A DNA stretch of 64,000 nt. It comes from Cystobasidiopsis lactophilus (taxonomy: Eukaryota; Basidiomycota; Agaricostilbomycetes; Agaricostilbales; Chionosphaeraceae). The notes below the pieces were generated by a model, which was not told the origin of the DNA, ran no database searches, and saw only the letters and a program-made list of their open reading frames with translations. The position numbers and the translations under genes are program-made. Numbering within the stretch: position 1 is the first letter of the stretch; each line of letters starts with the position of its first letter. Location: positions 843,434-907,433 of the forward strand of contig BCIO01000004.1 in NCBI GenBank assembly GCA_001599975.1, written 5' to 3'. Of the stretch, positions 1 through 64,000 are shown piece after piece.

Positions 1-1026
1 GCACCACGGCATTGTCGACCCTCTGGTCGAGTATATCTTCGTCACACTGCTGATCGGTGGCTTCATTGGTATCAGCTTGTTCTACTATCAAAATAAGGCA
101 CAGCGCTGGTTTGAACGCAAATACGCCAATGGTGAAACCCTTCGTGAGGCCTCGCCACTCAATCGCAGGTACACCTGCTCACAGCTGCATGCAGCGGAGG
201 CTAAGCTCTTGTGGGCTATTCCTGCATGCATCGTCTTTCCCATCGCCTTGTTCGTCGTCTCACTCTCGTGCTCTGTCCCACCTTTGGCTGACTGGAGCCA
301 CTAGGTTTTGCTTTGCATGGCTTTCGCTGCCATCCATCCACTGGGCCGCCTCAGCCATATTCTTAATTCCAGTTGGTGTCGTTGGTCACGTAAGTTTGAC
401 GTTCTGGCCCGCGCTCTCGCCAGAGCTCATTGTTGCCGGCAGATCATTTTTGTGGCTGCTTCAGAGTGAGGCCAAATTCTGGCTGACGGTTCCGATATGA
501 TGCTCACAATGCTACTGTCAGCTACACCGTCGATTCTTGTAGGTTTGGTTATCTGGGCGTCGGTGATGATTGGGCGGTCTGAAGGAATCGTGATCTGCAG
601 ATGGCATATTGGCGTCATCAGCGGTCACCGGCCAGTCTTTTGCTCGCGAGTTCTTAAGTGGGACGCTGGTATTGGTTGGCACAACGTATGTAGTGATTCT
701 TGCACCCCCTGCGCCTGTTGGTGATTGACAAAGGGAGGCAGGTTTTACGAAAATCTCGGTCCGCAAGTGGCCACCACAATCCTAGCTGCCGTTGCAGTCG
801 CCCTCGCTTGGGTACCCTATGCCTTCTTCAAATGGGGTCCCAAGATTCGAGAGCGATCGTCGTATAGCTTGCTCATCAAAGAAGCCGCAGCCCAAGGTTT
901 GTCCCTTCGGTCCTTTCGCAGCCACAGAGACTCGACCGACGTAACGTATCAGAGGCCCGCATACAAAAGGAGCTAGCTTTGATTGCTGACCAAGAAGCGC
1001 TTGGCAGCGACAACCCTCAACCCTAA
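1..1026 (+). CDS. MFS transporter, 3' part only
   Basis: Partial gene entering from the left edge. The pieces read as the last third of a fungal drug/polyamine-type major facilitator: a loop ending KYANGETLREASP, a helix with a short charged exit, then exons giving YTVDSYGILASSAVTGQ and GTTFYENLGPQ, and a last helix followed by FFKWGPKIRERSSYS. These match the C-terminal six helices of TPO1/FLR1-like antiporters. At least five short introns interrupt it. One exon is only 23 bases (443-465), and introns near 466-520, 537-605 and 687-743 restore the frame. The last joint is uncertain: the stop is either near 941 or, more coding-like, at about 1026. Substrate is not deducible. Confidence 0.7.
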
Positions 1027-1041
1027 AGCAACTCCAACTTC

Positions 1042-1156
1042 GCCACACTCGTTTAGCATCATGTCACTTTTTGGCTCTTTCTGCACATCACAAACGGCCA
1101 CACCACACTCCCTTAGCATCTAGTCACTTTCGGTCATTTCTGCACATCACAAATGG
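1042..1156. repeat. imperfect tandem duplication, about 57 bases twice
   Basis: Two copies of a segment beginning CACACTC-TTAGCATC and running through TTTCTGCACATCACAAA lie head to tail, differing at a handful of positions. The rest of the stretch up to the start codon at 1409 shows no gene and would serve as the upstream region of PER1. Confidence 0.7.
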
Positions 1157-1408
1157 CATCTTTATACCCCTCACATCCTCGATAGAAATCTGTCGCAGAA
1201 ATGGCAGAATGTTGTAAAACTCTGCATCAATAATTTCGTGTACTTCGCTCTGGTCAGTTGGACATGCATTACTTTCCATGCCCGCCTATCCCAAGACACG
1301 TACGAGGTCGCATGATTTTTGCCACCACCGGCGCCGCTGAAACTTGAGCAGGGGCCTGGCAGCCTCCGCTGCCTCTTACCCCTGCCCCGCCAACTTTGAC
1401 GAGTGACA

Positions 1409-2416
1409 ATGCGCTGGAAGATATTACTTTTGGCGGTGCTGCCTATCCTCAAGCCGGCCAGCGCGTCCATTGGCGACAACTCGCAGGCCTACCAGCTCTG
1501 CACTTCCAAGTGCTTCCAGCAGCCCTGCAAGCCTCTGCCGCTCTCGCTTCGGTGGTCTGTTTGGTCGTGCCAAGATGACTGCAAGTACCAGTGCCAGCAA
1601 TTTCTCACCGACCTCACCGAGGACCCTGCGCTCGCGGGTCAATTGGGCGACCTCCCTCCTTTCCCAGTTCAGTTCCACGGCAAATGGCCTTTTAAGCGAG
1701 TCTTCGGCATTCAAGAGTTCTTCTCCGTCCTGTTCTCCCTCTTCAACTTCCTCGCCCATTTTCGATGGACGCGCACCATCTTCCACGACCTGCCTTCCAA
1801 CTTCCCGGCCAGCCTGCAGCTCGGGATGCGGGCGTACAACCTGGCCAGCTTGAACCTGTGGATTTGGTCCATGGTTTTCCACACTAGGGACTTTGGGTGG
1901 ACAGAGAAGATGGACTACTTCTCCGCTGCGCTCGCCGTGCTGGTCTCCCTCTACCTCGCTGTCGTTCGACTGTCCGGCATCTACACCACAAGCCCAGCTC
2001 ACACCCTTCTCCGTCGCTTTCTGGCGATAATGCTGGCCCTGATATTCTACGCGCATGTGTCGTACTTGACATTCTGGACATTCGACTACTCGTACAACAT
2101 GCTCTTTAACATTTCGCTCGCCCTGCTCCACAACTCTCTCTGGTACTGCTGGACGGTGCTCCAGCTCCTTCGCCCAGTCTCATCCAGAAGACGGCCAAGG
2201 CACCTTTGGTGGCCGGCTTCCATCTTGACGCTGTTGAGCTGTTTGATGGCATTGGAGCTGTTCGACTTCCCGCCCTGGAAGAGGCTGGTGGATGCACATG
2301 CGCTGTGGCATTTGTGTACGGTGCCGGTCATTGGTCTGTGGTACAGGTTCTACACCGAGGATGCGAGGTGGTTGTCCAAGCAGTTGGCGGATGGCGAGTT
2401 GAAGTTGAAGAGGTGA
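1409..2416 (+). CDS. PER1: GPI-glycan-linked lipid remodelling phospholipase PER1
   Basis: Single-exon gene of 335 codons. It starts MRWKILLLAVLPILKPASAS, a signal peptide. A lumenal cysteine-rich region follows (CTSKCFQQPC and CQDDCKYQCQQF), then FHGKWPF, and a membrane part with about seven helices. WSMVFHTRD, FYAHVSYLTFWTFDY and DAHALWHLCTVPVI carry the histidines and aspartates of the CREST superfamily. In yeast Per1 and animal PGAP3 act in the ER or Golgi, removing the sn-2 acyl chain so that GPI anchors can be remodelled. Length and topology match the family. The ATG at 1409 is chosen because the same frame upstream opens only with a GTG. The stop lies 10 bases before the first unit of the intron ladder. 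Confidence 0.93.
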   Translation: MRWKILLLAVLPILKPASASIGDNSQAYQLCTSKCFQQPCKPLPLSLRWSVWSCQDDCKYQCQQFLTDLTEDPALAGQLGDLPPFPVQFHGKWPFKRVFGIQEFFSVLFSLFNFLAHFRWTRTIFHDLPSNFPASLQLGMRAYNLASLNLWIWSMVFHTRDFGWTEKMDYFSAALAVLVSLYLAVVRLSGIYTTSPAHTLLRRFLAIMLALIFYAHVSYLTFWTFDYSYNMLFNISLALLHNSLWYCWTVLQLLRPVSSRRRPRHLWWPASILTLLSCLMALELFDFPPWKRLVDAHALWHLCTVPVIGLWYRFYTEDARWLSKQLADGELKLKR

Positions 2417-2426
2417 CCTATCCTCG

Positions 2427-4174
2427 GTGCGTGCTTGGCCTCCCCTAAGATTAGCTGTTGTTCATATTTTCTTTCGTGGTTTTGCATGCGCAGACCTTTG
2501 GGGACTTCAGGCCAAGGATGCCAAGTGGTGCTCGCTGATCATCAACTTCCCCTTTCATGCCCCGGCGTCCAGCACTGTGTCGATTGTCAAAGTGTTCAAA
2601 AGGAAACAACAAAATCCAATCATTGAAGCCTTTGCCGTCGATGGTGGACTCCTGCCTCGACTTGGTGAAGTCACCACCGTAGGCTCAAGTGGTGATCCCA
2701 CTTCAACCCCAGAAAAGTGCGTGTTGACCTTACCGAAGGTCAGCTTTCTTGCTGATCTGGGAAGTCCCCCTCTCGCACAGTCCAAAGAGAGCTTCTTTAT
2801 AAGCCCGAATCCAACTTGTCTGCGTAGCAAGGTGCGCGCGAGCTCCCCCGAAGATTGGCTTCTCAGTCCAATCAATCTTCGTATTTCGTGTATTCGGGCC
2901 ACAGTCCTCCGTGAGGTTTTGGGCCAAGATTTAGAGATGGCCAAGGGGCCGCCGAGACTCCTTCTGCTGAGCAAGGTGGGTGCTGGCACCCCCAAGATTA
3001 GCTGTTGCTCATCTTAGATGAGTTCCTGAGCCCACAGCTATAGCGTACGCCTCCACGACAAAGCCAACTGGGGAATGTGCTCCCCGCGGCTCACTTTTTT
3101 GCCTTTTGAAGGTGCGTTGAAGCGACCCGATAGATCAGCACTTGCTTAATCTTCAGCTATACTTTCGCCGCACAGTCATTTTCGAACCTTTCAAACGGAA
3201 CCTTGCTGGGCGTCTCAAAGTTGCTTCGGTCGACCCGTCTTCAAAGAAGGTGCGGGCGCAGCTCACTCAAGACTAGCTTTGCATGCCCTTCTAATGCATA
3301 GCCAATAGCTGGACTGTCACAACTCAGAACCCAGAGAGAAGACCGAGCCCTGAGACCTGGCTTGTCAGAAGCAAGGTGCGTGGTCCCTTGAGGGTTAGCT
3401 TTTTTCGCTCATCTTTTTGCATATGGTGGATGCACAGTTGTCGGACTGTCTTTTTGGCAAAGCGCCCAGAGAAGGAGAAAAGGTGCTTTGCTTCTCGCGT
3501 CTAGAAAAAGGTGCGGTCTCGGTGACTCCTCCAGATAAGCTGCCCACCTGATCTGTTTTTGAATCTCGGACCACACAGTCACCATTTGGATCCCACTTCC
3601 GGAGCGTCCTTGAGAAAGGGAAGGAGTGTATCACCAAAGGCAGCTACAGCAAGGTGCGCTGCCGACCCCACTTTAAGATTAGCTTCTTTCGCTCATCTAA
3701 GTCGGTTGCCTTCCTTGCACAGACATCATTGGGTCTACTCAGCGCTCGACATCTCGGGCCAAGATGTGAATTCGCTATGCGGGCCCGGTGAAGTGGCAGG
3801 TGAGCGGTCGGCTCATCTTGAGACCAGCTTGTCGTGCTCATCTTTCCTTGTTTGTTTGCACCCAGTCACCCAATGGGGTTCAGGACCACACCTTTTTATG
3901 GCGAGCATCGATGATCGACCTGGGGGAATGGGCCCTCTCTTCTTTCCTGGATATCGCTGCTCGCGTCTGCAATACTACTGCACGCTCTCAATTTCACTTC
4001 ACGGTTGCCTCTTTCAAGTCTCTCTCTCGCCCCTTTTCAAAACAAGCCTTTCGCGCGTCTTCCTCCTGGGCCTCAAAGCTGTGCACTCGCACATTTCCAC
4101 CGACCTCACCCAAGCCGTCAGCAGGCGAGCTCTCCGCGTCAAGGGCAACAGAAGACGGGTCAAGCAACCCGTAA
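2427..4174 (+). other. intron-dense unrecognised locus: ten related intron-like units
   Basis: Ten segments of 62-78 bases each begin GTGCG or a close variant and end CACAG or CAG: 2427-2493, 2717-2780, 2832-2904, 2976-3037, 3112-3175, 3250-3327, 3376-3437, 3511-3578, 3654-3722, 3800-3865. About 20 bases in, most share a core close to AAGATTAGCTT followed by GCTCATCT, which could hold a branch site. Between them lie exon-sized pieces of 48-77 bases, often ending AGCAAG. Individual pieces are open and protein-like, for example VIFEPFKRNLAGRLKV at 3176-3249 and SPFGSHFRSVLEKGKE at 3579-3653, and the last runs open to 4174. Some joints close only with alternative donors (3483 instead of 3511). 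I find no convincing start codon and recognise no product. It may be a fast-evolving gene, a spliced noncoding RNA or a decayed repeat gene. Confidence 0.5.
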
Positions 4175-4207
4175 TTTCCTGCAATCAATCTCGTATTGCA
4201 CTTCCCA

Positions 4208-4947
4208 TCAGCCGCCCTTCTCCAAATCTGGATTGGCCTTCAGCACCCTGCCCCTCTCGCCCGCTAGCACCTTCTGCACCCTCTCCAGCTTCTGCGCTGC
4301 CCCCGCTGCCCCTGGGTTGGTGGAGGAGCAATCTGAGGGCGTGTAAGGTTCTTTGATGAGGATGTCGTCCAGCACCAAGATGGAGGTGGATTGCCATTCT
4401 GCCGAGTAGGCTGTTCGTCCGCGGCCGTCAAAGTTGATACATCAAGTGTATCAGGGAGAATCAAGGACGCACTTTTGGATAGCGCATCAAACACGGCCTG
4501 GGCGAGCGCACTGACTCCCCTGCCTAACCTCTTGGTCCGCGCCTTGTCCAGCTCCAGCCCTTTGGCCTCGTTGACCTTCAACCTCTCCAACGACACCGCC
4601 GTCACTTTAGCCAGCTTGGCCAGTGCCTCTGCGCTCGGCATCGCGGTGACTTCGACGCTCGCGATGGACGTCGTCTTGATCACCCTGTAGTCCCTGCCCC
4701 GTTGCCCAGGCGACTCCAACACCAACAGCGACAAGGAAGGGTCGTAAGCCCACAGAGCGCCATTGACAGCTGCTTGCGAGTCCAAAGTGAGCGAGAGCGA
4801 GGCGCCGATGAGGTCGGAGAAGTCCTCCTGGCTCGGCGGCCCAGGCGACGGGGCGGACGGAGGCACCGGGGTCGTCACTGTTGACGAGCGCCGCGAGTTG
4901 GGCAGGGAAACGATGGGCGCCGCTTTCTTGGCGGACGACGTCGCCAT
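4208..4947 (-). CDS. LSM12: LSM12-like protein
   Basis: Two exons (4947-4473 and 4410-4208) separated by a 62-base intron give 225 residues. The N-terminal third is low-complexity (Ser/Pro). An Sm-like fold follows (GASLSLTLDSQAAVNGALWA, then LLVLESPG), and then the anticodon-binding-like AD domain. The intron joint restores the family motif FDALSKT followed by ILVLDDILIKEPY, which the unspliced frame would lose. The C-terminus is charged and helical. Lsm12 proteins bind Pbp1/ataxin-2 and associate with ribosomes and stress granules. The gene is transcribed divergently from 5487, with about 540 bases between. Confidence 0.88.
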
Positions 4948-5486
4948 GGTCGCGCGGGAGCAAGAAGCGGAAGCGAGTGGGTTGGCGAGCGGCCGCCAAG
5001 CATTGGTCTCGTTACTGGTTTGCTGATTGACCCTGAATGCTCTTGTTGTGCGCGCTTAAGGTGTCAGATGGAGTTTGAGAGCGTGCGATCACTTGCCGAG
5101 CGCTCTGGGTTGCGCGAATTGCGTTCGAGAGCTGGCTTCAAGTTGGTCTCGCGCGTTCTACAAAGCTCAATTGCCCTGTGTCTGGTTGAAGTTCAATCAG
5201 TGAAGCATCTCTCGTTGCGATGTACGCGAGCTTCAATGAGGTTGTCTGGCGAGGCAGAGATGTCTGGCTACCAGCGATGCTTCCGAAGTGGCGGCGGCTC
5301 GCTGTCTCGCTCGTTCTCCTGATGCATCTCAGTGATGTGCTCTTTGTTACATACAGTACTACGAGGCATGCAACCTGCGCGACTTGTCCGATCCGCGTTC
5401 TGTCGACCGCTAGTAGCCGCTTTCGCAGCTCTCCCTTTGTCTTGCGTTCGTCCGTTTGAAGCACGCCCTCTGGCTCTCGCGCAGCC

Positions 5487-6131
5487 ATGGTTACTACATT
5501 CGTCGACGCTGTGAACGAAATCAACGCGATTGCCGCCTGTTTCGGCGCCACCTCGATCAGCCCAGACACGCCCATCCAGTTCGCCTTGCGCACGTCTAGC
5601 AACCACGTCCTCTGGTTCTTTTCCTCAGCTCACCCTCTCGACGCTTCAGAAGCGCTTACTGCATGGGCAAGTGCCAGCGCAAGGGGCGTCCTTACGGAGC
5701 GCTACGAGCTCGCCGCCATCAAGGGCGGCAAAGACCTTCTCACTTGGGCGTTCTCCCTTCCTGACGGCCAGCCGCTGGTGGCGGAGCACGATTACAACCT
5801 GTCGGACCCCACCACACGAAGGGTCTCCATCTTCGACCTGCGGGCCGAGCAATACGTCTCTCTGTCCTCGGCGCTCGCTTGCATGGCGAAGCAGATCGCC
5901 CTGTGGCACGGCTACAAGAGCATCGTTCTGGCTACGATGACGTATCAGGAGCTCACCTTGACCAAGCGCCTCTTCCCTGACCTGGTCGGGACCTTTCACT
6001 TGGGCAAAAGCGCCACGGTCTCCCTCTCGGAAATGTTGTCGTTCGCCAAGCTCGTCGAAAAGCACACCGAGTACGAGCGCGCCAAGCCTGCCTCCCAGCA
6101 GCACTCTCGCGCGGGCCCTAGGTCTGCCTGA
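5487..6131 (+). CDS. hypothetical protein, single exon
   Basis: Open frame of 214 codons with good codon use, starting MVTTFVDAVNEINAIAACFG. I recognise no domain. The sequence looks globular and soluble, with alternating helices and strands (RRVSIFDLRAEQYVSLSSAL, KSIVLATMTYQELTLTKRLF), no signal peptide and no obvious membrane segment. The Gln/Ser-rich end (ASQQHSRAGPRSA) may be unstructured. It faces LSM12 head to head, so the two could share a promoter region at 4948-5486. A downstream exon beyond 6131 cannot be excluded. Confidence 0.6.
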   Translation: MVTTFVDAVNEINAIAACFGATSISPDTPIQFALRTSSNHVLWFFSSAHPLDASEALTAWASASARGVLTERYELAAIKGGKDLLTWAFSLPDGQPLVAEHDYNLSDPTTRRVSIFDLRAEQYVSLSSALACMAKQIALWHGYKSIVLATMTYQELTLTKRLFPDLVGTFHLGKSATVSLSEMLSFAKLVEKHTEYERAKPASQQHSRAGPRSA

Positions 6132-6646
6132 GCGACGCGCTTGTGGAGCTGTGGGCGCAGGCAAGTCAAAAACTTTCTCTTCAGAAGCCGCAACTTTCTG
6201 ACATCGATTATACAGCTCTCAGCCCACTATTGAGGGTTTCATCCTTGTATGCTTTCCATTCTTACGTTTCGTAGTGGTGCAATTCGTATGGCGAGGCGAG
6301 TCGCCACCCGCCGCCACCGTGATACCACTCAACTGACCGAAATCTGCTTGTAAACTGTGAACCGGACCGCTGAACTTAGATAGAAATACATCAGGGTTAA
6401 CCGGTGGAGACCGCAGACGGTATTGAAGGCATTTTAGGAGTGGCGAGTCAGAGGACCACATGCAGCAAGTCCAGCGCGCCAAGCGAGATTTGGCCCCTCC
6501 TCCCAAAGTTGTTCCGTTCCTCAGCAGCCACTCTACTCTAGCTGACTCTTTTAAGACCGTTTACCAGTCTTAAGAACCTTGTACGTTTGCCGAGTACCCT
6601 ATCCAGCCTCAAGGATACGATCTCACGGTAGTGCACAGTTCCCAAA
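6132..6646. other. intergenic, upstream of eL22
   Basis: No coding region seen on either strand. The last 60 bases before the ATG at 6647 contain short pyrimidine runs as expected of a ribosomal-protein leader. No further signal recognised. Confidence 0.4.
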
Positions 6647-7285
6647 ATGTCGGCCGCCGTACGCATAGCTTTGCTTGAGTGCCTTAACCCGCGTCTCAAG
6701 TAGGCTGCTCCCATAGAAATCCAGCATCAAGAAGACCCCCAAGTCGACGACGGCGTCCGCCTCGGCGCCGCAGACTTTTTACATCGACTACTCCATCCCC
6801 GCCAACGACAAGATTTTCGACTCGGCCGCGTTCGAGAAGTTCCTCCAGGACCGGATCAAGGTCGACAACCGGGCCGGTCAACTAGGGGAGAAGGTCAAGA
6901 CCCAGCGAGAGAGTGCGTTTTGCCCAACTCTTCTGAACCATGTCTGTGGCCTAACCTCTGTGCACAGGCGCGGGGCGGATCGCCATCACCACCACTGTGC
7001 CCATGAGCAAGCGATACCTCAAGTACCTCACCAAGAAGTACCTTAAGAAGAGTGCGTTGTGGCTTCCACGGTCATCAAGACATCTTGTTTTGAGTCCGGT
7101 TCTCCTTGTTGCACAGACTCGATGAGGGAATGGCTCCGCGTCATCGCCACCGACAAGAAGACCTACTCTCTTAAGGTGAGTTGCCGCGCAGCCTTCAGTT
7201 TGTCAAAGCAGGCCAAACTGATGCGGCGAGGCGCATACAGTTCTTCAACGTGGACGACGACGAGGAGGCCGCCGATTCCGAGTAG
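6647..7285 (+). CDS. RPL22: 60S ribosomal protein eL22
   Basis: Five exons (6647-6658, 6717-6912, 6968-7051, 7117-7175, 7241-7285) encode 131 residues, and all phases close. The first exon codes only MSAA, a typical ribosomal-protein pattern. Family landmarks are [33 protein letters not shown], the basic RNA-binding stretch [31 protein letters not shown] and the acidic end [11 protein letters not shown]. eL22 is a component of the large ribosomal subunit. Four introns in under 650 bases and the tiny first exon fit a highly expressed fungal ribosomal gene. Confidence 0.97.
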
Positions 7286-7734
7286 ATTTCCCACCACCAT
7301 CTTCACGTCATACCATCATGTGTGCTGGGAAGTGCTTGGGCCTTCAGCTTTTTTGGAATCCTGCAGAGGTGGTGCGAGTTTGCACGGCTTTTTCGATTTT
7401 CAAAAGACCCGCCTCTCCGCCATTGAACTGTGACGAGTGGCTTTCTTGAGGGGCTGCTCGTGCTACTTGTGGTGGACTGGCTGGTCGTGGGCGCCGAAGT
7501 GAGGGCGAGGTGGTCTCATGAGAGTTTCCAGCGGTGGCAAACCTCCCTCGCCATCTGAGCTCGCCAATTGCGAGCCTTCAGTTCCAGCAATACTACTTGT
7601 CAATCTCTGAGAAATGTACAAAAGCGTGAATTAAACGCGAACGCAAACCCACCACCATGCGAAAGCCTTGCCAGCAGAGGCACACAACGGCTGCAGGCTT
7701 GCCTCTGCTCCTCCATCCTGCCCGGCCGTTCACC
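7286..7734. other. intergenic, upstream of CBF5
   Basis: No gene recognised. Open frames here are short and lack coding character. It would contain the 3' untranslated region of eL22 and the promoter and leader of CBF5. Confidence 0.4.
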
Positions 7735-9751
7735 ATGGACGTCGCCACCCAGAACCAGATTGCCTTGCAGCAAATGGACTCGGACGTCCAGTTCATCAAG
7801 CCCTCCTCCCTCACCCCTTCGCTCGACACTTCGTCCTGGCCTCTGCTGCTCAAAAACTATGACAAGCTGCTCGTCCGCTCGGCGCACTACACCCCGGTCC
7901 CTGCTGGCAGCTCGCCGTTGAAGCGGGATCTGGCTTCTTATATCAAGTGCGTTCACTGCACTGGGGCACACTGGGCACGGCTCGGTGCTAAAAATTTTGG
8001 GTGAACTAACAGGACTGGAGTGATTAACCTCGACAAGCCGTCGAACCCGTCGTCGCATGAAGTGGTGGCTTGGTGAGTGGCTCGGCTACTTAGATCTGCT
8101 GGGAACAGATCTTGATCCCTGCGACATCACAGGATCCGGCGCATCCTCAAGTGCGAAAAGACTGGCCACTCGGGCACGCTCGACCCCAAGGTCACTGGCT
8201 GCCTGACCGTCTGCATCGACCGGGCCACCCGTTTGGTCAAGTCCCAGCAGGGTGCCGGCAAAGAATACGTCTGCGTCTTGCGCTTGCACGACAAGCTCGA
8301 GAACGAAGCCGCCTTGCCCCGAGCTCTCGAAACCCTCACCGGCGCCCTCTTCCAGCGCCCGCCTTTAATCTCAGCCGTCAAGCGACAATTGCGCATCCGG
8401 ACCATCTACGAGTCCAAGCTGCTCGAGTTCGACAACAACCGGCACCTGGCCGTTTTCTGGGTTTCGTGCGAGGCCGGCACTTACATCCGGACCCTCTGCG
8501 TGCATCTCGGCTTGCTGTTGGGTGTGGGCGGGCACATGCAGGAGCTGCGAAGAGTCAGGTCTGGAGCGCTAACCGAGAACGACGACATTGTGACCATGCA
8601 CGACGTGATGGACGCCCAGTGGCTCTACGACACCACCAGGGACGAGTCTTACCTTCGAAGAGTCATCAGGCCGCTCGAGTCGCTCTTGACAGGCTACAAG
8701 CGGGTTGTGGTGAAGGTCAGTCGTTGCCTTCTCAGGACAAGGACCGCGTCTCACGAGCTTGCTCTGCAAACAGGACTCGGCTGTCAATGCTGTTACCTAT
8801 GGCGCCCGATTGATGATTCCTGGGTTGCTCAGATACGGTTCGTTCGCGCCTTTAATTCTGTCAGCCTTGTGCTAATTTCAGGATCGTCGCTGTTCATAGA
8901 GGACGGCATCGAGCTGTACGAAGAGGTCGTGCTCATGACCACGAAAGGCGAAGCCATCGCCATTGGCATCGCTCAGGTGCGCTACGTTGCTCTACCTCGA
9001 GATGCTTAGGTCTGAATCTCCATCGTTTGTCGCGATCGCACAGATGACCACTGTCGACCTGGCAACTTGCGACCACGGCGTGGTGGCGACAGTCAAGCGA
9101 TGCATCATGGATCGAGACGTCTACCCGCGCAAGTGGGGCCTCGGGCCGAAGGCGCAGGAGAAGAAGAAGCTTATCGCCACCGGCGCCTTGGACAAGCACG
9201 GCCGCTCGGTCGAGGGCAAGACCCCGCAAGAATGGTCCTCCACCTACGTTGACTACTCAGAAGCTGGTGCTTCGACTTCGAACGGGACAGGCTTGATCAC
9301 TGTGAGTTGTGGCAGCCCTCCTTTTTTATTCGAGAGACTGTGACTGATGGCTGCGCTCACAGACCCAAACTCCGACAATGGAAATCGACCAAACCGTTCC
9401 TGCGTCCACCAGCGCAGCCATCGTCGAGGCGGTCGACGAAGCCGAGGCCAAGGCGGAGAAGAAAAAGAAGAAGAAGCGAAAGGAAGCCGAGGCGGACGAG
9501 ACCGTGGGGGATGTGTCTATGGCCACCACTGCGGACGGGGAAGAGGGCGAGAGCGAGGAGGCGCGGAAGAAGCGCAAGGCGGAGAAGAAGGCGTGAGTTT
9601 GCCACCTTTTGCCACCCGGCTCGAGTAATGAACGATGCTCATTTTGTCGTGCGAATGCAGAGCTAAGGCGGCACTGAAAGCCGCAGCATCGGGAGAGGCA
9701 ACAGAGGAGCCACCGAAAAAGAAGAAGAAGACGTCCTTGGCGGCGGAGTAG
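7735..9751 (+). CDS. CBF5: H/ACA snoRNP pseudouridine synthase Cbf5/dyskerin
   Basis: Eight exons (7735-7946, 8013-8072, 8133-8715, 8774-8837, 8882-8976, 9044-9301, 9363-9592, 9661-9751) encode 530 residues with all phases closed. Order: a dyskerin-like N-terminal helix region; the TruB catalytic domain with [16 protein letters not shown] and [12 protein letters not shown], whose Asp is the nucleophile; [20 protein letters not shown]; then the PUA domain ([31 protein letters not shown]). The tail is rich in Lys/Glu runs ([27 protein letters not shown]), as in yeast Cbf5. It modifies rRNA and snRNA in the nucleolus with Nop10, Nhp2 and Gar1. Part of this gene is copied at 12750-13117. Confidence 0.97.
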
Positions 9752-9986
9752 CCTTGGGTGGAGGCCATTCCGTGTTTCCGTTGCTCGACCATGTATGATA
9801 CCTGCCGGTGCATTTGCTAAAGGGCTCACGTCCTTACTTCTCAGCCGTTTAAGATGGGAGATTGTCCTTTGCTCGATTAAGATCACTTTCAAACTATCGG
9901 CATGCTCTGCCATTACCACAACACATCTATTTGAGATCGTTATAAGCGCATGCGCCGTTGGCTCTTTGGTATACAACGGCTCTTCG

Positions 9987-11846
9987 CTATACAAGCGGCG
10001 CTTTCAGCAGGTAGAGGCGAAAACCTTCGGGTGTGCCGACCTCCAATCCAATAACAACCACCGCGCCACATGCCTGGTAGAAGACGAGCCGAGACGCATC
10101 AACGTAGATGTAATAGTGATTGGGGATGTTGTTTGGGTGGCCACCTATGGCACGGACTTGACCTGTTGCCTTTCGGATGAGCATCCATTCCAGCTCGAAG
10201 TTCCGTGGGTAAGAGCCAATGGACTCGACGACTGGTCTTCGAATCAGAAAAATCGTCGCTGGAGCAGCGCTTAGGCTCACCAAGCGTGTCGAAGTCACCC
10301 GCATATCCTTGACTCAAGAGGTGGTTCGCAACTTGGCTGTCAAACTCCTCGATGACACGCCCATAGGCGCCTTCGTATCTCGCCTCGTGGCCCTTTGAGC
10401 GCAGGTCAATAAGCGATACAAAGCTCAAGAGTGAGGCGTTTTCGACAACTCACTTTGAGTTGTAGGTCAACCTTCCGACTGTTGAGATAGTGCCCCTGCT
10501 TGTGACACAGAGCCGAAGCAATAATGCGACCTCCTCTGCCGCCCTGGTGCTCGGCTTGAACAAGAAATGGAAGGCTCCGAGGTTGTTCCAAAGAGTAGCG
10601 GTGGCTCTCGATCTCCATGAGGCTGACCATCTCGGCATATAGAAGAGACCGAGCAGTGGCCTCTGCATCAGATCCTGGTTCTGTTCTAAACTTGCTGGAG
10701 AACATTTTCTCGTCTTGGATAAAGGAGTAACTGGCGGATATCGCATGCGACTTCATAGCAGATTCGGTGAACCTAATTTGCGGTGGAAGGGGAAGGGCGT
10801 GAGAGATGATTGGGTGAACAATGTCAACCAACCACCTGTACGTGACGTGTGAGTTTGGAAATCTATCAAAGTACCAAACTGCACATACATAGTGGCAAGG
10901 TCATCTAGGTTTGGAACGTGTTCCACCAAAACCTTCATGGCATAGAGGTCGATTTGCGACCCGAGAGGGCCAAGGGATCTTTCCTCGATAGCAACCGCTC
11001 CAAGTCCAGAGAAGAACGAAAAGATAGGGGCATCAATGTAGAAGAAGACGTGGTCGACGCAAGGCTGGCTGGCTTGACGCAATTGGCGAGCAGTGGTCGT
11101 TGCTTTTTCGATCAGCATCCATTCCAGCCAGGCGTTTCTTCCTTGAGTCTTGTAATACGATCCAATTGATTGAATGACTGGACGAGCTTGACTTGAGCTT
11201 TTGCAATGTCTGCAGGCATGTAGGAGGTAGTCTTACCAAGAGCATAGCTCTCTTTCGCCCGGCTGCTCTCCTTGCCAACTTCGCTTGCCACTTTAGCATC
11301 GAAAAACGTCAGCGCATTTGCATAAAGGCGCATCGCGATGTCGGCTTCTCCCTTCAAATGAGGAGCGTCAACCATTGATGACTTGCGCCTGAAAAACAGA
11401 CGCACTTACTGTGTCACGCTTTGGTTCAGGCATAGAGGCGTCCTTTTGGTAGCAAAGAGCCGAAGCAACGACCCGGCGCGTGGGATCTGCTTTGTGCCAA
11501 ATTTGAGTCAACGAAAGGCCACGGTGCCTTTGCTCGTTGGCGACGGAGCTGGCTTGGTGGGCGATCAGAGCGATGAGATCCTGAGTCAGCTTAGATTCAA
11601 GGAGTTTTTGATTTTCTTGGACGTTGTCGGATTTGAAGTCGCCAAGGTGGGCGTTCAAAATGGCGTCGTGTTTGAGAAAAGTGTGGCTCAGGATTCGGGC
11701 GTGATGGTCAACAGCGTGTCTGTCGAAGTTCTCATGATGGGATGAGAGGTCACAGGTTCCGATGTGCCAACTGTATTGTATCAGGATCAGGCCCTGAGAG
11801 TTCGGAGTCCAAAGGAGTCATACTCGGCTAGGTTCAGGCCTGCCAT
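9987..11846 (-). CDS. unknown protein with two diverged modules (gene AB)
   Basis: Seven exons read leftwards (11846-11824, 11770-11410, 11351-11237, 11186-10889, 10835-10454, 10392-10299, 10258-9987) give 514 residues, and phases close exactly to the stop at 9987. The product starts MAGLNLADWHIGTCDLSS. It contains two related halves. Each has a helix block ending in a similar turn (RRVVASALCYQK and GRIIASALCHKQ). A second block follows in each (RPVIQSIGSYYKTQGRNAWL and RPVVESIGSYPRNFELEWML, then HVFFYIDAP and HYYIYVDAS). No known domain, signal peptide or membrane segment was recognised. It lies tail to tail with CBF5. It is judged a paralogue of the gene at 13189-15041 from position and shared W-L/Y-I-D-A-P-type motifs. 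The 40-base last intron is short. Confidence 0.65.
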
Positions 11847-12749
11847 TCCTGCAGAAATGGTGGACTGGGCGCAAAGAGCAAAGAGACGAGCGAAGTACGT
11901 CCAAACACAGAAGGCGTGCATGTACAGAGAGACTGTCATCACAGAAGGTCCTCGTTCAGACAAACCAGCGAACTCGATAGACAGAAGCCCATTCTTCGTC
12001 GTTACCCAGTTTCAGCGAAGGACGAGCGTTGACACCAATCAGAGTCAGACTAGAGGCGTCCAAACGCAGGTAGCGCATGAGAAACAGCATGGGGGACCTC
12101 GGACAAGCGCAATGCTAAGGACCGATCTTTTTAAAGGGATTGCCAGAGCCCCTCATGCAGACGCCTAGCAGTCCAGATGTTGACATACAGTCACAGTGAA
12201 GTAGTCGACTGGGGCAACACAAAAGGGCAAGACAGCACCAGCAGCTTGATCATCTTCTGGCTCAGGAGGCAGTGGCGTGCGCAGACCAAAGAAGGGTTGC
12301 CTCTGCTCCTCGTCAGCCATGCAGTCAAACTCTGGTCTACAAGACTGTTTTCAGTGGTCCATCTACGGCCCTGAGGCGTCCAATGCCCAGCCGACCGTGT
12401 GAGGGAAAGGCCAGCGGCTCCTTGTTATTGTCGACCTGGGCTTGATTGTGTCTCAATGGACCGCGCTGCCGCTGTCCGTCTGCCTGGACCAGAATCTAGC
12501 AGGACTGTAGCAACTCCAAGACGCGCACGAGCAGCCAAGAGGGTGGCAACAGGCCGAGTACAGGACGCCAATGCATTGTTCTGCAGAATGGAGGCGCTAA
12601 GGGCTTCGGAGCGATCCCTGCTTGGACCAGCGCTCTAATCCGTTGTGATGCGATGCCATCCACTAGTGAGCAGTCTCTCTACCTATATCTGGTTGGAACG
12701 GGCCTTGATCAAGGGAGAACACAGAATCCCTTGCAGCTCCCAATGCTGC
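11847..12749. other. long intergenic stretch between duplicated units
   Basis: About 900 bases upstream of gene AB and ahead of the CBF5 fragment. Open frames here overlap in conflicting phases and none looks coding. No repeat or mobile-element end was seen. Confidence 0.4.
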
Positions 12750-13117
12750 GGCCACTGTGGCACGCTCGACTCCGAGGGACACTGGCTGCCTGATCATCTG
12801 CATCGACCGGGCCACCCGTTTGATCAAGTCCCAGCAAGGTGCCGGCAAAGAATGCGTCTGCGTCTTGCGCTTGTACGCCAAGCTCGAGAACGAAGCCGCC
12901 TTGCCCCGAGCCCTCGAAACCCTCACCGGCGCCCTCTTCCAGCGCCCGCTCCTAGTTTCGGCCGTCAAGCGGCAATTGCGCATGCGGACCATCTACGAGT
13001 CCAAGCTGCTCGAGGTCGACGACAACCTCCACCTGGCCATTTTCTGGGTTTGGTGCTGTCGACCTGGCGACCTGCGACCACGGCGTGGTGGCGACAGCCA
13101 AGCGGTGCATCATGGAT
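12750..13117 (+). pseudogene. CBF5 fragment copy with internal deletion
   Basis: Two adjacent blocks match CBF5 at roughly nine bases in ten. 12750 to about 13050 matches 8164-8464 (part of exon 3, from the catalytic loop onward). About 13055-13117 matches 9051-9114 (start of exon 6). The roughly 590 bases between, including three introns and the rest of the catalytic core, are missing. The catalytic loop is altered: after TLD the frame shifts, so the copy cannot make an active enzyme. There is no first exon and no PUA end. The fragment lies tail to tail with the gene at 13189-15041, as CBF5 does with gene AB, so it is probably a remnant of a segmental duplication. Confidence 0.9.
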
Positions 13118-13188
13118 ACATTGAAATCTAGGTACCAGTTCGCATCTCCCAGCCTGTGTTTTCAAGGCTCGAGTATTGTAGTTCAATA

Positions 13189-15041
13189 TCAGGCACCACT
13201 GGGAGCTTGGTGCAGCAGGTACAGATATGCATTTGAGCCCTCCCGCTTCACACTTTCCGTTAGTTCAGCGGGTTTCAAGCTAGGCCGACCATCTTCCAAG
13301 TCCATCTCGAAGACGCCGCCATATTGTTGGATTTCTGTTGATAGCAAAGCTTTCAGCAGCTTGCCTCTATTGTCGTCCGCCACAGGTCCTTCTAAGAATG
13401 CAACAACTTTTGCGTGTGGCTCGACATGATGAAGCGACCACAGAAGCTCGAAGAGCCAGTCCTCGAGTTCTTCAGCGCTCCCGTGTCGCCAAACAAAGGG
13501 ATCCACGACTACAATCAGTAGCGATGTTTGAGCACGCGGGCCTCAATACGAAACAGTCAGATCAGCTCACTTGCAATGGGATGGTTGTGGTCGAGGACAA
13601 CCTCGGGCCCAACCAGGGGAAAGACTTCGCGTTTGCCAACTTCAAGAACCGTGCGCAAACCTTGGTAGATGCCATGCATGAGCGCTGCCTTGTCTGTGGT
13701 TTTGCGGTCGAGGTAGCTTCGTCCGTCATTGTGCACCACCATGGACCCCATGGGCTGCACATCATGCTCGTTTCTCTGCAAAACGCAGATGGCGGTGTCC
13801 AAATGGGTGTTGTCCAGTTCAGCGCGTTGCTGGCCGCAAAACTCCTTTATGCGGGAAGGCGTTGGTCCAAGATGCTGAACAGAGCGGCTGTCTTTCTGCA
13901 AGACTTCGAGCAGTATGACGGCGTGGATCTCTGTCATCAAATGGTAGTCCACCGTATTGTTGGGGTGAAGCTGCGCGAAGCCGCTTCGAAGGTTGTTGTA
14001 GCCAAAGGTTGGGACCGCACTGCAGCGATATTGTCAGACGATCAATCGGACCTTTGAATGAAATCGCCACGCACTAGGTGGATGGAGGGAAAAGAGCCTG
14101 ATCCTTTCCATGAGCCGGATTTCTGAACTTGTAGAAGTACACAATTGGTAGCAGGTCTTCTTCATTTGGATACTGTGTTGTAATGACCACTTTCTCCCAA
14201 TGGGGACCACTTCGGGCTTGCTTCAGTTGATAGGTGTCCCCGTGCTGGATGCCTACTTGCGACATCAATGCGGAAAGCAATCTCTTTCTACGGCCGTCTG
14301 GCACAGGACCGTCCAGAAAAACAACGCCGTGAGGGGGCGAGTTGAGTTGGTTGACCAAGTTCAAGAGTGCAAAGAGCCAGGCGTTTAAGCGTTTCCATTG
14401 AGACGCGCCCCAAACGAACAGATCCACAACTGTAGGGAGAGCTGGTGCATCAGCGCACAGTTGAACAGCAAGTGCAATGGACAGGCTGACCTGCAAAGGG
14501 CTCTTGCAGCCTATTCGCCCCAGCCGAAGACCCCTGCTGTTCAAGGAGAGTGCGGAGCATGGTATACGCACGATGGGATGGTGAGTTGCCCGGCTGCTTG
14601 GACCGATCGAGAATGTACCGTGGCCCGTCATAGTGGAATATCAAGACACCGAAGGGGGAGGCGTGGCCTTGCAAAATGCAGATGGACGTGTCCAGATGGG
14701 TCGTTTCAAGGGACATCTTCAGCTCCCGGCAGTGCATTCTGCATTGAGAACCCTGCTGCACTTTGAGATAGTGGCGATAGCGGGCATCTTCTTCCAGAAC
14801 TTGGAGCAGAAAGGTTTCGTAGAATTCTGTGCCCAGGCCATAGTCTACCGTCGAAAGGTGACTTTTGGCTAAGTGATCTGATGAAGGGCCCCTATGTGCA
14901 AAGATCTCGACCGCCTTGGACCTGCAGCTCGGCGACCTTGGCTGAACGAATGCCCAGACTACAAAGAAGCAAGCGTGCGCACTTGGCAAGAAGTTCTTGA
15001 TATCCAGCAGGAGGGACGAGATCTACTTGAGCATTCGCCAT
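13189..15041 (-). CDS. unknown protein with two diverged modules (gene CD)
   Basis: Five exons (15041-14983, 14921-14491, 14429-14075, 14019-13571, 13508-13189) encode 537 residues, with phases closing to the stop at 13189. It starts MANAQVDLVPPAGYQELLAK. The two halves correspond clearly. Half one has TVDYGLGTEFYETFLLQVLE, LETTHLDTSICILQG, LFVWGASQWKRLNAWLFALL and GVVFLDGPVPDG. Half two has TVDYHLMTEIHAVILLEVLQ, LDNTHLDTAICVLQR, PFVWRHGSAEELEDWLFELL and VVAFLEGPVADD. Introns sit at equivalent places within the halves. Unspliced, the frame between the halves ends in TAG at 14076-14074. The intron 14074-14020 splits that codon, so the halves are one gene. No known domain recognised. Confidence 0.7.
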
Positions 15042-15441
15042 GGCAGTCGTGGATGTACCAGAGCGTCACCGAAACAGGCGGGCTTTTATATCCTGAAGGA
15101 GCAACAATGCCCGGAACTCGTCGTCTTTCAAGGCGGTTCTCTGTCCGTTCTGCTGTGCAGTAGAGTCTTACGTATCTGACCAAGACACCTTCCTTGAAAC
15201 TAGCAGCTGATAGCTATGAAACGAGGAGAAGCAGGAAGCTCTGGGCAGGAAGTGGCGGGTGAGGGCGTTGCGCAGAACAGACTTCCACAACCCGGGAGAG
15301 GCAGGCATAGGCAGAAAGATATCACGGTCAAAGTGGACTAGGAGCAGACAAGGAGAACAGGGACCAGCAGCAGGAGCGAGCGGGAAGCGGGTCAACAATC
15401 GAAGGCGCAATGCAGCTTGCTCTTGGTCAGCGTCATCCAAC
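15042..15441. other. intergenic between gene CD and the acyltransferase
   Basis: Shared upstream region of two divergently transcribed genes. No coding region or repeat seen. Confidence 0.4.
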
Positions 15442-17340
15442 ATGCGGTCGAACCTGCTCTACACTGCCGCTCGATGCGTGCCGTCGACCAGCAAAGGTGT
15501 CTTAGGCCAACAAGCGGCGAGGGCGGCGACGAGGGCGGTGTCTCAGCAAGCTAAAGCGAAGCCAGCAATTTCGACGGGCAGCAATGCGGCCATGTCTTTC
15601 CCCTGCGTCGACCAGCATTTGGCCAGGGAACAGCGGATATTGGACTCGCAGCAACAAGGAGCAGCAGCAGCGGCGGGTAGCGGCGCCGAGCAGGAGGTGG
15701 ACGAGAACGGGCCAGAGCCGGCGTACGCCAACATCGTCTCTGGCTACTCGACCTTCCATTACCCCGACGCCTTCCGACTCGACTATGGAGGCGTGATCAA
15801 AGGTTTTGACATTGCCTACGAAACCTGGGGCAAGCTCAACGCGGACGCCTCGAACGCCGTGCTCATCCACACCGGCCTCTCCGCCTCTTCCCACGCCCAT
15901 TCCACCCCGGCCAACACTGCAGAAGGCTGGTGGGAGAAGTTCATCGGCCCGGGCAAGGCCATCGACACCGACCGCTTCTTCGTCATCTGCACCAACGTCC
16001 TCGGCGGCTGCTATGGCTCCACCGGCCCGTCCTCCAAAGACCCCTCGGACGGCCAGGCCTATGCGACCCGGTTTCCCATCCTCAGCATCTTCGATATGGT
16101 CCGCGCCCAGTTCAAGCTGCTGGACCACCTGGGCATCCAGAGGCTGTATGCGTCCGTCGGCAGCTCAATGGGCGGCATGCAGAGCATTGCGGCTGCCCAC
16201 TTGGAACCGGAGCGAGTGGGAAGAGTGGCCTCCATCTCAGGCAGTGCCAGGAGCAGCCCGGCCAGCATTGCTTTGCGCTACGCCCAGAGATCAGGTGGGC
16301 GACGCTGATTCTCCCTCATCAATGACCCTCTCGTTGATCACTGCCACTTCTCCATCCACAGTGCTCATGGCCGATCCAAATTGGAATCGAGGCTTCTACT
16401 ACGGCGGCCTTCCGCCACATACGGGCATGAAGCTGGCGAGGCGTGAGCACCACCTTTAAAGAAACTCGCCCTTCCCTCGCTCTTGCTGAAAGTCGTACTT
16501 ATATACAGAGGTGGCCACCATCACCTATCGCTCTGGGCCGGAATGGGAACAGCGCTTTGGCCGGAGGCGCCGAGCGACCTTGTCGCCCGCTTCCTTTGCC
16601 CAACCCGCCTCGGTCCAAGATGCCCAATCACCCAGCACGCCGCCTGTCCTCTGCCCTGATTTCTTGATTGAGACCTACTTAGACCATCAAGGAGAGCTGG
16701 TGGGTTGCGGTCCTCCTTTCAGCAAGCCTTGCTTTTGCTAAATTCGGCCATCGCAACCACAGTTCTGCCTCAAGTTCGACCCCAATTCGCTGCTCTACAT
16801 CTCAAAAGCCATGGATCTGTTCTCCATGACGTCCGACTCGCTCGCCGAGCTCGAGGTCAGCCGGGCGGCCCAGACCCCCTTCAACGCCCTCTGCCCTCCG
16901 GACCTCCCTCCTCAACCCGTTCCGAAGTCATCCGGACCGGTGCACATCTCCTCCTTGCCCTCTTCTCACTCCTACCTGCCCTCCTTGGCCGAGGGGCTCA
17001 GCAACCTGGCCCGCCACCCGACCCTCATTTTGGGCGTGCAGAGCGACATCTTGTTCCCCTTTGAGCAGCAGAAGGAGCTGGCCGAGGCTATCAGGATGAA
17101 CGGCAACAAGCAAGTCAGCTACTACGAGCTCGACTCGCCCTATGGCCATGAGTGAGTTTCCTGCCCTTCCCCCTCGTTTGACCTGTTCAGAGTGCCTGAC
17201 ACTTGCTTCCCTCAGTACTTGTATGAGACGCCCTACTTTGACTTGCCACTGCGAAGTCTAACGTTTTCGGTCTTTCTACAGTCTTGATCGACCTTCAGAA
17301 TGTTGGTGGCGCGCTGAGAGGCTTCCTCAACTCTCAGTGA
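15442..17340 (+). CDS. mitochondrial serine O-acyltransferase, MetX-like (Cys2/CysA type)
   Basis: Six exons (15442-16294, 16362-16442, 16509-16699, 16763-17151, 17216-17220, 17282-17340) encode 525 residues with all phases closed. The arginine- and serine-rich start [19 protein letters not shown] suggests a mitochondrial presequence. The alpha/beta-hydrolase core is of the homoserine O-acetyltransferase family: [32 protein letters not shown], nucleophile elbow GSSMGGMQS, Asp in [10 protein letters not shown], His in YGHDTFL. The longer fungal subfamily with [20 protein letters not shown] and [14 protein letters not shown] is the one annotated as serine O-acetyl- or O-succinyltransferase in cysteine synthesis, so I prefer this to Met2. 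Exon 5 is only five bases and lies in the catalytic His loop. Confidence 0.9.
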
Positions 17341-17652
17341 TTCGCCGCTGCCCAACCTTTCCTGACCCCGACGCTCCAATGTACTGATAAGACTTGTGGT
17401 GGCATCACTCTTTAGAGTTGAACGGCCAGTCTGAGCAGCAAGAGGGGCGAAGGCTATCTTGGTTTTACCGAAATATCCTGTCTACTACGTAGAGCTAGCC
17501 GCGTTCGGTCGGGCGTGCATTGAATAGATAACTTATGACCTGTAGCGCTTGGCCTTGCGCAGCTGACCCACTATTGGCAATCAGACCTCTTGGCTTGCCA
17601 CAACCTCGAAATCTTGATCCGCGCCGCTGACTTGCATTTTCACTCACTCACT

Positions 17653-19111
17653 ATGCCACCCGCTTTCCCTCTGGAGATCTGGCAGCTCATACTGGAGGAG
17701 GTGCCAGGCGTCGATGATGGCGATGAAGGCGACAGCAGCAAGCCTAAGGCGAGCAGCCCCAAGTCGACTGCGGCCGACGCCGGTTCTGCCTATGGCGACA
17801 GCGGTGAAAGCGACTCCGACAGCAGTAGCGACACCGGTTCTGAAGACGGCGACAGCAATGCCACTGGGGTCACCACCGACGACGACTACTGGCCTCACCT
17901 CTCGCCGGCCATTTTCGAGGGCTTGCTTTGTCGAGAACTGTTTTGGGTGCTCCAAGCCCGCCAGTACAAGCGAATCTACATCAGCCGTACGGATGGAGGC
18001 CAGCACGGATTTTTGGCGAAGCTCCTGCGGACGCTAAATCGGTCGAAACGACTCGAAACGTTGGCGGGAGACCCGATATTGGACAGCGACCTGGGATCCT
18101 GCTTTGTTAATCAAGGAGCTGGCGTTTGGCCAAGAGTGCGGACCCCAAGCCCTCAACATACTGTCGAAGTGCACTGAACTGCAAGAGTTGATCCTTGAAT
18201 CGCACGAAGAGCCTTTCCTGGCCAACGTGAAAAAGGTTGGCCCTGTTCATGGAGTCGGCCAGGCCTGGTCTTCTCACAAGTGTGACGTGGTATTACAGAA
18301 CCTTCCAGGCGACCGTATCCAGCATCTTGTCATCTCCGACATGGAAGGTTTGCACCCCACTCTTGGCCCGTTTGCTGCGTTGAGCAGATCGTCGGTCATG
18401 TCGCTATACGACCTTCTTTGCGGCCTTCCCTCCGTCAGGGTATTGGACGTTCCTATGTGCCGATTCGACTTTGGTTCTGGCGACCAGCCGCCAAATCTGC
18501 CGGTCCTATCCCACTTGCAGTCGCTCTTGCTTTCTGCCGAGCCTTACCAGACTGATAAATGGCCTACAAACGTTCCCTCCAGTTGTCCGCTCTTTTCACC
18601 TGCTTTGCGCCACCTCACCCTCGGACAAGCTCCACTCAAAGTCAGTGCGGCTATTATCACAGCGGTCGCACAGCACCTTGAGGCGCTCTACATCGACACG
18701 CCAGCGCCAGATCCCGAACCTTTCATCGACTCAGTACCTCTGAGCAACTGCCGAAGCCTTAAGACACTCGAAGTGCGGTCCCTGTTTTGGATGGACTGGA
18801 TTGGCCGCCCCTTTTCGTTGAGGGATTTTTGTTCTGGGCTGCCCTCGTCGCTAAAAGAAGTGGAGCTGATCCTCTATGCTCTGTGGGGAACCACGGCTAC
18901 GCGGCTGGAAATACAGCGACAGGCGACGGAAGCTCTGGACGATGCGACGGTGTTGCCTCGACTTACGAAATTCCGGCTGGCGGGCGACGGCGAAAGGGTT
19001 ATCATCTCAACGGATTTGGGACCAAAGGACGTCGACTGCGGGTGGTTCCCCCAGAAGTTTGTCGTCTCAGTAGATCATCGACCGAGCTTGGATGCCATCG
19101 TTGATGTATGA
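17653..19111 (+). CDS. F-box-like protein 1 of a tandem trio
   Basis: It starts MPPAFPLEIWQLILEEVPG, an F-box-like opening used in basidiomycete families. An acidic Ser/Asp insert (about residues 20-75) follows, then a leucine-rich body (LIKELAFGQECGPQALNILS, HLEALYIDTPAPDPEPFIDS) and an end like those of its two neighbours. The frame changes between about 18045 and 18110, and I could not place a canonical intron there, so this may be an unusual intron or a frameshift. A 72-base intron at 18227-18298 matches the intron position of the second gene but is itself open in frame. F-box proteins usually present substrates to SCF ubiquitin ligases; here that role is inferred only from the N-terminus. 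Confidence 0.65.
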
Positions 19112-19577
19112 AAGGTAGGCTCAACGCTTCAAAATTCTTTACTCCCGCTCATCGGTATGTTGAATTCAGTCCAAAAATGCCTGCGAAGGACAGCGGAGTT
19201 TCACGGCATAGGTCGAGGTTGACGGCATGGGTTTGGAGGGATGGCCAGAGATACCGTTGGCGATACCGTTGGCGTACCTCAGAACGGAGGTCTTCAATTC
19301 GTCCCTGTGTGTATGTCGCATTTTCTTCGCCATTCATGGATCCAGTCCGAACTGATGCCTCGCGCAAGATGACGGTCGGGTGGCAAATTTGGCGACGCGA
19401 CACCTTCGTGTCCGTTTAAGCGGGTTGGAAGCATGTATTGTGGAAATGCTTGACGATCGTGTTGCCTCCTGCCACCACAGGCTCTACCGGCAAGCGCCCC
19501 ACAACTCATCAAAGCCAAAGTCAAAAAATCGGCCCCCTTTTTTTCCATTTTCCATCGCCCATCCGATTGCAGCAATC
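19112..19577. other. intergenic between F-box genes 1 and 2
   Basis: No gene seen. Contains a tiny direct repeat (GATACCGTTGGC twice, near 19245-19275). Confidence 0.4.
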
Positions 19578-20692
19578 ATGCCATCTTCATTGCCGGTCGA
19601 GCTCTGGGAACGGGTGCTGGAGCATGTTTCTGTCTCGCCGGGTCGGTTGGGTGGGCTCAATGGTCTCCTTTGCCACCGTCTCTTCCTACCGGTCCAGTCT
19701 CGGCTTTACGCAAGCATAGATCTTCCAGCCCTCGCGATGCACTGGCCTCTTTCCGTGACGTTTCTCTGGCGCACATTGTCTACTCCTCCACCGTGGCGGC
19801 CCGCTCGCTTCATCAAAACTCTAGCGATAGGCGGCTGGCCCCTTTCGAAGCTTCCACTCAGTCTTGCTCTGAAAATCATGTCGGCGTGCAGCTTATTGGA
19901 AACACTGGAGATCTATGCCTTTGGTCGTGAGTGGTTGGAAGACATCCAAATGGTAAGTTTGATGCTGCCGGCTAGCTCTTCCTGACAACCTGTCTACAGA
20001 ATTTGGCCAGCAATAACCTGAGAACCCTACGTTTTCTGGTCAGCAGCAATATCGTGGATGTCTGCGACCTCCTCCAGGTTTTACCTTGCGTCGAAAATGT
20101 CAAATTAGAGTGTGCCGAGTTCGACCATCGACTCCACCTCCATTTGTCAGACCATTCACCGTTGGAACTCAGTTCAATCGACATCGTCAACTCGACATTC
20201 CATACCCGCTCGCTCAGCCCCTTGCTCGCTCTCTTCGCTCCTACTTTGCAGCATCTTTCTTTCACTAATGTCGCCTATTATGATGCTCGACCGTTCGTAC
20301 AAGACAAGATAGGCCACCAACTCCTCTCTTTTCGGTACTCTGGCCAAGGTATCCCTGCACCACTCTTCATCGAAAAACTTCAATTCGGCGTCTGGTGCCC
20401 GATGCTCCAAGAACTTTCAGCTCGACGCCTGGGATGGAATGACCCACCTCTCCGGATGGCTGCACTCCTGGATCTCCTTCCCGCTAGTCTGCAGGTGCTG
20501 GAATTGGGCCTGTACGCACCAAAGGGTGTCTGGCGACAGACGGTGGAGGCTCTGAAGGGACCGATGCTGCTACCCAATCTTCGGAAACTGACTGTGGTTG
20601 ACGAAGAGATACTGGAAGGCTGTCGCGTCCACCTGACGCAGCGGCCGGAAATGGAGTTGGTCATGGGTGTACCCTCGGATTACAGGGCTTGA
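19578..20692 (+). CDS. F-box-like protein 2 of a tandem trio
   Basis: Two exons (19578-19952, 20000-20692) encode 355 residues. The opening MPSSLPVELWERVLEHVSVS, the short block GLLCHRLFLPVQSRLYASID and leucine-rich stretches are shared with the third gene (LPVEIWERVLEELPVS; LLCRDLLVPLQSLLYREINL). The end (LPASLQVLELGLYAPKGVWR, LLPNLRKLTVVDEEIL, RPEMELVMGVPSD) closely parallels the third gene. The single intron falls at the same place in both. Likely an SCF substrate adaptor of unknown target. The gene was produced by local tandem duplication. Confidence 0.78.
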
Positions 20693-21029
20693 TTCCAAGC
20701 GGGCTTCGCTATGTGGTACGCTGCTCCCCTCTTTCTTCGACGCGTTAGCCGCTGAGTCAAGCATTTGGTCACCACAGTTCCTACACCTTTGGTAGTCTTT
20801 GCTCAGCTGGGCAAAAGCGGTGGCAAATGTCAGGGTGTCATCGAAAGTGCTTGGCGGTCTAAGTTTCTGCTCAAGGGCTTGTCAGCATATACTTCTGTAT
20901 TGTAATCTGTAGCTAGCATGAGCGCCAACCACAGGCGCAGTATGCGCGAGCACACAGGCACCACGCCACCTCGCCTCCTGTCTCTAACGGCGATCACCAC
21001 GGTCAGCTTCTTTCTGGCTGGCTCCGAAT
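20693..21029. other. intergenic between F-box genes 2 and 3
   Basis: No coding region seen; presumably 3' end of gene 2 and promoter of gene 3. Confidence 0.4.
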
Positions 21030-22140
21030 ATGCCCAATCTTCCTGTTGAGATCTGGGAGCGCGTGCTGGAAGAGCTTCCTGTCTCGATAACCCATCGCCG
21101 AACCAGCGAGCTGGGCCCGGTCTTTGGTCTTCTGTGCCGTGACCTGCTAGTGCCGCTCCAGTCGCTGCTCTACAGAGAGATCAACCTTCAATACCTCTCG
21201 GGGCGCGCAATCGGCCATCTCGTACGCACTCTGCAAAGCTCGCCCTTCCTGGCCCAGCGAATCAAGTATTTGTCTGTCACCGACGAGTCATCCCACTTCG
21301 GACTGGACATTCTAGCACGCAGCACCAACTTGGAAGCCTTGCAGATCCTCGCCACAGACAAAGATTTCCTGACGGCAATACGAGAGGTGCGTGATGAAAG
21401 TCCACGAATGCTTTGCCCCAGGTGCTAGAATTGAGCAGCAGGGATTGCCGAACAAGGGGCTGAAAACTTTAGAGTTCTGCTACTCTATACATATCGACCG
21501 TGTCATGGCGTTCATTAGCGCGGCACCCTCCTTGAAGCGATTGCTGTTGCAAATGGTCTCATTCAACGGCGCACAGCCTCCAGCTCATCTTCTGCCCAAC
21601 CTTTCTTTGAGATCGCTCAAGATTCTTCGGCTGTACGCGCCACCCAATCAAACCCCGGTCTTCACTCAGTATCCCATTTTCCAAAATGTCCGCCACCTCG
21701 CCCTTGCCGAATGCACGCTGGACTCCATGGGTCCGCTCCTCATCGCTGCTGATGGAGAGCACCTCGTCAGTTTCTGTGTCTCCGCCAACCATGGCCCCGC
21801 TTCCAGATTCGTGGAGCTTCCGCTCGTCTCAGCCTGCCCGCGGCTCGAATACCTCTATGCCCACCATATGCACTGGAGCGAACCGCCCTTCACAATGACG
21901 ACCTTTCTGAACGCTATGCCCAATAGCCTGCAAGAGGTGAGGCTGGGCTTCTACAACCCAAAGGGGGTGTGGAGTGGGACGATGGAGGCTCTCACGGACA
22001 TGGCGCTGTTGCCTCGGCTGCAAAAGATGACGGTGTTTGATGAGAGCATTCTCTGGGGCTCTAAAATACCGATGCCTCAGCGGCCGGATTTGGAGCTGGA
22101 GCTGGGGGTGGCGCCTCATTGGGGTGGCGAGTCGGATTGA
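21030..22140 (+). CDS. F-box-like protein 3 of a tandem trio
   Basis: Two exons (21030-21386, 21436-22140) encode 353 residues. It opens MPNLPVEIWERVLEELPVS and has a leucine-rich body. The end mirrors gene 2 almost motif for motif (MPNSLQEVRLGFYNPKGVWS, LLPRLQKMTVFDESILWGSK, RPDLELELGVAP). The acceptor at 21435 is chosen because it restores the alignment with gene 2; an earlier acceptor at 21426 would run into a stop. Function beyond a probable ubiquitin-ligase adaptor is unknown. Confidence 0.78.
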
Positions 22141-22515
22141 AGTGCAGTGACGAATTTCGCTCTCTGCTTTTGTCCTTTGGTTACCCTTGTGGGTTCTACT
22201 GCTCTGATTCCACACGCCTTTGCCTCAACTCCGCGACAGATTAGAGCTCTCGGCTTGGGAGGGGCACAGTGCTGGCCGATTGTCCAACAGTTCCCATTCA
22301 TTATCGACGGCCTCAAGCGTGGGTATTTACCGCGTCGCAAGGAGGACAAAGGTCAAAGCGCCACTGTGGGACTTTGTAACTTTTGACCATCACTCGGGTC
22401 TTGAACTTGCAGGGCTTCCCGCTTCCCGAAGTCAAGACGCGTCTGCTCTTGCTCTGCATCCAACTCGCTGTCCACTCCTTTTACCCCTTCTAAGCACACC
22501 TCATAGCGCATTACA

Positions 22516-25324
22516 ATGGCGCTTCCTGTGCTAGGCTTGCAAATCGACTACACCGAAGAGAAGCAGCGCATCTCCCAGGTGAGCGCGTCCGGCGCGCATA
22601 AAGTTTTGGCATTGGACGCTGAGCGCCTTGGTTGTGTGCTGCTTGCAGTTCTTGGAAAAGTATGAGAGCGAGACGCGGGTGCGCAGTGGCGCGCAGGACC
22701 CGGATTTGGACGACGACCTCGATGAGGAGGAGTTTGGCTTGCAGGACATGGATCTCGACCACGACGGCGGGCCCAAGCTCAAGTACAAGGATCAGCTTGT
22801 GCGTTTTGCTATCTGTCCACCCAGCTGGAGCGCAGCTGACAGGTTGGCGATTTGTGCAGCAACGGATCTCGAACCGGGAGCAGGAGCGGCTCATCATTGA
22901 TCTAGAAGACATCAAATCCGTGCGTTGTTCTCTACCCGCTTCTGCACTAGACCAGATCTCAACGAGACCCATACGCAGTTTGAAAAGACGGAACGCGAAC
23001 TGGTGTCCGCCATCCGGAACAACACGAAGCGCTACGTCGAGCTATTTTGCTCTGTCGTCGACGAGCTCCTGCCACCGCCCACCAAAGACATTTCCGCCAA
23101 GGACGATGTGCTGGATGTCATTCTGCACCAACGGCGGGAGAAGAACCAGGCAAACGAGGAGGAGGGGCAGATGGTCTTCCCGCCCAATTTGACGCGTCGC
23201 TAGTGAGTGATCCTCGCCTTGGACCTCCAATTGTGCTGGGGTGCTCACATATGGCGCAAACAGCAACCTTTACTTCAAATCAACGCGTCAGGACTCCGCG
23301 CCGAAGAACGTGCTCGCTGTCCGCCAAATCAAGGGCGCGCACTGCGGCAAGCTCATTACGGTCAAGGGCATCGTCACCCGCATCTCTGAAGTCAAGCCCC
23401 TCCTGCTCGTCAATGCCTTCTCCTGCGACTCGTGCGGCGCCGAAATCTTCCAGGACGTCGAGGACCGCACCGTCACCCCGCTCGTCGACTGCATCAGCAA
23501 GGAGTGCAAGGACAACAACGCCAAGGGCCGGCTGCACATGCAGACCCGCGCCTGCAAGTTTGCGCCCTTCCAAGAAGCCAAAATCCAGGAGATGGCCGAC
23601 CAGGTCCCTGTTGGCCACATTCCGCGCTCCATGACCGTGCACCTCTACGGCAACACCACCCGCTCCATGTCCCCCGGTGACATCGTCAACATCACTGGCA
23701 TCTACATCCCCACTCCCTTTGCCGGCTTCCGAGGCATCAAGGCCGGTCTTCTGTCCGACACCTACCTCGAGGCACAGCACATTCACCAGCTCAAAAAGTC
23801 GTACGAGAGCATGGAGATCACCCCTTCTATCCAGGCTCAGATCGACGAGCTGGTTACGGATCCCGGCCTCTACACCAAGTTGGCGGGCAGCATCGCACCC
23901 GAAATTTACGGCCACGAGGACGTGAAGAAGGCCCTGCTCTTGCTTTTGGTCGGCGGTGTCACCAAGGCCATGGGCGACGGCATGAAGATTCGTGGCGACA
24001 TCAACGTCTGCCTTATGGGCGACCCGGGTGTGGCCAAATCGCAGCTGCTCAAGTACATCTCTAAGGTGGCTCCTCGCGGTGTCTACACCACCGGCAAGGG
24101 TTCTTCCGGCGTCGGTCTCACGGCTGCCGTCATGCGCGATCCTGTTACCGACGAGATGGTCCTAGGTGAGTCGCTGCTGCTTCCATCGCCAGATCTTGTG
24201 CTGATAGCGGCTGGCTGATCCACAGAGGGTGGCGCACTGGTCTTGGCCGACAACGGCATCTGCTGCATCGACGAATTCGACAAGATGGAAGAGTCAGACC
24301 GAACTGCCATCCATGAAGTCATGGAGCAGCAGACCATCTCGATCGCCAAGGCCGGCATCACCACCACCTTGAACGCCCGCACCTCCATCCTCGCCGCAGC
24401 CAATCCCCTCTACGGCCGCTACAACCCCAAAGTCTCTCCGGTTGACAATATCAATCTTCCCGCTGCTCTCCTCTCCCGTTTCGATATCCTCTTCCTGATC
24501 CTCGACACCCCAACCCGCGACGACGACGAGCGCCTGGCCCAGCACGTTGCCTACGTCCACATGCACAATCACCATCCTGAGCTGGACTTTGACCCCGTGG
24601 ATCCAGTGCTCATGCGCCACTACATTGCCCTCGCCAGGCAAAAGCGGCCGGTCGTACCGAAAGAGGTCACCGATTATGTCGTCGGCGCCTACGTCAACAT
24701 GCGCCGCCAGCAGCAAGAAGAGGAAGAACGCAACCAGTTCTTCACCTACACCTCAGCGCGGACTTTGCTCGGCGTTCTGCGTCTGTCCCAGGCTCTTGCC
24801 CGCCTTCGATTCTCGGACGCTGTCCAAATTGCCGATGTCGACGAAGCTCTCCGGCTCATCGAAGTCAGCAAGGCCAGCTTGTATGATGATGATGACGACG
24901 CCAAGGCGAGGGACGCGGACCAGACGGACACCTCCAAGATCTACAAGCTTATCCGCTCCATGGCGGCTTCCGGCGCTGGCCGCCGCAAGACCCAGCGCTT
25001 GGGCCGTGCCAGCCGTGGGCGCGACGCCATGGACGAGGACGACGAAGTTGGATTTGCCACCGAGCAGAACTTGCAGGACATCAGGGACCGGGTCTTCGCG
25101 AAGGGCTTCACGCAAGACCAACTCACTGTGGGTCTCCTTTTCACATCTCCTCCGACATCACCCACTGACTTTTTTTCTTCTTAGTCCTGCCTGCATGAGT
25201 ATCGGGATCTGGATATCTGGCAGATTGACGACACCACCGACATTTTAAGTAAGCACAGATTTTCTCGTCTTTATCAGATGAAGGTCTCACAATGTTTCCT
25301 GCAGTATGGCTTGGCCAAGACTAG
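22516..25324 (+). CDS. MCM7: replicative helicase subunit MCM7
   Basis: Eight exons (22516-22578, 22649-22798, 22860-22919, 22979-23202, 23264-24165, 24226-25127, 25185-25248, 25305-25324) encode 794 residues with phases closed. The N-terminal domain includes [20 protein letters not shown] and a zinc-binding set (CDSCG, then CISKEC). The AAA+ core has Walker [15 protein letters not shown], the sensor and Walker B stretch [20 protein letters not shown], and the arginine-finger region [15 protein letters not shown]. The tail includes [15 protein letters not shown] and a winged-helix-like end [12 protein letters not shown]. It is a subunit of the hexameric MCM2-7 helicase of the nucleus. The fourth exon was set by the acceptor at 22978, which avoids a 30-base intron. 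Convergent with the kexin gene, only 220 bases apart. Confidence 0.97.
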
Positions 25325-25544
25325 ACGGGCTCGGGTTCGGGCGTGTACTTCTTCTCTTCGTTTCGATTCTCAATGGGCGTGTCGTTGTAAAGCGCTTTTA
25401 ATACTGCAGTTTTTTGGCTCATGAAATCATCCTATACCGGACAAGTGAAACGTCGAGATCCAGTGCGATAGTATGCGATATAGCTATGCATGGGGGAAGC
25501 GTGCGCAATGATGGGGTAGTGAGATGGTTACAAAAGTCCGACGT

Positions 25545-28456
25545 TTACTCCTTATCTTCGAATAGGACCTCGGACCGGCGACGGGCGCCCGGCGTCGGTG
25601 TTGGTGAAGAGTGGCCCGAACGATCGCTGCCACCGTCGCTGAGGAACTCGTCGATCTTGTCATCGTCCACCTCTTGCTCTCGGTCCCGTTCTTCTTGGTC
25701 CCGATACCGTCGCCGCGGGGTTGTCGGGTCATCCTCCTCCTCCTCGTCAGAGTCTGATCCGACGCCAAAGGCATCGTACAGATCTCTTGTCCGGCCCGCG
25801 CCCCCGCTGTTGCCGAGAAGTCGCCCACTCTCGACCGAGCGCATGGCCATGCCCTGCTCGTCGCCCGCGACAGGTTCGAACTCATAGTTCTTCCTGAGAA
25901 GCCGTCGCCGCCGGATGACGAAGAAGCCACTGAGGCCAACGACAAAGATGGCGATGAGGCCCGCTGCCGCAAACAGCCAATTAGAGCTTTTTAAGAGACT
26001 GGCCATTGAGCCCAAATAGGACTGATCTGCTTCAGCCGTGGAGGTAGAGGGTGACGTGGTAGTAGTGGAGAGGTCGACGTGCAGGAAGGGGTCGTCCAAG
26101 GCCAGCGTTGAGTGGCCAGGCGCATCGGCGTGGTCTTCAGGCAAGTGCTCCGTGGGCTTGACATACTGCTTAGTGGCTGTATTGGTTGGCGACGACGTGC
26201 TCGTGCTAGTAGTGGAGGTGGAAGCTGGCAAATCCTCGAAGCTGGATGTCTCCTCCACATCGTCTTCATCGTCGTCCTCGACCGAGGGGGAGGGAGGAAG
26301 GTGGAGCTGCTCGTCGTGGGGCAGCTTGTAAGGGACGGCTTTTGACGCGTCGATGGCAGAGCCCCAAAGCGACAGGCTCCAAGAGACGAAGCTGCCGTTC
26401 TTGTCGTTCTCTTGGCGGTCAATCACGCGCAGCGTCCAGTAGCCGACCGGGTTCTCGTCCCTGCAGCGACAATTTTTAGAGTTATTCTCACAGCGTGAAA
26501 GAAAAAGGCTCTTACCAATGCTTGACGCTCATGAACTGCCAATTGGGCAAGCCCTGCTCGGCGTCGTCGAACCGCCTCGGCCGCGCCAGGGTGCTGACAA
26601 TGCCGTTCGGGCTGGTGAGTGTGACTTCGATGTTGCCCCTCCGCTCGTGGGTGATGTGCACGCGCACGGTGACGTGCTCCAGTTTTTCCAAGTTGGCCCT
26701 CGCCAGGTCCTCGGCCGACACTCGCACCTCGCTGAACACGCCCCTTTCGGTAAGTGGCACCGGGTCCCTGGCGTCCACTGGCGCATCTTCCTGATCAGCG
26801 GCGGCGTACATCTCTGGCGATTCCCACCACGCTTGCGGCTTGACCAGCTGCCAGGTCTTGGCGGCCTCAACAATGCCCCACGTGTCCAGCCGGCCGTAGC
26901 CGTACTTGTGATTGAAGGGCCGACCAGCTTCGGTCAGCGTCCAGTCAGGGTCCACCGGATTGACCTTGGTGGAGGTGCGGACGCAGAGGTGCTGGAGGTC
27001 ACGCCAAGTCAGGTCGGGCCGGACTTCAAGCACCAAGGCGAAGACTCCGGCTGCGATGGGCGCGGCCGCAGAGGTGCCTCCGTGTCGTGAGGTGCATACG
27101 TTCTTGCCGACGTCGGTGGTGTGGATGTTGTCGCCGCTGCCGGACGAGTAGGTGACCACCATGACGGCGGAGCAGGCCTCCGAGTAGAAGGGGTGCAAGC
27201 CTTTTCTGTCGATGGCCCCGACAGTAATGGAGTACTGCGAGTTGGTGTACCCGTCGAAGTTGCACTGGTCATCCACCGCGCCGCCGTTGCCGGACGCAAA
27301 GACGTAGATGGAGCCTTTGCCACCGCGCCCATTAGTCACGCCGTTAAGCATGGCTTTGGTGATGAGTCGACTGGGCGCTTCGCAGCTCTTGCCGTCGTCT
27401 GGCGGGCCCCATCTGTGCACATTTTCCAAAGACGAAGATCAGCACACCACTTTAGTTGATCATGGTAAAGCTCAAGAACGCACGAGCACGAATAGATGTC
27501 GTTCTCTTGGTAGGCATAGTTCAAGGCCGAGGCCTCGTCAGCGTCCGAGATGGAGGCGGAGAGGATGCGGATGCCGGCGACCTTGGCGGTGTAGGCCACG
27601 CCGACGCCGCAGACGTTGTTCTTGGCGGCGGCGATTTCGCCTGCGCAGCGCGTGCCATGCTGGTCATCGGACAACCTGGGCTCGGGTAGCGGTGTGTGAT
27701 CGTTGTAGTCCCAAGAGCCCTCCGCGAACTGTGGTTCACATGAAGCTGGGAATCAAATCAATGATAGAGGGGACTGTCAACGCACGAAGTTTGACGCTAG
27801 ATCATCGCTGTGCACTGTTCGTGAAACAAGAAGGTCGCATGAGACACGAGAACCCAAAAGGTAAAGCGGGAGAGCCACGAACTGTCCAAGCCGTCGTCGA
27901 CAATGGCCACGCGAACGCCGGTGCCCGTGATGCCCTGAGCCCAGACGCCGGTAACGTTGATCGAATTGTCGTGCATCTCGTCGTTGGCCAGGTGCCACTG
28001 GGTCGGGAACTCGGGGTCGAAAATGTTGAAGCGCTTGACAATGTCCTGAATGTAGGCGGACACCTCTTGCCTCTTGGACAAGTGCGCAGCGGCCGGCGCG
28101 TTGGGGACGTGGTCGAAGCGGCGCTTGACCCTCTGGCGCGGGACCTGGAGCTCGAGGGAGCGCACGCTGGCGGCGAGGGCACTCCGCTTCCTGCGCAGTC
28201 GACTCCAGCGCTTGTCCAAGGTCGAGCCCGCTGGCGATTGGAGCAGGTAGTGCCCTTGCAGCTCGCCGACCTGCTCGACCAAGATCGCGCCCAGGCTGTC
28301 GGCGACGGCCGTGGCGTCCTCGACCGAGTCGTGCGCGAGCTCGAGGACATGGTAGGCGTAGGCCTGGTAGTCGCGCTTGGCGTGGATGCGCTGGGCTGCT
28401 AAGGCGGAGTGGCTCAAGCCCAGTAGCAGCACCACGCAAGGCGGTAGTAGCCGCAT
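25545..28456 (-). CDS. KEX2: kexin-type proprotein convertase
   Basis: Five exons (28456-27883, 27814-27786, 27728-27484, 27412-26516, 26460-25545) encode 886 residues. Order: signal peptide MRLLPPCVVLLLGLSHSALA; a propeptide with dibasic sites (FDH preceded by KRR; SKRQ); the subtilisin domain with Asp in VAIVDDGLD, His in DDQHGTRCAGEIAA, oxyanion Asn in FASGNGG and Ser in HGGTSAAAPIAAG; the P domain (HERRGNIEVTLTSPNG, then WQFMSVKHW and VGYWTLRVID); a Ser/Thr-rich stalk; one membrane helix near residue 710; and an acidic cytosolic tail. Exon 2 is only 29 bases and supplies the HSDDL-SNF segment between the catalytic Asp and the EGSWDYNDH motif. It cleaves precursors after dibasic sites in the late Golgi. 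Confidence 0.96.
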
Positions 28457-28564
28457 TACAAAAGGAGGATCTCAAAGGAAGGAGGGATTCCAGGCGGCGA
28501 AGTCGTGGACGGAGGGCAACAGAGGTCGCCTTCGGGTGTTTTACATTTTGGCTTGCGGCCTCCC

Positions 28565-29114
28565 CTATATCCTGCCCGTGGTCTGCACTACTGGAGGACT
28601 TGGTTCTGACGGCTGCAACCGCGCCTGCACCCGCGAGCTGAGCTCCTTGACTTCGGCCACAATTGAAGACGCCGTGTTGCTCCAGTTTCTGTTCGACCTA
28701 GGTTATCTGACGTCCCTCTGGCAGGCCAGAATAGGAGAAGGACCAACGTAGTGTACAAAGACTGTATTGTTGACACCAGCTGCGAGTTCCACTGTGCGAC
28801 CAGACAAATAATGTAAGATCCAAATGTATCGTAAGGAGCAAGTCGGGCCTCACGGTCGCCTTAGCCGTCTCTGTGAACGACGCCGCAGGAGTGTAGTCTA
28901 GCCGCAGCAGTTCATCCGTGGGCGCCAGCTGCTGCAATTGGAGCGAGAGCCGCTGCAGATCTTGCGAGATTTGCGCCGTCCGCAGGAGCAGGTATTGATT
29001 GCTGGCATAGTACGCTGCGAAGCCCACGGTGGCACCTGAAGGGTATTGCACGGTTCATCAGAATCCAGGCATTCGAAGAAGCAAGGGCAAAAGGCTACCA
29101 GCGATGAACTGCAT
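28565..29114 (-). CDS. MICOS subunit Mic12-like (Aim5)
   Basis: Four exons (29114-29099, 29035-28854, 28791-28757, 28697-28565) encode 121 residues with phases closed. The start MQFIAGATVGFAAYYASNQY is a single membrane segment, as in Mic12/Aim5. It is followed by a coiled helix (LQRLSLQLQQLAPT) and a soluble stretch WNSQLVSTIQSL, then NRNWSNTASSIVAEVKELSS and a short tail. Small size, N-terminal anchor and the W-N motif fit the fungal MICOS subunit that links Mic10 and Mic60 at crista junctions of the mitochondrial inner membrane. The family is weakly conserved, so the name is probable rather than certain. Confidence 0.7.
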
Positions 29115-29580
29115 ATCGACTTGACGGCTGAGCGAAGGCAAGAAATCTCTTGCGCTTGACCTTTGACCTGGTCGTCTTTCTCAATCGCTAGTTGCCGTCT
29201 CTAATCGTTCTGTGTGCATGCTAAGACGAACTTAGCGTCAGAAAGACCCGGAATGCTTTGCTTCAAACGGCCTGAAACCTGTTCTTCGATGCGACTTGCT
29301 GGCAATGATTGTTGCCTCGCTGCCACAGAGTCTCCCGGACGATCACTCTGCCTGCCGTTCGAGGGTTTACATCGATGACTTTAATCTGGGCGTGTACCGA
29401 ACAATGTGCCGTGGGCCGAGGACGCGAGGCTTCTCATCCTCGCTGCGACTTTTCTACCTTCTTCACGGGTCACTGTGTGTGATAACAGCGTCAAACCTGC
29501 CTCGGCGAGCCCGTGTAATGCAGTGCGCAGTATCGTTCAAATGCTCCTGCCGCTCGCCGCCAATGCTCCAAAACCCGACA
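29115..29580. other. intergenic, divergent promoter region
   Basis: Lies between the Mic12-like gene (-) and the first surface-protein gene (+). No coding region recognised. Confidence 0.4.
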
Positions 29581-30357
29581 ATGAAGCTGCTTGCCCTTTG
29601 CCTCTTAATTGCCGTTCGCGGGGTGTTTTCCACCGAGCTACAAGGACATGTGCAAGCGCCGGCGCGAGTGGGTTCTTCTCTGGTTCTTTCTCATCGAAGG
29701 AATCAAAACGAGAATCAGATGCGACCTATCCGGGCGTTGGGTGGCGCTCCCAGGCATCAAAAGCGCTGGGGCGGTGGAAACAACGGCTGGGAAGGAGGCT
29801 GGCAACAGCCCACCGGCAACCCAAACCCGACGGCGGCCACCAACAACGGAGCGACCGCCGCGGCTCAGACCGGTGGCAACACTGCCGCCGCCTCCGGAAA
29901 TTTTCAAGCCAAATATGCGAATCATGGGCATGGCGGACAAGGTACCGGAGCGACCAAGGCGGCCAGCACGCCAACTCCTGGTGAGCGCCAACCCAGCCTC
30001 ACTTTGCAAGTCTGCAAAATGTAGATTTGGTGCTCCTTTTAGGCCCAGTTACCGGTGGAACATCACAAGGGAATACTGGTAACACCAATGGGGCCAACAC
30101 CAATGGGGCCAACACCAACGGGGCCAACACCAACGGGGCCAACACCAACGGGGCCAACACCAANNNNNAACGGGGCCAACACGAACGGGGCGAATACCAA
30201 CGGGGCAAACACCAATGGAGGCAACACACAAGGTCAAATCGCCCTCGCTCATCTTCCCACCCAGTCGGGCGAGAGCATGGACAGCGCTGCTTCCTCCCTC
30301 GTTATATCCCTCCGTCTCTGGTCAACAGCGTTGGCACTCGTGCTGTTGGTGTTATAG
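29581..30357 (+). CDS. putative GPI-anchored surface protein with GANTN repeats
   Basis: Two exons (29581-29980, 30043-30357). The start MKLLALCLLIAVRGVFS is a signal peptide. The middle is low-complexity in Gly, Asn, Thr and Ala. Exon 2 opens GPVTGGTSQGNTGNTN and then carries a 15-base repeat coding Gly-Ala-Asn-Thr-Asn. The end DSAASSLVISLRLWSTALAL plus a short leucine run looks like a GPI-attachment signal: small residues, then a hydrophobic tail. A gap of five Ns (30165-30169) falls inside the repeat, so repeat number and exact length are unknown. Asn-Thr repeats without a full N-glycosylation sequon suggest O-mannosylation. Likely cell wall or plasma membrane. Confidence 0.72.
30075..30220 (+). 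repeat. 15-base tandem repeat interrupted by assembly gap
   Basis: Units of GGGGCCAACACCAAC with C/T variants, about five before the Ns and four after. The unit length is a multiple of three, so copy-number change would keep the frame. The five Ns are a placeholder. Confidence 0.85.
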
Positions 30358-31136
30358 ATCTGCAGAGACCTGAAAGTGGGACTCTTCTGGTGTAAGATTG
30401 TGCGGGGGTGATGTGTAGTACGGTGCATCGCAGGCCAAGGTTGTCCAACTGCGTCACACCAACATGATGATCTGACTCTACGTGTCCACCCAACGAGCCA
30501 TGAGCCATGAAGTCAGACATGAGCGGGTTTTGCTGGCAGCTTGGCGAGCTACAGCGATCGCGGTTCGGCTTCTCTCGCTTCATGCCTGTCTCCAACTGTA
30601 AATTGATAATGCTGAGCTTGTTATGGATGCCCTGGACTTGGCATGGACGCTATGCTTGGGCTGCCAAACGCTGCAAGGCTTGCCAGTGGCAAGCGCCACA
30701 AAGTTCAAACCTGCGGCCACGGCTGACTCGGAGAGCGCCTTGACTCTTACCTTCCTGATGTGTTCCAGCAAACCTTTTCAAGCTCATCTCTCTTAAAGTC
30801 GTGGACATACAATCAGCGAGCTCATGCCTCGGGACCCGCGTCGTCGAAATCCGGCTGTGCCACACAAGTTTTGAGCCATTGTTCTCGTTGTCTCCTGGGG
30901 CATGGTAATCAGTGCCAGCTAGAACTGCCCTGTTTCAATGCACGTGGTCTGGTCTCGCTGGCTGTCTTCTTTCCACGCCGTCCCTTTGTCCAGCGAGGAT
31001 GCTTCGACGATCTTCCGCACACTCGTCGACTATCTGTCCAGCCACTGTCGACCAGGTCATGTCTGTACATATTTCAAATGGAGTCTCATGAGCGCTGTCT
31101 GCTTTTGCCCCATCATCGACCTCCACTCTGCTTGCC
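30358..31136. other. intergenic between the two surface-protein genes
   Basis: About 780 bases without a supportable gene. Open frames here are short, overlap in conflicting phases and lack introns that improve them. Confidence 0.4.
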
Positions 31137-32111
31137 ATGCGAATCATTCTCCTCCTGTCATTCTTTTTAACCCTCGCCCACGCCCTACTGCCTTCCAAAG
31201 CTCACCGTGGCATCCATCGCCGTCATCAGGTAAGTCTCTGTGTTGGGCAACCCCATGCAACAAACTTAGCGGATGCAGATCGCTCGACGCTCGGGAGACG
31301 AGGCTAACACAAACCTCGGCACGCTTCCTGGCGATGACAAGTCTGTAGAAGCTGGCAGCACCAATGACTCCAAGCCCACATATCCTGCCGATGGAGGGGA
31401 CAATCAAGCTGGACCCCAGTTTACCGCGACTGCCGCCGCGGCCTTCTCGGCCTACTCCTTTTCCGGAGCCACAGGAACGGCTGCTGGATTCGGAAGCGGC
31501 GGTAAAGGCAAGAACCCGGGCAACTTTGGAGCCCAGGCGGGCAGCAACAGCACGGATGCGGCGTCGGGACAGGGCAAGGGCGGCGGCTTTGGCTTTGGCT
31601 CTTCGAGCTCTAGTGAGAGACTTCTTCACCATCTTATGTGGTCTTCTCATGTATATCCGTAGCTTCTGGGGAGGTGAATCCTGGTGGCAAAGATGGACAA
31701 GGCGAAGGCGACTGCGACGGTGGCAAAGGGGCAGGCGGCAGTAAGGGAGGTAGCAAGGATAGCGGTCAGAAAGGCTCTGGTGAAGAAAACGGTAAGCACG
31801 GATCCTCCCTTTGGGTGTCCAGAATGTCAACTCTGACTATTAATCTTCCAGGTGGCAAACCCGCAGGACACGGTTCGGCAACAGCTACCTCTGCGGGGCC
31901 ACCTGGCTTGGGGAACGTGTCCACTGGTTCTGTAAACTTCGACAGTGATGAAAGCTCTTCGGCATCTACGACAGCAGACGACCCTCTCCAGGCAATCGCT
32001 TCCGCAATCGACCCAGGTAGTGGCGATGACGGCGCCAACTCTGCCCTTTCACTCACAAGGGCGTGGACTACTTATGTCCCTCTTTTCTCTCTCGTTCTGC
32101 TGTGGCTTTGA
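31137..32111 (+). CDS. putative GPI-anchored Gly/Ser-rich surface protein
   Basis: Four exons (31137-31229, 31279-31612, 31663-31791, 31852-32111) encode 271 residues with phases closed. Signal peptide MRIILLLSFFLTLAHA. The mature region is rich in Gly, Ser, Asp and Lys (GFGSGGKGKNPGNFG, then DGQGEGDCDGGKGAGGSKGG), with few hydrophobic residues. The C-terminus ends in a hydrophobic tail TTYVPLFSLVLLWL after small residues, the pattern of a GPI signal. It shares the plan of its upstream neighbour but not clear sequence. Probably wall-linked; no enzymatic domain is visible. Confidence 0.75.
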
Positions 32112-32306
32112 GCCACTGTACTCATGCACTGGATCTGACGGCTCATTTGAGGCGGACACTTTCGTTTTGACTGTTTTAACCATAGCGCAGAGCGCCGATT
32201 CTTGTTGGAAGGGATACAGATGAAATTCTAGAGCCTGGTCGCTCGTCTTCTTGCACGCTCTAGCAGCCAAGGACCCAAAGGCGAGCACCACAACAGCGAG
32301 GCAAAA

Positions 32307-33857
32307 ATGGTCAAAAAGTCTCCGAGGGCGATGCTGAGCTCTATGGCGGCACCAACCATGAGCGGGTGCCGGCAGAGTTGGCTACAGGCCCAGAGAGCTG
32401 CCTCTGTGAGCCACGGGGTGGCCAAAAGGACGTTATTCAACTTCAAGCGAAAGCCGCCCCCTTCAGCCTCTGCAAGTGATGAAAACGTTCTGCTCCTTAA
32501 GCCGGACGATCTGTTGCACCCCATGTCGGCCTCCCCAATCCCAGCAATACGAGACAAGGCGCAAAGGATCAAGCACCTGTCAAAGTCGCCCATCACAAGG
32601 GAATCGGTGGAGTTTGATTGTCCAGTGTCTGGCTGGCCCACGCATCACTCGGAGCAAGAGTGGCAGGCGGACCGCGAAAAGCACGCTCGGTACTGGCCCG
32701 CGCTGAAAACGGCCAACGAAGACGAGCATGATATGCGCTCCGGGCGGCCTTTTGTCGAGTTTGACAATCTGCCGGGAGAGCAGCCTTTCGACGAGGCGAT
32801 CAGCATGGCCAACTGGGACGTCTTTTTCTACACCAGAGGCTTTGCGTCGGTCAACACAGACCGATCGAAGCGGCATCTATCGAAGCTGTTGACCTTTCCC
32901 ATCACCATTGGCACCGTTCTGCATGAAAACTCGCCCTACAACATTCGCAACCAACGCCTCACGCCGGAGGGCCTCAGATCGCTGCTGGCACTAAGACAGG
33001 GCCTCCATCCACCGCTTGGCAGCTACCAGCGTCCTTCCCTCCTGACCTCGCCTCTCAAGCCCTTGCGCATCTTCGTTCTCGGCGCACGCGCTGAAAGCAG
33101 TCTACCGCCGCACGTCTGGGGCCAACTCTCCCATCTCTTTCCCAACGTTCCCATCCACATCTTTCTCATCGGCGATGAAGCGATTCTGCCGGCGAATGCC
33201 CTCAAAGCCAATAACTCTCAATATGGCGTGCCTTCTGTCACGAACATTGTCAGCCCGGTCTTGACGCTGACGACCCTCAAGTGTCGGTATCAAGAGATGC
33301 ACGAGTCTCTGGGGCCATTCGATCCTTACAAGTGAGTGTCTTCACGTTCGTCAAATGTCCTTCGGCTGAACGGATCTTTTAAAGGGACGTCTACTTTGCG
33401 TTCTCGCCGGGCTTCGGTTTTCCAACACCGCAAACGGCAGAGGATGCTGTAGCGGCCGAGCTCAACCCCGTCACGCCGCCTGAAGCGATCCCACAATCCG
33501 CGTCGGTTTGGCACGAAGCGCTGGTGCAAATCCTCGAGACCAAGTGTGCCATGTTTTGCACAGGGTTCAGCCCGGCGGATATCGAGCGGGACGTGCTGGC
33601 GTTGGACAGGACCAAGGACGTGGAGAGCGAGTTTGAGTGGGTGCTGTCGCCAGGCGAGAATCCGTTTGGGAGCGAGCGCATCGAAGTGGCGGAGGTGAGA
33701 AGTTGCCCCCCTTGCCCAGCGCTATTGCTGACTTGACATCTCGCAGTTTGATTATCGTGTGACGGCGAAAGCGAATTGGGCCATCTGGGCGATCAAGGGC
33801 AAGCGCTACGAATTGCAGGAACGCGAGGACATGGTCGAAGGATTGGTGCCATCTTAA
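32307..33857 (+). CDS. MSS51: Mss51-like mitochondrial protein
   Basis: Three exons (32307-33331, 33385-33694, 33747-33857) encode 481 residues. The N-terminus is basic, a possible presequence. CPVSGWPTHHSEQEWQADRE, then NEDEHDMRSGRPFVEFDNLP, WDVFFYTRGFASVNTDRSKR and ITIGTVLHENSPYNIRNQRL follow yeast Mss51 motif by motif. The C-terminal domain begins LRIFVLGARAESSLPPHVW. Mss51 couples COX1 mRNA translation with complex IV assembly at the inner membrane, and its Cys-Pro motifs bind haem. Here one Cys-Pro remains (CPVSG), while most MYND-type zinc ligands are replaced by Ser and His. The start at 32307 is the first ATG of the frame. Confidence 0.85.
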
Positions 33858-34160
33858 AGACCGTCTGCATCAGGGATGTGACTGCCCTTTCTGGAGTGCC
33901 GGCCTCCGCGCCGAATCCAGCTTGGGCGAGCCAGCAACACTCGCCTTAAATGAATCACGGTCCAGCGATGTTCAACTTCTTTAAAGGCGGTCGCCTCTGC
34001 ATAGCCAGTACACCAAGCCAGTCTTCTTGCCGACGTATGTAGAACGTAGACACACCCTCAGCAGCGTCAACGGCCAGTCCGACCAGGGCTGAAACCCTCG
34101 AAACGGCTTCCTCGCGATTCGCTCTCTCCTTCCGACGACAGCTCTTGGCCGCCGTCGACC
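33858..34160. other. intergenic
   Basis: Three hundred bases with no gene seen; upstream of the next plus-strand gene. Confidence 0.4.
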
Positions 34161-35785
34161 ATGGCGATGGCTGAAGCAGAGTAAGTTACTCGCCTACCGT
34201 GATGCAAGGGCACGCGGCTCAAGCGCGACGTGCCCGAAAAGTAAAAGCGTTCAACGGCAGATCGCGTCCTCAATGCCTGCGTGAGCTAATAAATCTTCAT
34301 CCCTCTCCTCTAGCGTGCTGGACTCACTCTCTCGTTCTCTTTATTGCAAAGGATGTGGCCTTCGGACGCGCCCGTATGCTGGTCATTGGCGCTTTTGTTT
34401 CTGCTGGCGTTGGGCGCTTTGGCCTTTTCGTCGAAACGAAGAAGGCTGGCCTCTTTGCTCGGCTCCCCTGTTCGCGACTACAAACGACGCCCGCGTTCTT
34501 CTTCCTCGCTCCAGCTTTTGCAAGAGGTGATCTGCGAGAAACCAGCGCTGCCGCCTCCTTCGCCATCTGCGACTGGCTTTTCTTCTTCGCCAACTTCCAG
34601 TGAACAGCTGTTGCCTCCGAGCTATCGTACGCGTCTGAGTTTCGAATACTGCTCTCTTACTTAGGCTAAAGGTTTTGAGCGAAACAGGCGAGGTTGACTC
34701 TCGAAGACTCTCAGGTCATTCATCCCAGTTCGAAGGCCACCGGTCGCAAGGCTCGTCTGAGAGCACAATCATTCGCCGGCGCGATCCTCTCAAACCCTCG
34801 ACATCCTCGTATGTTGTGCAGCTCGCCATCAAAATAATCCTCTCTGACCTATTGGCTTGGGGCACAGCAATATCGAAGTGGTGGAGACCTCGACCGCTTT
34901 GACATCGATACCTGTGGAAGTTAAGATTGGAGCTTTGAAAGCCTACCTACGAGAAGAAGGTGGGCGTCGTTGTCCGTGGCTCTTGCAGGATCAACCTGAA
35001 CGCGGCGTTACTAGGGCAAGGGCCAGATTCCTCGAGCAACGGCCTCAAGAGGATGTCGGCTATCAGCGATGACGATCTATCCCAGCTATGGGCTGACGTG
35101 TATGGCGAATGCTTGACGCGAAACCATGGGCGTTCGCATGCGCGTTCCGCTAGCACCTCAAAGCACCACCAATTCGCCCAAGCCGCCCTTCCTCACCTAC
35201 ATCCAAACCGCTTGGCCGCCATCCAAAAACTATCCTCAATGTCTTCCAACTCTTTCCTTCGCCTAGCGGAGGACGTGTCCATCGAGCTCGAACGTCGGCT
35301 ACAAGCACAGCAAGCGGCCCGCGACTTTCAATACATCCTGAAGGGCTCGATCGCCGATTGGAAGGGCCTCCGATCTTACGACTTTGGTTCTCTACTCTTG
35401 GACAGGCCAAGCGGGCCGGTCACAATCAAGAAACCTAGCGAAGAGAGGAGGACCTTTGACATCTACCTATTCGAACGCGCATTTCTGGCTGTCAAGCAGA
35501 CCAAAGAGGGGCCGGTCCTGAAGGGAAGGGTGTTTCCAAACACGGTCCGCGGTTTTCAGCCGTCACAGATTGGCAGTCCGTGTCTCTCTTTGCTTCGCTT
35601 CGAGGGCACCCACTCATGTCGCGAGAACAGATCTCTATTTGCTGGAAGTCACATACAGAGCAGACGATCAGCATGGGAACGACAAGGACAAGACGCAGAG
35701 CATCCACATCGAGTTTGAAAGCGAGGTTGAGCGGAGCAAGTGGTGGGGGGCTTGGGCTGGCACTGTACAGTCGGCCCGCCAGTGA
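34161..35785 (+). CDS. membrane-anchored protein with Spa2-homology repeats and a PH domain
   Basis: Multi-exon gene. The first exon (34161-34180) codes MAMAEA. After a long first intron, 34352 onward gives one membrane helix (WSLALLFLLALGALAFSS) with a basic flank. After a Ser/Pro region and an unsettled joint near 34520-34670, exons give two repeats of the GIT/Spa2-homology type: GLKRMSAISDDDLSQLWADV and RLAAIQKLSSMSSNSFLRLA, the second continuing EDVSIELERR. A PH domain follows, most like that of Cdc24: DWKGLRSYDFGSLLLD, TFDIYLFERAFLAVKQ, VLKGRVFPNTV. After a 46-base intron come DLYLLEVTYRADDQ and SEVERSKWWGAW. No DH (GEF) domain is present. I infer a role in polarity or cortical scaffolding. 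The domain combination is unfamiliar. Confidence 0.6.
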
Positions 35786-35896
35786 TTCTCTTCATGGGAC
35801 TATTCTTGTTAATACAGTGTACATAATCATCAGCAGCATGCCATTCTTCACGCATTTTCCATGTCTCAATACTTGAGACCCGGCTCCTGTTGAATA

Positions 35897-37739
35897 CTAT
35901 ACAAGCCTTCCTTGAGCGTCCAAAACTAACGGCTGTACACCAACATCGTGACGTCCCGTGTTGTAGGTGGATGGGCGACATTTGTCGTCCGAGCCGCAGC
36001 CGTGCGGGTCGAGGACACCAATGTGCTCTTTGAACGTTTCTCTATCGATTTTTCCGTCTTGGAACGTCCATGTCAAGAAGTCGATTGTATTGTGCTTTGG
36101 AACGGTGGCCGTGTCGTCCCAAGCTTGCTGTAAGACAGATGAGTCCTGCTTCGTGCGTTGCTTGCCAAAGTGGGAACTCGATCTACCTCAGCTGAGACTG
36201 TCCTTCTTGGTGCTAATATAATAGCATCCGCGACGCTGGAGAGTGGGTCGGCGGGAGCGCGGCGGTACCAACATCCGAAGAAACATTGTTTGTGATCCTG
36301 TTTGAGAAGTATATGGGGTTTCACGGTACGCAGCGACGTGCCTAAAGAGACACTCACAAATTGTTTAGTTGCTTGCTTCAGTTCTGCCTCAATAACTAAA
36401 GCGACGTTCGGAAAAAGGCCTTACCACAAAATGCTTAATCGCCACCAAGCCCGCTCCTAATTCGTCCACGCCGGACCCGCTATGGATAATCATTGCTTGG
36501 CATACCAGAAGAGCTCTGTACAGAAGCGGGATGTTGCCGTTTTTCGTCCCTTTCTCATAGGCGATTTTGGCGTTTCTTTTCGTGCCTTCGTTCGGCCACC
36601 CGCCCTAGTGTTCCATGGAATCAGTAACTGAAGTCAACAAAGGTTTTGAATGAATGAACCTCATCCAGGACCCGTATGAAGCACAGGTCGAGAACTTTGC
36701 TTTCGTCCGAAGTGATCTCCCCAGGATTGACCCAAATCGACGTTTCGATGGGCGGCTTGAAATTGGCTTTCGGGACCCGGCAATCTTCATACCCGGCATT
36801 TGTATCTAGAAATATTAGATCCGTGGTCCCGGAATCGCCCTGTTGAGGTTCGGCCCGCAGAGGCTTAAGTACGACCAGACGGAACAGATGGACCAATGCC
36901 GCACTGATTTGTCAACCACGACCATGGCCACCTCGCCTGGCTCGTGCATATTAACTGTCCGGACTAAAGTGCCCCACTGCGCGGACCAATCAGCACAGCG
37001 GTCAACCTTCTTGGCGCCACATACCAGCAAGGCTCGCTTGTCAAACTGCAGTTGCAATGAGAATGACCCTTCTTACTCGCACACGAAACAAACTACCGGA
37101 TCTTTGGTGCGACTGTGAAGCGCAGGCCAGACCGCCCCAGACCCCGCATGGTCTGCGTCGGCGTGGCAAAGGCGTTCGAAAATAAATGCCAGCGAGATCG
37201 TCTTGAACTGATCTGGTTTTCGCGCTTGTATTTTGAACTGGGCGCATTCAGTACACCTGCGCAATAAAGTGAAATGGGACGTACTAAGTTGTATTTCGTC
37301 CGATATTGATGAATTTCCGCCTGGCAGGCCGCGCGAATTCTCGTCAACAATCTCTCGTACCACTCAGCATCTCTGTTCTCTCTATTATCATCTTCGTTTC
37401 GGCGAAAGCCGTTGAGATGATGGCTGGTGTGACAAATCTGCGATTTTGCGGTTCGAATGTTGTAGGTCAGCATGAGTAAAAAACCAGACCCACAGCAATA
37501 ATCGTCATGTTATCGGCTGCCCAGCACATCTCACCAGAATGCAACTTGAGTTCTACTTGTCTGGAAGGCGACTTGCTCCAGAAAGTTGGCTTGTGGGAGG
37601 CAATGGCATTCAGATGCGTAGTTATGACGCGCAAGTGCGCAACCAGGGCGCCGAACGCTTTCTCGAAGTCGTGGAGTGAGCGGTACATGTGGTCATCGAG
37701 GGTTTGGATCGCCACATGCAAGGCTTCGTCGACTGTCAT
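35897..37739 (-). CDS. unknown protein, eight exons, all introns phase 0
   Basis: Exons 37739-37485, 37437-37285, 37237-37085, 37045-36905, 36839-36660, 36604-36425, 36297-36199 and 36127-35897 are each a multiple of three and join to 463 residues. It starts MTVDEALHVAIQTLDDHMYR. Distinct stretches: AEWYERLLTRIRAACQAEIH; RALLVCGAKKVDRCADWSAQ, then GEVAMVVVDKS; TSIWVNPGEITSDESKVLDL; GNIPLLYRALLVCQAMIIHS; and the end TIDFLTWTFQDGKIDRETFK. No known domain recognised. The middle resembles the second half of the modules at 13189-15041 (LFVWGAS, then VVFLDGP), suggesting distant kinship. No signal peptide. The sixth intron (127 bases) is the least certain joint. Confidence 0.6.
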
Positions 37740-38293
37740 GTCAATGAAAGTCGTAGTAGAAGAAGAGAAGCGGCGCGATAGACGAAGGGTAGCGAGAAAG
37801 AAGAAAGAAAATCAGGAAAAGACGACGATATCGTACTGGACTCGTCAAAGCTAGTGGATGGATGGGAAGAAGAGAGGAGCGAGCCGCTGCCTTGAGAAAG
37901 CCAGAAGCGGCCAGAATGAAATGCCCACAAGACCTTGCTCTCTCTCTCTTTCTGGAAACAGGGTAGTCGCGTTCTCGGTCAAACGCAACATGAGGCAGGT
38001 CTCATCGAGGGAGGGAACAGCGTGCTCAGAGTGGAAACGCAGGGAGGAGCCCTCCAAGAGGCCAATCTCGAGGGAGAACCGAAGCAGATGCGCCCAGAAG
38101 CAGGCAGATCATAGACTTTACATTGAGATTGTGCCAATTTAGGCAGCTGGAAGACGGATTGCAGGCCAAGCCAGTTCAACGCGGGACGAGCTGCGGTTCC
38201 ATTGCGCCCAATGCAAAGAGACTGTTCACAGGCAATGTCCATAGCGAGAAAAACAGCATTCATTGGTCAATCACACGCAAGCAATAGTATTGA
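37740..38293. other. intergenic, divergent promoter region
   Basis: Between the unknown minus-strand gene and VPS54. No coding region recognised; purine-rich on the plus strand near 37750-37830. Confidence 0.4.
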
Positions 38294-41200
38294 ATGAGCA
38301 GCAAAAGCAGGAGGCATCTTGATCGACGAGGGTCAAGCTTGGAAGATGGCAACGACGGCGGGCAAAAGATGAGGGCGGCGGCTTCGAGGGAGCAGCACAT
38401 CTCCGTGCTCATGGCCGACGCGCCTGCGCTGCCCAACCTGCCCAACTTAAAAGCTGTGACGGCGAGCAAGCGGAATACAGCGACGAGAGGCAAGGCGGCC
38501 GCTCCAGTCGCGCTGTCCGAGCTGCCGCCCGTCAAGAGGTCCGACTTTGACTCTTACCTGCACGAGATCGGGCCTTCGTACGCTGCCTGGTCTGCTGCTG
38601 CTTCTGCCTCCTCGTCGGCGTCGACGAGCAACAAGCCGGAGCAGGAGCCTCTGCCCTCGCTCGACGCCGTGCCCGCGCTGTACCTCCAGCCCGACTTTGA
38701 TCTGACCCTGCCGCGCATCTTTGACGCTGTGAATGGCCACGACGCAGCGGCTGAGGGCTCGTCCGGCATGCTGCAGGATCAGCTGTCGCACTACTTGGAC
38801 GTGGTCGAGCAGCACTTGGCCGCTGAAATCGCCTTGCGCTCCGCCTCCTTCTTCGCCGCCCTGGCCAACCTGCAGTCCCTCAGCGCTCAGTCCAACCTAG
38901 CCATCGACCGCGCGGCGGCGCTCAAGCTGGAGCTCAAGGGCATCGACGAGGGCACGGCGCGCAAAGGGATGGAGCTGGTCAGGTTAGGGCAGCGACGGCG
39001 GAGGTGCCAGGAGGTGTTGAAGGCGGTGGACCGGCTCAAATCAGTGTGGCGGGCGACGGACCAGGCTGGGGATCTGGCAGAGCACGGCGAGTGGGAAGGG
39101 GCGCTCGGCATCGTCGACGAGCTGGACGCCGCCTACTCCTCCACCTCCGACCCGGCGTCCTCAGTGGGCTCAGCTGTGCGGCTCAACAAACTGGCAGCAC
39201 TACAATCATTGCCACTCAAGCTGTCCAGCCTGAGGGTCAAGATTGGCGGCTCCCTTCAAGGCGAACTCATCTCCGTCCTCGCCCACGAGCTGGCCTCGTC
39301 AGCGACCGGCTCAAACGGCAAGGAGGAGGCCTGGCAGATCAAGGAGCGGGCGTCAGATCGGGTTCGGCCGCTCGTCAGAGGGCTGGTCCGGTGCGGGTCG
39401 AGCTCGGTGGAAGGGGCCATGACCCAGTGGCGGCTCGCCGTCCTGGACTCGGTCAAGAAGACGGTCCGAAAGGTGCGTTAATCCTTCCTTATATCTACTC
39501 TGCAGCCAGGAGATTCAAATAGAGAATGAAACTGCACAGCACCTTCCCTCGTCCGAAATTGGAGTCCTGGGCAACGACGACGACGAGTCCTTTCAGCCCT
39601 CCGACTCTGCCTCCTCAAGAAGGTTCGTACCCTTACCACTTCGTCTACCGCGTGAGTGCTGACATTTTCGAGGGTGGAACAGAACGAGCGGCCTGTTAGC
39701 ACAGACCATCAAAGATTTACCGCAGGCTACCTTCCTATCTTTGCTCAAGGCCATCTACATCGAGCTTTTGAGCACCATCGAAGTCGTCTCGATCCACTCC
39801 GAGGTCCTCCTCGCCTTGATCGAGGACGCCAACCGATCCTTTTCCCCTCTAGCTTCCCACCGCCATCAGTCTTCCGGTGGAGATGACGACTCGCCGGATG
39901 ACCTGACAAGCGCAGGGCCGATGGAGACGGAACTACAAGAGGTCGTCGTCTCAGCTGCTGAGCTGGCCAATTCCCGGTGTGCCAAGCTGCTCACCTTCCG
40001 CGCCGACATTCACCCTGCTTTGTCATTACCGGAAATGGTGGACCTGGTCGACGAGTCCTGGGGCTTTGTGGTCAAGTGCGAGGTGGTGGTCAAGCGCATG
40101 ATCGTTGGCTTGAGAGGCACCATCGTTGGCCAGGCCAAGGCCTTCTTGCAGGTCTACCACCAGGCCAGGCTGTCGAAAGCAGCGAAGCTGGTCGAAGAGG
40201 AGCAGTGGTCGGTGGCGGACGTGCCTGCATCAACGCAGCAAGTGGTTGTCTTGATCGTCGACGGCGCCGTGCGCGATCCGCCTTCCCTCAAACTCAACCC
40301 CACTTCGCCCGTCGCACCCCTATCAGACTCGAAAACGACATCCAAGCAACTGGACATTGACGGTCGAGGCTTCTTTGCCGTCTCTGCCTGCCTTCAATCT
40401 CTGGACGCGCTCTTGGACTACCTTCGGCTCACCATCAATTTGCCCATGCTCGCCACGAATAGCATGGCCAAGACGGTCGAGTTTCTTAAGCAGTTCAACT
40501 CTCGCACCTGTCAAGTCGTGCTAGGTGCCGGAGCGATGCGCTCGGCCGGCTTGAAGAACATCACCGCCAAGCACCTCGCCCTTGCCGCCCAATGCTTATC
40601 CATTTTAATCAGCCTCATCCCTTACGTCCGCGAGCTCTTCCGACGGCACCTCAAGTCCAAAGAAGCAGTCCTGCTCGTCGAGTTTGACAAGCTCAAGCGG
40701 GACTACCAGGAGCATCAGAACGAAATCTACGCGAAGCTGGTGGCCATCATGGGCGACCGCTTGACCGCCCACTGCCGCTCCCTCCAAGCCGTCGACTGGT
40801 CCAAACCTTTGGAGAGCGGCAAGGCCAATGCCTACATGGAAGGCTTGACCAAGGAGACCACCACGCTGCACAAGGTCTTGTCGCGCTACATGCCAGGCCA
40901 GCCGCTGGAGCTCGTCATGATGCAAGTCATGTCCGCAATCACTTCTCGGCTCGCAGAAGAGTACGGCAAGCTCGAGCTGCAGGACGAAAGCGCCAGGGAA
41001 AGGGTGTTGGTGGACACCAGGTGGCTAAAGGCCAAATTGTCCGAGCTCAGAGGGCTGGAGCGGACCGCTCCCGGCTCTGTGCGTCAAGTTGCAGTCCCCT
41101 TCTCATTGGAGCCCCCACTGATACAATTTTCTTCTTCTTCGCACAGGATCTTGAGGAGCTGGTCAAAATGCTACCCGTGAAAGAAGTTCCTGCGCCGCCA

Positions 41201-42076
41201 ACGCCTACCAAGCCCGTCTTACCCAAGATTGAAGCGTCGTCTGTGCAGTCGACATCGGGGCCAGTGGTCACCTCGCCCGACAAGGTCTCACCGGCCAAGT
41301 CGCCTTCAATAGATGCCTTGCCGCCTTCCAACGTCAAGAACCGGCTAGGCGCCTTGCTCTCCAAAGCTTCTTCTATGCGGAGAACACCTTCCGGTTCAAT
41401 GGTCCCAGCCGACCCGCCGCCGCCTCCGCCGGACGCCAAGCCAGAGCAGGATGGCTTCTCGCCGCTGGCTGTTCCCACTGCCACAATGCAAGGCGTACCG
41501 ATCGTACGGACGCCGGAAGAAGAGAAGGAGGAGATGGAAGGGGTTGAAGTCGTCGACCTCTCCCAGCCGACTGCCGATGCCGCCACCAAGCCTTTGCCAT
41601 CGCCGCTGCCAGAAGCGGAACCAGCCCAGCCAGTACAAGAGCCGGCGCCAACAGAAGCACCAGCTGAGGCAGAAGACGGCTCGAAACCGCTACCAGAGCC
41701 GGCCCCGGAAGACGAACCTGATGAAGATGGATTTGGGAATACGACAATTGGCGACGTCTCGATGGCCGACGACGAAATGGAGCCTCCGCCACCGATAGAA
41801 GTCGAGACTATTCTTGAGCTGGACGAAGAAGCGGCGCCCGCGGAAGAGGAGGAAGAGAAGCCGGCGCCGACTTTGGAAGTGCCCAGCATCGTTCAAGGCC
41901 AAGGCTCGACGGAAGACCTTTCACTCATCACACCCTCCGATGCTCAGCTAGAAGATCCGGAGCCAAAGGATGCGGCTGCGGATGCTGCAACCGAGAAGAA
42001 GGTAGCGGAGGAGGAAGATGAGGTGGAAGAGGTCGACATGCAGCAAGACCATACTGCTCTTGGGGCTGAGCTTTGA
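38294..42076 (+). CDS. VPS54: GARP complex subunit Vps54
   Basis: Four exons (38294-39472, 39510-39622, 39683-41078, 41147-42076) encode about 1205 residues. The N-terminal third contains the coiled assembly region (LSHYLDVVEQHLAAEIALRS, LGQRRRRCQEVLKAVDRLKS). The Vps54 C-domain includes LANSRCAKLLTFRADIHPAL, VDESWGFVVKCEVVVKRMIV, KTVEFLKQFNSRTCQVVLGA, MRSAGLKNITAKHLALAAQC and LVEFDKLKRDYQEHQNEIYA. Vps54 is part of the GARP tether that receives endosome-derived vesicles at the trans-Golgi. The last exon adds an unusually long Pro/Glu/Asp-rich tail of about 310 residues ending EEVDMQQDHTALGAEL. An internal Met at codon 26 is an alternative start. Confidence 0.9.
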
Positions 42077-42507
42077 TAGTGCGGTATGCCCACTCTCATT
42101 CCTCGCACTTTCGCTCTCTGATTTGGTTGTATCGCTAAGATTCGGCCTCGGTGGCAAATTGGAGTCTGCTTAATCGAATGATCCGGAGACAGTCGCGTCT
42201 GTCCTACTACGCCCTCACTTGCCCGGCGCTGCCTGCTGTACACACTGCATCTTATATGCGAAACGGACTTGGTTTAAGAACAAGGCCTCTTGTAACCCCA
42301 CCATGACTTGGCGTAATTTCTCCGACCTCGAGCATCGTGCCCCTCATCGACGAAACTGCCTGTCATATTGCCCACACAACCGCGGTCTCAAGGGGCCGCC
42401 CGAGTAGATCAAGAGAGCTGAAGCGCCAAAGAGCTTCGAGCAGCGCAGGGGAGGAGCAAAGCAGGAAGAAGGCAGCCCGGCTCGAAGCGTCGCCGCCGCC
42501 GCCCAGC
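42077..42507. other. intergenic or 5' region of GID7
   Basis: The GID7 frame stays open upstream of the ATG at 42508 to about 42337 (KRQRASSSAGEEQSRKKAAR), but I see no in-frame ATG or clear splice site. The N-terminus may therefore be longer by an unseen first exon. Confidence 0.45.
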
Positions 42508-44822
42508 ATGAAGGAGGCACTGAGCAACGGCGCCGCCTCCGCTTCCACTTCCTCGAGCGCCCACTGCAACGGCCACTCCAGCTTTGAGCCGCTCTACGCT
42601 GGCTCCAGCGTCGACAAGTCCGAGTTTGTGCGCCTCGCCCTCCAGGCATTACACGAAGCCGGCTTCCCGTCAGTCGCCTCCCTACTCTGACCCGCTCTTC
42701 GCGCTCGGGTGTCTGATCGCTAGTTTTATACGACAGTGACACGGCCAGGACGTTATCCCAAGAGGCCGGCGTCCAATCGGAATCAAGTCAGACTAGCGAA
42801 TTCCGGCGGGCCATCATGTCAGGTGCTTGGGACGATGCCTTGCGGCTGCTGCAGTCAATCGACTCGCACTTCGATGACCATGAACAGGTCGGTTTCTGAA
42901 CTTTAGTATTGGTCGCTAATCGGGCTCTCAATCAGTATTGAATCGCAACAGGAGTTTCGGTTCTTAATTGCACAGCAGAAGTACCTCGAACTGCTGGAGA
43001 GCAGACAGTCTAGGAAGGCGCTGTCTGTCCTGCGCAACGAGCTGGCGCCGTTGCAGAGCGAATCAGCGTCAAGGCTCCACTTCTTGTCTAGGTTCGTCGA
43101 ATCGAATCGCACTTCAGTCAAGCGCGCAGTCGTAACTGAAAGAGGACCACTCGGGACGGACAGCCTGATGATGTGCACCGACGCGGACGAACTAATATCA
43201 CGGGCTAGTTGGTCGGGCTCCGCGGGCGGGTCTCGCTTGAGGCTGCTCCAAGACCTCCAAGGTTCGTCATCTCACTTTGTGCAAGACGACCTCGCTCATG
43301 TATTGCCCGCGCTGTTCGACCAGCCCGACTACCACCGGAGATTATGCTACCAGATCACCGGCTAGAAGCGCTATTAGACCAAGCCAGGCTCTATCAAGCC
43401 TCCGTCTGCGCTTACCACGTTGATCCCATCCGACCGTCCACCTTGCTTGCGGACCACGTTTGCCCCCGCCAATCCTTTCCCAGCTTCAACAGCCACACCC
43501 TCTCCGCGCACCAGGACGAGGTGTGGACGCTGGCCTTCTCCCACAATGGCAAGTACCTCGCCACGGCGGGCGCGGACAAGACGGCCGTCATTTGGTCCAC
43601 CTTGGACGGCTTCCGCCATCTGTACACGCTCGAGGGCCATAGGGACGGCATCTTTTGCTTGGCCTGGTCTCCGAACGACCAGATTCTGCTCACTTCTGCC
43701 GATTTGGTCATCAAGTTATGGGATGTTGCGGTGCGTCAGAGCTTCATTCGGCTCGCTATGGATTGTGTAGAGCTCAAATTAACTCCTGCATGCGCAGACG
43801 GGCGTTTGTTTGAACACACTATCAGAGCACTCTTACACCGTGAGCGCCCTGGCGTGGATGCCGGACGGCAACTCGTTCGTGTCGGCTGGCATGGACGCCA
43901 AGCTTTACTTTTGGGTTAGTCGCCATCTCTCTTGACTCCAAGAATTGCTGACTGTTGGATCAAACAGGACTTGCACGGCAATGTCAAAACGACTTGGCGG
44001 ACCGGGCCATACCGGATTGTGGATGCCACCATTTCTCCCGACGGCACCAAGATGGTGGCAGTGGGCAAAGCCGAGGTTCCCTTATCGCAGGAGTCTAGCT
44101 TTGGGGAGAGCGGTGGCGGAGGCGGCGGTTCCTCGAGTAGGCGGACACACGCGCCCTTGACCCGGTCAGAGCGGCGGCTACAGATATACGATATAGCCAA
44201 GCAAGAGCAGATCGCGTGCGTTGTTTCGTTCATACACATAGCCTTCTCAGACTCACGGATCTGGGTTTGCGCAGGTCGATTGTGCAACCGCGGGACTTGA
44301 CCTGCGTCTCTATTTCTAACGACTCTTGCTACGCTCTGGTCAATCGCTCACCAGATGTACGTGCAAAGCCCTGGCTGCAGCTGTGCGGATGAAAGCTCAT
44401 CTGACGTGGCCCACAGGAATTGCGGATCTACAATTTAGAAGACGCCAGCCTGACGCGGCGCTTCACCGGCCACCGACAAGGTGATCATATCATCCGCAGC
44501 TGCTTTGGAGGAAAATCCCAGAACTTCGTCCTCAGCGGCAGCGAAGGTGAGCGGAGCGCCTAAACTGTTGGCAAACCCAGCTCAATTGAGGCCCGCAGAC
44601 TCTCGCATTTATGTTTGGCATCGCGACACCGGCTCTATGATCGAAGTGCTCTCTGGCCACAGTAAGGGGAGCGTCAACGCCGTGGCTTGGAACCCGGCCC
44701 ATCCCGCCATGTTTGCCAGCGCGGGCGACGACAAGACGGTCCGGGTCTGGGAATCGCCACATTCAGCATCTTCGGCGCCATCTCCTCACTCCAATGGCGT
44801 ATCGACCAATGGCTCATCATAG
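42508..44822 (+). CDS. GID7: GID/CTLH ubiquitin-ligase subunit Gid7 (WDR26 type)
   Basis: Ten exons (42508-42668, 42737-42887, 42952-43091, 43143-43261, 43324-43730, 43798-43914, 43968-44215, 44275-44356, 44417-44546, 44599-44822) encode 592 residues with phases closed. Order: LisH-like [18 protein letters not shown] ([40 protein letters not shown]); then [16 protein letters not shown]; and WD40 repeats with [56 protein letters not shown] and [20 protein letters not shown]. In yeast Gid7 is part of the supramolecular GID ligase that degrades gluconeogenic enzymes. A Gly/Ser-rich insert lies near 44100-44140. Confidence 0.93.
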
Positions 44823-45129
44823 TGCTCTCTTCGTCGGCTCTTCGTTTGGCATATTTTAGACCCTTGTACTACACACTCCTCGCGCTGACGCCCCTCTCAC
44901 TTCTCCTCTTCGCCCTCTTTCTCTTCAGGCTATTTTTTGTAACACTTTTGCATCGACAGACATCTCCTCTTGACCACAACCTGCCATCAGCGCGTGTGAC
45001 GAAACTTTGCAGACCACGCGAATTTCTCGAAAGTTGGCCCTTCGCCACCGCACCCGCTTGACTTGCTAGTCCTTGTTATTGCTTAATTATCGCGTGATTG
45101 TGCTTGCCGGCCATCGCAGGAGAGGTAAC
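44823..45129. other. intergenic
   Basis: T-rich after the GID7 stop (near 44870-44950), no gene seen. Confidence 0.4.
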
Positions 45130-46460
45130 ATGCCTTCCCTGCGCTATGCCGAAAGTCCTCCTTCGCCCGAAGACTTTTTCGTTCGTGTCTTCAAGCTGCA
45201 GCCTTGGAGCGCCATGTCGGCGCATGTCGAAATAACGCGGCAAGACTTGTCAACTGCCTTTGGTCTCTTGACTGTCGCTATATGGATCGTTGGTGGGCCG
45301 GCTTGTTCTCGAAAGCAAGATGCGCTAGGCTCAAAAGTTTGTGGCGATTGCCGCACAGCACTGTTGCCTCAAGTCCAAAGCAACTTCAGACGCCGGAGTG
45401 CAGCTGGACTCGCTCCTTTGTTGATTGTTATGTGGTCATTTGGGGATTTGGCCGGATTGATAGCGACGTTCCTCACAAATCAACTGTGAGTTGTAGCCAC
45501 GGCTAACAATTTATCGCCACTTACTCGTGCACATCTCCAGGTTCTTCCAAAAAGTGAACTCGAGCTGGCACGCAACTGTCGATTTGGTGCTCTTGCTGCA
45601 ATGGCTGTTCTACCGGAAGGCGGACGCGGAACGGATTTTGGTCGAAGATAAGAGAGAGGAAGAGCTGCTCCACGAGCAAGAGCGGATCACCCATCGGCGG
45701 ATGTCCATTGAACAAGCCTACGAGTCCGCATTCCACATCGACGGTTTGACGCCAATGTCAGTCAGTCGAGAGCGTCCAACTTTTGCTCCGGCTCGAGCGC
45801 CTTTACTTCCACCCGTCCTCGCCCGCACCAAAGAAGAGCGAAGGGCCATTCGCCGCAGGGGTCGAAGGACGAAGTCTTTCTTGGCGGCCTTGGGCGTCCT
45901 TCTCTTCTTCTCGCTGGTCGTTGCTGGCATCTACTGGCATCAAGCGAACACGCCTGATGGCTTCCTCACGGCCGCCGTTGTCGGCCAGGTCCTTGCATGG
46001 ATCTGTGCCTCCCTTTATTTGGGATCAAGGATTCCGCAGGTTCGCTTTTTCTTTCCACCTCATTTGGCCAACACTAAGAGGTCCGCAGATCACGTACAAC
46101 TACAAACGACAATCTGTCCAGGGGCTCAGTGTCAGCCTATTTGTCTTGGCCTCGGTCGCAAACATCTCCTATGTCACCTCCATCCTAATAAACCCTCGAG
46201 CCCAATCTTCCGAACGAGAAGTTTTCCTACAAGAAGCGGCACCTTTTCTGGCCACTGCAGCCGGCGCCTTCCTTTTTGATCTGGTTATCCTCGCTCAGTG
46301 GCTCCAATATGCTGGTTGGACTCAACCTGACCCCCGAGCTCGGTTGGAACCTGTGCTCGAGCGCCGTCAAGAGTTGGCAGACCACCGAGTTTACGATTCA
46401 TCCACCGCCACTCCCACGCTCAACGCTCCTACTGAGCGCTCGCCCCTCATCCCTTCGTGA
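45130..46460 (+). CDS. PQ-loop vacuolar/lysosomal amino-acid transporter (Ypq/PQLC2 type)
   Basis: Four exons (45130-45292, 45359-45485, 45541-46039, 46089-46460) encode 386 residues. The two PQ motifs are ALLPQVQSNFRRRSAAGLAP and SRIPQITYNYKRQSVQGLSV, each followed by membrane helices (LLIVMWSFGDLAGLIATFLT; SLFVLASVANISYVTSIL). This is the seven-helix topology of Ypq1-3 and PQLC2, which export basic amino acids from the vacuole or lysosome. A long hydrophilic loop with a basic stretch separates the halves. The first intron (45293-45358, 66 bases) is open in frame, but splicing joins the conserved WIV to LPQ directly. A second possible start is the ATG at 45214. Confidence 0.88.
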
Positions 46461-46716
46461 TACGATAACTCTACGAGTTCAGTCTAATGCCATAATCTGC
46501 CACTTGCGCACCATAGATCCTGTAACTTTATTTGCTTTTTTCCTGGAACCTTTGGACCCTGTTTCCGCACGTACGCTTCGGCTGAAAGGCGCACCGATCC
46601 TCTGCCTTGGATCGCGACCTCCACTGGACTAAAGAAGGGGGAAGACGTGAGGCAGCCTGAAGAATCCTTCAAATTGAAGCTTGCGCCTCTTGCTCCGCTC
46701 CTATCACTTGCACACG
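46461..46716. other. intergenic
   Basis: No gene seen between the PQ-loop gene and the MYND-finger gene. Confidence 0.4.
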
Positions 46717-47999
46717 ATGCCTCTTACGGTCAGATACCTCGAGCTGGCCGAAAACCTGGTCAACGTTGCCCAACTTGGGACGCCCAGCTGGCGAGGTCGA
46801 CGTGATCTCTTGCATTGCCCCCAAGAGCCTTGGATCGAGCTGCCGCCTGTTGACCACAGCTACGGCAAGCCATACGCCCTCTTTGGGCGTTCATTTGACT
46901 AAGACTGTTGCACACCTCCTTGCAGGCCGAATGGACGCTTCTTTCCCCGGCCCAGGATTGGCCCACTCCCGCGTGCTCGCGCTCGCCCTCGTAGTCCATT
47001 GTGCTGCCATGGGACGTACCGCGCTGATGTCCGTTGGATACGATAGCGTGCTTTCCATCAATCATCATAGCGCCAATTCGACTGTGTTCGACTTTTTGGC
47101 TCAAGAGGTGCATTGGGCACTCGGCGGGGAGGTCGAACTCCCCATCCAGCCTACCAAGTCTAAAATCACCTCGCTAGCGTGGCCCAAAGACTTCTCGCCC
47201 TCGCATTTGGTCGAGGTGGTGAAGGTCAATGGAGCTGATGCCGAACGCGATGACTTCGATATCAATGTCTACGCCCAGTTCACTGATCTTTTGACTCAAT
47301 TCGTCCAAGAGCTAGCGAGCAAGCTTCAACTCGTCATCACCCAAACCAACGTCAACAGACCTATGCCACTAGGCGGAATTGCTGTGCGCAAAAGAACCGG
47401 CGAAGTCATCATCTTTAGGGGGCCACCCAAGTATGAGCCAGCCGTGATGGTCTTGCTCTCGGCTTCAGACAACTCCTTCGTCAAGCAATGGACCACCTTC
47501 AGTCACGTCAACGAAGGATTCCAGCTGGACATTGGCGCGGCTAATCAGCAGACGATTCTCGACAAACAGCATTCCCCATGGCTTGCCTTTCACCACGGCC
47601 GATACCTCCCACCACCACCACTCCACGATATATTGCGACAAATGGTTCGTTGGTGGAGGCTCCAAGGGCACACCCCGACGGATGCCGAGATAGTGACAGA
47701 GATCAATCGCCACTTGCAGTTTCCAGTCACGGGACTAGTTGCAGATCAAGCGTGCGGTCGCATCCGAAAGCTCTTTCAAGACAACATCGCTGCCCTGTGC
47801 GAAGCCGAATATTGTGGCTGAATGGACAGCAATCAAATTTGCGGAGCTTGCCGTGGTGCACTTTACTGCTCTCCTGGTAATTCTCTCAATTCTGGCACAC
47901 CTGCATCATCTCACGCATTTTCGTTTTATGATAGAACACCAGCGCCAGGACTGGAAGCGCCACTCGTCGTGGTGCAAGGCTCACAGGCTGTCGGCCTGA
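46717..47999 (+). CDS. unknown protein ending in a MYND-type zinc finger
   Basis: Proposed exons are 46717-46795, 46926-47796, 47830-47876 and 47935-47999. It starts MPLTVRYLELAENLVNVAQL; the ATG at 46931 is an alternative start needing no first intron. The body (VKVNGADAERDDFDINVYAQ, VLLSASDNSFVKQWTTFSHV, HDILRQMVRWWRLQGHTPTD) is not recognised. The last two exons give CGACRGALYCSPEHQRQDWK, then RHSSWCKAHRLSA, which fits the second half of a MYND finger; the first cysteine pair is not evident. Without the 33-base intron at 47797-47829 the frame would stop at 47821, just before the finger. Both later joints close in phase. Confidence 0.62.
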
Positions 48000-48445
48000 A
48001 CGGCACCCACTCCTGCGCATCCTCTCAAGCCTTCGACTTTCACCGTGATTTGTAGATGACGGAGCAATGGCGTGGAGAACCATATCTTGTTGGGACTGGG
48101 ATTCGTCTTGCATTGACTCGAACGTTTTCTTGCTTTGACGCGCGCGGCCACACTGTCGATTGAGAATCAGCCCTTCTTTGGCCCTGTTTTTATTCGCCAG
48201 CAGGAAGAATATGTCGCACTAAGGTATTGCTGCTTCTGCGCTTCAATACAGCGGCAGAGTGCTTGGCCTCCGCCTTTTGACGCACAGCTGCTTCAGTGGC
48301 AACTTCAAGCGTCTGGCCTGGCATTGTTGCCGCGCTTCCTTCTGGCCTGACGTATCTGGCTCTTTGTTGTACTTCATTCATTGCTGTTCGACTTTTGCGC
48401 CTTTGACGCCGGCTAGGCGCCGCCTGCTGGCCACCTCGGACAAAA
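48000..48445. other. intergenic
   Basis: No gene seen. Upstream region of the MFS transporter. Confidence 0.4.
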
Positions 48446-50322
48446 ATGACGGTCGCCACGCCGACGCCTCTTCCAAAATTGCAGCTGTTTCTGCTGTTCT
48501 TGCAAGCAAGGCTCCTCCAAACCCAATAATGGAAACCGTCTAAGAGCCTGTCGTTTCAGTTCACGGCAGAACCTTTGGCTTACAGTTCGATCTACCGTGC
48601 GCCGTTGTTTGCTGGGCCTTTTTATGGACGCTCCCTCACCACGAGACTCCAGCTTTCATTCAGCAAGCTCTTGTCGAGTTTGGCATTGCTGAAACAGCGG
48701 CCGATGTGGGCTTCTATTCGGGTTTGGTTGAAAGTGTATTTTTTGCGGCGGAGGCATGCTTCATCATGAGGTGTGAGTTTGGGGGTTTGCTGCTCTATGT
48801 TCCCGCCTTTATCTTCTTTGACGTGCCAGGGGGGATTGCAAGTGACAATTATGGCCGCAAGAGGATTCTGATAATCGGCAGCTTGGGAAGCGCGTTGAGC
48901 ATCGGATGCTTCGGCTTCTCTAAAACGCTGCTGTCGATGGTGGTCTCCCGTTGCCTGCTTGGATGTCTCAATGGCAACATCGGCGTAGCAAAGGCAACCA
49001 TTGCAGAGGTGAGCATTTTTCCCGTTGCTCTTACACCCTTCTTGACATGATGTATGATCAAGATTACGGACGAAAGCAATAGAGGCCGCGCCTTCACACT
49101 TCTACCACTAGGCTGGTCAGTCGGCGAGTGATCACCTCTTCTGTCAAGCACATCTGGCCTCAAAGCCATTCAGGAAGCGTCGCCGGCCCGCTCATCGGAG
49201 GACTGGCAGCCGATTGGGCCAAGGCTCCGCCATTCACACAGTCAGCAGATGAAATCGCGTGTTAAGTCTACTGACCTTTCTTTCCAGATGGCACCTCTTC
49301 CAAAAGTTCCCCTACGTCTTGCCAACTGCAACGGCTGCCTTGTTTCCTTTGAGCTCGGCTATCGTGCTAGCATTGCTTTTCAAAGAGGTGAGTCCAAGCT
49401 TTGTTGCCGTGGTAACTGCATCTTTACCACCTTTCCCAAAGACTCACAGGGGCCGGCTGCCCAACCGATATGTCGCACTGGGAACAGCCGAAGAAGGCTC
49501 CTTCAGCCCCGAGACTCCAGACACTCCCTCCTTCACCCAAAAGGCCGAAGAAATCGAGCCAGAGTACACCATCCGGCAGCTACTCCAGATCCACCAGATC
49601 CGGTGGTCAGTCATCAACTACGGCGCGCTGGCTCTGGTGGAGATCGCCTGGCTGGCTACGATCCCACTATTCCTATACGAACCGATCCCGAACGGCGGCC
49701 TGGGAATGACAGCGTCCCAACTCGGCACCTTCCTCGCCCTTTTCGGCATGTCTGGCGCAGTCGCCTCTTTCTTCTTCTACCCTTGGCTCGAAGGCCGCCA
49801 CGGCCGCATATTCGTATACCGCTGGAGCCTCACAGCCTTCTTCCCTGGAATCTTTGCAATGCCGCTGGCCAACTATTGGGCCACTCAAGCAGGCACTTGG
49901 AACCACTGGACCGTCTGGGCTTCGACCAGTCTTCTCTTGGGAAGCAACACGGCCGTGCCGATGGCCTTCTCGTACGTCCTCTCTACTTCATTGCATACTA
50001 GATCCTCTCGAATGTGTCGAGCAGGGCCGCTTTCACTAACATTGCTCATTATTCGCCACATCCTGGCTGTTTGGGCCGGCTGAACGGCTGCTGCCAAACA
50101 CTTGCTTCTTGCATGAGAGTGCGTCGGCAACTATGCGAAGTCCTCTCTCCATGCTCAATGTCGACGCAGGCTATCGGTCCATTCCTGGCAACCTCCTTGT
50201 TCTCCTTGACCATCGAAAAGCAGTTGCTGAACGGCTATTTTGCGTACTGGGTCCTCATTTCGCTGGTGATCCCCGCTCTTCTGGCCGCCACCAAATTAGA
50301 GTCAGATAGAAAGCCTGTGTAG
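48446..50322 (+). CDS. MFS transporter (Zrt1/ZINC-induced-facilitator-like group)
   Basis: Ten exons (48446-48505, 48560-48596, 48653-48772, 48830-49008, 49063-49123, 49174-49240, 49288-49387, 49442-49971, 50025-50118, 50170-50322) encode 466 residues with phases closed. It begins MTVATPTPLPKLQLFLLFLQ, then FTAEPLAYSSIYPF. The group's signatures are present: VGFYSGLVESVFFAAEACFI, WGIASDNYGRKR (motif A), SRCLLGCLNGNIGVAKATIA, GWSVGSVAGPLIGG (motif C-like), and late helices ending FAYWVLISLVIPALLAATKL. Twelve helices are expected. Introns 48506-48559 and 49124-49173 use GC-AG ends. Substrate not deducible. Confidence 0.9.
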
Positions 50323-50603
50323 CTTGTGACCTTGTACATTGGCGATGAATGGCATTTCACGCGCTGACTTCGACTTTGGGTGGCGAAGTCGCTTCCTGTC
50401 CGCTAATCACCGCCAAGCGCTGAGGGAACGCACTACACAAACTTCTGAACTCATTTGATGGAATCTAGGAGGCCCAATCTCCGTCCAGAGTACCATCACC
50501 AAAAGGTCCCTCGCTGCAGCAGGCTCGCAGAAATTTGTTTTGACCCGCTCCAATCTCCCCCAAAAGCACCTGCTGCTCAAGCGACGCACCTGTCGAAGAA
50601 GAG

Positions 50604-51536
50604 ATGTCGTCGGCCCTGCGCGTGCCCCAGCGGGCGTCGCAAGAGATCAAGCACAAGATCCGCAAAAATCCGCCTCGCTTCTACCCAGCCGTCCTCTCCC
50701 ACCCGCCGCCGCCTTCGCTGACCCGGCAGCCCGCTGTTCGGCCAGAGATGGACCTGCCTTACAAGTCGACCATCAAAAAGAACAGCAACACCCGAAAGCC
50801 AAAGCTGCAGCCCCAGCCCATCGTTTGGGAGACGGAGGACCGGGTGCGGATGCAGTTCTACAAGGACCACCCTTGGGAGCGGGCGAGGGCCAAGACGGTG
50901 ACCGAGCTGGATTTGGTCGGTGCGGGGTGGAAGGGCAAAGGCCAGGGCGCCGACTGGACAGAGCTCAAGCAGCGCAGTCAAAATCCTACGCCCGACGAGT
51001 GAGCCTTGCCTCGTTTGACCTTTTTTTCAGTCCAAATCTGATGCAGTGTCGGCATTCACAGCGCCGTGGAGTACATCATTCACCTGAACGACGTGCACAG
51101 CATGCCGCTCAAGCAAGCTTACAAGTCGGGCGTCGACCAGTTCCGCTCCCTCCGCGCCATGCACGAGCAAGCGACCAAGTTTGCCCAGTACGAAGCCGAG
51201 TCCTACGGCGCCGACTTCAGCGCTCTCGGCTTCATCGGCTCCGCCGTCTTGGCAGACAACAAGGCCTTGAAGAAGTGGGACGAGCTGGGCTCCTTCTCTG
51301 AAGGCTCAAGCACGGGTCGAAGGCAACCTCCCATCTTGGAACCGCAATGGACAGCACCCAGAGGGCCGGAGGGGTTCTCGAGCGGGAAGGAGTACCTGGC
51401 CGGCAACTTGTCTGCGACCGCCCAGCCAGCGGCGGACGAGGCCTCTCGCCAGATCCAAAAGGACGTTTCGGGCGTGCAGAGGATATTTTCATTCAACCTT
51501 GGGCCAGAGGAACCGACCCCGGCGGATACAAAGTAG
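50604..51536 (+). CDS. RSM25: mitochondrial small-subunit ribosomal protein mS23 (Rsm25)
   Basis: Two exons (50604-50998, 51062-51536) encode 289 residues. MSSALRVPQRASQEIKHKIR is a basic, presequence-like start. WETEDRVRMQFYKDHPWERA followed by the region SAVEYIIHLNDVHSMPLKQA with KSGVDQFRSLRAMHEQATKF corresponds to fungal Rsm25/mS23, where the R--FY-DHPWE block is diagnostic. The C-terminal third is less conserved. It is a component of the mitochondrial 37S subunit. The gene lies tail to tail with the NAPE-PLD gene, only 46 bases between the stops. Confidence 0.85.
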
Positions 51537-51582
51537 TAGTGTCATACAAGTGTTCAAATGGGCGCACAGAATGTCGCACAGC

Positions 51583-53184
51583 CTAGATTTCCAGCGAAGC
51601 GCCGATCGTAATGGCCACAAACTCGTCCGCTTGGAGCCCTTCTTGAGTGGCCCGCTTCTGCAACAGCTGGATGGGCTCGAGTACTTTCTCGTCCGTCTGT
51701 TAGGGCACCGAGAGGTTAGCTTTTGTGGAAAATTGAGGGCGCTTCTGGGACGAACCAGTTGCCAAGTAGAATGGTGAATCCCAATGGTCCTGGAAAGGCG
51801 AGATGAGCACACATTCAGGACTTAAAGCGTCTCAAACGCACTTCTTGGAGCGGACGTCCTTGTGAATCTCGACCGCGTCGTCAGGCGAAGCGTGAACAGA
51901 GCTGAAGAGCGCCCTGGGAGAGTAGGCTCCGATTGGAATGAACTGGTGACCATCTTTGAGTTACACTCGGCAGTACATAGAGAAGAGCGCGAACAGAGAG
52001 GTCGATCGAGCCAAACTTTGCGCCAATCTCCTTGAACGCTGGGCATGGCGCGGGCGCATCGATGGCTTGCCTGCCTGTGTCGCCTGCGAAGAACACCTTG
52101 GTGCCTTCCGACTCCACAACCCAGCTGGACCAGAGCGTTCTGCAGAAATCGCCAGCCGACCTGCCGCTGTTGTGCTGATTCGGCGTGCAATTGACCGTGA
52201 GTTTCGCCGGCGAGTCCTTGAAGGTGATCTCTGCTTTGTCCCACCAGTCGCTAAGCCCAGATTTCAGTCCCTTTCATTTGAGATCTTGGGCAGAGGGAGC
52301 CCTCACCACTCAGTGATGTATTCGGACGCGATGCCAACTTCAGTTTCCAGCAGCTGCTTCATTCCCAGGGGCACGAAGAAGCGGCAGGTGCCGGGTTTTT
52401 GCGCTTGGTATATTTCTTTGAGAGTTGGCACATCGCTGCGGAGCGCATTAGCAAGAACAAAGGAGCTTCTCGAAGAAGCGAAGGACCGACGTGTGATCGC
52501 TTTCAACGCCCTTTCAGCCAATGACTTGGATTTTGAGGAAAGAAGAGCTCACTAGTGATTATGAGAGAGGCAAACAGCGTGAACTTCAGGCAGCGGGCTT
52601 TCAGAGTCGATTGGCGCCCGCGAGAAGCGCTTGGGGCCCATGAACGAAAATGGCGAGCAGCGAGGTGACCAAATGGGATCAAAGAGGACGCGAATGCCGT
52701 TCTTGTACTCGACCAAAGCAGAGGCATGCCCTAGCCACGTCGCCCGGAGCCTAGAGGAGGGTGAAGCGATCTCGAAATCAGGCTGCACGACGGGCGTTGG
52801 CTCCTTGTGGGCGTAAAAGTCCGAGAAGTTGAAGTGGCGGATCAGTTTGAAAGGCATGACAATTGGCATCATCCAAGGCCGGGTGACATGCCAAGTGAAG
52901 CTGTTCCAAGGGTTCGTGAAGCGGCCCTCAGGCAGGTGGTGGGCCTTGTCGGTGCCCTCTGCAGGCAGGAAATCGACCTGCAGAACAGACAGCGCCAACG
53001 CCCGACGAACAGCGGCCGCCATCTTTGGTGGATGGGGTGCAGGAAGAGAGAAACTGGACAAAATGTCTTCTCGTGCTCGGGCATCAGCTGGCAGCCGGGC
53101 CGAGCAGCGTCGTACTGTTCGGATCGATGTCGGCTGATCCTGCAGACGATAAGATCTTGTGAAAGGTTTGACGCTAGACGACAT
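51583..53184 (-). CDS. N-acyl-phosphatidylethanolamine phospholipase D (Fmp30 type)
   Basis: Seven exons (53184-52553, 52499-52491, 52435-52307, 52250-51995, 51942-51842, 51789-51756, 51696-51583) encode 424 residues with phases closed. Metallo-beta-lactamase fold: HHLPEGRFTNPWNSF (family signature), TWLGHASALVEY, the metal motif LSHNHYDH built across exons 1 and 2, VNCTPNQHSSGR, KVFFAGDTG, then CPAFKEIGAKFG, IPIGAYSPRALF and GIHHSTWQLTDEKVLEP. NAPE-PLD releases N-acylethanolamines; the yeast member Fmp30 is mitochondrial. The ATG at 53184 is preferred, with 53022 as an internal alternative. The usual GIHWGTW reads GIHHSTW here. It starts 63 bases from the divergent dehydrogenase gene. Confidence 0.93.
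52491..52499 (-). other. nine-base microexon of the NAPE-PLD gene
   Basis: CGATCACAC on the minus strand, preceded by AAAG and followed by GTCGGT. It adds the Asp-His (plus Thr) of the metal-binding HNHYDH motif between exons 1 and 3. Skipping keeps the frame but deletes the metal-ligand Asp-His. Confidence 0.8.
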
Positions 53185-53247
53185 GGCACCAATGGATTGC
53201 CGATGACTTGGTGGGGCCCCCAGAGCAAGGCAGCAAACGACCATCAG

Positions 53248-54095
53248 ATGGCGACTTGGCTCATTACAGGTGCCTCTCGAGGCTTGGGATTTGGATTGCT
53301 GTCAGTGCTCTCGTCAAGCGGGCCAGAAACAAGCGCTGAAGCCACCAAACAGCGAGGCCCTCGCGAAGAGAGACGGCCTGACTTTGATCGCCTGCGTCCG
53401 CACACCTGCGTCCTTCAAGCCGCCCACAGTTTCAGGGAAGGACACCAAAATCATCGTCCAAAAGCTGGATAGCTTGTCAGACACGGACCCCAAGGATGTG
53501 ATCGCGGCCTTGGAGAAGGAGGGCGTCACGGCGCTGGACGTGGTGATTGCAAACGCTGGCATCAGCGGGGACGTCGTAGCAGTGGCCGAGATTACGCCGC
53601 AAGACTTCCGCGAAGTCATGGCCGTCAACGTTCTCTCTCCGATCCTGCTCTTCCAGGCGGCCCTCCCCCTTCTGCAGAAAGCCAAGTCCACCGGCAAATT
53701 CATCTACATCTCTTCCGGCGCGGCCACCACTGGCATGATGGAGGTGCTGACGTTTCCCATGGGCAACTACGGGCCATCCAAGTGTCTGGGCAACAACTAC
53801 TTCAGAAAGCTGCACTTCGAGCACCCGGATCTGATTGTCGTACCTTTGCACCCCGGTGAGCTTTTCGGACCATCTCCAGGCGGACACTGTGCTGAACCGA
53901 CGATGGGGGCCAGGCACTATCGAAACTGACATGGGAATCGCGAGCGTGGAGCGCATGAAGCGAGACCGAAGCATCTTGATCCCGCTCGAGAAGTCGGTCC
54001 GGTGCTGCCTGGAGGCCATCGATGGTGCGACGAGGGAGCTGACATCGGGGCGCTTTTACGACGCGGAGAAGCCGCCGTACGAATGGCCTTGGTAA
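53248..54095 (+). CDS. short-chain dehydrogenase/reductase
   Basis: Three exons (53248-53300, 53353-53855, 53914-54095) encode 245 residues. The cofactor loop is TGASRGLG at the very N-terminus. NAG appears in VVIANAGIS, the catalytic Ser in YISSGAAT, and the Tyr-Lys pair in NYGPSKCLGN. The ending HPGTIETDMGIASVERMK belongs to the C-factor/YCL-type classical SDRs that often show carbonyl reductase activity with NADPH. Substrate unknown. Divergent from NAPE-PLD with only 63 bases between start codons. Confidence 0.9.
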
Positions 54096-54199
54096 TTGGG
54101 CGTAAAGGGACATGAATAGCGTCCACTGTTTGCATTCGTTAGCCTGGGCGCGGTGTTATCGACAGCTAATGAGAGACGTACGGTTTTGTGAGAAAGCAT

Positions 54200-57100
54200 C
54201 TACACCTCGAGCTCTTTGCCTTTCCGTATAGTCCTCCTTCGTGGCCTGTTCCGTCGGCGCTGCCCCATCATCGCCTCCAAGTCGGGCGATCCGAGCTCCA
54301 GCAGCACTCTCGGGAACTTCTTTCTAAACTCTTCAGGTGGTGTCTGGCGAATCAAGTCGCGCAAGCGAGATCTGAGCTGGCTTCGGGTCCCGGCGAGAAA
54401 GAAGGTCTTGAAGAAGGGGTTGCGGTCGCGCCGACGTGGGCCTCCGGCGCGGTCAGAATTCGGTCCATTGATGTAGATAGGCCGGTGAGCGCCAGAGGGA
54501 AGCGACTCGACGGCTTTTGCCAACAAGGATAGGACAGTAGGCCGCGCTGACTGCCTCTCCTCTTCGGATGGCGCCGCCAGGATGTGCTCGCAAATCCAGA
54601 GTGCTTCCTTGCCGCGCAGCATTTGCACCAGCATTACCACCAAGTCGTTCCAATTGCCTGCGTCGAAGGGGAAGCCAGCCTCCAGCAGTCCCACCCAGGT
54701 GGCCAGCGTGCGCCGGCGCCACCCAGAGCGACAGAGCCCGTCAAAAACCACAGCAAAAGGGCCACACAGGTATGCGGGCGCTACCAGCGCTTGCGAGTTC
54801 GAGAAGTGCAGCTTCCGCTTGTCGGTCAAGGCCAAGTGGTGTGCGTGCCACCAAGCCCTCTCCAGGCGCTTCCAATTGCCGTCGGCCAAGAGGGCGCTGA
54901 AGTGTTCAGTCTGTGCATAGACGTCCGGAGTCGTGCCGGCGCTCTTCAGGTCAGACATTGCTCGGCGGGCTCCCTCCACGCCGTCGTGCGCTGCCGCCCT
55001 GCCGACGAATGGGTTGAGGATGTCGCTGATCGGTTGAGCTTCTACGACCGCCACATCCTGCTCAGACTGAAGCGTATGGCGTTGCTGCTTCAGATCGTCG
55101 AGAAATTTGTCCGCCAGATGCCGGGCGACGGCAGTCCTTGATGCCTTCAACTCGTTGTAAATTGTTTGGGCGTAAATGACCGAGCTGGGTTGGACGTTCT
55201 CATTCACCATTCGCGTCAGATACTCGGACGCCTGCTCGAGCTTGTTGAGCTTGTAGGCTTGGCGAGTAACGATGCCGTATGCATGGACGGTCGGTGGCAG
55301 ATCAAATTGCTTGAACAGGCTATCGAAGATTTGCTGCATGAGCCTGGCGTTTCCTGTTCGGGCCGCCCCATCGAGGAGGATGGCGATGGTGTGGGCATCC
55401 GGCTGGAGATTACGAGCGGCGAGGTCGCCCAAAAGCAATCGCACATCAGACATGCGAATTTGCTGAAAGCTGGTTCCCGCTCTCAGATGCGCCTGGAGCT
55501 TGGCGTTGAAGAAGGCGACGTCCTTTTGAGCCTCGTCCATCTCTTCCTCCGCCTGCTGCAGAACGTCGGCAACGGCTGGCCAGCGCTGGTCGGCCACCAA
55601 GGCCCGGATAACAGTGGTCCACATGCTCGTCGTCATCTCCACCCCTTCTGTCTTGATCAACTTCAAGTCTTGGAGGCATGCAGTGGAGTCTTTGAGCGAG
55701 TAGTGGAGGTAGATGAGGGCATGGTACATTTTTGAGTCGAGGCGATCGAAAGACTGAACGGCTTCTCGCCAAAGCTGGTGGAAACCACGGAAGTCGGCAA
55801 GTTTGGCATGATGCCACAGGGCGAAAGTGAACAGGCTGGCGGATCGACGTGCCGGAAAGCGGGCGACCAAAAGATCGCGGGCGCAAGTCAAGCGATTATC
55901 TCGAAGGGCGACGTTGACCATGTCTGACCAGAACAGATCCAGCCGTTCGGGAGTGGGGTGGGCTACTCGAAGCTGCTTCGCCAACGCTCGAGCAAAGGCG
56001 ATTTGAGATTGACGCTGGGCCTGCAGCGCTACGGGCGACATGGACAGCAGCTTCTGCGGCTCAGCGTCCCAGAGAGAATAGGCAGCACGGTAGATTCGTC
56101 GATCTAACTTGCGGACAGAGGGCTCTTGGTCTTGCGGCTGTTGGAGGAGCAACCACCGTACAGACCACGCTTGCTCATTGAGGCGGAGGCGCAGCAACAC
56201 TTCAGCCAAAGATGTCAAGCTGGGCTGGTCTACTTGGCAGTCAATCGAGCACCAGAGGTATTGCGTGAGGAGGGACGCATTGGTGATTTGAGCGTCGAGC
56301 GGCTCGTTGGGAATTTGGGCGAGGGCCGCTTGAAACATGGTCACGGGGAGTCGTGAGTTGGGATAGCGCTGCGAGACGAGGGACAATAAGCCTTCGGCGC
56401 CGAGGCTGCGAATATTGGAGAAGACGAGGTCGGAAAATGCTCTACGAAGGCTGGTGGCAGCGGCGGTGGGCGATGGGCGGAAGAGCAGGTCTTCAAAGAC
56501 ACTCCAATATGGCATGATGAGGTACTTCAAGAGGTCGGGAAACGAGGCGAAGCGATCGCGCAGGATGGCGGCAAAAACTTCGGCGCACGCATTCTGCCAC
56601 GGTGGTTGATGCAGGCTGGCCTGGGCGGTCAAAAGTTCCGAAAGTTGGTATTGTAGAGCGTAGTCGTCCAAAGACGTGCCATCGACCCGCTGGAGGGCGG
56701 TGATCAGCCGCATCTGAAAGTCGAACCGATCCTCTGCCTCCACACACTGCCCCAAGTGTTGCTGCCCCAGTTGCTCAATCATCAGCTTCCACCCTGGATC
56801 AAGCGTCCGCTGAGAATGGCGAAGCTCGTCCAGCAGCCTCTGAGCGCTGGCTAAACTCCGCTGGCCGGCCTCGTAGCGCTGCCAACTCTCCTTCAGATCC
56901 CCCTCCAGCACATCAACTCTTGGCGCCCGTAGCTGCGATGTGGCCACAGCCGAAGAGATGCCCCTGCAGTTGCTGGCCAGGCTGGGCCCGACGTGGAAGG
57001 TGATCGTCGCTACGGCCGTCGTCGCTCTGACTTCAAGTCTGGATGACGAGCCGGTGGCCTTGACAGGGGGCGGTGGCCTTGAGCATGTCGTAAGCTTGGA

Positions 57101-57358
57101 TGAAGACGGCTGCTGGTAAGAGGGCCAGAAGAACAGGCCGTCCGGCGCGGGCTGTGGGACGGACCACGCAGGCAGGAGGAAGTCGAACAGCTCGATCGAT
57201 GCCGGGCTCCCATATGAGCTGGCCGTGTAGGTCGATGCATTCCTATCCCGGACCAGAGCCTTGAGCAGGCGGGCTTGGAGTCTATGCCGCAACGCCGCGG
57301 GCATACAACTGAGTCTGCTGTTGACATGCGCATCAAAATTTCTGATGGGCCGCCACAC
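54200..57358 (-). CDS. large PPR-like mitochondrial protein
   Basis: Single exon of 1052 codons. The arginine-rich start MWRPIRNFDAHVNSRLSCMP suggests a mitochondrial presequence. From about residue 480 on, helical pairs of about 35 residues fit pentatricopeptide repeats (SKMYHALIYLHYSLKDSTAC, TSMWTTVIRALVADQRWPAV, DAHTIAILLDGAARTGNARL, HAYGIVTRQAYKLNKLEQAS, SVIYAQTIYNELKASRTAVA, VVFDGLCRSGWRRRTLATWV). The very basic C-terminus (RRRNRPRRRTIRKGKELEV) may bind RNA. Such proteins stabilise or process mitochondrial transcripts, but I cannot name an orthologue. Its first about 160 codons and promoter are copied at 58225-58788. Confidence 0.8.
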   Translation of the reverse strand: MWRPIRNFDAHVNSRLSCMPAALRHRLQARLLKALVRDRNASTYTASSYGSPASIELFDFLLPAWSVPQPAPDGLFFWPSYQQPSSSKLTTCSRPPPPVKATGSSSRLEVRATTAVATITFHVGPSLASNCRGISSAVATSQLRAPRVDVLEGDLKESWQRYEAGQRSLASAQRLLDELRHSQRTLDPGWKLMIEQLGQQHLGQCVEAEDRFDFQMRLITALQRVDGTSLDDYALQYQLSELLTAQASLHQPPWQNACAEVFAAILRDRFASFPDLLKYLIMPYWSVFEDLLFRPSPTAAATSLRRAFSDLVFSNIRSLGAEGLLSLVSQRYPNSRLPVTMFQAALAQIPNEPLDAQITNASLLTQYLWCSIDCQVDQPSLTSLAEVLLRLRLNEQAWSVRWLLLQQPQDQEPSVRKLDRRIYRAAYSLWDAEPQKLLSMSPVALQAQRQSQIAFARALAKQLRVAHPTPERLDLFWSDMVNVALRDNRLTCARDLLVARFPARRSASLFTFALWHHAKLADFRGFHQLWREAVQSFDRLDSKMYHALIYLHYSLKDSTACLQDLKLIKTEGVEMTTSMWTTVIRALVADQRWPAVADVLQQAEEEMDEAQKDVAFFNAKLQAHLRAGTSFQQIRMSDVRLLLGDLAARNLQPDAHTIAILLDGAARTGNARLMQQIFDSLFKQFDLPPTVHAYGIVTRQAYKLNKLEQASEYLTRMVNENVQPSSVIYAQTIYNELKASRTAVARHLADKFLDDLKQQRHTLQSEQDVAVVEAQPISDILNPFVGRAAAHDGVEGARRAMSDLKSAGTTPDVYAQTEHFSALLADGNWKRLERAWWHAHHLALTDKRKLHFSNSQALVAPAYLCGPFAVVFDGLCRSGWRRRTLATWVGLLEAGFPFDAGNWNDLVVMLVQMLRGKEALWICEHILAAPSEEERQSARPTVLSLLAKAVESLPSGAHRPIYINGPNSDRAGGPRRRDRNPFFKTFFLAGTRSQLRSRLRDLIRQTPPEEFRKKFPRVLLELGSPDLEAMMGQRRRNRPRRRTIRKGKELEV

Positions 57359-57450
57359 GCTGGAACCGACCTTTGATGCCGCTCGAACTAGCGCCAGAGC
57401 AGACAGGAGCTTTTACTTGGCAGGTCAAAACCCCTAGTGGTGCCACAGGT
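56877..57450. repeat. local direct duplication, copy 1 (5' part of PPR gene)
   Basis: The segment from the N-terminal coding part of the PPR gene through its start and upstream region recurs, same orientation, at 58225-58788 with only scattered substitutions and one deletion of about 20 bases in copy 2. Spacing is about 1.35 kb. Confidence 0.92.
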
Positions 57451-57518
57451 CGGTGATGGACGTGGAGCAAACCTGGAACTAGCTCTCTCCGTTGCTCTCA
57501 ATCAGCGATGATGCGGCG

Positions 57519-58077
57519 ATGCGGGTCCCAGACGACGGAGAGGAGCCGGCGCCGCCTGCGCCTGCTTCAAGTCCACTAGATGTCCCGAGGTATCTAGAGC
57601 GGCACTTTGCTGGCGATCCAGATCAACTCGACGTCTCCGTGTTGCTCTGGAGAAGAGCGTTCTCCGAGTGAGCCCATTGCGTTTTCGCTTTGTTGAGGGT
57701 TATAACTAATAGCACTTTCATTTAGATCACCCTTGTTTGTTGCCGAGTACTACGGGGACCAACAATCATTATACGAACTGTTCATTCGCGCAATCGCGGC
57801 TGCAGTAGACGACGAAGTTTATTGGGCTGGCGCCAAAGTCGCTGGACCATTATTCACATTGAACTTCCGTACGGGAGAAGCATTTCGACACCTCGAAAGA
57901 CAGCTCGCTGTCGCCAAGCATCGGAGTGCATCTGTGGGTACAGTTCGTTTAGAGTTCGCTCTTGCTCACTTGTCGGTGGTTCAGTCTTCTGGCTCGTCTT
58001 CTTCTCGCCGGCGTGGAAGCGTCCGCTTTCACCACAAATCTGATCACCTCTCAGTCATCGACGAGCAGGACGTCTGA
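57519..58077 (+). CDS. small unknown protein X
   Basis: Two exons (57519-57667, 57726-58077) encode 166 residues in phase. It starts MRVPDDGEEPAPPAPASSPL and continues DVPRYLERHFAGDPDQLDVS; exon 2 has VAEYYGDQQSLYELFIRAIA. No domain recognised. It is divergent from the PPR gene with about 160 bases between starts. Y at 58844 is in the same position beside the copied PPR fragment, has an intron at a comparable point and phase, and has a similar opening (DLPLFIRRAFVDDGPKLECA). X and Y are therefore probably paralogues. The tail after residue 100 is low-complexity and its exact end is uncertain. Confidence 0.5.
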
Positions 58078-58224
58078 GGCCGATCTTCAGATGTGAGTGA
58101 ACTCAATAAAATACGCACGTCATTTGATGCCTTTTCCTAGTGTCGGCGGTTCTCGCCCTCCTACTGTCCACCACCACCACCCCCTCCTCCTCCTCCACTC
58201 GCCGCGAACCCGCCAGTCAATCAA

Positions 58225-58788
58225 CACGCTGCCAACTCTCCTTCAGATTCCCCTCCAGCACATCAACTCTTGGCGCCCGTAGCTGCGATGTGGCCACAGC
58301 CGAAGAGACGCCCCTGCAGTTGCTGGCCAGATTGGGCCCGACGTGGAAGGTGATCGTCGCTACGGCCGTCGTCGCTTTGACTTCAAGTCTGGATGATGAG
58401 CCGGTGGCCTTGACGGGGGGCGGTGGCCTTGAGCATGTCGTAAGCTTAGATGAAGACGGCTGCTGGTAAGAGGAGCTCATGGCGTGAGCTTTGGGACGGA
58501 CCATGCAGGCAGGAGGAAGTCGAACAGCTCGATCGATGCCGGGCTCCCATATGAGCTGGCCGTGTAGGTCGATGCATTTCTGTCCCGGACCAGAGCCTTG
58601 AACAAGCGGGCTTGGAGTCGATGCCACAACATCGCGGTCATAGAACTGAGTGTGCTGTTGACATGCGCATCAAAATTTCTGATGGGCCGCCACACGCTGG
58701 AACCGACCTTTGATGCCGCTCGAACTGGCGCCAGAGCAGACGGTAGATTCTACTTGGCAGGACAAAGACCCTAGTGGTGCCACAGGTG
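58225..58788 (-). pseudogene. truncated copy of the PPR gene 5' end
   Basis: Copy 2 of the local duplication. It retains the start codon (58695) and about the first 160 codons with frame disruptions, and lacks all of the repeats. Identity to copy 1 is well above nine in ten. It cannot give the full protein. Its upstream side runs into gene Y as copy 1 runs into gene X. Confidence 0.9.
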
Positions 58789-58843
58789 TTCTCCCAACTG
58801 GGTTGTTGCGGTCAGAGCTGCTCTTTTCGAAACCGCCATCATT

Positions 58844-59363
58844 ATGGAGCCGCCGCCATATCAAGAAGGCTCAGATGCGCCTGACCTGCCTCTGTTTATA
58901 CGTCGGGCTTTCGTTGATGACGGTCCCAAGCTCGAGTGCGCCCTATCCGCGTGGCCACTCATATGGCAGTAGGCTTAACCCCTTTTCGGCGTGGTGGCAA
59001 AACGCTCAAACCTCCTGCAGGAAGGCAATCTTCAAACGCCTTTACGTCAAAGATCAAGTGAAGGCGTATGGCGCTGTCCGCGACGCAGTGAATCATGCAG
59101 CGAGACTCCCGGAATGGGAACGCTCATCCCATTACTCACCAGGAGCTCGCGCCGATTGCCGAGTCCTTGCGACCATCGGCTCCCTCATCGAAGCGTTGGG
59201 CGACAAAGAGTACAGTTTAAAATTGGTGTGTCGCTCCTTGAAAATCCATCCTTTCTCGCTGAGCAAGACTGCACAGTTGAGCTCCAAATCCTCACGCCGG
59301 CATGGTCTTCCGTTCCGCCTGCGCCCTACCAACCTGACGCCCATCGCCGAACAGCCAGTCTGA
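58844..59363 (+). CDS. small unknown protein Y, probable paralogue of X
   Basis: It starts MEPPPYQEGSDAPDLPLFIR. Exon 1 is 58844-58968. Exon 2 from 59021 reads KAIFKRLYVKDQVKAYGAVR, then SLIEALGDKEYSLKL, and stays open to 59363, with or without a small intron from 59226. Beyond that, coding-like pieces continue (EVPDVDLEDGLEADFGGEQA near 59490), and a 45-base block at 59586-59630 matches exon 2 of X almost exactly. The locus may therefore be longer, or it may include a second broken copy of X. No domain recognised. Confidence 0.4.
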
Positions 59364-59619
59364 CAATGAGGAGCGGCCGTGGGTGTCCGGCGATTGGCGG
59401 AACAAGCAAGGATCAAGTTTCGAGCTAGCCTCATCACCGCTGGCCTGGCCGAGACAGAAACAGCTCTCGCCAGGGTGGCAAAGCGGAGGTGCCCGACGTC
59501 GACCTGGAGGATGGCTTGGAGGCCGACTTTGGAGGCGAGCAGGCACAAAACGAGCACGTCATGCAGCACCAGCAGCTCGGGCCTACGAACTGTTCATTCG
59601 CGCAATTGAGGCCGCAGTA

Positions 59620-60030
59620 GACGACGAAAGTTGTTGGCTGGCCTCGTCGTCCAGAATCCCAGATCGGTCGCAGCAGCAGCAGCCACCGCAGCCGCCCCGA
59701 GGCATGCTCTTCGATGTCACCTCATACACTTTGGCCTTCGCGCTCATGCTGGTGCCAGGAAGGTACTTCGAACGGGGCGTGTCGGTCTGCTGGTGTCTTC
59801 CGTTCTTGCTCTTCGAAAGAGTAGGACTTTGGGGACAGCGGAAACGGTGGAAGGGGTTCGTGAGGCAGAAGGGACACTGACATGTTACAGACTGCTCCAT
59901 TGTGATTTCGAGCTTTTTTGTCTACCAATAATTGCGGCGCGCTAGCCCAAGGCGAAGGACAGGGGGAGAAGCTCATTCTGCGGCGCGCCGACGACGAGCG
60001 ACTCGCAATGTAGCCATTTGGTTGCTACAG
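59620..60030. other. unassigned stretch before MLH3
   Basis: Overlapping open frames on both strands, none convincing. The minus-strand one (59900-59583) has a cysteine cluster CGGCCCC and the stretch SAKAKVYEVTSKSMP. It could be a small gene, but there is no supporting feature. Confidence 0.3.
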
Positions 60031-62626
60031 ATGGACCGGTTACCAGACGAGACCATCAAGAGCCTTCGGAGCTCCTTCATCCTCACCTCGTTTCTGACTG
60101 CCGTCGAAGAGCTCCTTCAGAATGGTGCGCTTCAACTTCTCGAGAATCGACCTTGGTGCGTGCGCCCTCGCTAAGCCCCTGCCGACAGCCCTGGATGCAC
60201 AGGCTACTACCATCGAAATTGCCCTGCAAGCTTCTCTGTGGTCGTGCCGGGTGACAGACAATGGCCACGGCTGCCCAGCGCAAGACTTGCAGAATCTCGG
60301 CAAACGTTACTTCACCAGCAAAGCTTCGACCCTGACCAGTCTGGCCTCCGTGTTCTCGTTTGGCTTCAGAGGGGAGGCCTTGGCTTCTATCGCTGAGATT
60401 GCGACTCTCGAGGTCCACTCGAGGCACCGGAACAGCGAGGACACCTACACTGTTCACATCCGCGCAAGTCCTCTCTTCCCCTTCAAGCGCTCTCCTGATC
60501 CTGAAGGCGTCTCTTTCAGGGCGGTGTGTTGAAACACTGCGGTCCATCAAAGACTTCCAAGCAGCGCGACCGGCCCGGCACGACAGTCCAGATTCGTGAC
60601 CTCTTCTACAAATGGCCAGTCAGGCGGAAGACGGCTGGCTCTTCGACAGAGCAGATCCGGAAGATGATCGAAGGTCTGAGCCTGGTGCGGCCCAAGGTGG
60701 CGATCACACTTCTGGATCTGGAGCGGCCCGAGCAAAGGGTTCTGGGCATCTCAAAGTCGTTTTCCGTTCAAGACCGTTGGGGCGCCCTATTTGGTCGTGG
60801 ATATATCAGAGTATATCTTATTGACATTTTTGTTGCTTGCCATCGCTGAGTCCTCGAGCAGCACGTCGAGTGCCTTCGAGAGGTCGACCAAGATGTGACT
60901 GTCGAAGGATTTATTTCACTCGTGGCAGTCCCCGGCAAGCAATTTCAGTTCATTTGTAGGCCTCGTCACTCAAAGATTGAAGCGTTTGTTGATCGGAGGC
61001 ACAGATATCAACTCTCGGCCTCTAGCAGCAGGCGCCCTTCACCAAGCCATCAACGACAGCTTTGCCAAGAGCTCTTTTGCAACTACTGCCGACGGAATTC
61101 TGGTCGATACTTCTCCTCAAAAGCAAAAGCAGCGCACTTCGTATGCTGTATCATCTACCAAAAAACAGACAGATCGATTCCCTGCCTTCTGCTTGGACAT
61201 TGCCATCCCGCCGGCACTGGTCGACATCACCGTCGAGCCTGGTAAAAAGTCAGTACAGCTTCAGGTGCGGCAGCTACTACGAAGCATCGTCCGCTAGAAA
61301 CTCAAATGTCCGTTACATGTGCAGAACGAGAACCGGTTGATCAGTCTCCTCGAAGGGATCTGCTCAGACTACCTCGAAGCCCATCACTTCAGGACCAAGC
61401 CGATCCAAAAGCGACCTCATGATCGAGTCGGAGTTGCCGTTCCTAAGAAGAAGTCTAAAGTTGCCGAGCTGCTGAAGAAGCCGGCCAAGGCCCTTATTGC
61501 CCATCCTGATGATCAAGACATCGACGAGGATGATCAGTTCATGCGCTGGGAAGACCCGACTACCAAACAACTCTACATGGTAGACCGCAAGACGGGCCAT
61601 TCGCGGACGCTGAAGCAGCACGAACAGCTGCGGCTCCCCAATGGCGACTCCGCCGGCTCGGCCAGCGCTCTCAGAGTGGATAGGAAGAAGCCAGAGGGAG
61701 ACATGCCAAGCTGGTTGAGCGACATTTTGGCCGTGGACGCTCCCGCCGTAGACTTGCCCTTGGTCCCACCAGGACAACGCCACCAGTCCTGCCCGATCCC
61801 CGATGTCGACGCCACCAACCCCAAACATCTCCCTCAACTTGTTCACCCTCCAAACTCCGTCGCGCTGACCAAAGAGGACCTGGCCCAAGCGCAAGTCATC
61901 GGCCAGGTCGACGCCAAGTTCATCCTCTGCCGGCGCGACGCCACCTTGTTTTTGGTGGACCAACACGCGGCGGACGAGCGGCTTCGAGTTGAGCGCTTTC
62001 TTTCAGACCTATGCACCTCCAAGCCCGTCCCGACTACGCTCTTCCAATCTCCGCACTTGATTTTGCTCTCGCAAGACGAGGCGCAGAGCCTGACGGAGGA
62101 CAAAATGGCCGTGTTCGCTCGCTGGGGCATCGGTTTGGAATGGTCTGATGAGGACTTTGGTGGTGGCAAGGACTATGTGCAGCTGGGTGTCACTGGTGTG
62201 CCGACCGTGGTGGAGAAGAGGCTGCGCAATGAGCCTTGGCTGCTCCGGGAGATGATCGGTGAGGGTCTTTTCCTTTCTATCGTTGCAACAGCTCTGAGTT
62301 GTGAGATCGGATACAGGACAGTTCTTGGTACAGCTGGATGAGCAGCCCCAAGCGGCGTCGACCGCCGCTCGCCATTGGACCTCGCAAGTTCGCCTCCTCC
62401 CGCGGGTGCTCTTGGACCTGATCAACTCGAAAGCATGCCGAGGTGCGCTACCTTTCTGCTCGTTATGGTCATGGGCTCAAAGCCAGCTCAAGGGGCCATC
62501 ATGTTCAACGACACTTTGGACCGAGACCAGTGCACCCGGCTCATCTCCGATCTGGCCCAGGCTAGCTTCGCCTTTCAGTGTGCGCACGGCCGGCCGTCTC
62601 TGCATGTAGTAGCGTCGATGGCATGA
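60031..62626 (+). CDS. MLH3: DNA mismatch repair protein Mlh3
   Basis: Eight exons (60031-60124, 60189-60451, 60520-60793, 60851-60955, 61005-61264, 61325-62258, 62317-62442, 62493-62626) encode 729 residues with phases closed. GHKL ATPase motifs: EELLQNALDAQATTIEI, VTDNGHG, KRYFTSKAS, FGFRGEALASIAEI and GTTVQIRDLFYKWPVRRK. The C-terminal endonuclease region has ILCRRDATLFLVDQHAADER (the DQHA-x2-E-x4-E motif), ending in SKACRGAIMFNDTL and CAHGRPSLH, which are Mlh3 rather than Pms1 signatures. Mlh1-Mlh3 nicks DNA in mismatch repair and resolves meiotic crossovers. The linker is shorter than in yeast. Confidence 0.94.
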
Positions 62627-62805
62627 AATTGATGATTTGCTTATCTCGAGATTACGAAGAAACACTGGAGGTCGTCGACCTTGTACAAAGCGGAAAAACC
62701 GAAGGGCGAACCTCGCTCCCCCTCTTGACAGAATCTAAAGCGAGCGATTGACGTGCTGTGTATGTGTAGCATGGTGATGAAAGTGGGTTAGGGGGAAAGG
62801 GGGAA

Positions 62806-63722
62806 TCAGAGCCGCCGAGTGGCCTGTCGCTTGGCCGGACGAGATTCGGAGGGCGGCGGTGGGGCCTCTGGCGTGTTCAACACGAACAGGGGCTGCTCTT
62901 GCTGACCCATCATGGACTCCTCTTGCACCATCGCTTCCGGCCCGCCAGACGCCAGCTGGACCACTTCCGGAGCATCCCAGAGGTACGCCTTGCGCTTGAA
63001 GCCCGTGGCGGGCGGTAAGGCGTCAAAGCTCGAGTTGGGGGACGGGGGCCGCCTGGAGTGCTTGTGAGGCCTAGAAGACCTAATCGGGAGGGCCGGGGAG
63101 GAGGAGGAAGACGCCTCGGTGGTCGAGGCGGTGAAGGAGGTCGAGGCTGAGGGAGGGACAGCAAACGTAAAGTCGTGCGCGGCTGGCAGCGCTGACGGCG
63201 GGGCCGGGGACGACGTTGGTGGCGCCATGGCCGCACGGTGCTGCTGGGGTGGTGGCGGCGCTGGCCGCTGCAGGTGGTCGTCCTCGTTCTCGGACACGTC
63301 TGCCCTGAGCGATTCCTGCCTGGCCTGGGTTGCGTCAAAACAAACAATGAGCCTCCTCTGTTGACTCGCGGGTGGCGCTTCAGGGAAGCAAGCTGACCTC
63401 GATCCAGTTGAACAGGTGCTGCCTGCTGTGGCCGTCGTCGAGGCCGGACTGCAGAACTTGGAGGACTGCGAGGGAATCATCGATTTGCGCCGTTCAGCGA
63501 CCGGCCCGGCAGCTGAGCGTTGGGCGAGGGGGGCTCACTGTCTGTCAGAGCGTCGTTGTACCCAGACTCGTAGGCTTCCTTGTTGGACGAATGGGCGGAC
63601 TGGAGGAGCAGGGTAATCGCCTGAGCCGCTTGCCGGAAGCTCGCCTGCAGCTCCTTCGACCCTCGTCCTCGGTACTCCGGCCGCTCCGCCAACGCAATGC
63701 CCAGTCTCTTCATGCTGTCCAT
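62806..63722 (-). CDS. small conserved-type protein, possibly of the TAPR1/HAPSTR1-like family
   Basis: Three exons (63722-63539, 63465-63398, 63324-62806) encode 256 residues in phase. The N-terminal 110 residues form a helical unit: KELQASFRQAAQAITLLLQS, NKEAYESGYNDALTDILQVL, DDGHSRQHLFNWIEARQESL. A Pro/Ser/Ala-rich region follows, with a short block FKRKAYLWDAP, and a basic end AKRQATRRL that could be a nuclear signal. The GY--AL-D-----L...W---R pattern recalls a fungal/animal family named after C16orf72, but I am not certain. Convergent with MLH3. Confidence 0.6.
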
Positions 63723-64000
63723 CGCCGCTGCTGTCTGTGCTATAGGGGACCTGGGTCGATTGGGAACAAAAGGCAGAGGAGGGTGTCACGCGCAAGATTT
63801 GCGCAGGCTGAGGGGACTCTTGGTGCTTGTTGTCGATCGGCTCTGTCGGCTCCCATTTGCGATGGAGAACTCGGAACTAGGTACAATAGCAAGCTGGCGC
63901 AAGGAGGGAGGCTTATTTCAGACGGCCTTCTCTGAGCGTTTGTTTACAAGGTCCGCCAGTCAGTCGCTTGCTCGAAAGCGTCCCCGAGAAGAAGCAGCGT
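63723..64000. other. right edge, upstream of the last gene
   Basis: No gene recognised in the final 278 bases. Confidence 0.4.

Follow-up and report, generated by a model that had tools for sequence, protein, structure and literature searches.

A Ladder of Ten Intron-Like Segments with a Shared Core behind a Per1-Family Gene in a Fungal Genome

The Locus and Its Neighbors

The window described here is a stretch of 64,000 nt (C4:843434–907433) from a genome of 22.1 Mb in eight contigs, and the analysis is confined to this one genome and to its sequence. The genome is eukaryotic, with U6 and U2 snRNA genes, short GT-AG introns, and members of the Piwi and Mago families; its compactness and the size of its introns point to a fungus. 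Close to the left end of the window, on the forward strand, lies a ladder of ten predicted GT-AG intron-like segments of 62–78 nt that spans positions 2427–3865.

The ladder is bordered on its left by a Per1-family gene and on its right by a converging gene with an LSM12-like arrangement. Its first donor (2427) is only 10 nt downstream of the Per1 stop codon (2416), so the exon upstream of the ladder must start inside the Per1 gene. The identity of this gene directly in front of the ladder is new relative to a preliminary description of the same DNA. In the converging gene, the AD domain scores 23.7 bits in Pfam, barely above the cut-off of 23.4, and the LSM12_LSM domain scores 11.4 bits, which is below its cut-off. 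The features are as follows:

1409..2416, forward strand: Per1-family gene (gene finder; Pfam PF04080, E = 8.1e-89), predicted to be intronless
2427..2493, forward strand: intron 1, 67 nt, core at 2446–2470
2494..2716, forward strand: exon 1, 223 nt, noncoding, within a 290-nt step of about two ladder steps
2717..2780, forward strand: intron 2, 64 nt, core at 2735–2759
2781..3799, forward strand: the range holding exons 2–9, of 51, 71, 74, 74, 48, 73, 75 and 77 nt, dissimilar and noncoding
2832..2904, forward strand: intron 3, 73 nt, core at 2850–2874
2976..3037, forward strand: intron 4, 62 nt, core at 2993–3017
3112..3175, forward strand: intron 5, 64 nt, core at 3130–3154, the weakest copy
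3250..3327, forward strand: intron 6, 78 nt, core at 3268–3292, acceptor (3327) uncertain
3376..3437, forward strand: intron 7, 62 nt, core at 3390–3414
3511..3578, forward strand: intron 8, 68 nt, core at 3531–3555
3654..3722, forward strand: intron 9, 69 nt, core at 3674–3698
3800..3865, forward strand: intron 10, 66 nt, core at 3819–3843, the only one without predicted end pairing
4208..4947, reverse strand: converging gene with an LSM12-like arrangement (gene finder and Pfam), the other border of the ladder

Ends and Spacing of the Introns

The preliminary description had reported ten segments of 62–78 bases, each running from GTGCG to CACAG and repeating every 110–225 bases, with exon pieces that often end in AGCAAG and start with TC. 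The ten segments are indeed present at these lengths, while the rest needs some adjustment. Eight of the ten donors are GTGCG (the remaining two are GTGGG and GTGAG) and seven acceptors are CACAG (the others end in GCGCAG, ACTCAG and ACCCAG). The first donor-to-donor step is 290 nt and the later ones are 115–146 nt. AGCAAG precedes four of the ten donors, and TC follows five of the ten acceptors.

For comparison, a set of 89 ordinary introns was assembled from 26 predicted genes in 124 kb, made up of the window and six 10-kb stretches. These introns are themselves predictions of a small, purpose-written gene finder, retained from 347 after screening by length, by donor and acceptor, and for overlap between genes. 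Since the set was selected by its donor and acceptor letters, comparisons of donors are conditional on the filter. The commonest ends of the ordinary introns are also GTGCG (29/89) and CACAG (20/89), so these ends alone mean little, and branch-site-like words of the CTNAY type are found in ordinary introns as well. The donor, branch-site-like word and acceptor of the ladder introns thus resemble those of the other spliceosomal introns of the genome, and we infer from the sequence that all ten are spliced. The flanks differ more: AG precedes the donor in 8/10 ladder introns versus 18/89 ordinary ones, and TC follows the acceptor in the five ladder cases versus 1/89. Noncoding exons may be free to carry good splice contexts, which could account for the AG.

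The Shared Core

The ten introns share a core of about 25 nt that consists of AAGATTAGCTT, a short loop and GCTCATCT, including a branch-site-like CTNAT, and that lies at a near-fixed distance from the donor. The best common 11-mer in the ladder reaches 15.8 bits per site, compared with 10.18 ± 0.42 bits (maximum 11.53) when ten ordinary introns are drawn at random 200 times over, and 9.78–11.23 bits in seven sets of ten successive ordinary introns on the + strand of the window. Its distance from the donor has a spread of 2.4 nt in the ladder, compared with a mean of 11.0 nt and a minimum of 3.8 nt in the random sets. In intron 5, this run picked a neighboring 11-mer and not the aligned one.

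A covariance model built from the ten cores has no hits in the window beyond these ten at E < 0.1; the fair test is scoring with each copy left out in turn. By this measure, eight of the ten rank first among 90 when set against the ordinary introns, and introns 3 and 5 rank second and third. The second half of the core is weak by itself and ranks first for only four introns. Both the shared motif and its position are far outside chance relative to the 89 predicted ordinary introns, which bears out the earlier claims that most of the introns have a common core at the same distance from the donor and that this core was not seen in any other intron of the window.

The first core half AAGATTAGC (window positions 2447–2455, and also in introns 4 and 9) is identical to a same-sense stretch of a U6 snRNA gene (L027). 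The identity is odd for a word adjacent to a branch site, and is probably due to chance, given how many RNAs are available for comparison. Pairing of the consensus core with the U2 or U6 snRNA of the genome was considered and rejected, as the longest Watson–Crick runs are only 6 and 5 nt, respectively. The U6 gene L027 (C5:1917364) has a companion of equal score, L028 (C5:1924492), about 7 kb away in the opposite orientation, with flanks that are near-identical at least in part. Two weaker U6 matches are found on C1.

Likeness outside the Core

Parts of the ladder were aligned pairwise and compared with dinucleotide shuffles. Clear likeness among the units is restricted to the 25-nt core. The spacer between donor and core is no more alike than the shuffles (p = 0.475), and the stretch behind the core is marginally more alike than they are (p = 0.045). 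Whole exons are at shuffle level (p = 0.205), as are exon interiors (p = 0.185), with a marginal likeness in the last 16 exon bases (p = 0.025). The confinement of likeness to the core is strongly supported.

The preliminary description had suggested that the locus grew by copying of an intron-bearing unit or by a small burst of intron insertion. Alignment of the ten units upholds the likeness in the core, but neither the exons nor the spacer share in it. Both recent copying and an introner burst are weakened by the shuffle-level exons and spacer, and by the failure of four patterns, each of which detects one to four of the ten copies, and one BLAST search to find another ladder in 22.1 Mb. 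With likeness limited to the core and no second ladder found, it is unlikely that the units were duplicated in tandem recently or that they form a typical introner burst. In a tandem exon–intron duplication, neighboring exons would resemble each other, unlike those of the ladder, where the last 16 bases are the exception noted above. As the source of the even spacing, tandem duplication long ago is still a fair guess, although it leaves the core-only likeness unexplained.

Exons

Exons 2–9 are strikingly even in length. Their coefficient of variation is 0.16, compared with 0.95 in 47 ordinary internal exons, and among 20,000 draws of eight ordinary exons, a fraction of 0.0002 was equally even, which makes the evenness a strong result. 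The first step of 290 nt is twice 145, and exon 1 perhaps contains a lost or decayed unit; no remnant of the core was found in 2494–2716 by the covariance model or by left-out scoring.

The exons do not look coding. When spliced, they contain stops in every frame, and their lengths vary modulo 3. The best open frame per exon has a codon score near zero (−2.3 to +3.7), compared with an average of 3.9 (sd 3.2) for 1088 coding pieces of 75 nt, and six conceptual exon pieces gave zero Pfam matches at E up to 1. The preliminary description, which recognized no protein and found that several phases fail to close, had suggested a possible spliced noncoding RNA, and the stops, codon scores and Pfam results all agree with a noncoding locus. 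Structured exons were rejected as well: in nine exons, folding z lies between −1.9 and +1.8.

Predicted Folding of the Introns

The introns of the ladder are predicted to fold more stably than ordinary ones, with nominal p values that come from many tests tried. The mean folding z against mononucleotide shuffles is −1.33 in the ladder and −0.12 in ordinary introns (p = 0.003); against dinucleotide shuffles, the ladder mean is −1.6. The first five bases are predicted to pair with the end of the intron with a mean probability of 0.81, versus 0.33 in ordinary introns (p = 0.0008), and 0.89 versus 0.47 when only GTGCG introns are compared. Individually, the probability is 0.73–1.0 in nine of the ten and 0.01 in intron 10. 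This predicted end pairing is the second point that goes beyond the preliminary description.

When ends are swapped among the ladder introns, pairing by counted cells is poorer than between an intron's own ends (p = 0.0115), an effect that ordinary introns do not show (p = 0.40). By duplex energy, the comparison gives p = 0.058 for all ten introns and 0.0275 for nine, versus 0.116 for ordinary introns. Pairing of the whole arms gives p = 0.045 (ten) and 0.057 (nine), and that of their middles p = 0.17. The covariation of the intron ends is therefore modest, and the closing stem is perhaps kept as structure.

Other measures separate the two sets less. The share of paired bases is 0.57 versus 0.53 (p = 0.19), a single-hairpin fold is predicted for 9/10 ladder introns versus 53/89 ordinary ones (p = 0.085), and the run of paired terminal bases gives p = 0.059. 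Among sliding 70-nt windows, those beginning at a donor average only z = −0.42 and are hardly stabler than the others, and some windows with z < −2 fall outside introns.

The two halves of the core are near-complementary, with 82.5% of cells paired versus at most 45.8% when one half is slid along the other. They show no covariation, however: the observed paired share is attained by 81 of 500 shuffles, and a second test gives p = 0.49. Near complements that do not covary suggest that the core is kept as sequence. Overall, the structural evidence is modest.

Searches Elsewhere in the Genome and among Known RNAs

Four patterns, each of which detects one to four of the ten copies, found no second ladder in the 22.1 Mb. 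AAGATTAGCTT has eight occurrences in the genome, one of them in the ladder (four for the reversed control), and the strict pair of core halves has two, both in the ladder (control 0). The looser pair is found at nine places, four in the ladder and five outside (control 0), and the donor with the first core half at seven, four in the ladder and three outside (control 1). BLAST of the 1439-nt locus against the genome returned only the locus itself. Had the genome contained another ladder with copies like these, the patterns would probably have revealed it; single diverged copies of the core may be present elsewhere, as the patterns detect at most four of the ten in the ladder.

A scan for donor–core–acceptor arrangements covered the retrieved loci, a biased sample in which many were chosen for matching the core. 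It gave 27 arrangements scoring at least 11: the ten of the ladder (16.2–30.6), two on its opposite strand, which arise from the near-symmetry of the core, and 15 elsewhere. Highest among the outside arrangements is L018 at 18.0, which exceeds the weakest copy in the ladder; it has a GTGAG donor with the next acceptor at 80 nt. L024 (score 15.3) is intron-shaped from GTGCG to CACAG, with 66 nt and −27.5 kcal/mol, and stands alone. L038 (score 13.0) is a predicted intron carrying only the first core half. None of these three intron-shaped places is part of a row. The L024 arrangement is a palindrome with a ladder-like core at about C4:2072421–2072486 on the reverse strand (around 4422–4487 in L043), opposite the start of a predicted gene.

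Known RNA families were also considered. No Rfam family matches the ladder at the gathering score, and a lax search gave two chance-level matches (E = 1.6 and 4.1). Box C/D snoRNAs in introns or exons were rejected, as no C-like word followed by CTGA at 45–110 nt occurs in 2301–4300 on either strand; this search covered the D box CTGA alone, and H/ACA RNAs were judged through Rfam. A tRNA array was likewise dismissed, as the search found none. For a conserved word of nuclear 18S rRNA genes, the genome has no exact match; the rDNA may be missing from the assembly, or the word may have been skipped as very common.

Comparison with Known Systems

NORAD-type long noncoding RNAs consist of repeated units in which only short words are alike, and these words are in the mature RNA. 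The ladder is similar in its repeated units with only short words in common, but its words are in introns, at a fixed distance from the splice sites.

Mirtrons (PMC9757828) are taken here in their animal form. The ladder introns resemble them in being short and in a predicted fold that places the splice sites at the base of the hairpin and leaves a two-base AG overhang. Argonaute genes are present in this genome; Piwi-domain matches number 11, of which 10 are above the cut-off, at four places (C4:140606–141525, C4:543248–543964, C2:622712–623650 and C2:716120–717147), which points to several Argonaute-like genes. Unlike mirtrons, the ladder introns have arms predicted to pair only in part, with middles that fall short of significance, and follow one another as a series of ten that has a single apical core in common.

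The fungal snR78–snR72 clusters and others have snoRNAs that are intronic in Basidiomycota (PMC3596301). The ladder resembles the fungal host genes of that source in its succession of introns within a transcript that looks noncoding and has small exons, which in the host genes are poorly conserved. However, its introns of 62–78 nt leave little room for a snoRNA, and with no box C/D pair or Rfam match found, it lacks the defining feature of such hosts.

Introners and fungal introner-like elements are mutually alike, near-symmetrical and stabler than ordinary introns (PMC9860276, PMC4457414, PMC8469720), and the ladder introns share these traits. Introners also have copies in many unrelated genes, with a likeness that comes close to both splice sites. 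The ladder introns differ in being confined, as far as the searches reach, to one noncoding locus, and in a likeness that ends well short of the splice sites.

No description of such an intron ladder was found among the listed titles and abstract openings of the open-licence literature with the terms tried.

Interpretation

Our tentative preference, which falls somewhat short of an even chance, is for a noncoding transcript resembling a host gene, whose structured introns are the constrained part. Host genes follow the same principle, with constraint on the introns of a transcript whose exons are free. The reading draws on a set of computed features: the shared core, the restriction of likeness to it, noncoding-looking exons, even spacing and predicted end pairing. 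The stabler folding of the introns, the unstructured exons and the good splice contexts, with AG before eight of the ten donors, also speak for it. Beyond these, we infer the splicing, the start of the transcript, a binding factor and any released intron RNA.

The spliced transcript would either form the 3' tail on Per1 mRNA or be an RNA with its own start within the Per1 gene. Selection would keep its ten introns and not its exons. Each intron would be excised as a hairpin of about 65 nt, with a closing stem formed between its ends, arms peculiar to it, and an apical core shared by all ten. This core would hold the branch site and be kept as sequence, presumably because it is read by one RNA-binding factor. 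The array probably originated by an old tandem duplication of a unit of about 140 nt, after which the exons would have drifted. The locus would then yield its introns as products, in the manner of a snoRNA host gene. Against a product, the position of the core on the branch site fits splice control at least equally well, and there is neither an Rfam family nor a box C/D pair, in addition to the modest structural support.

With the core lying over the branch site and the ladder following the Per1 stop, joint control of splicing is the main rival. Here, one core-binding factor would slow or permit the removal of all ten introns from the 3' tail of Per1, and spliced forms with exon-junction marks past the stop would decay, tuning the output of Per1. 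The fixed position of the core between donor and branch site, the start of the ladder 10 nt past the stop and the Mago (exon-junction) gene of the genome all agree with this, as does the report (PMC5006051) that intron retention in Cryptococcus neoformans is commoner in UTR introns than in ORF introns. Ten near-equal introns, however, exceed what such a switch needs, and the predicted end pairing and even exons are left unexplained; on balance, this explanation is somewhat unlikely.

A bolder reading makes the locus a polycistron whose ten introns encode hairpin RNAs of a class not yet described. These would share the apical core and one bound factor, carry unit-specific arms that could act as guides or mirtron-like small RNAs, and be released by splicing from noncoding RNA joined to that of a housekeeping gene. 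We regard this reading as unlikely.

It is also unlikely that the ladder is an old local introner-like burst, or an old tandem duplication, that is now functionless, with the core as a remnant. The even spacing would follow, and TC after five acceptors and AG before eight donors resemble a shared context. The near-symmetry of the introns matches that described for fungal introner-like elements (PMC8469720), which soon become indistinguishable from ordinary introns (PMC4457414). But drift should blur the core and its surroundings equally, whereas only the surroundings are at shuffle level, and the genome-wide patterns and BLAST found no family elsewhere.

It is very improbable that the locus encodes a protein with low codon bias in numerous small exons left unjoined by the gene models. 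In several exons the frame ending in AAG is open, and an unspliced open frame of 202 codons covers 2409–3017; against this reading are the stops, codon scores, empty Pfam searches and varying exon lengths described above.

Significance

In this ladder, ten adjoining units within a single transcript combine exons that look free with introns that look constrained. The locus thereby makes it testable whether excised fungal introns serve as a product or carry a common control element. If the introns are a mere decayed burst, they would still be a clear record of how an intron ladder arises inside one transcript.
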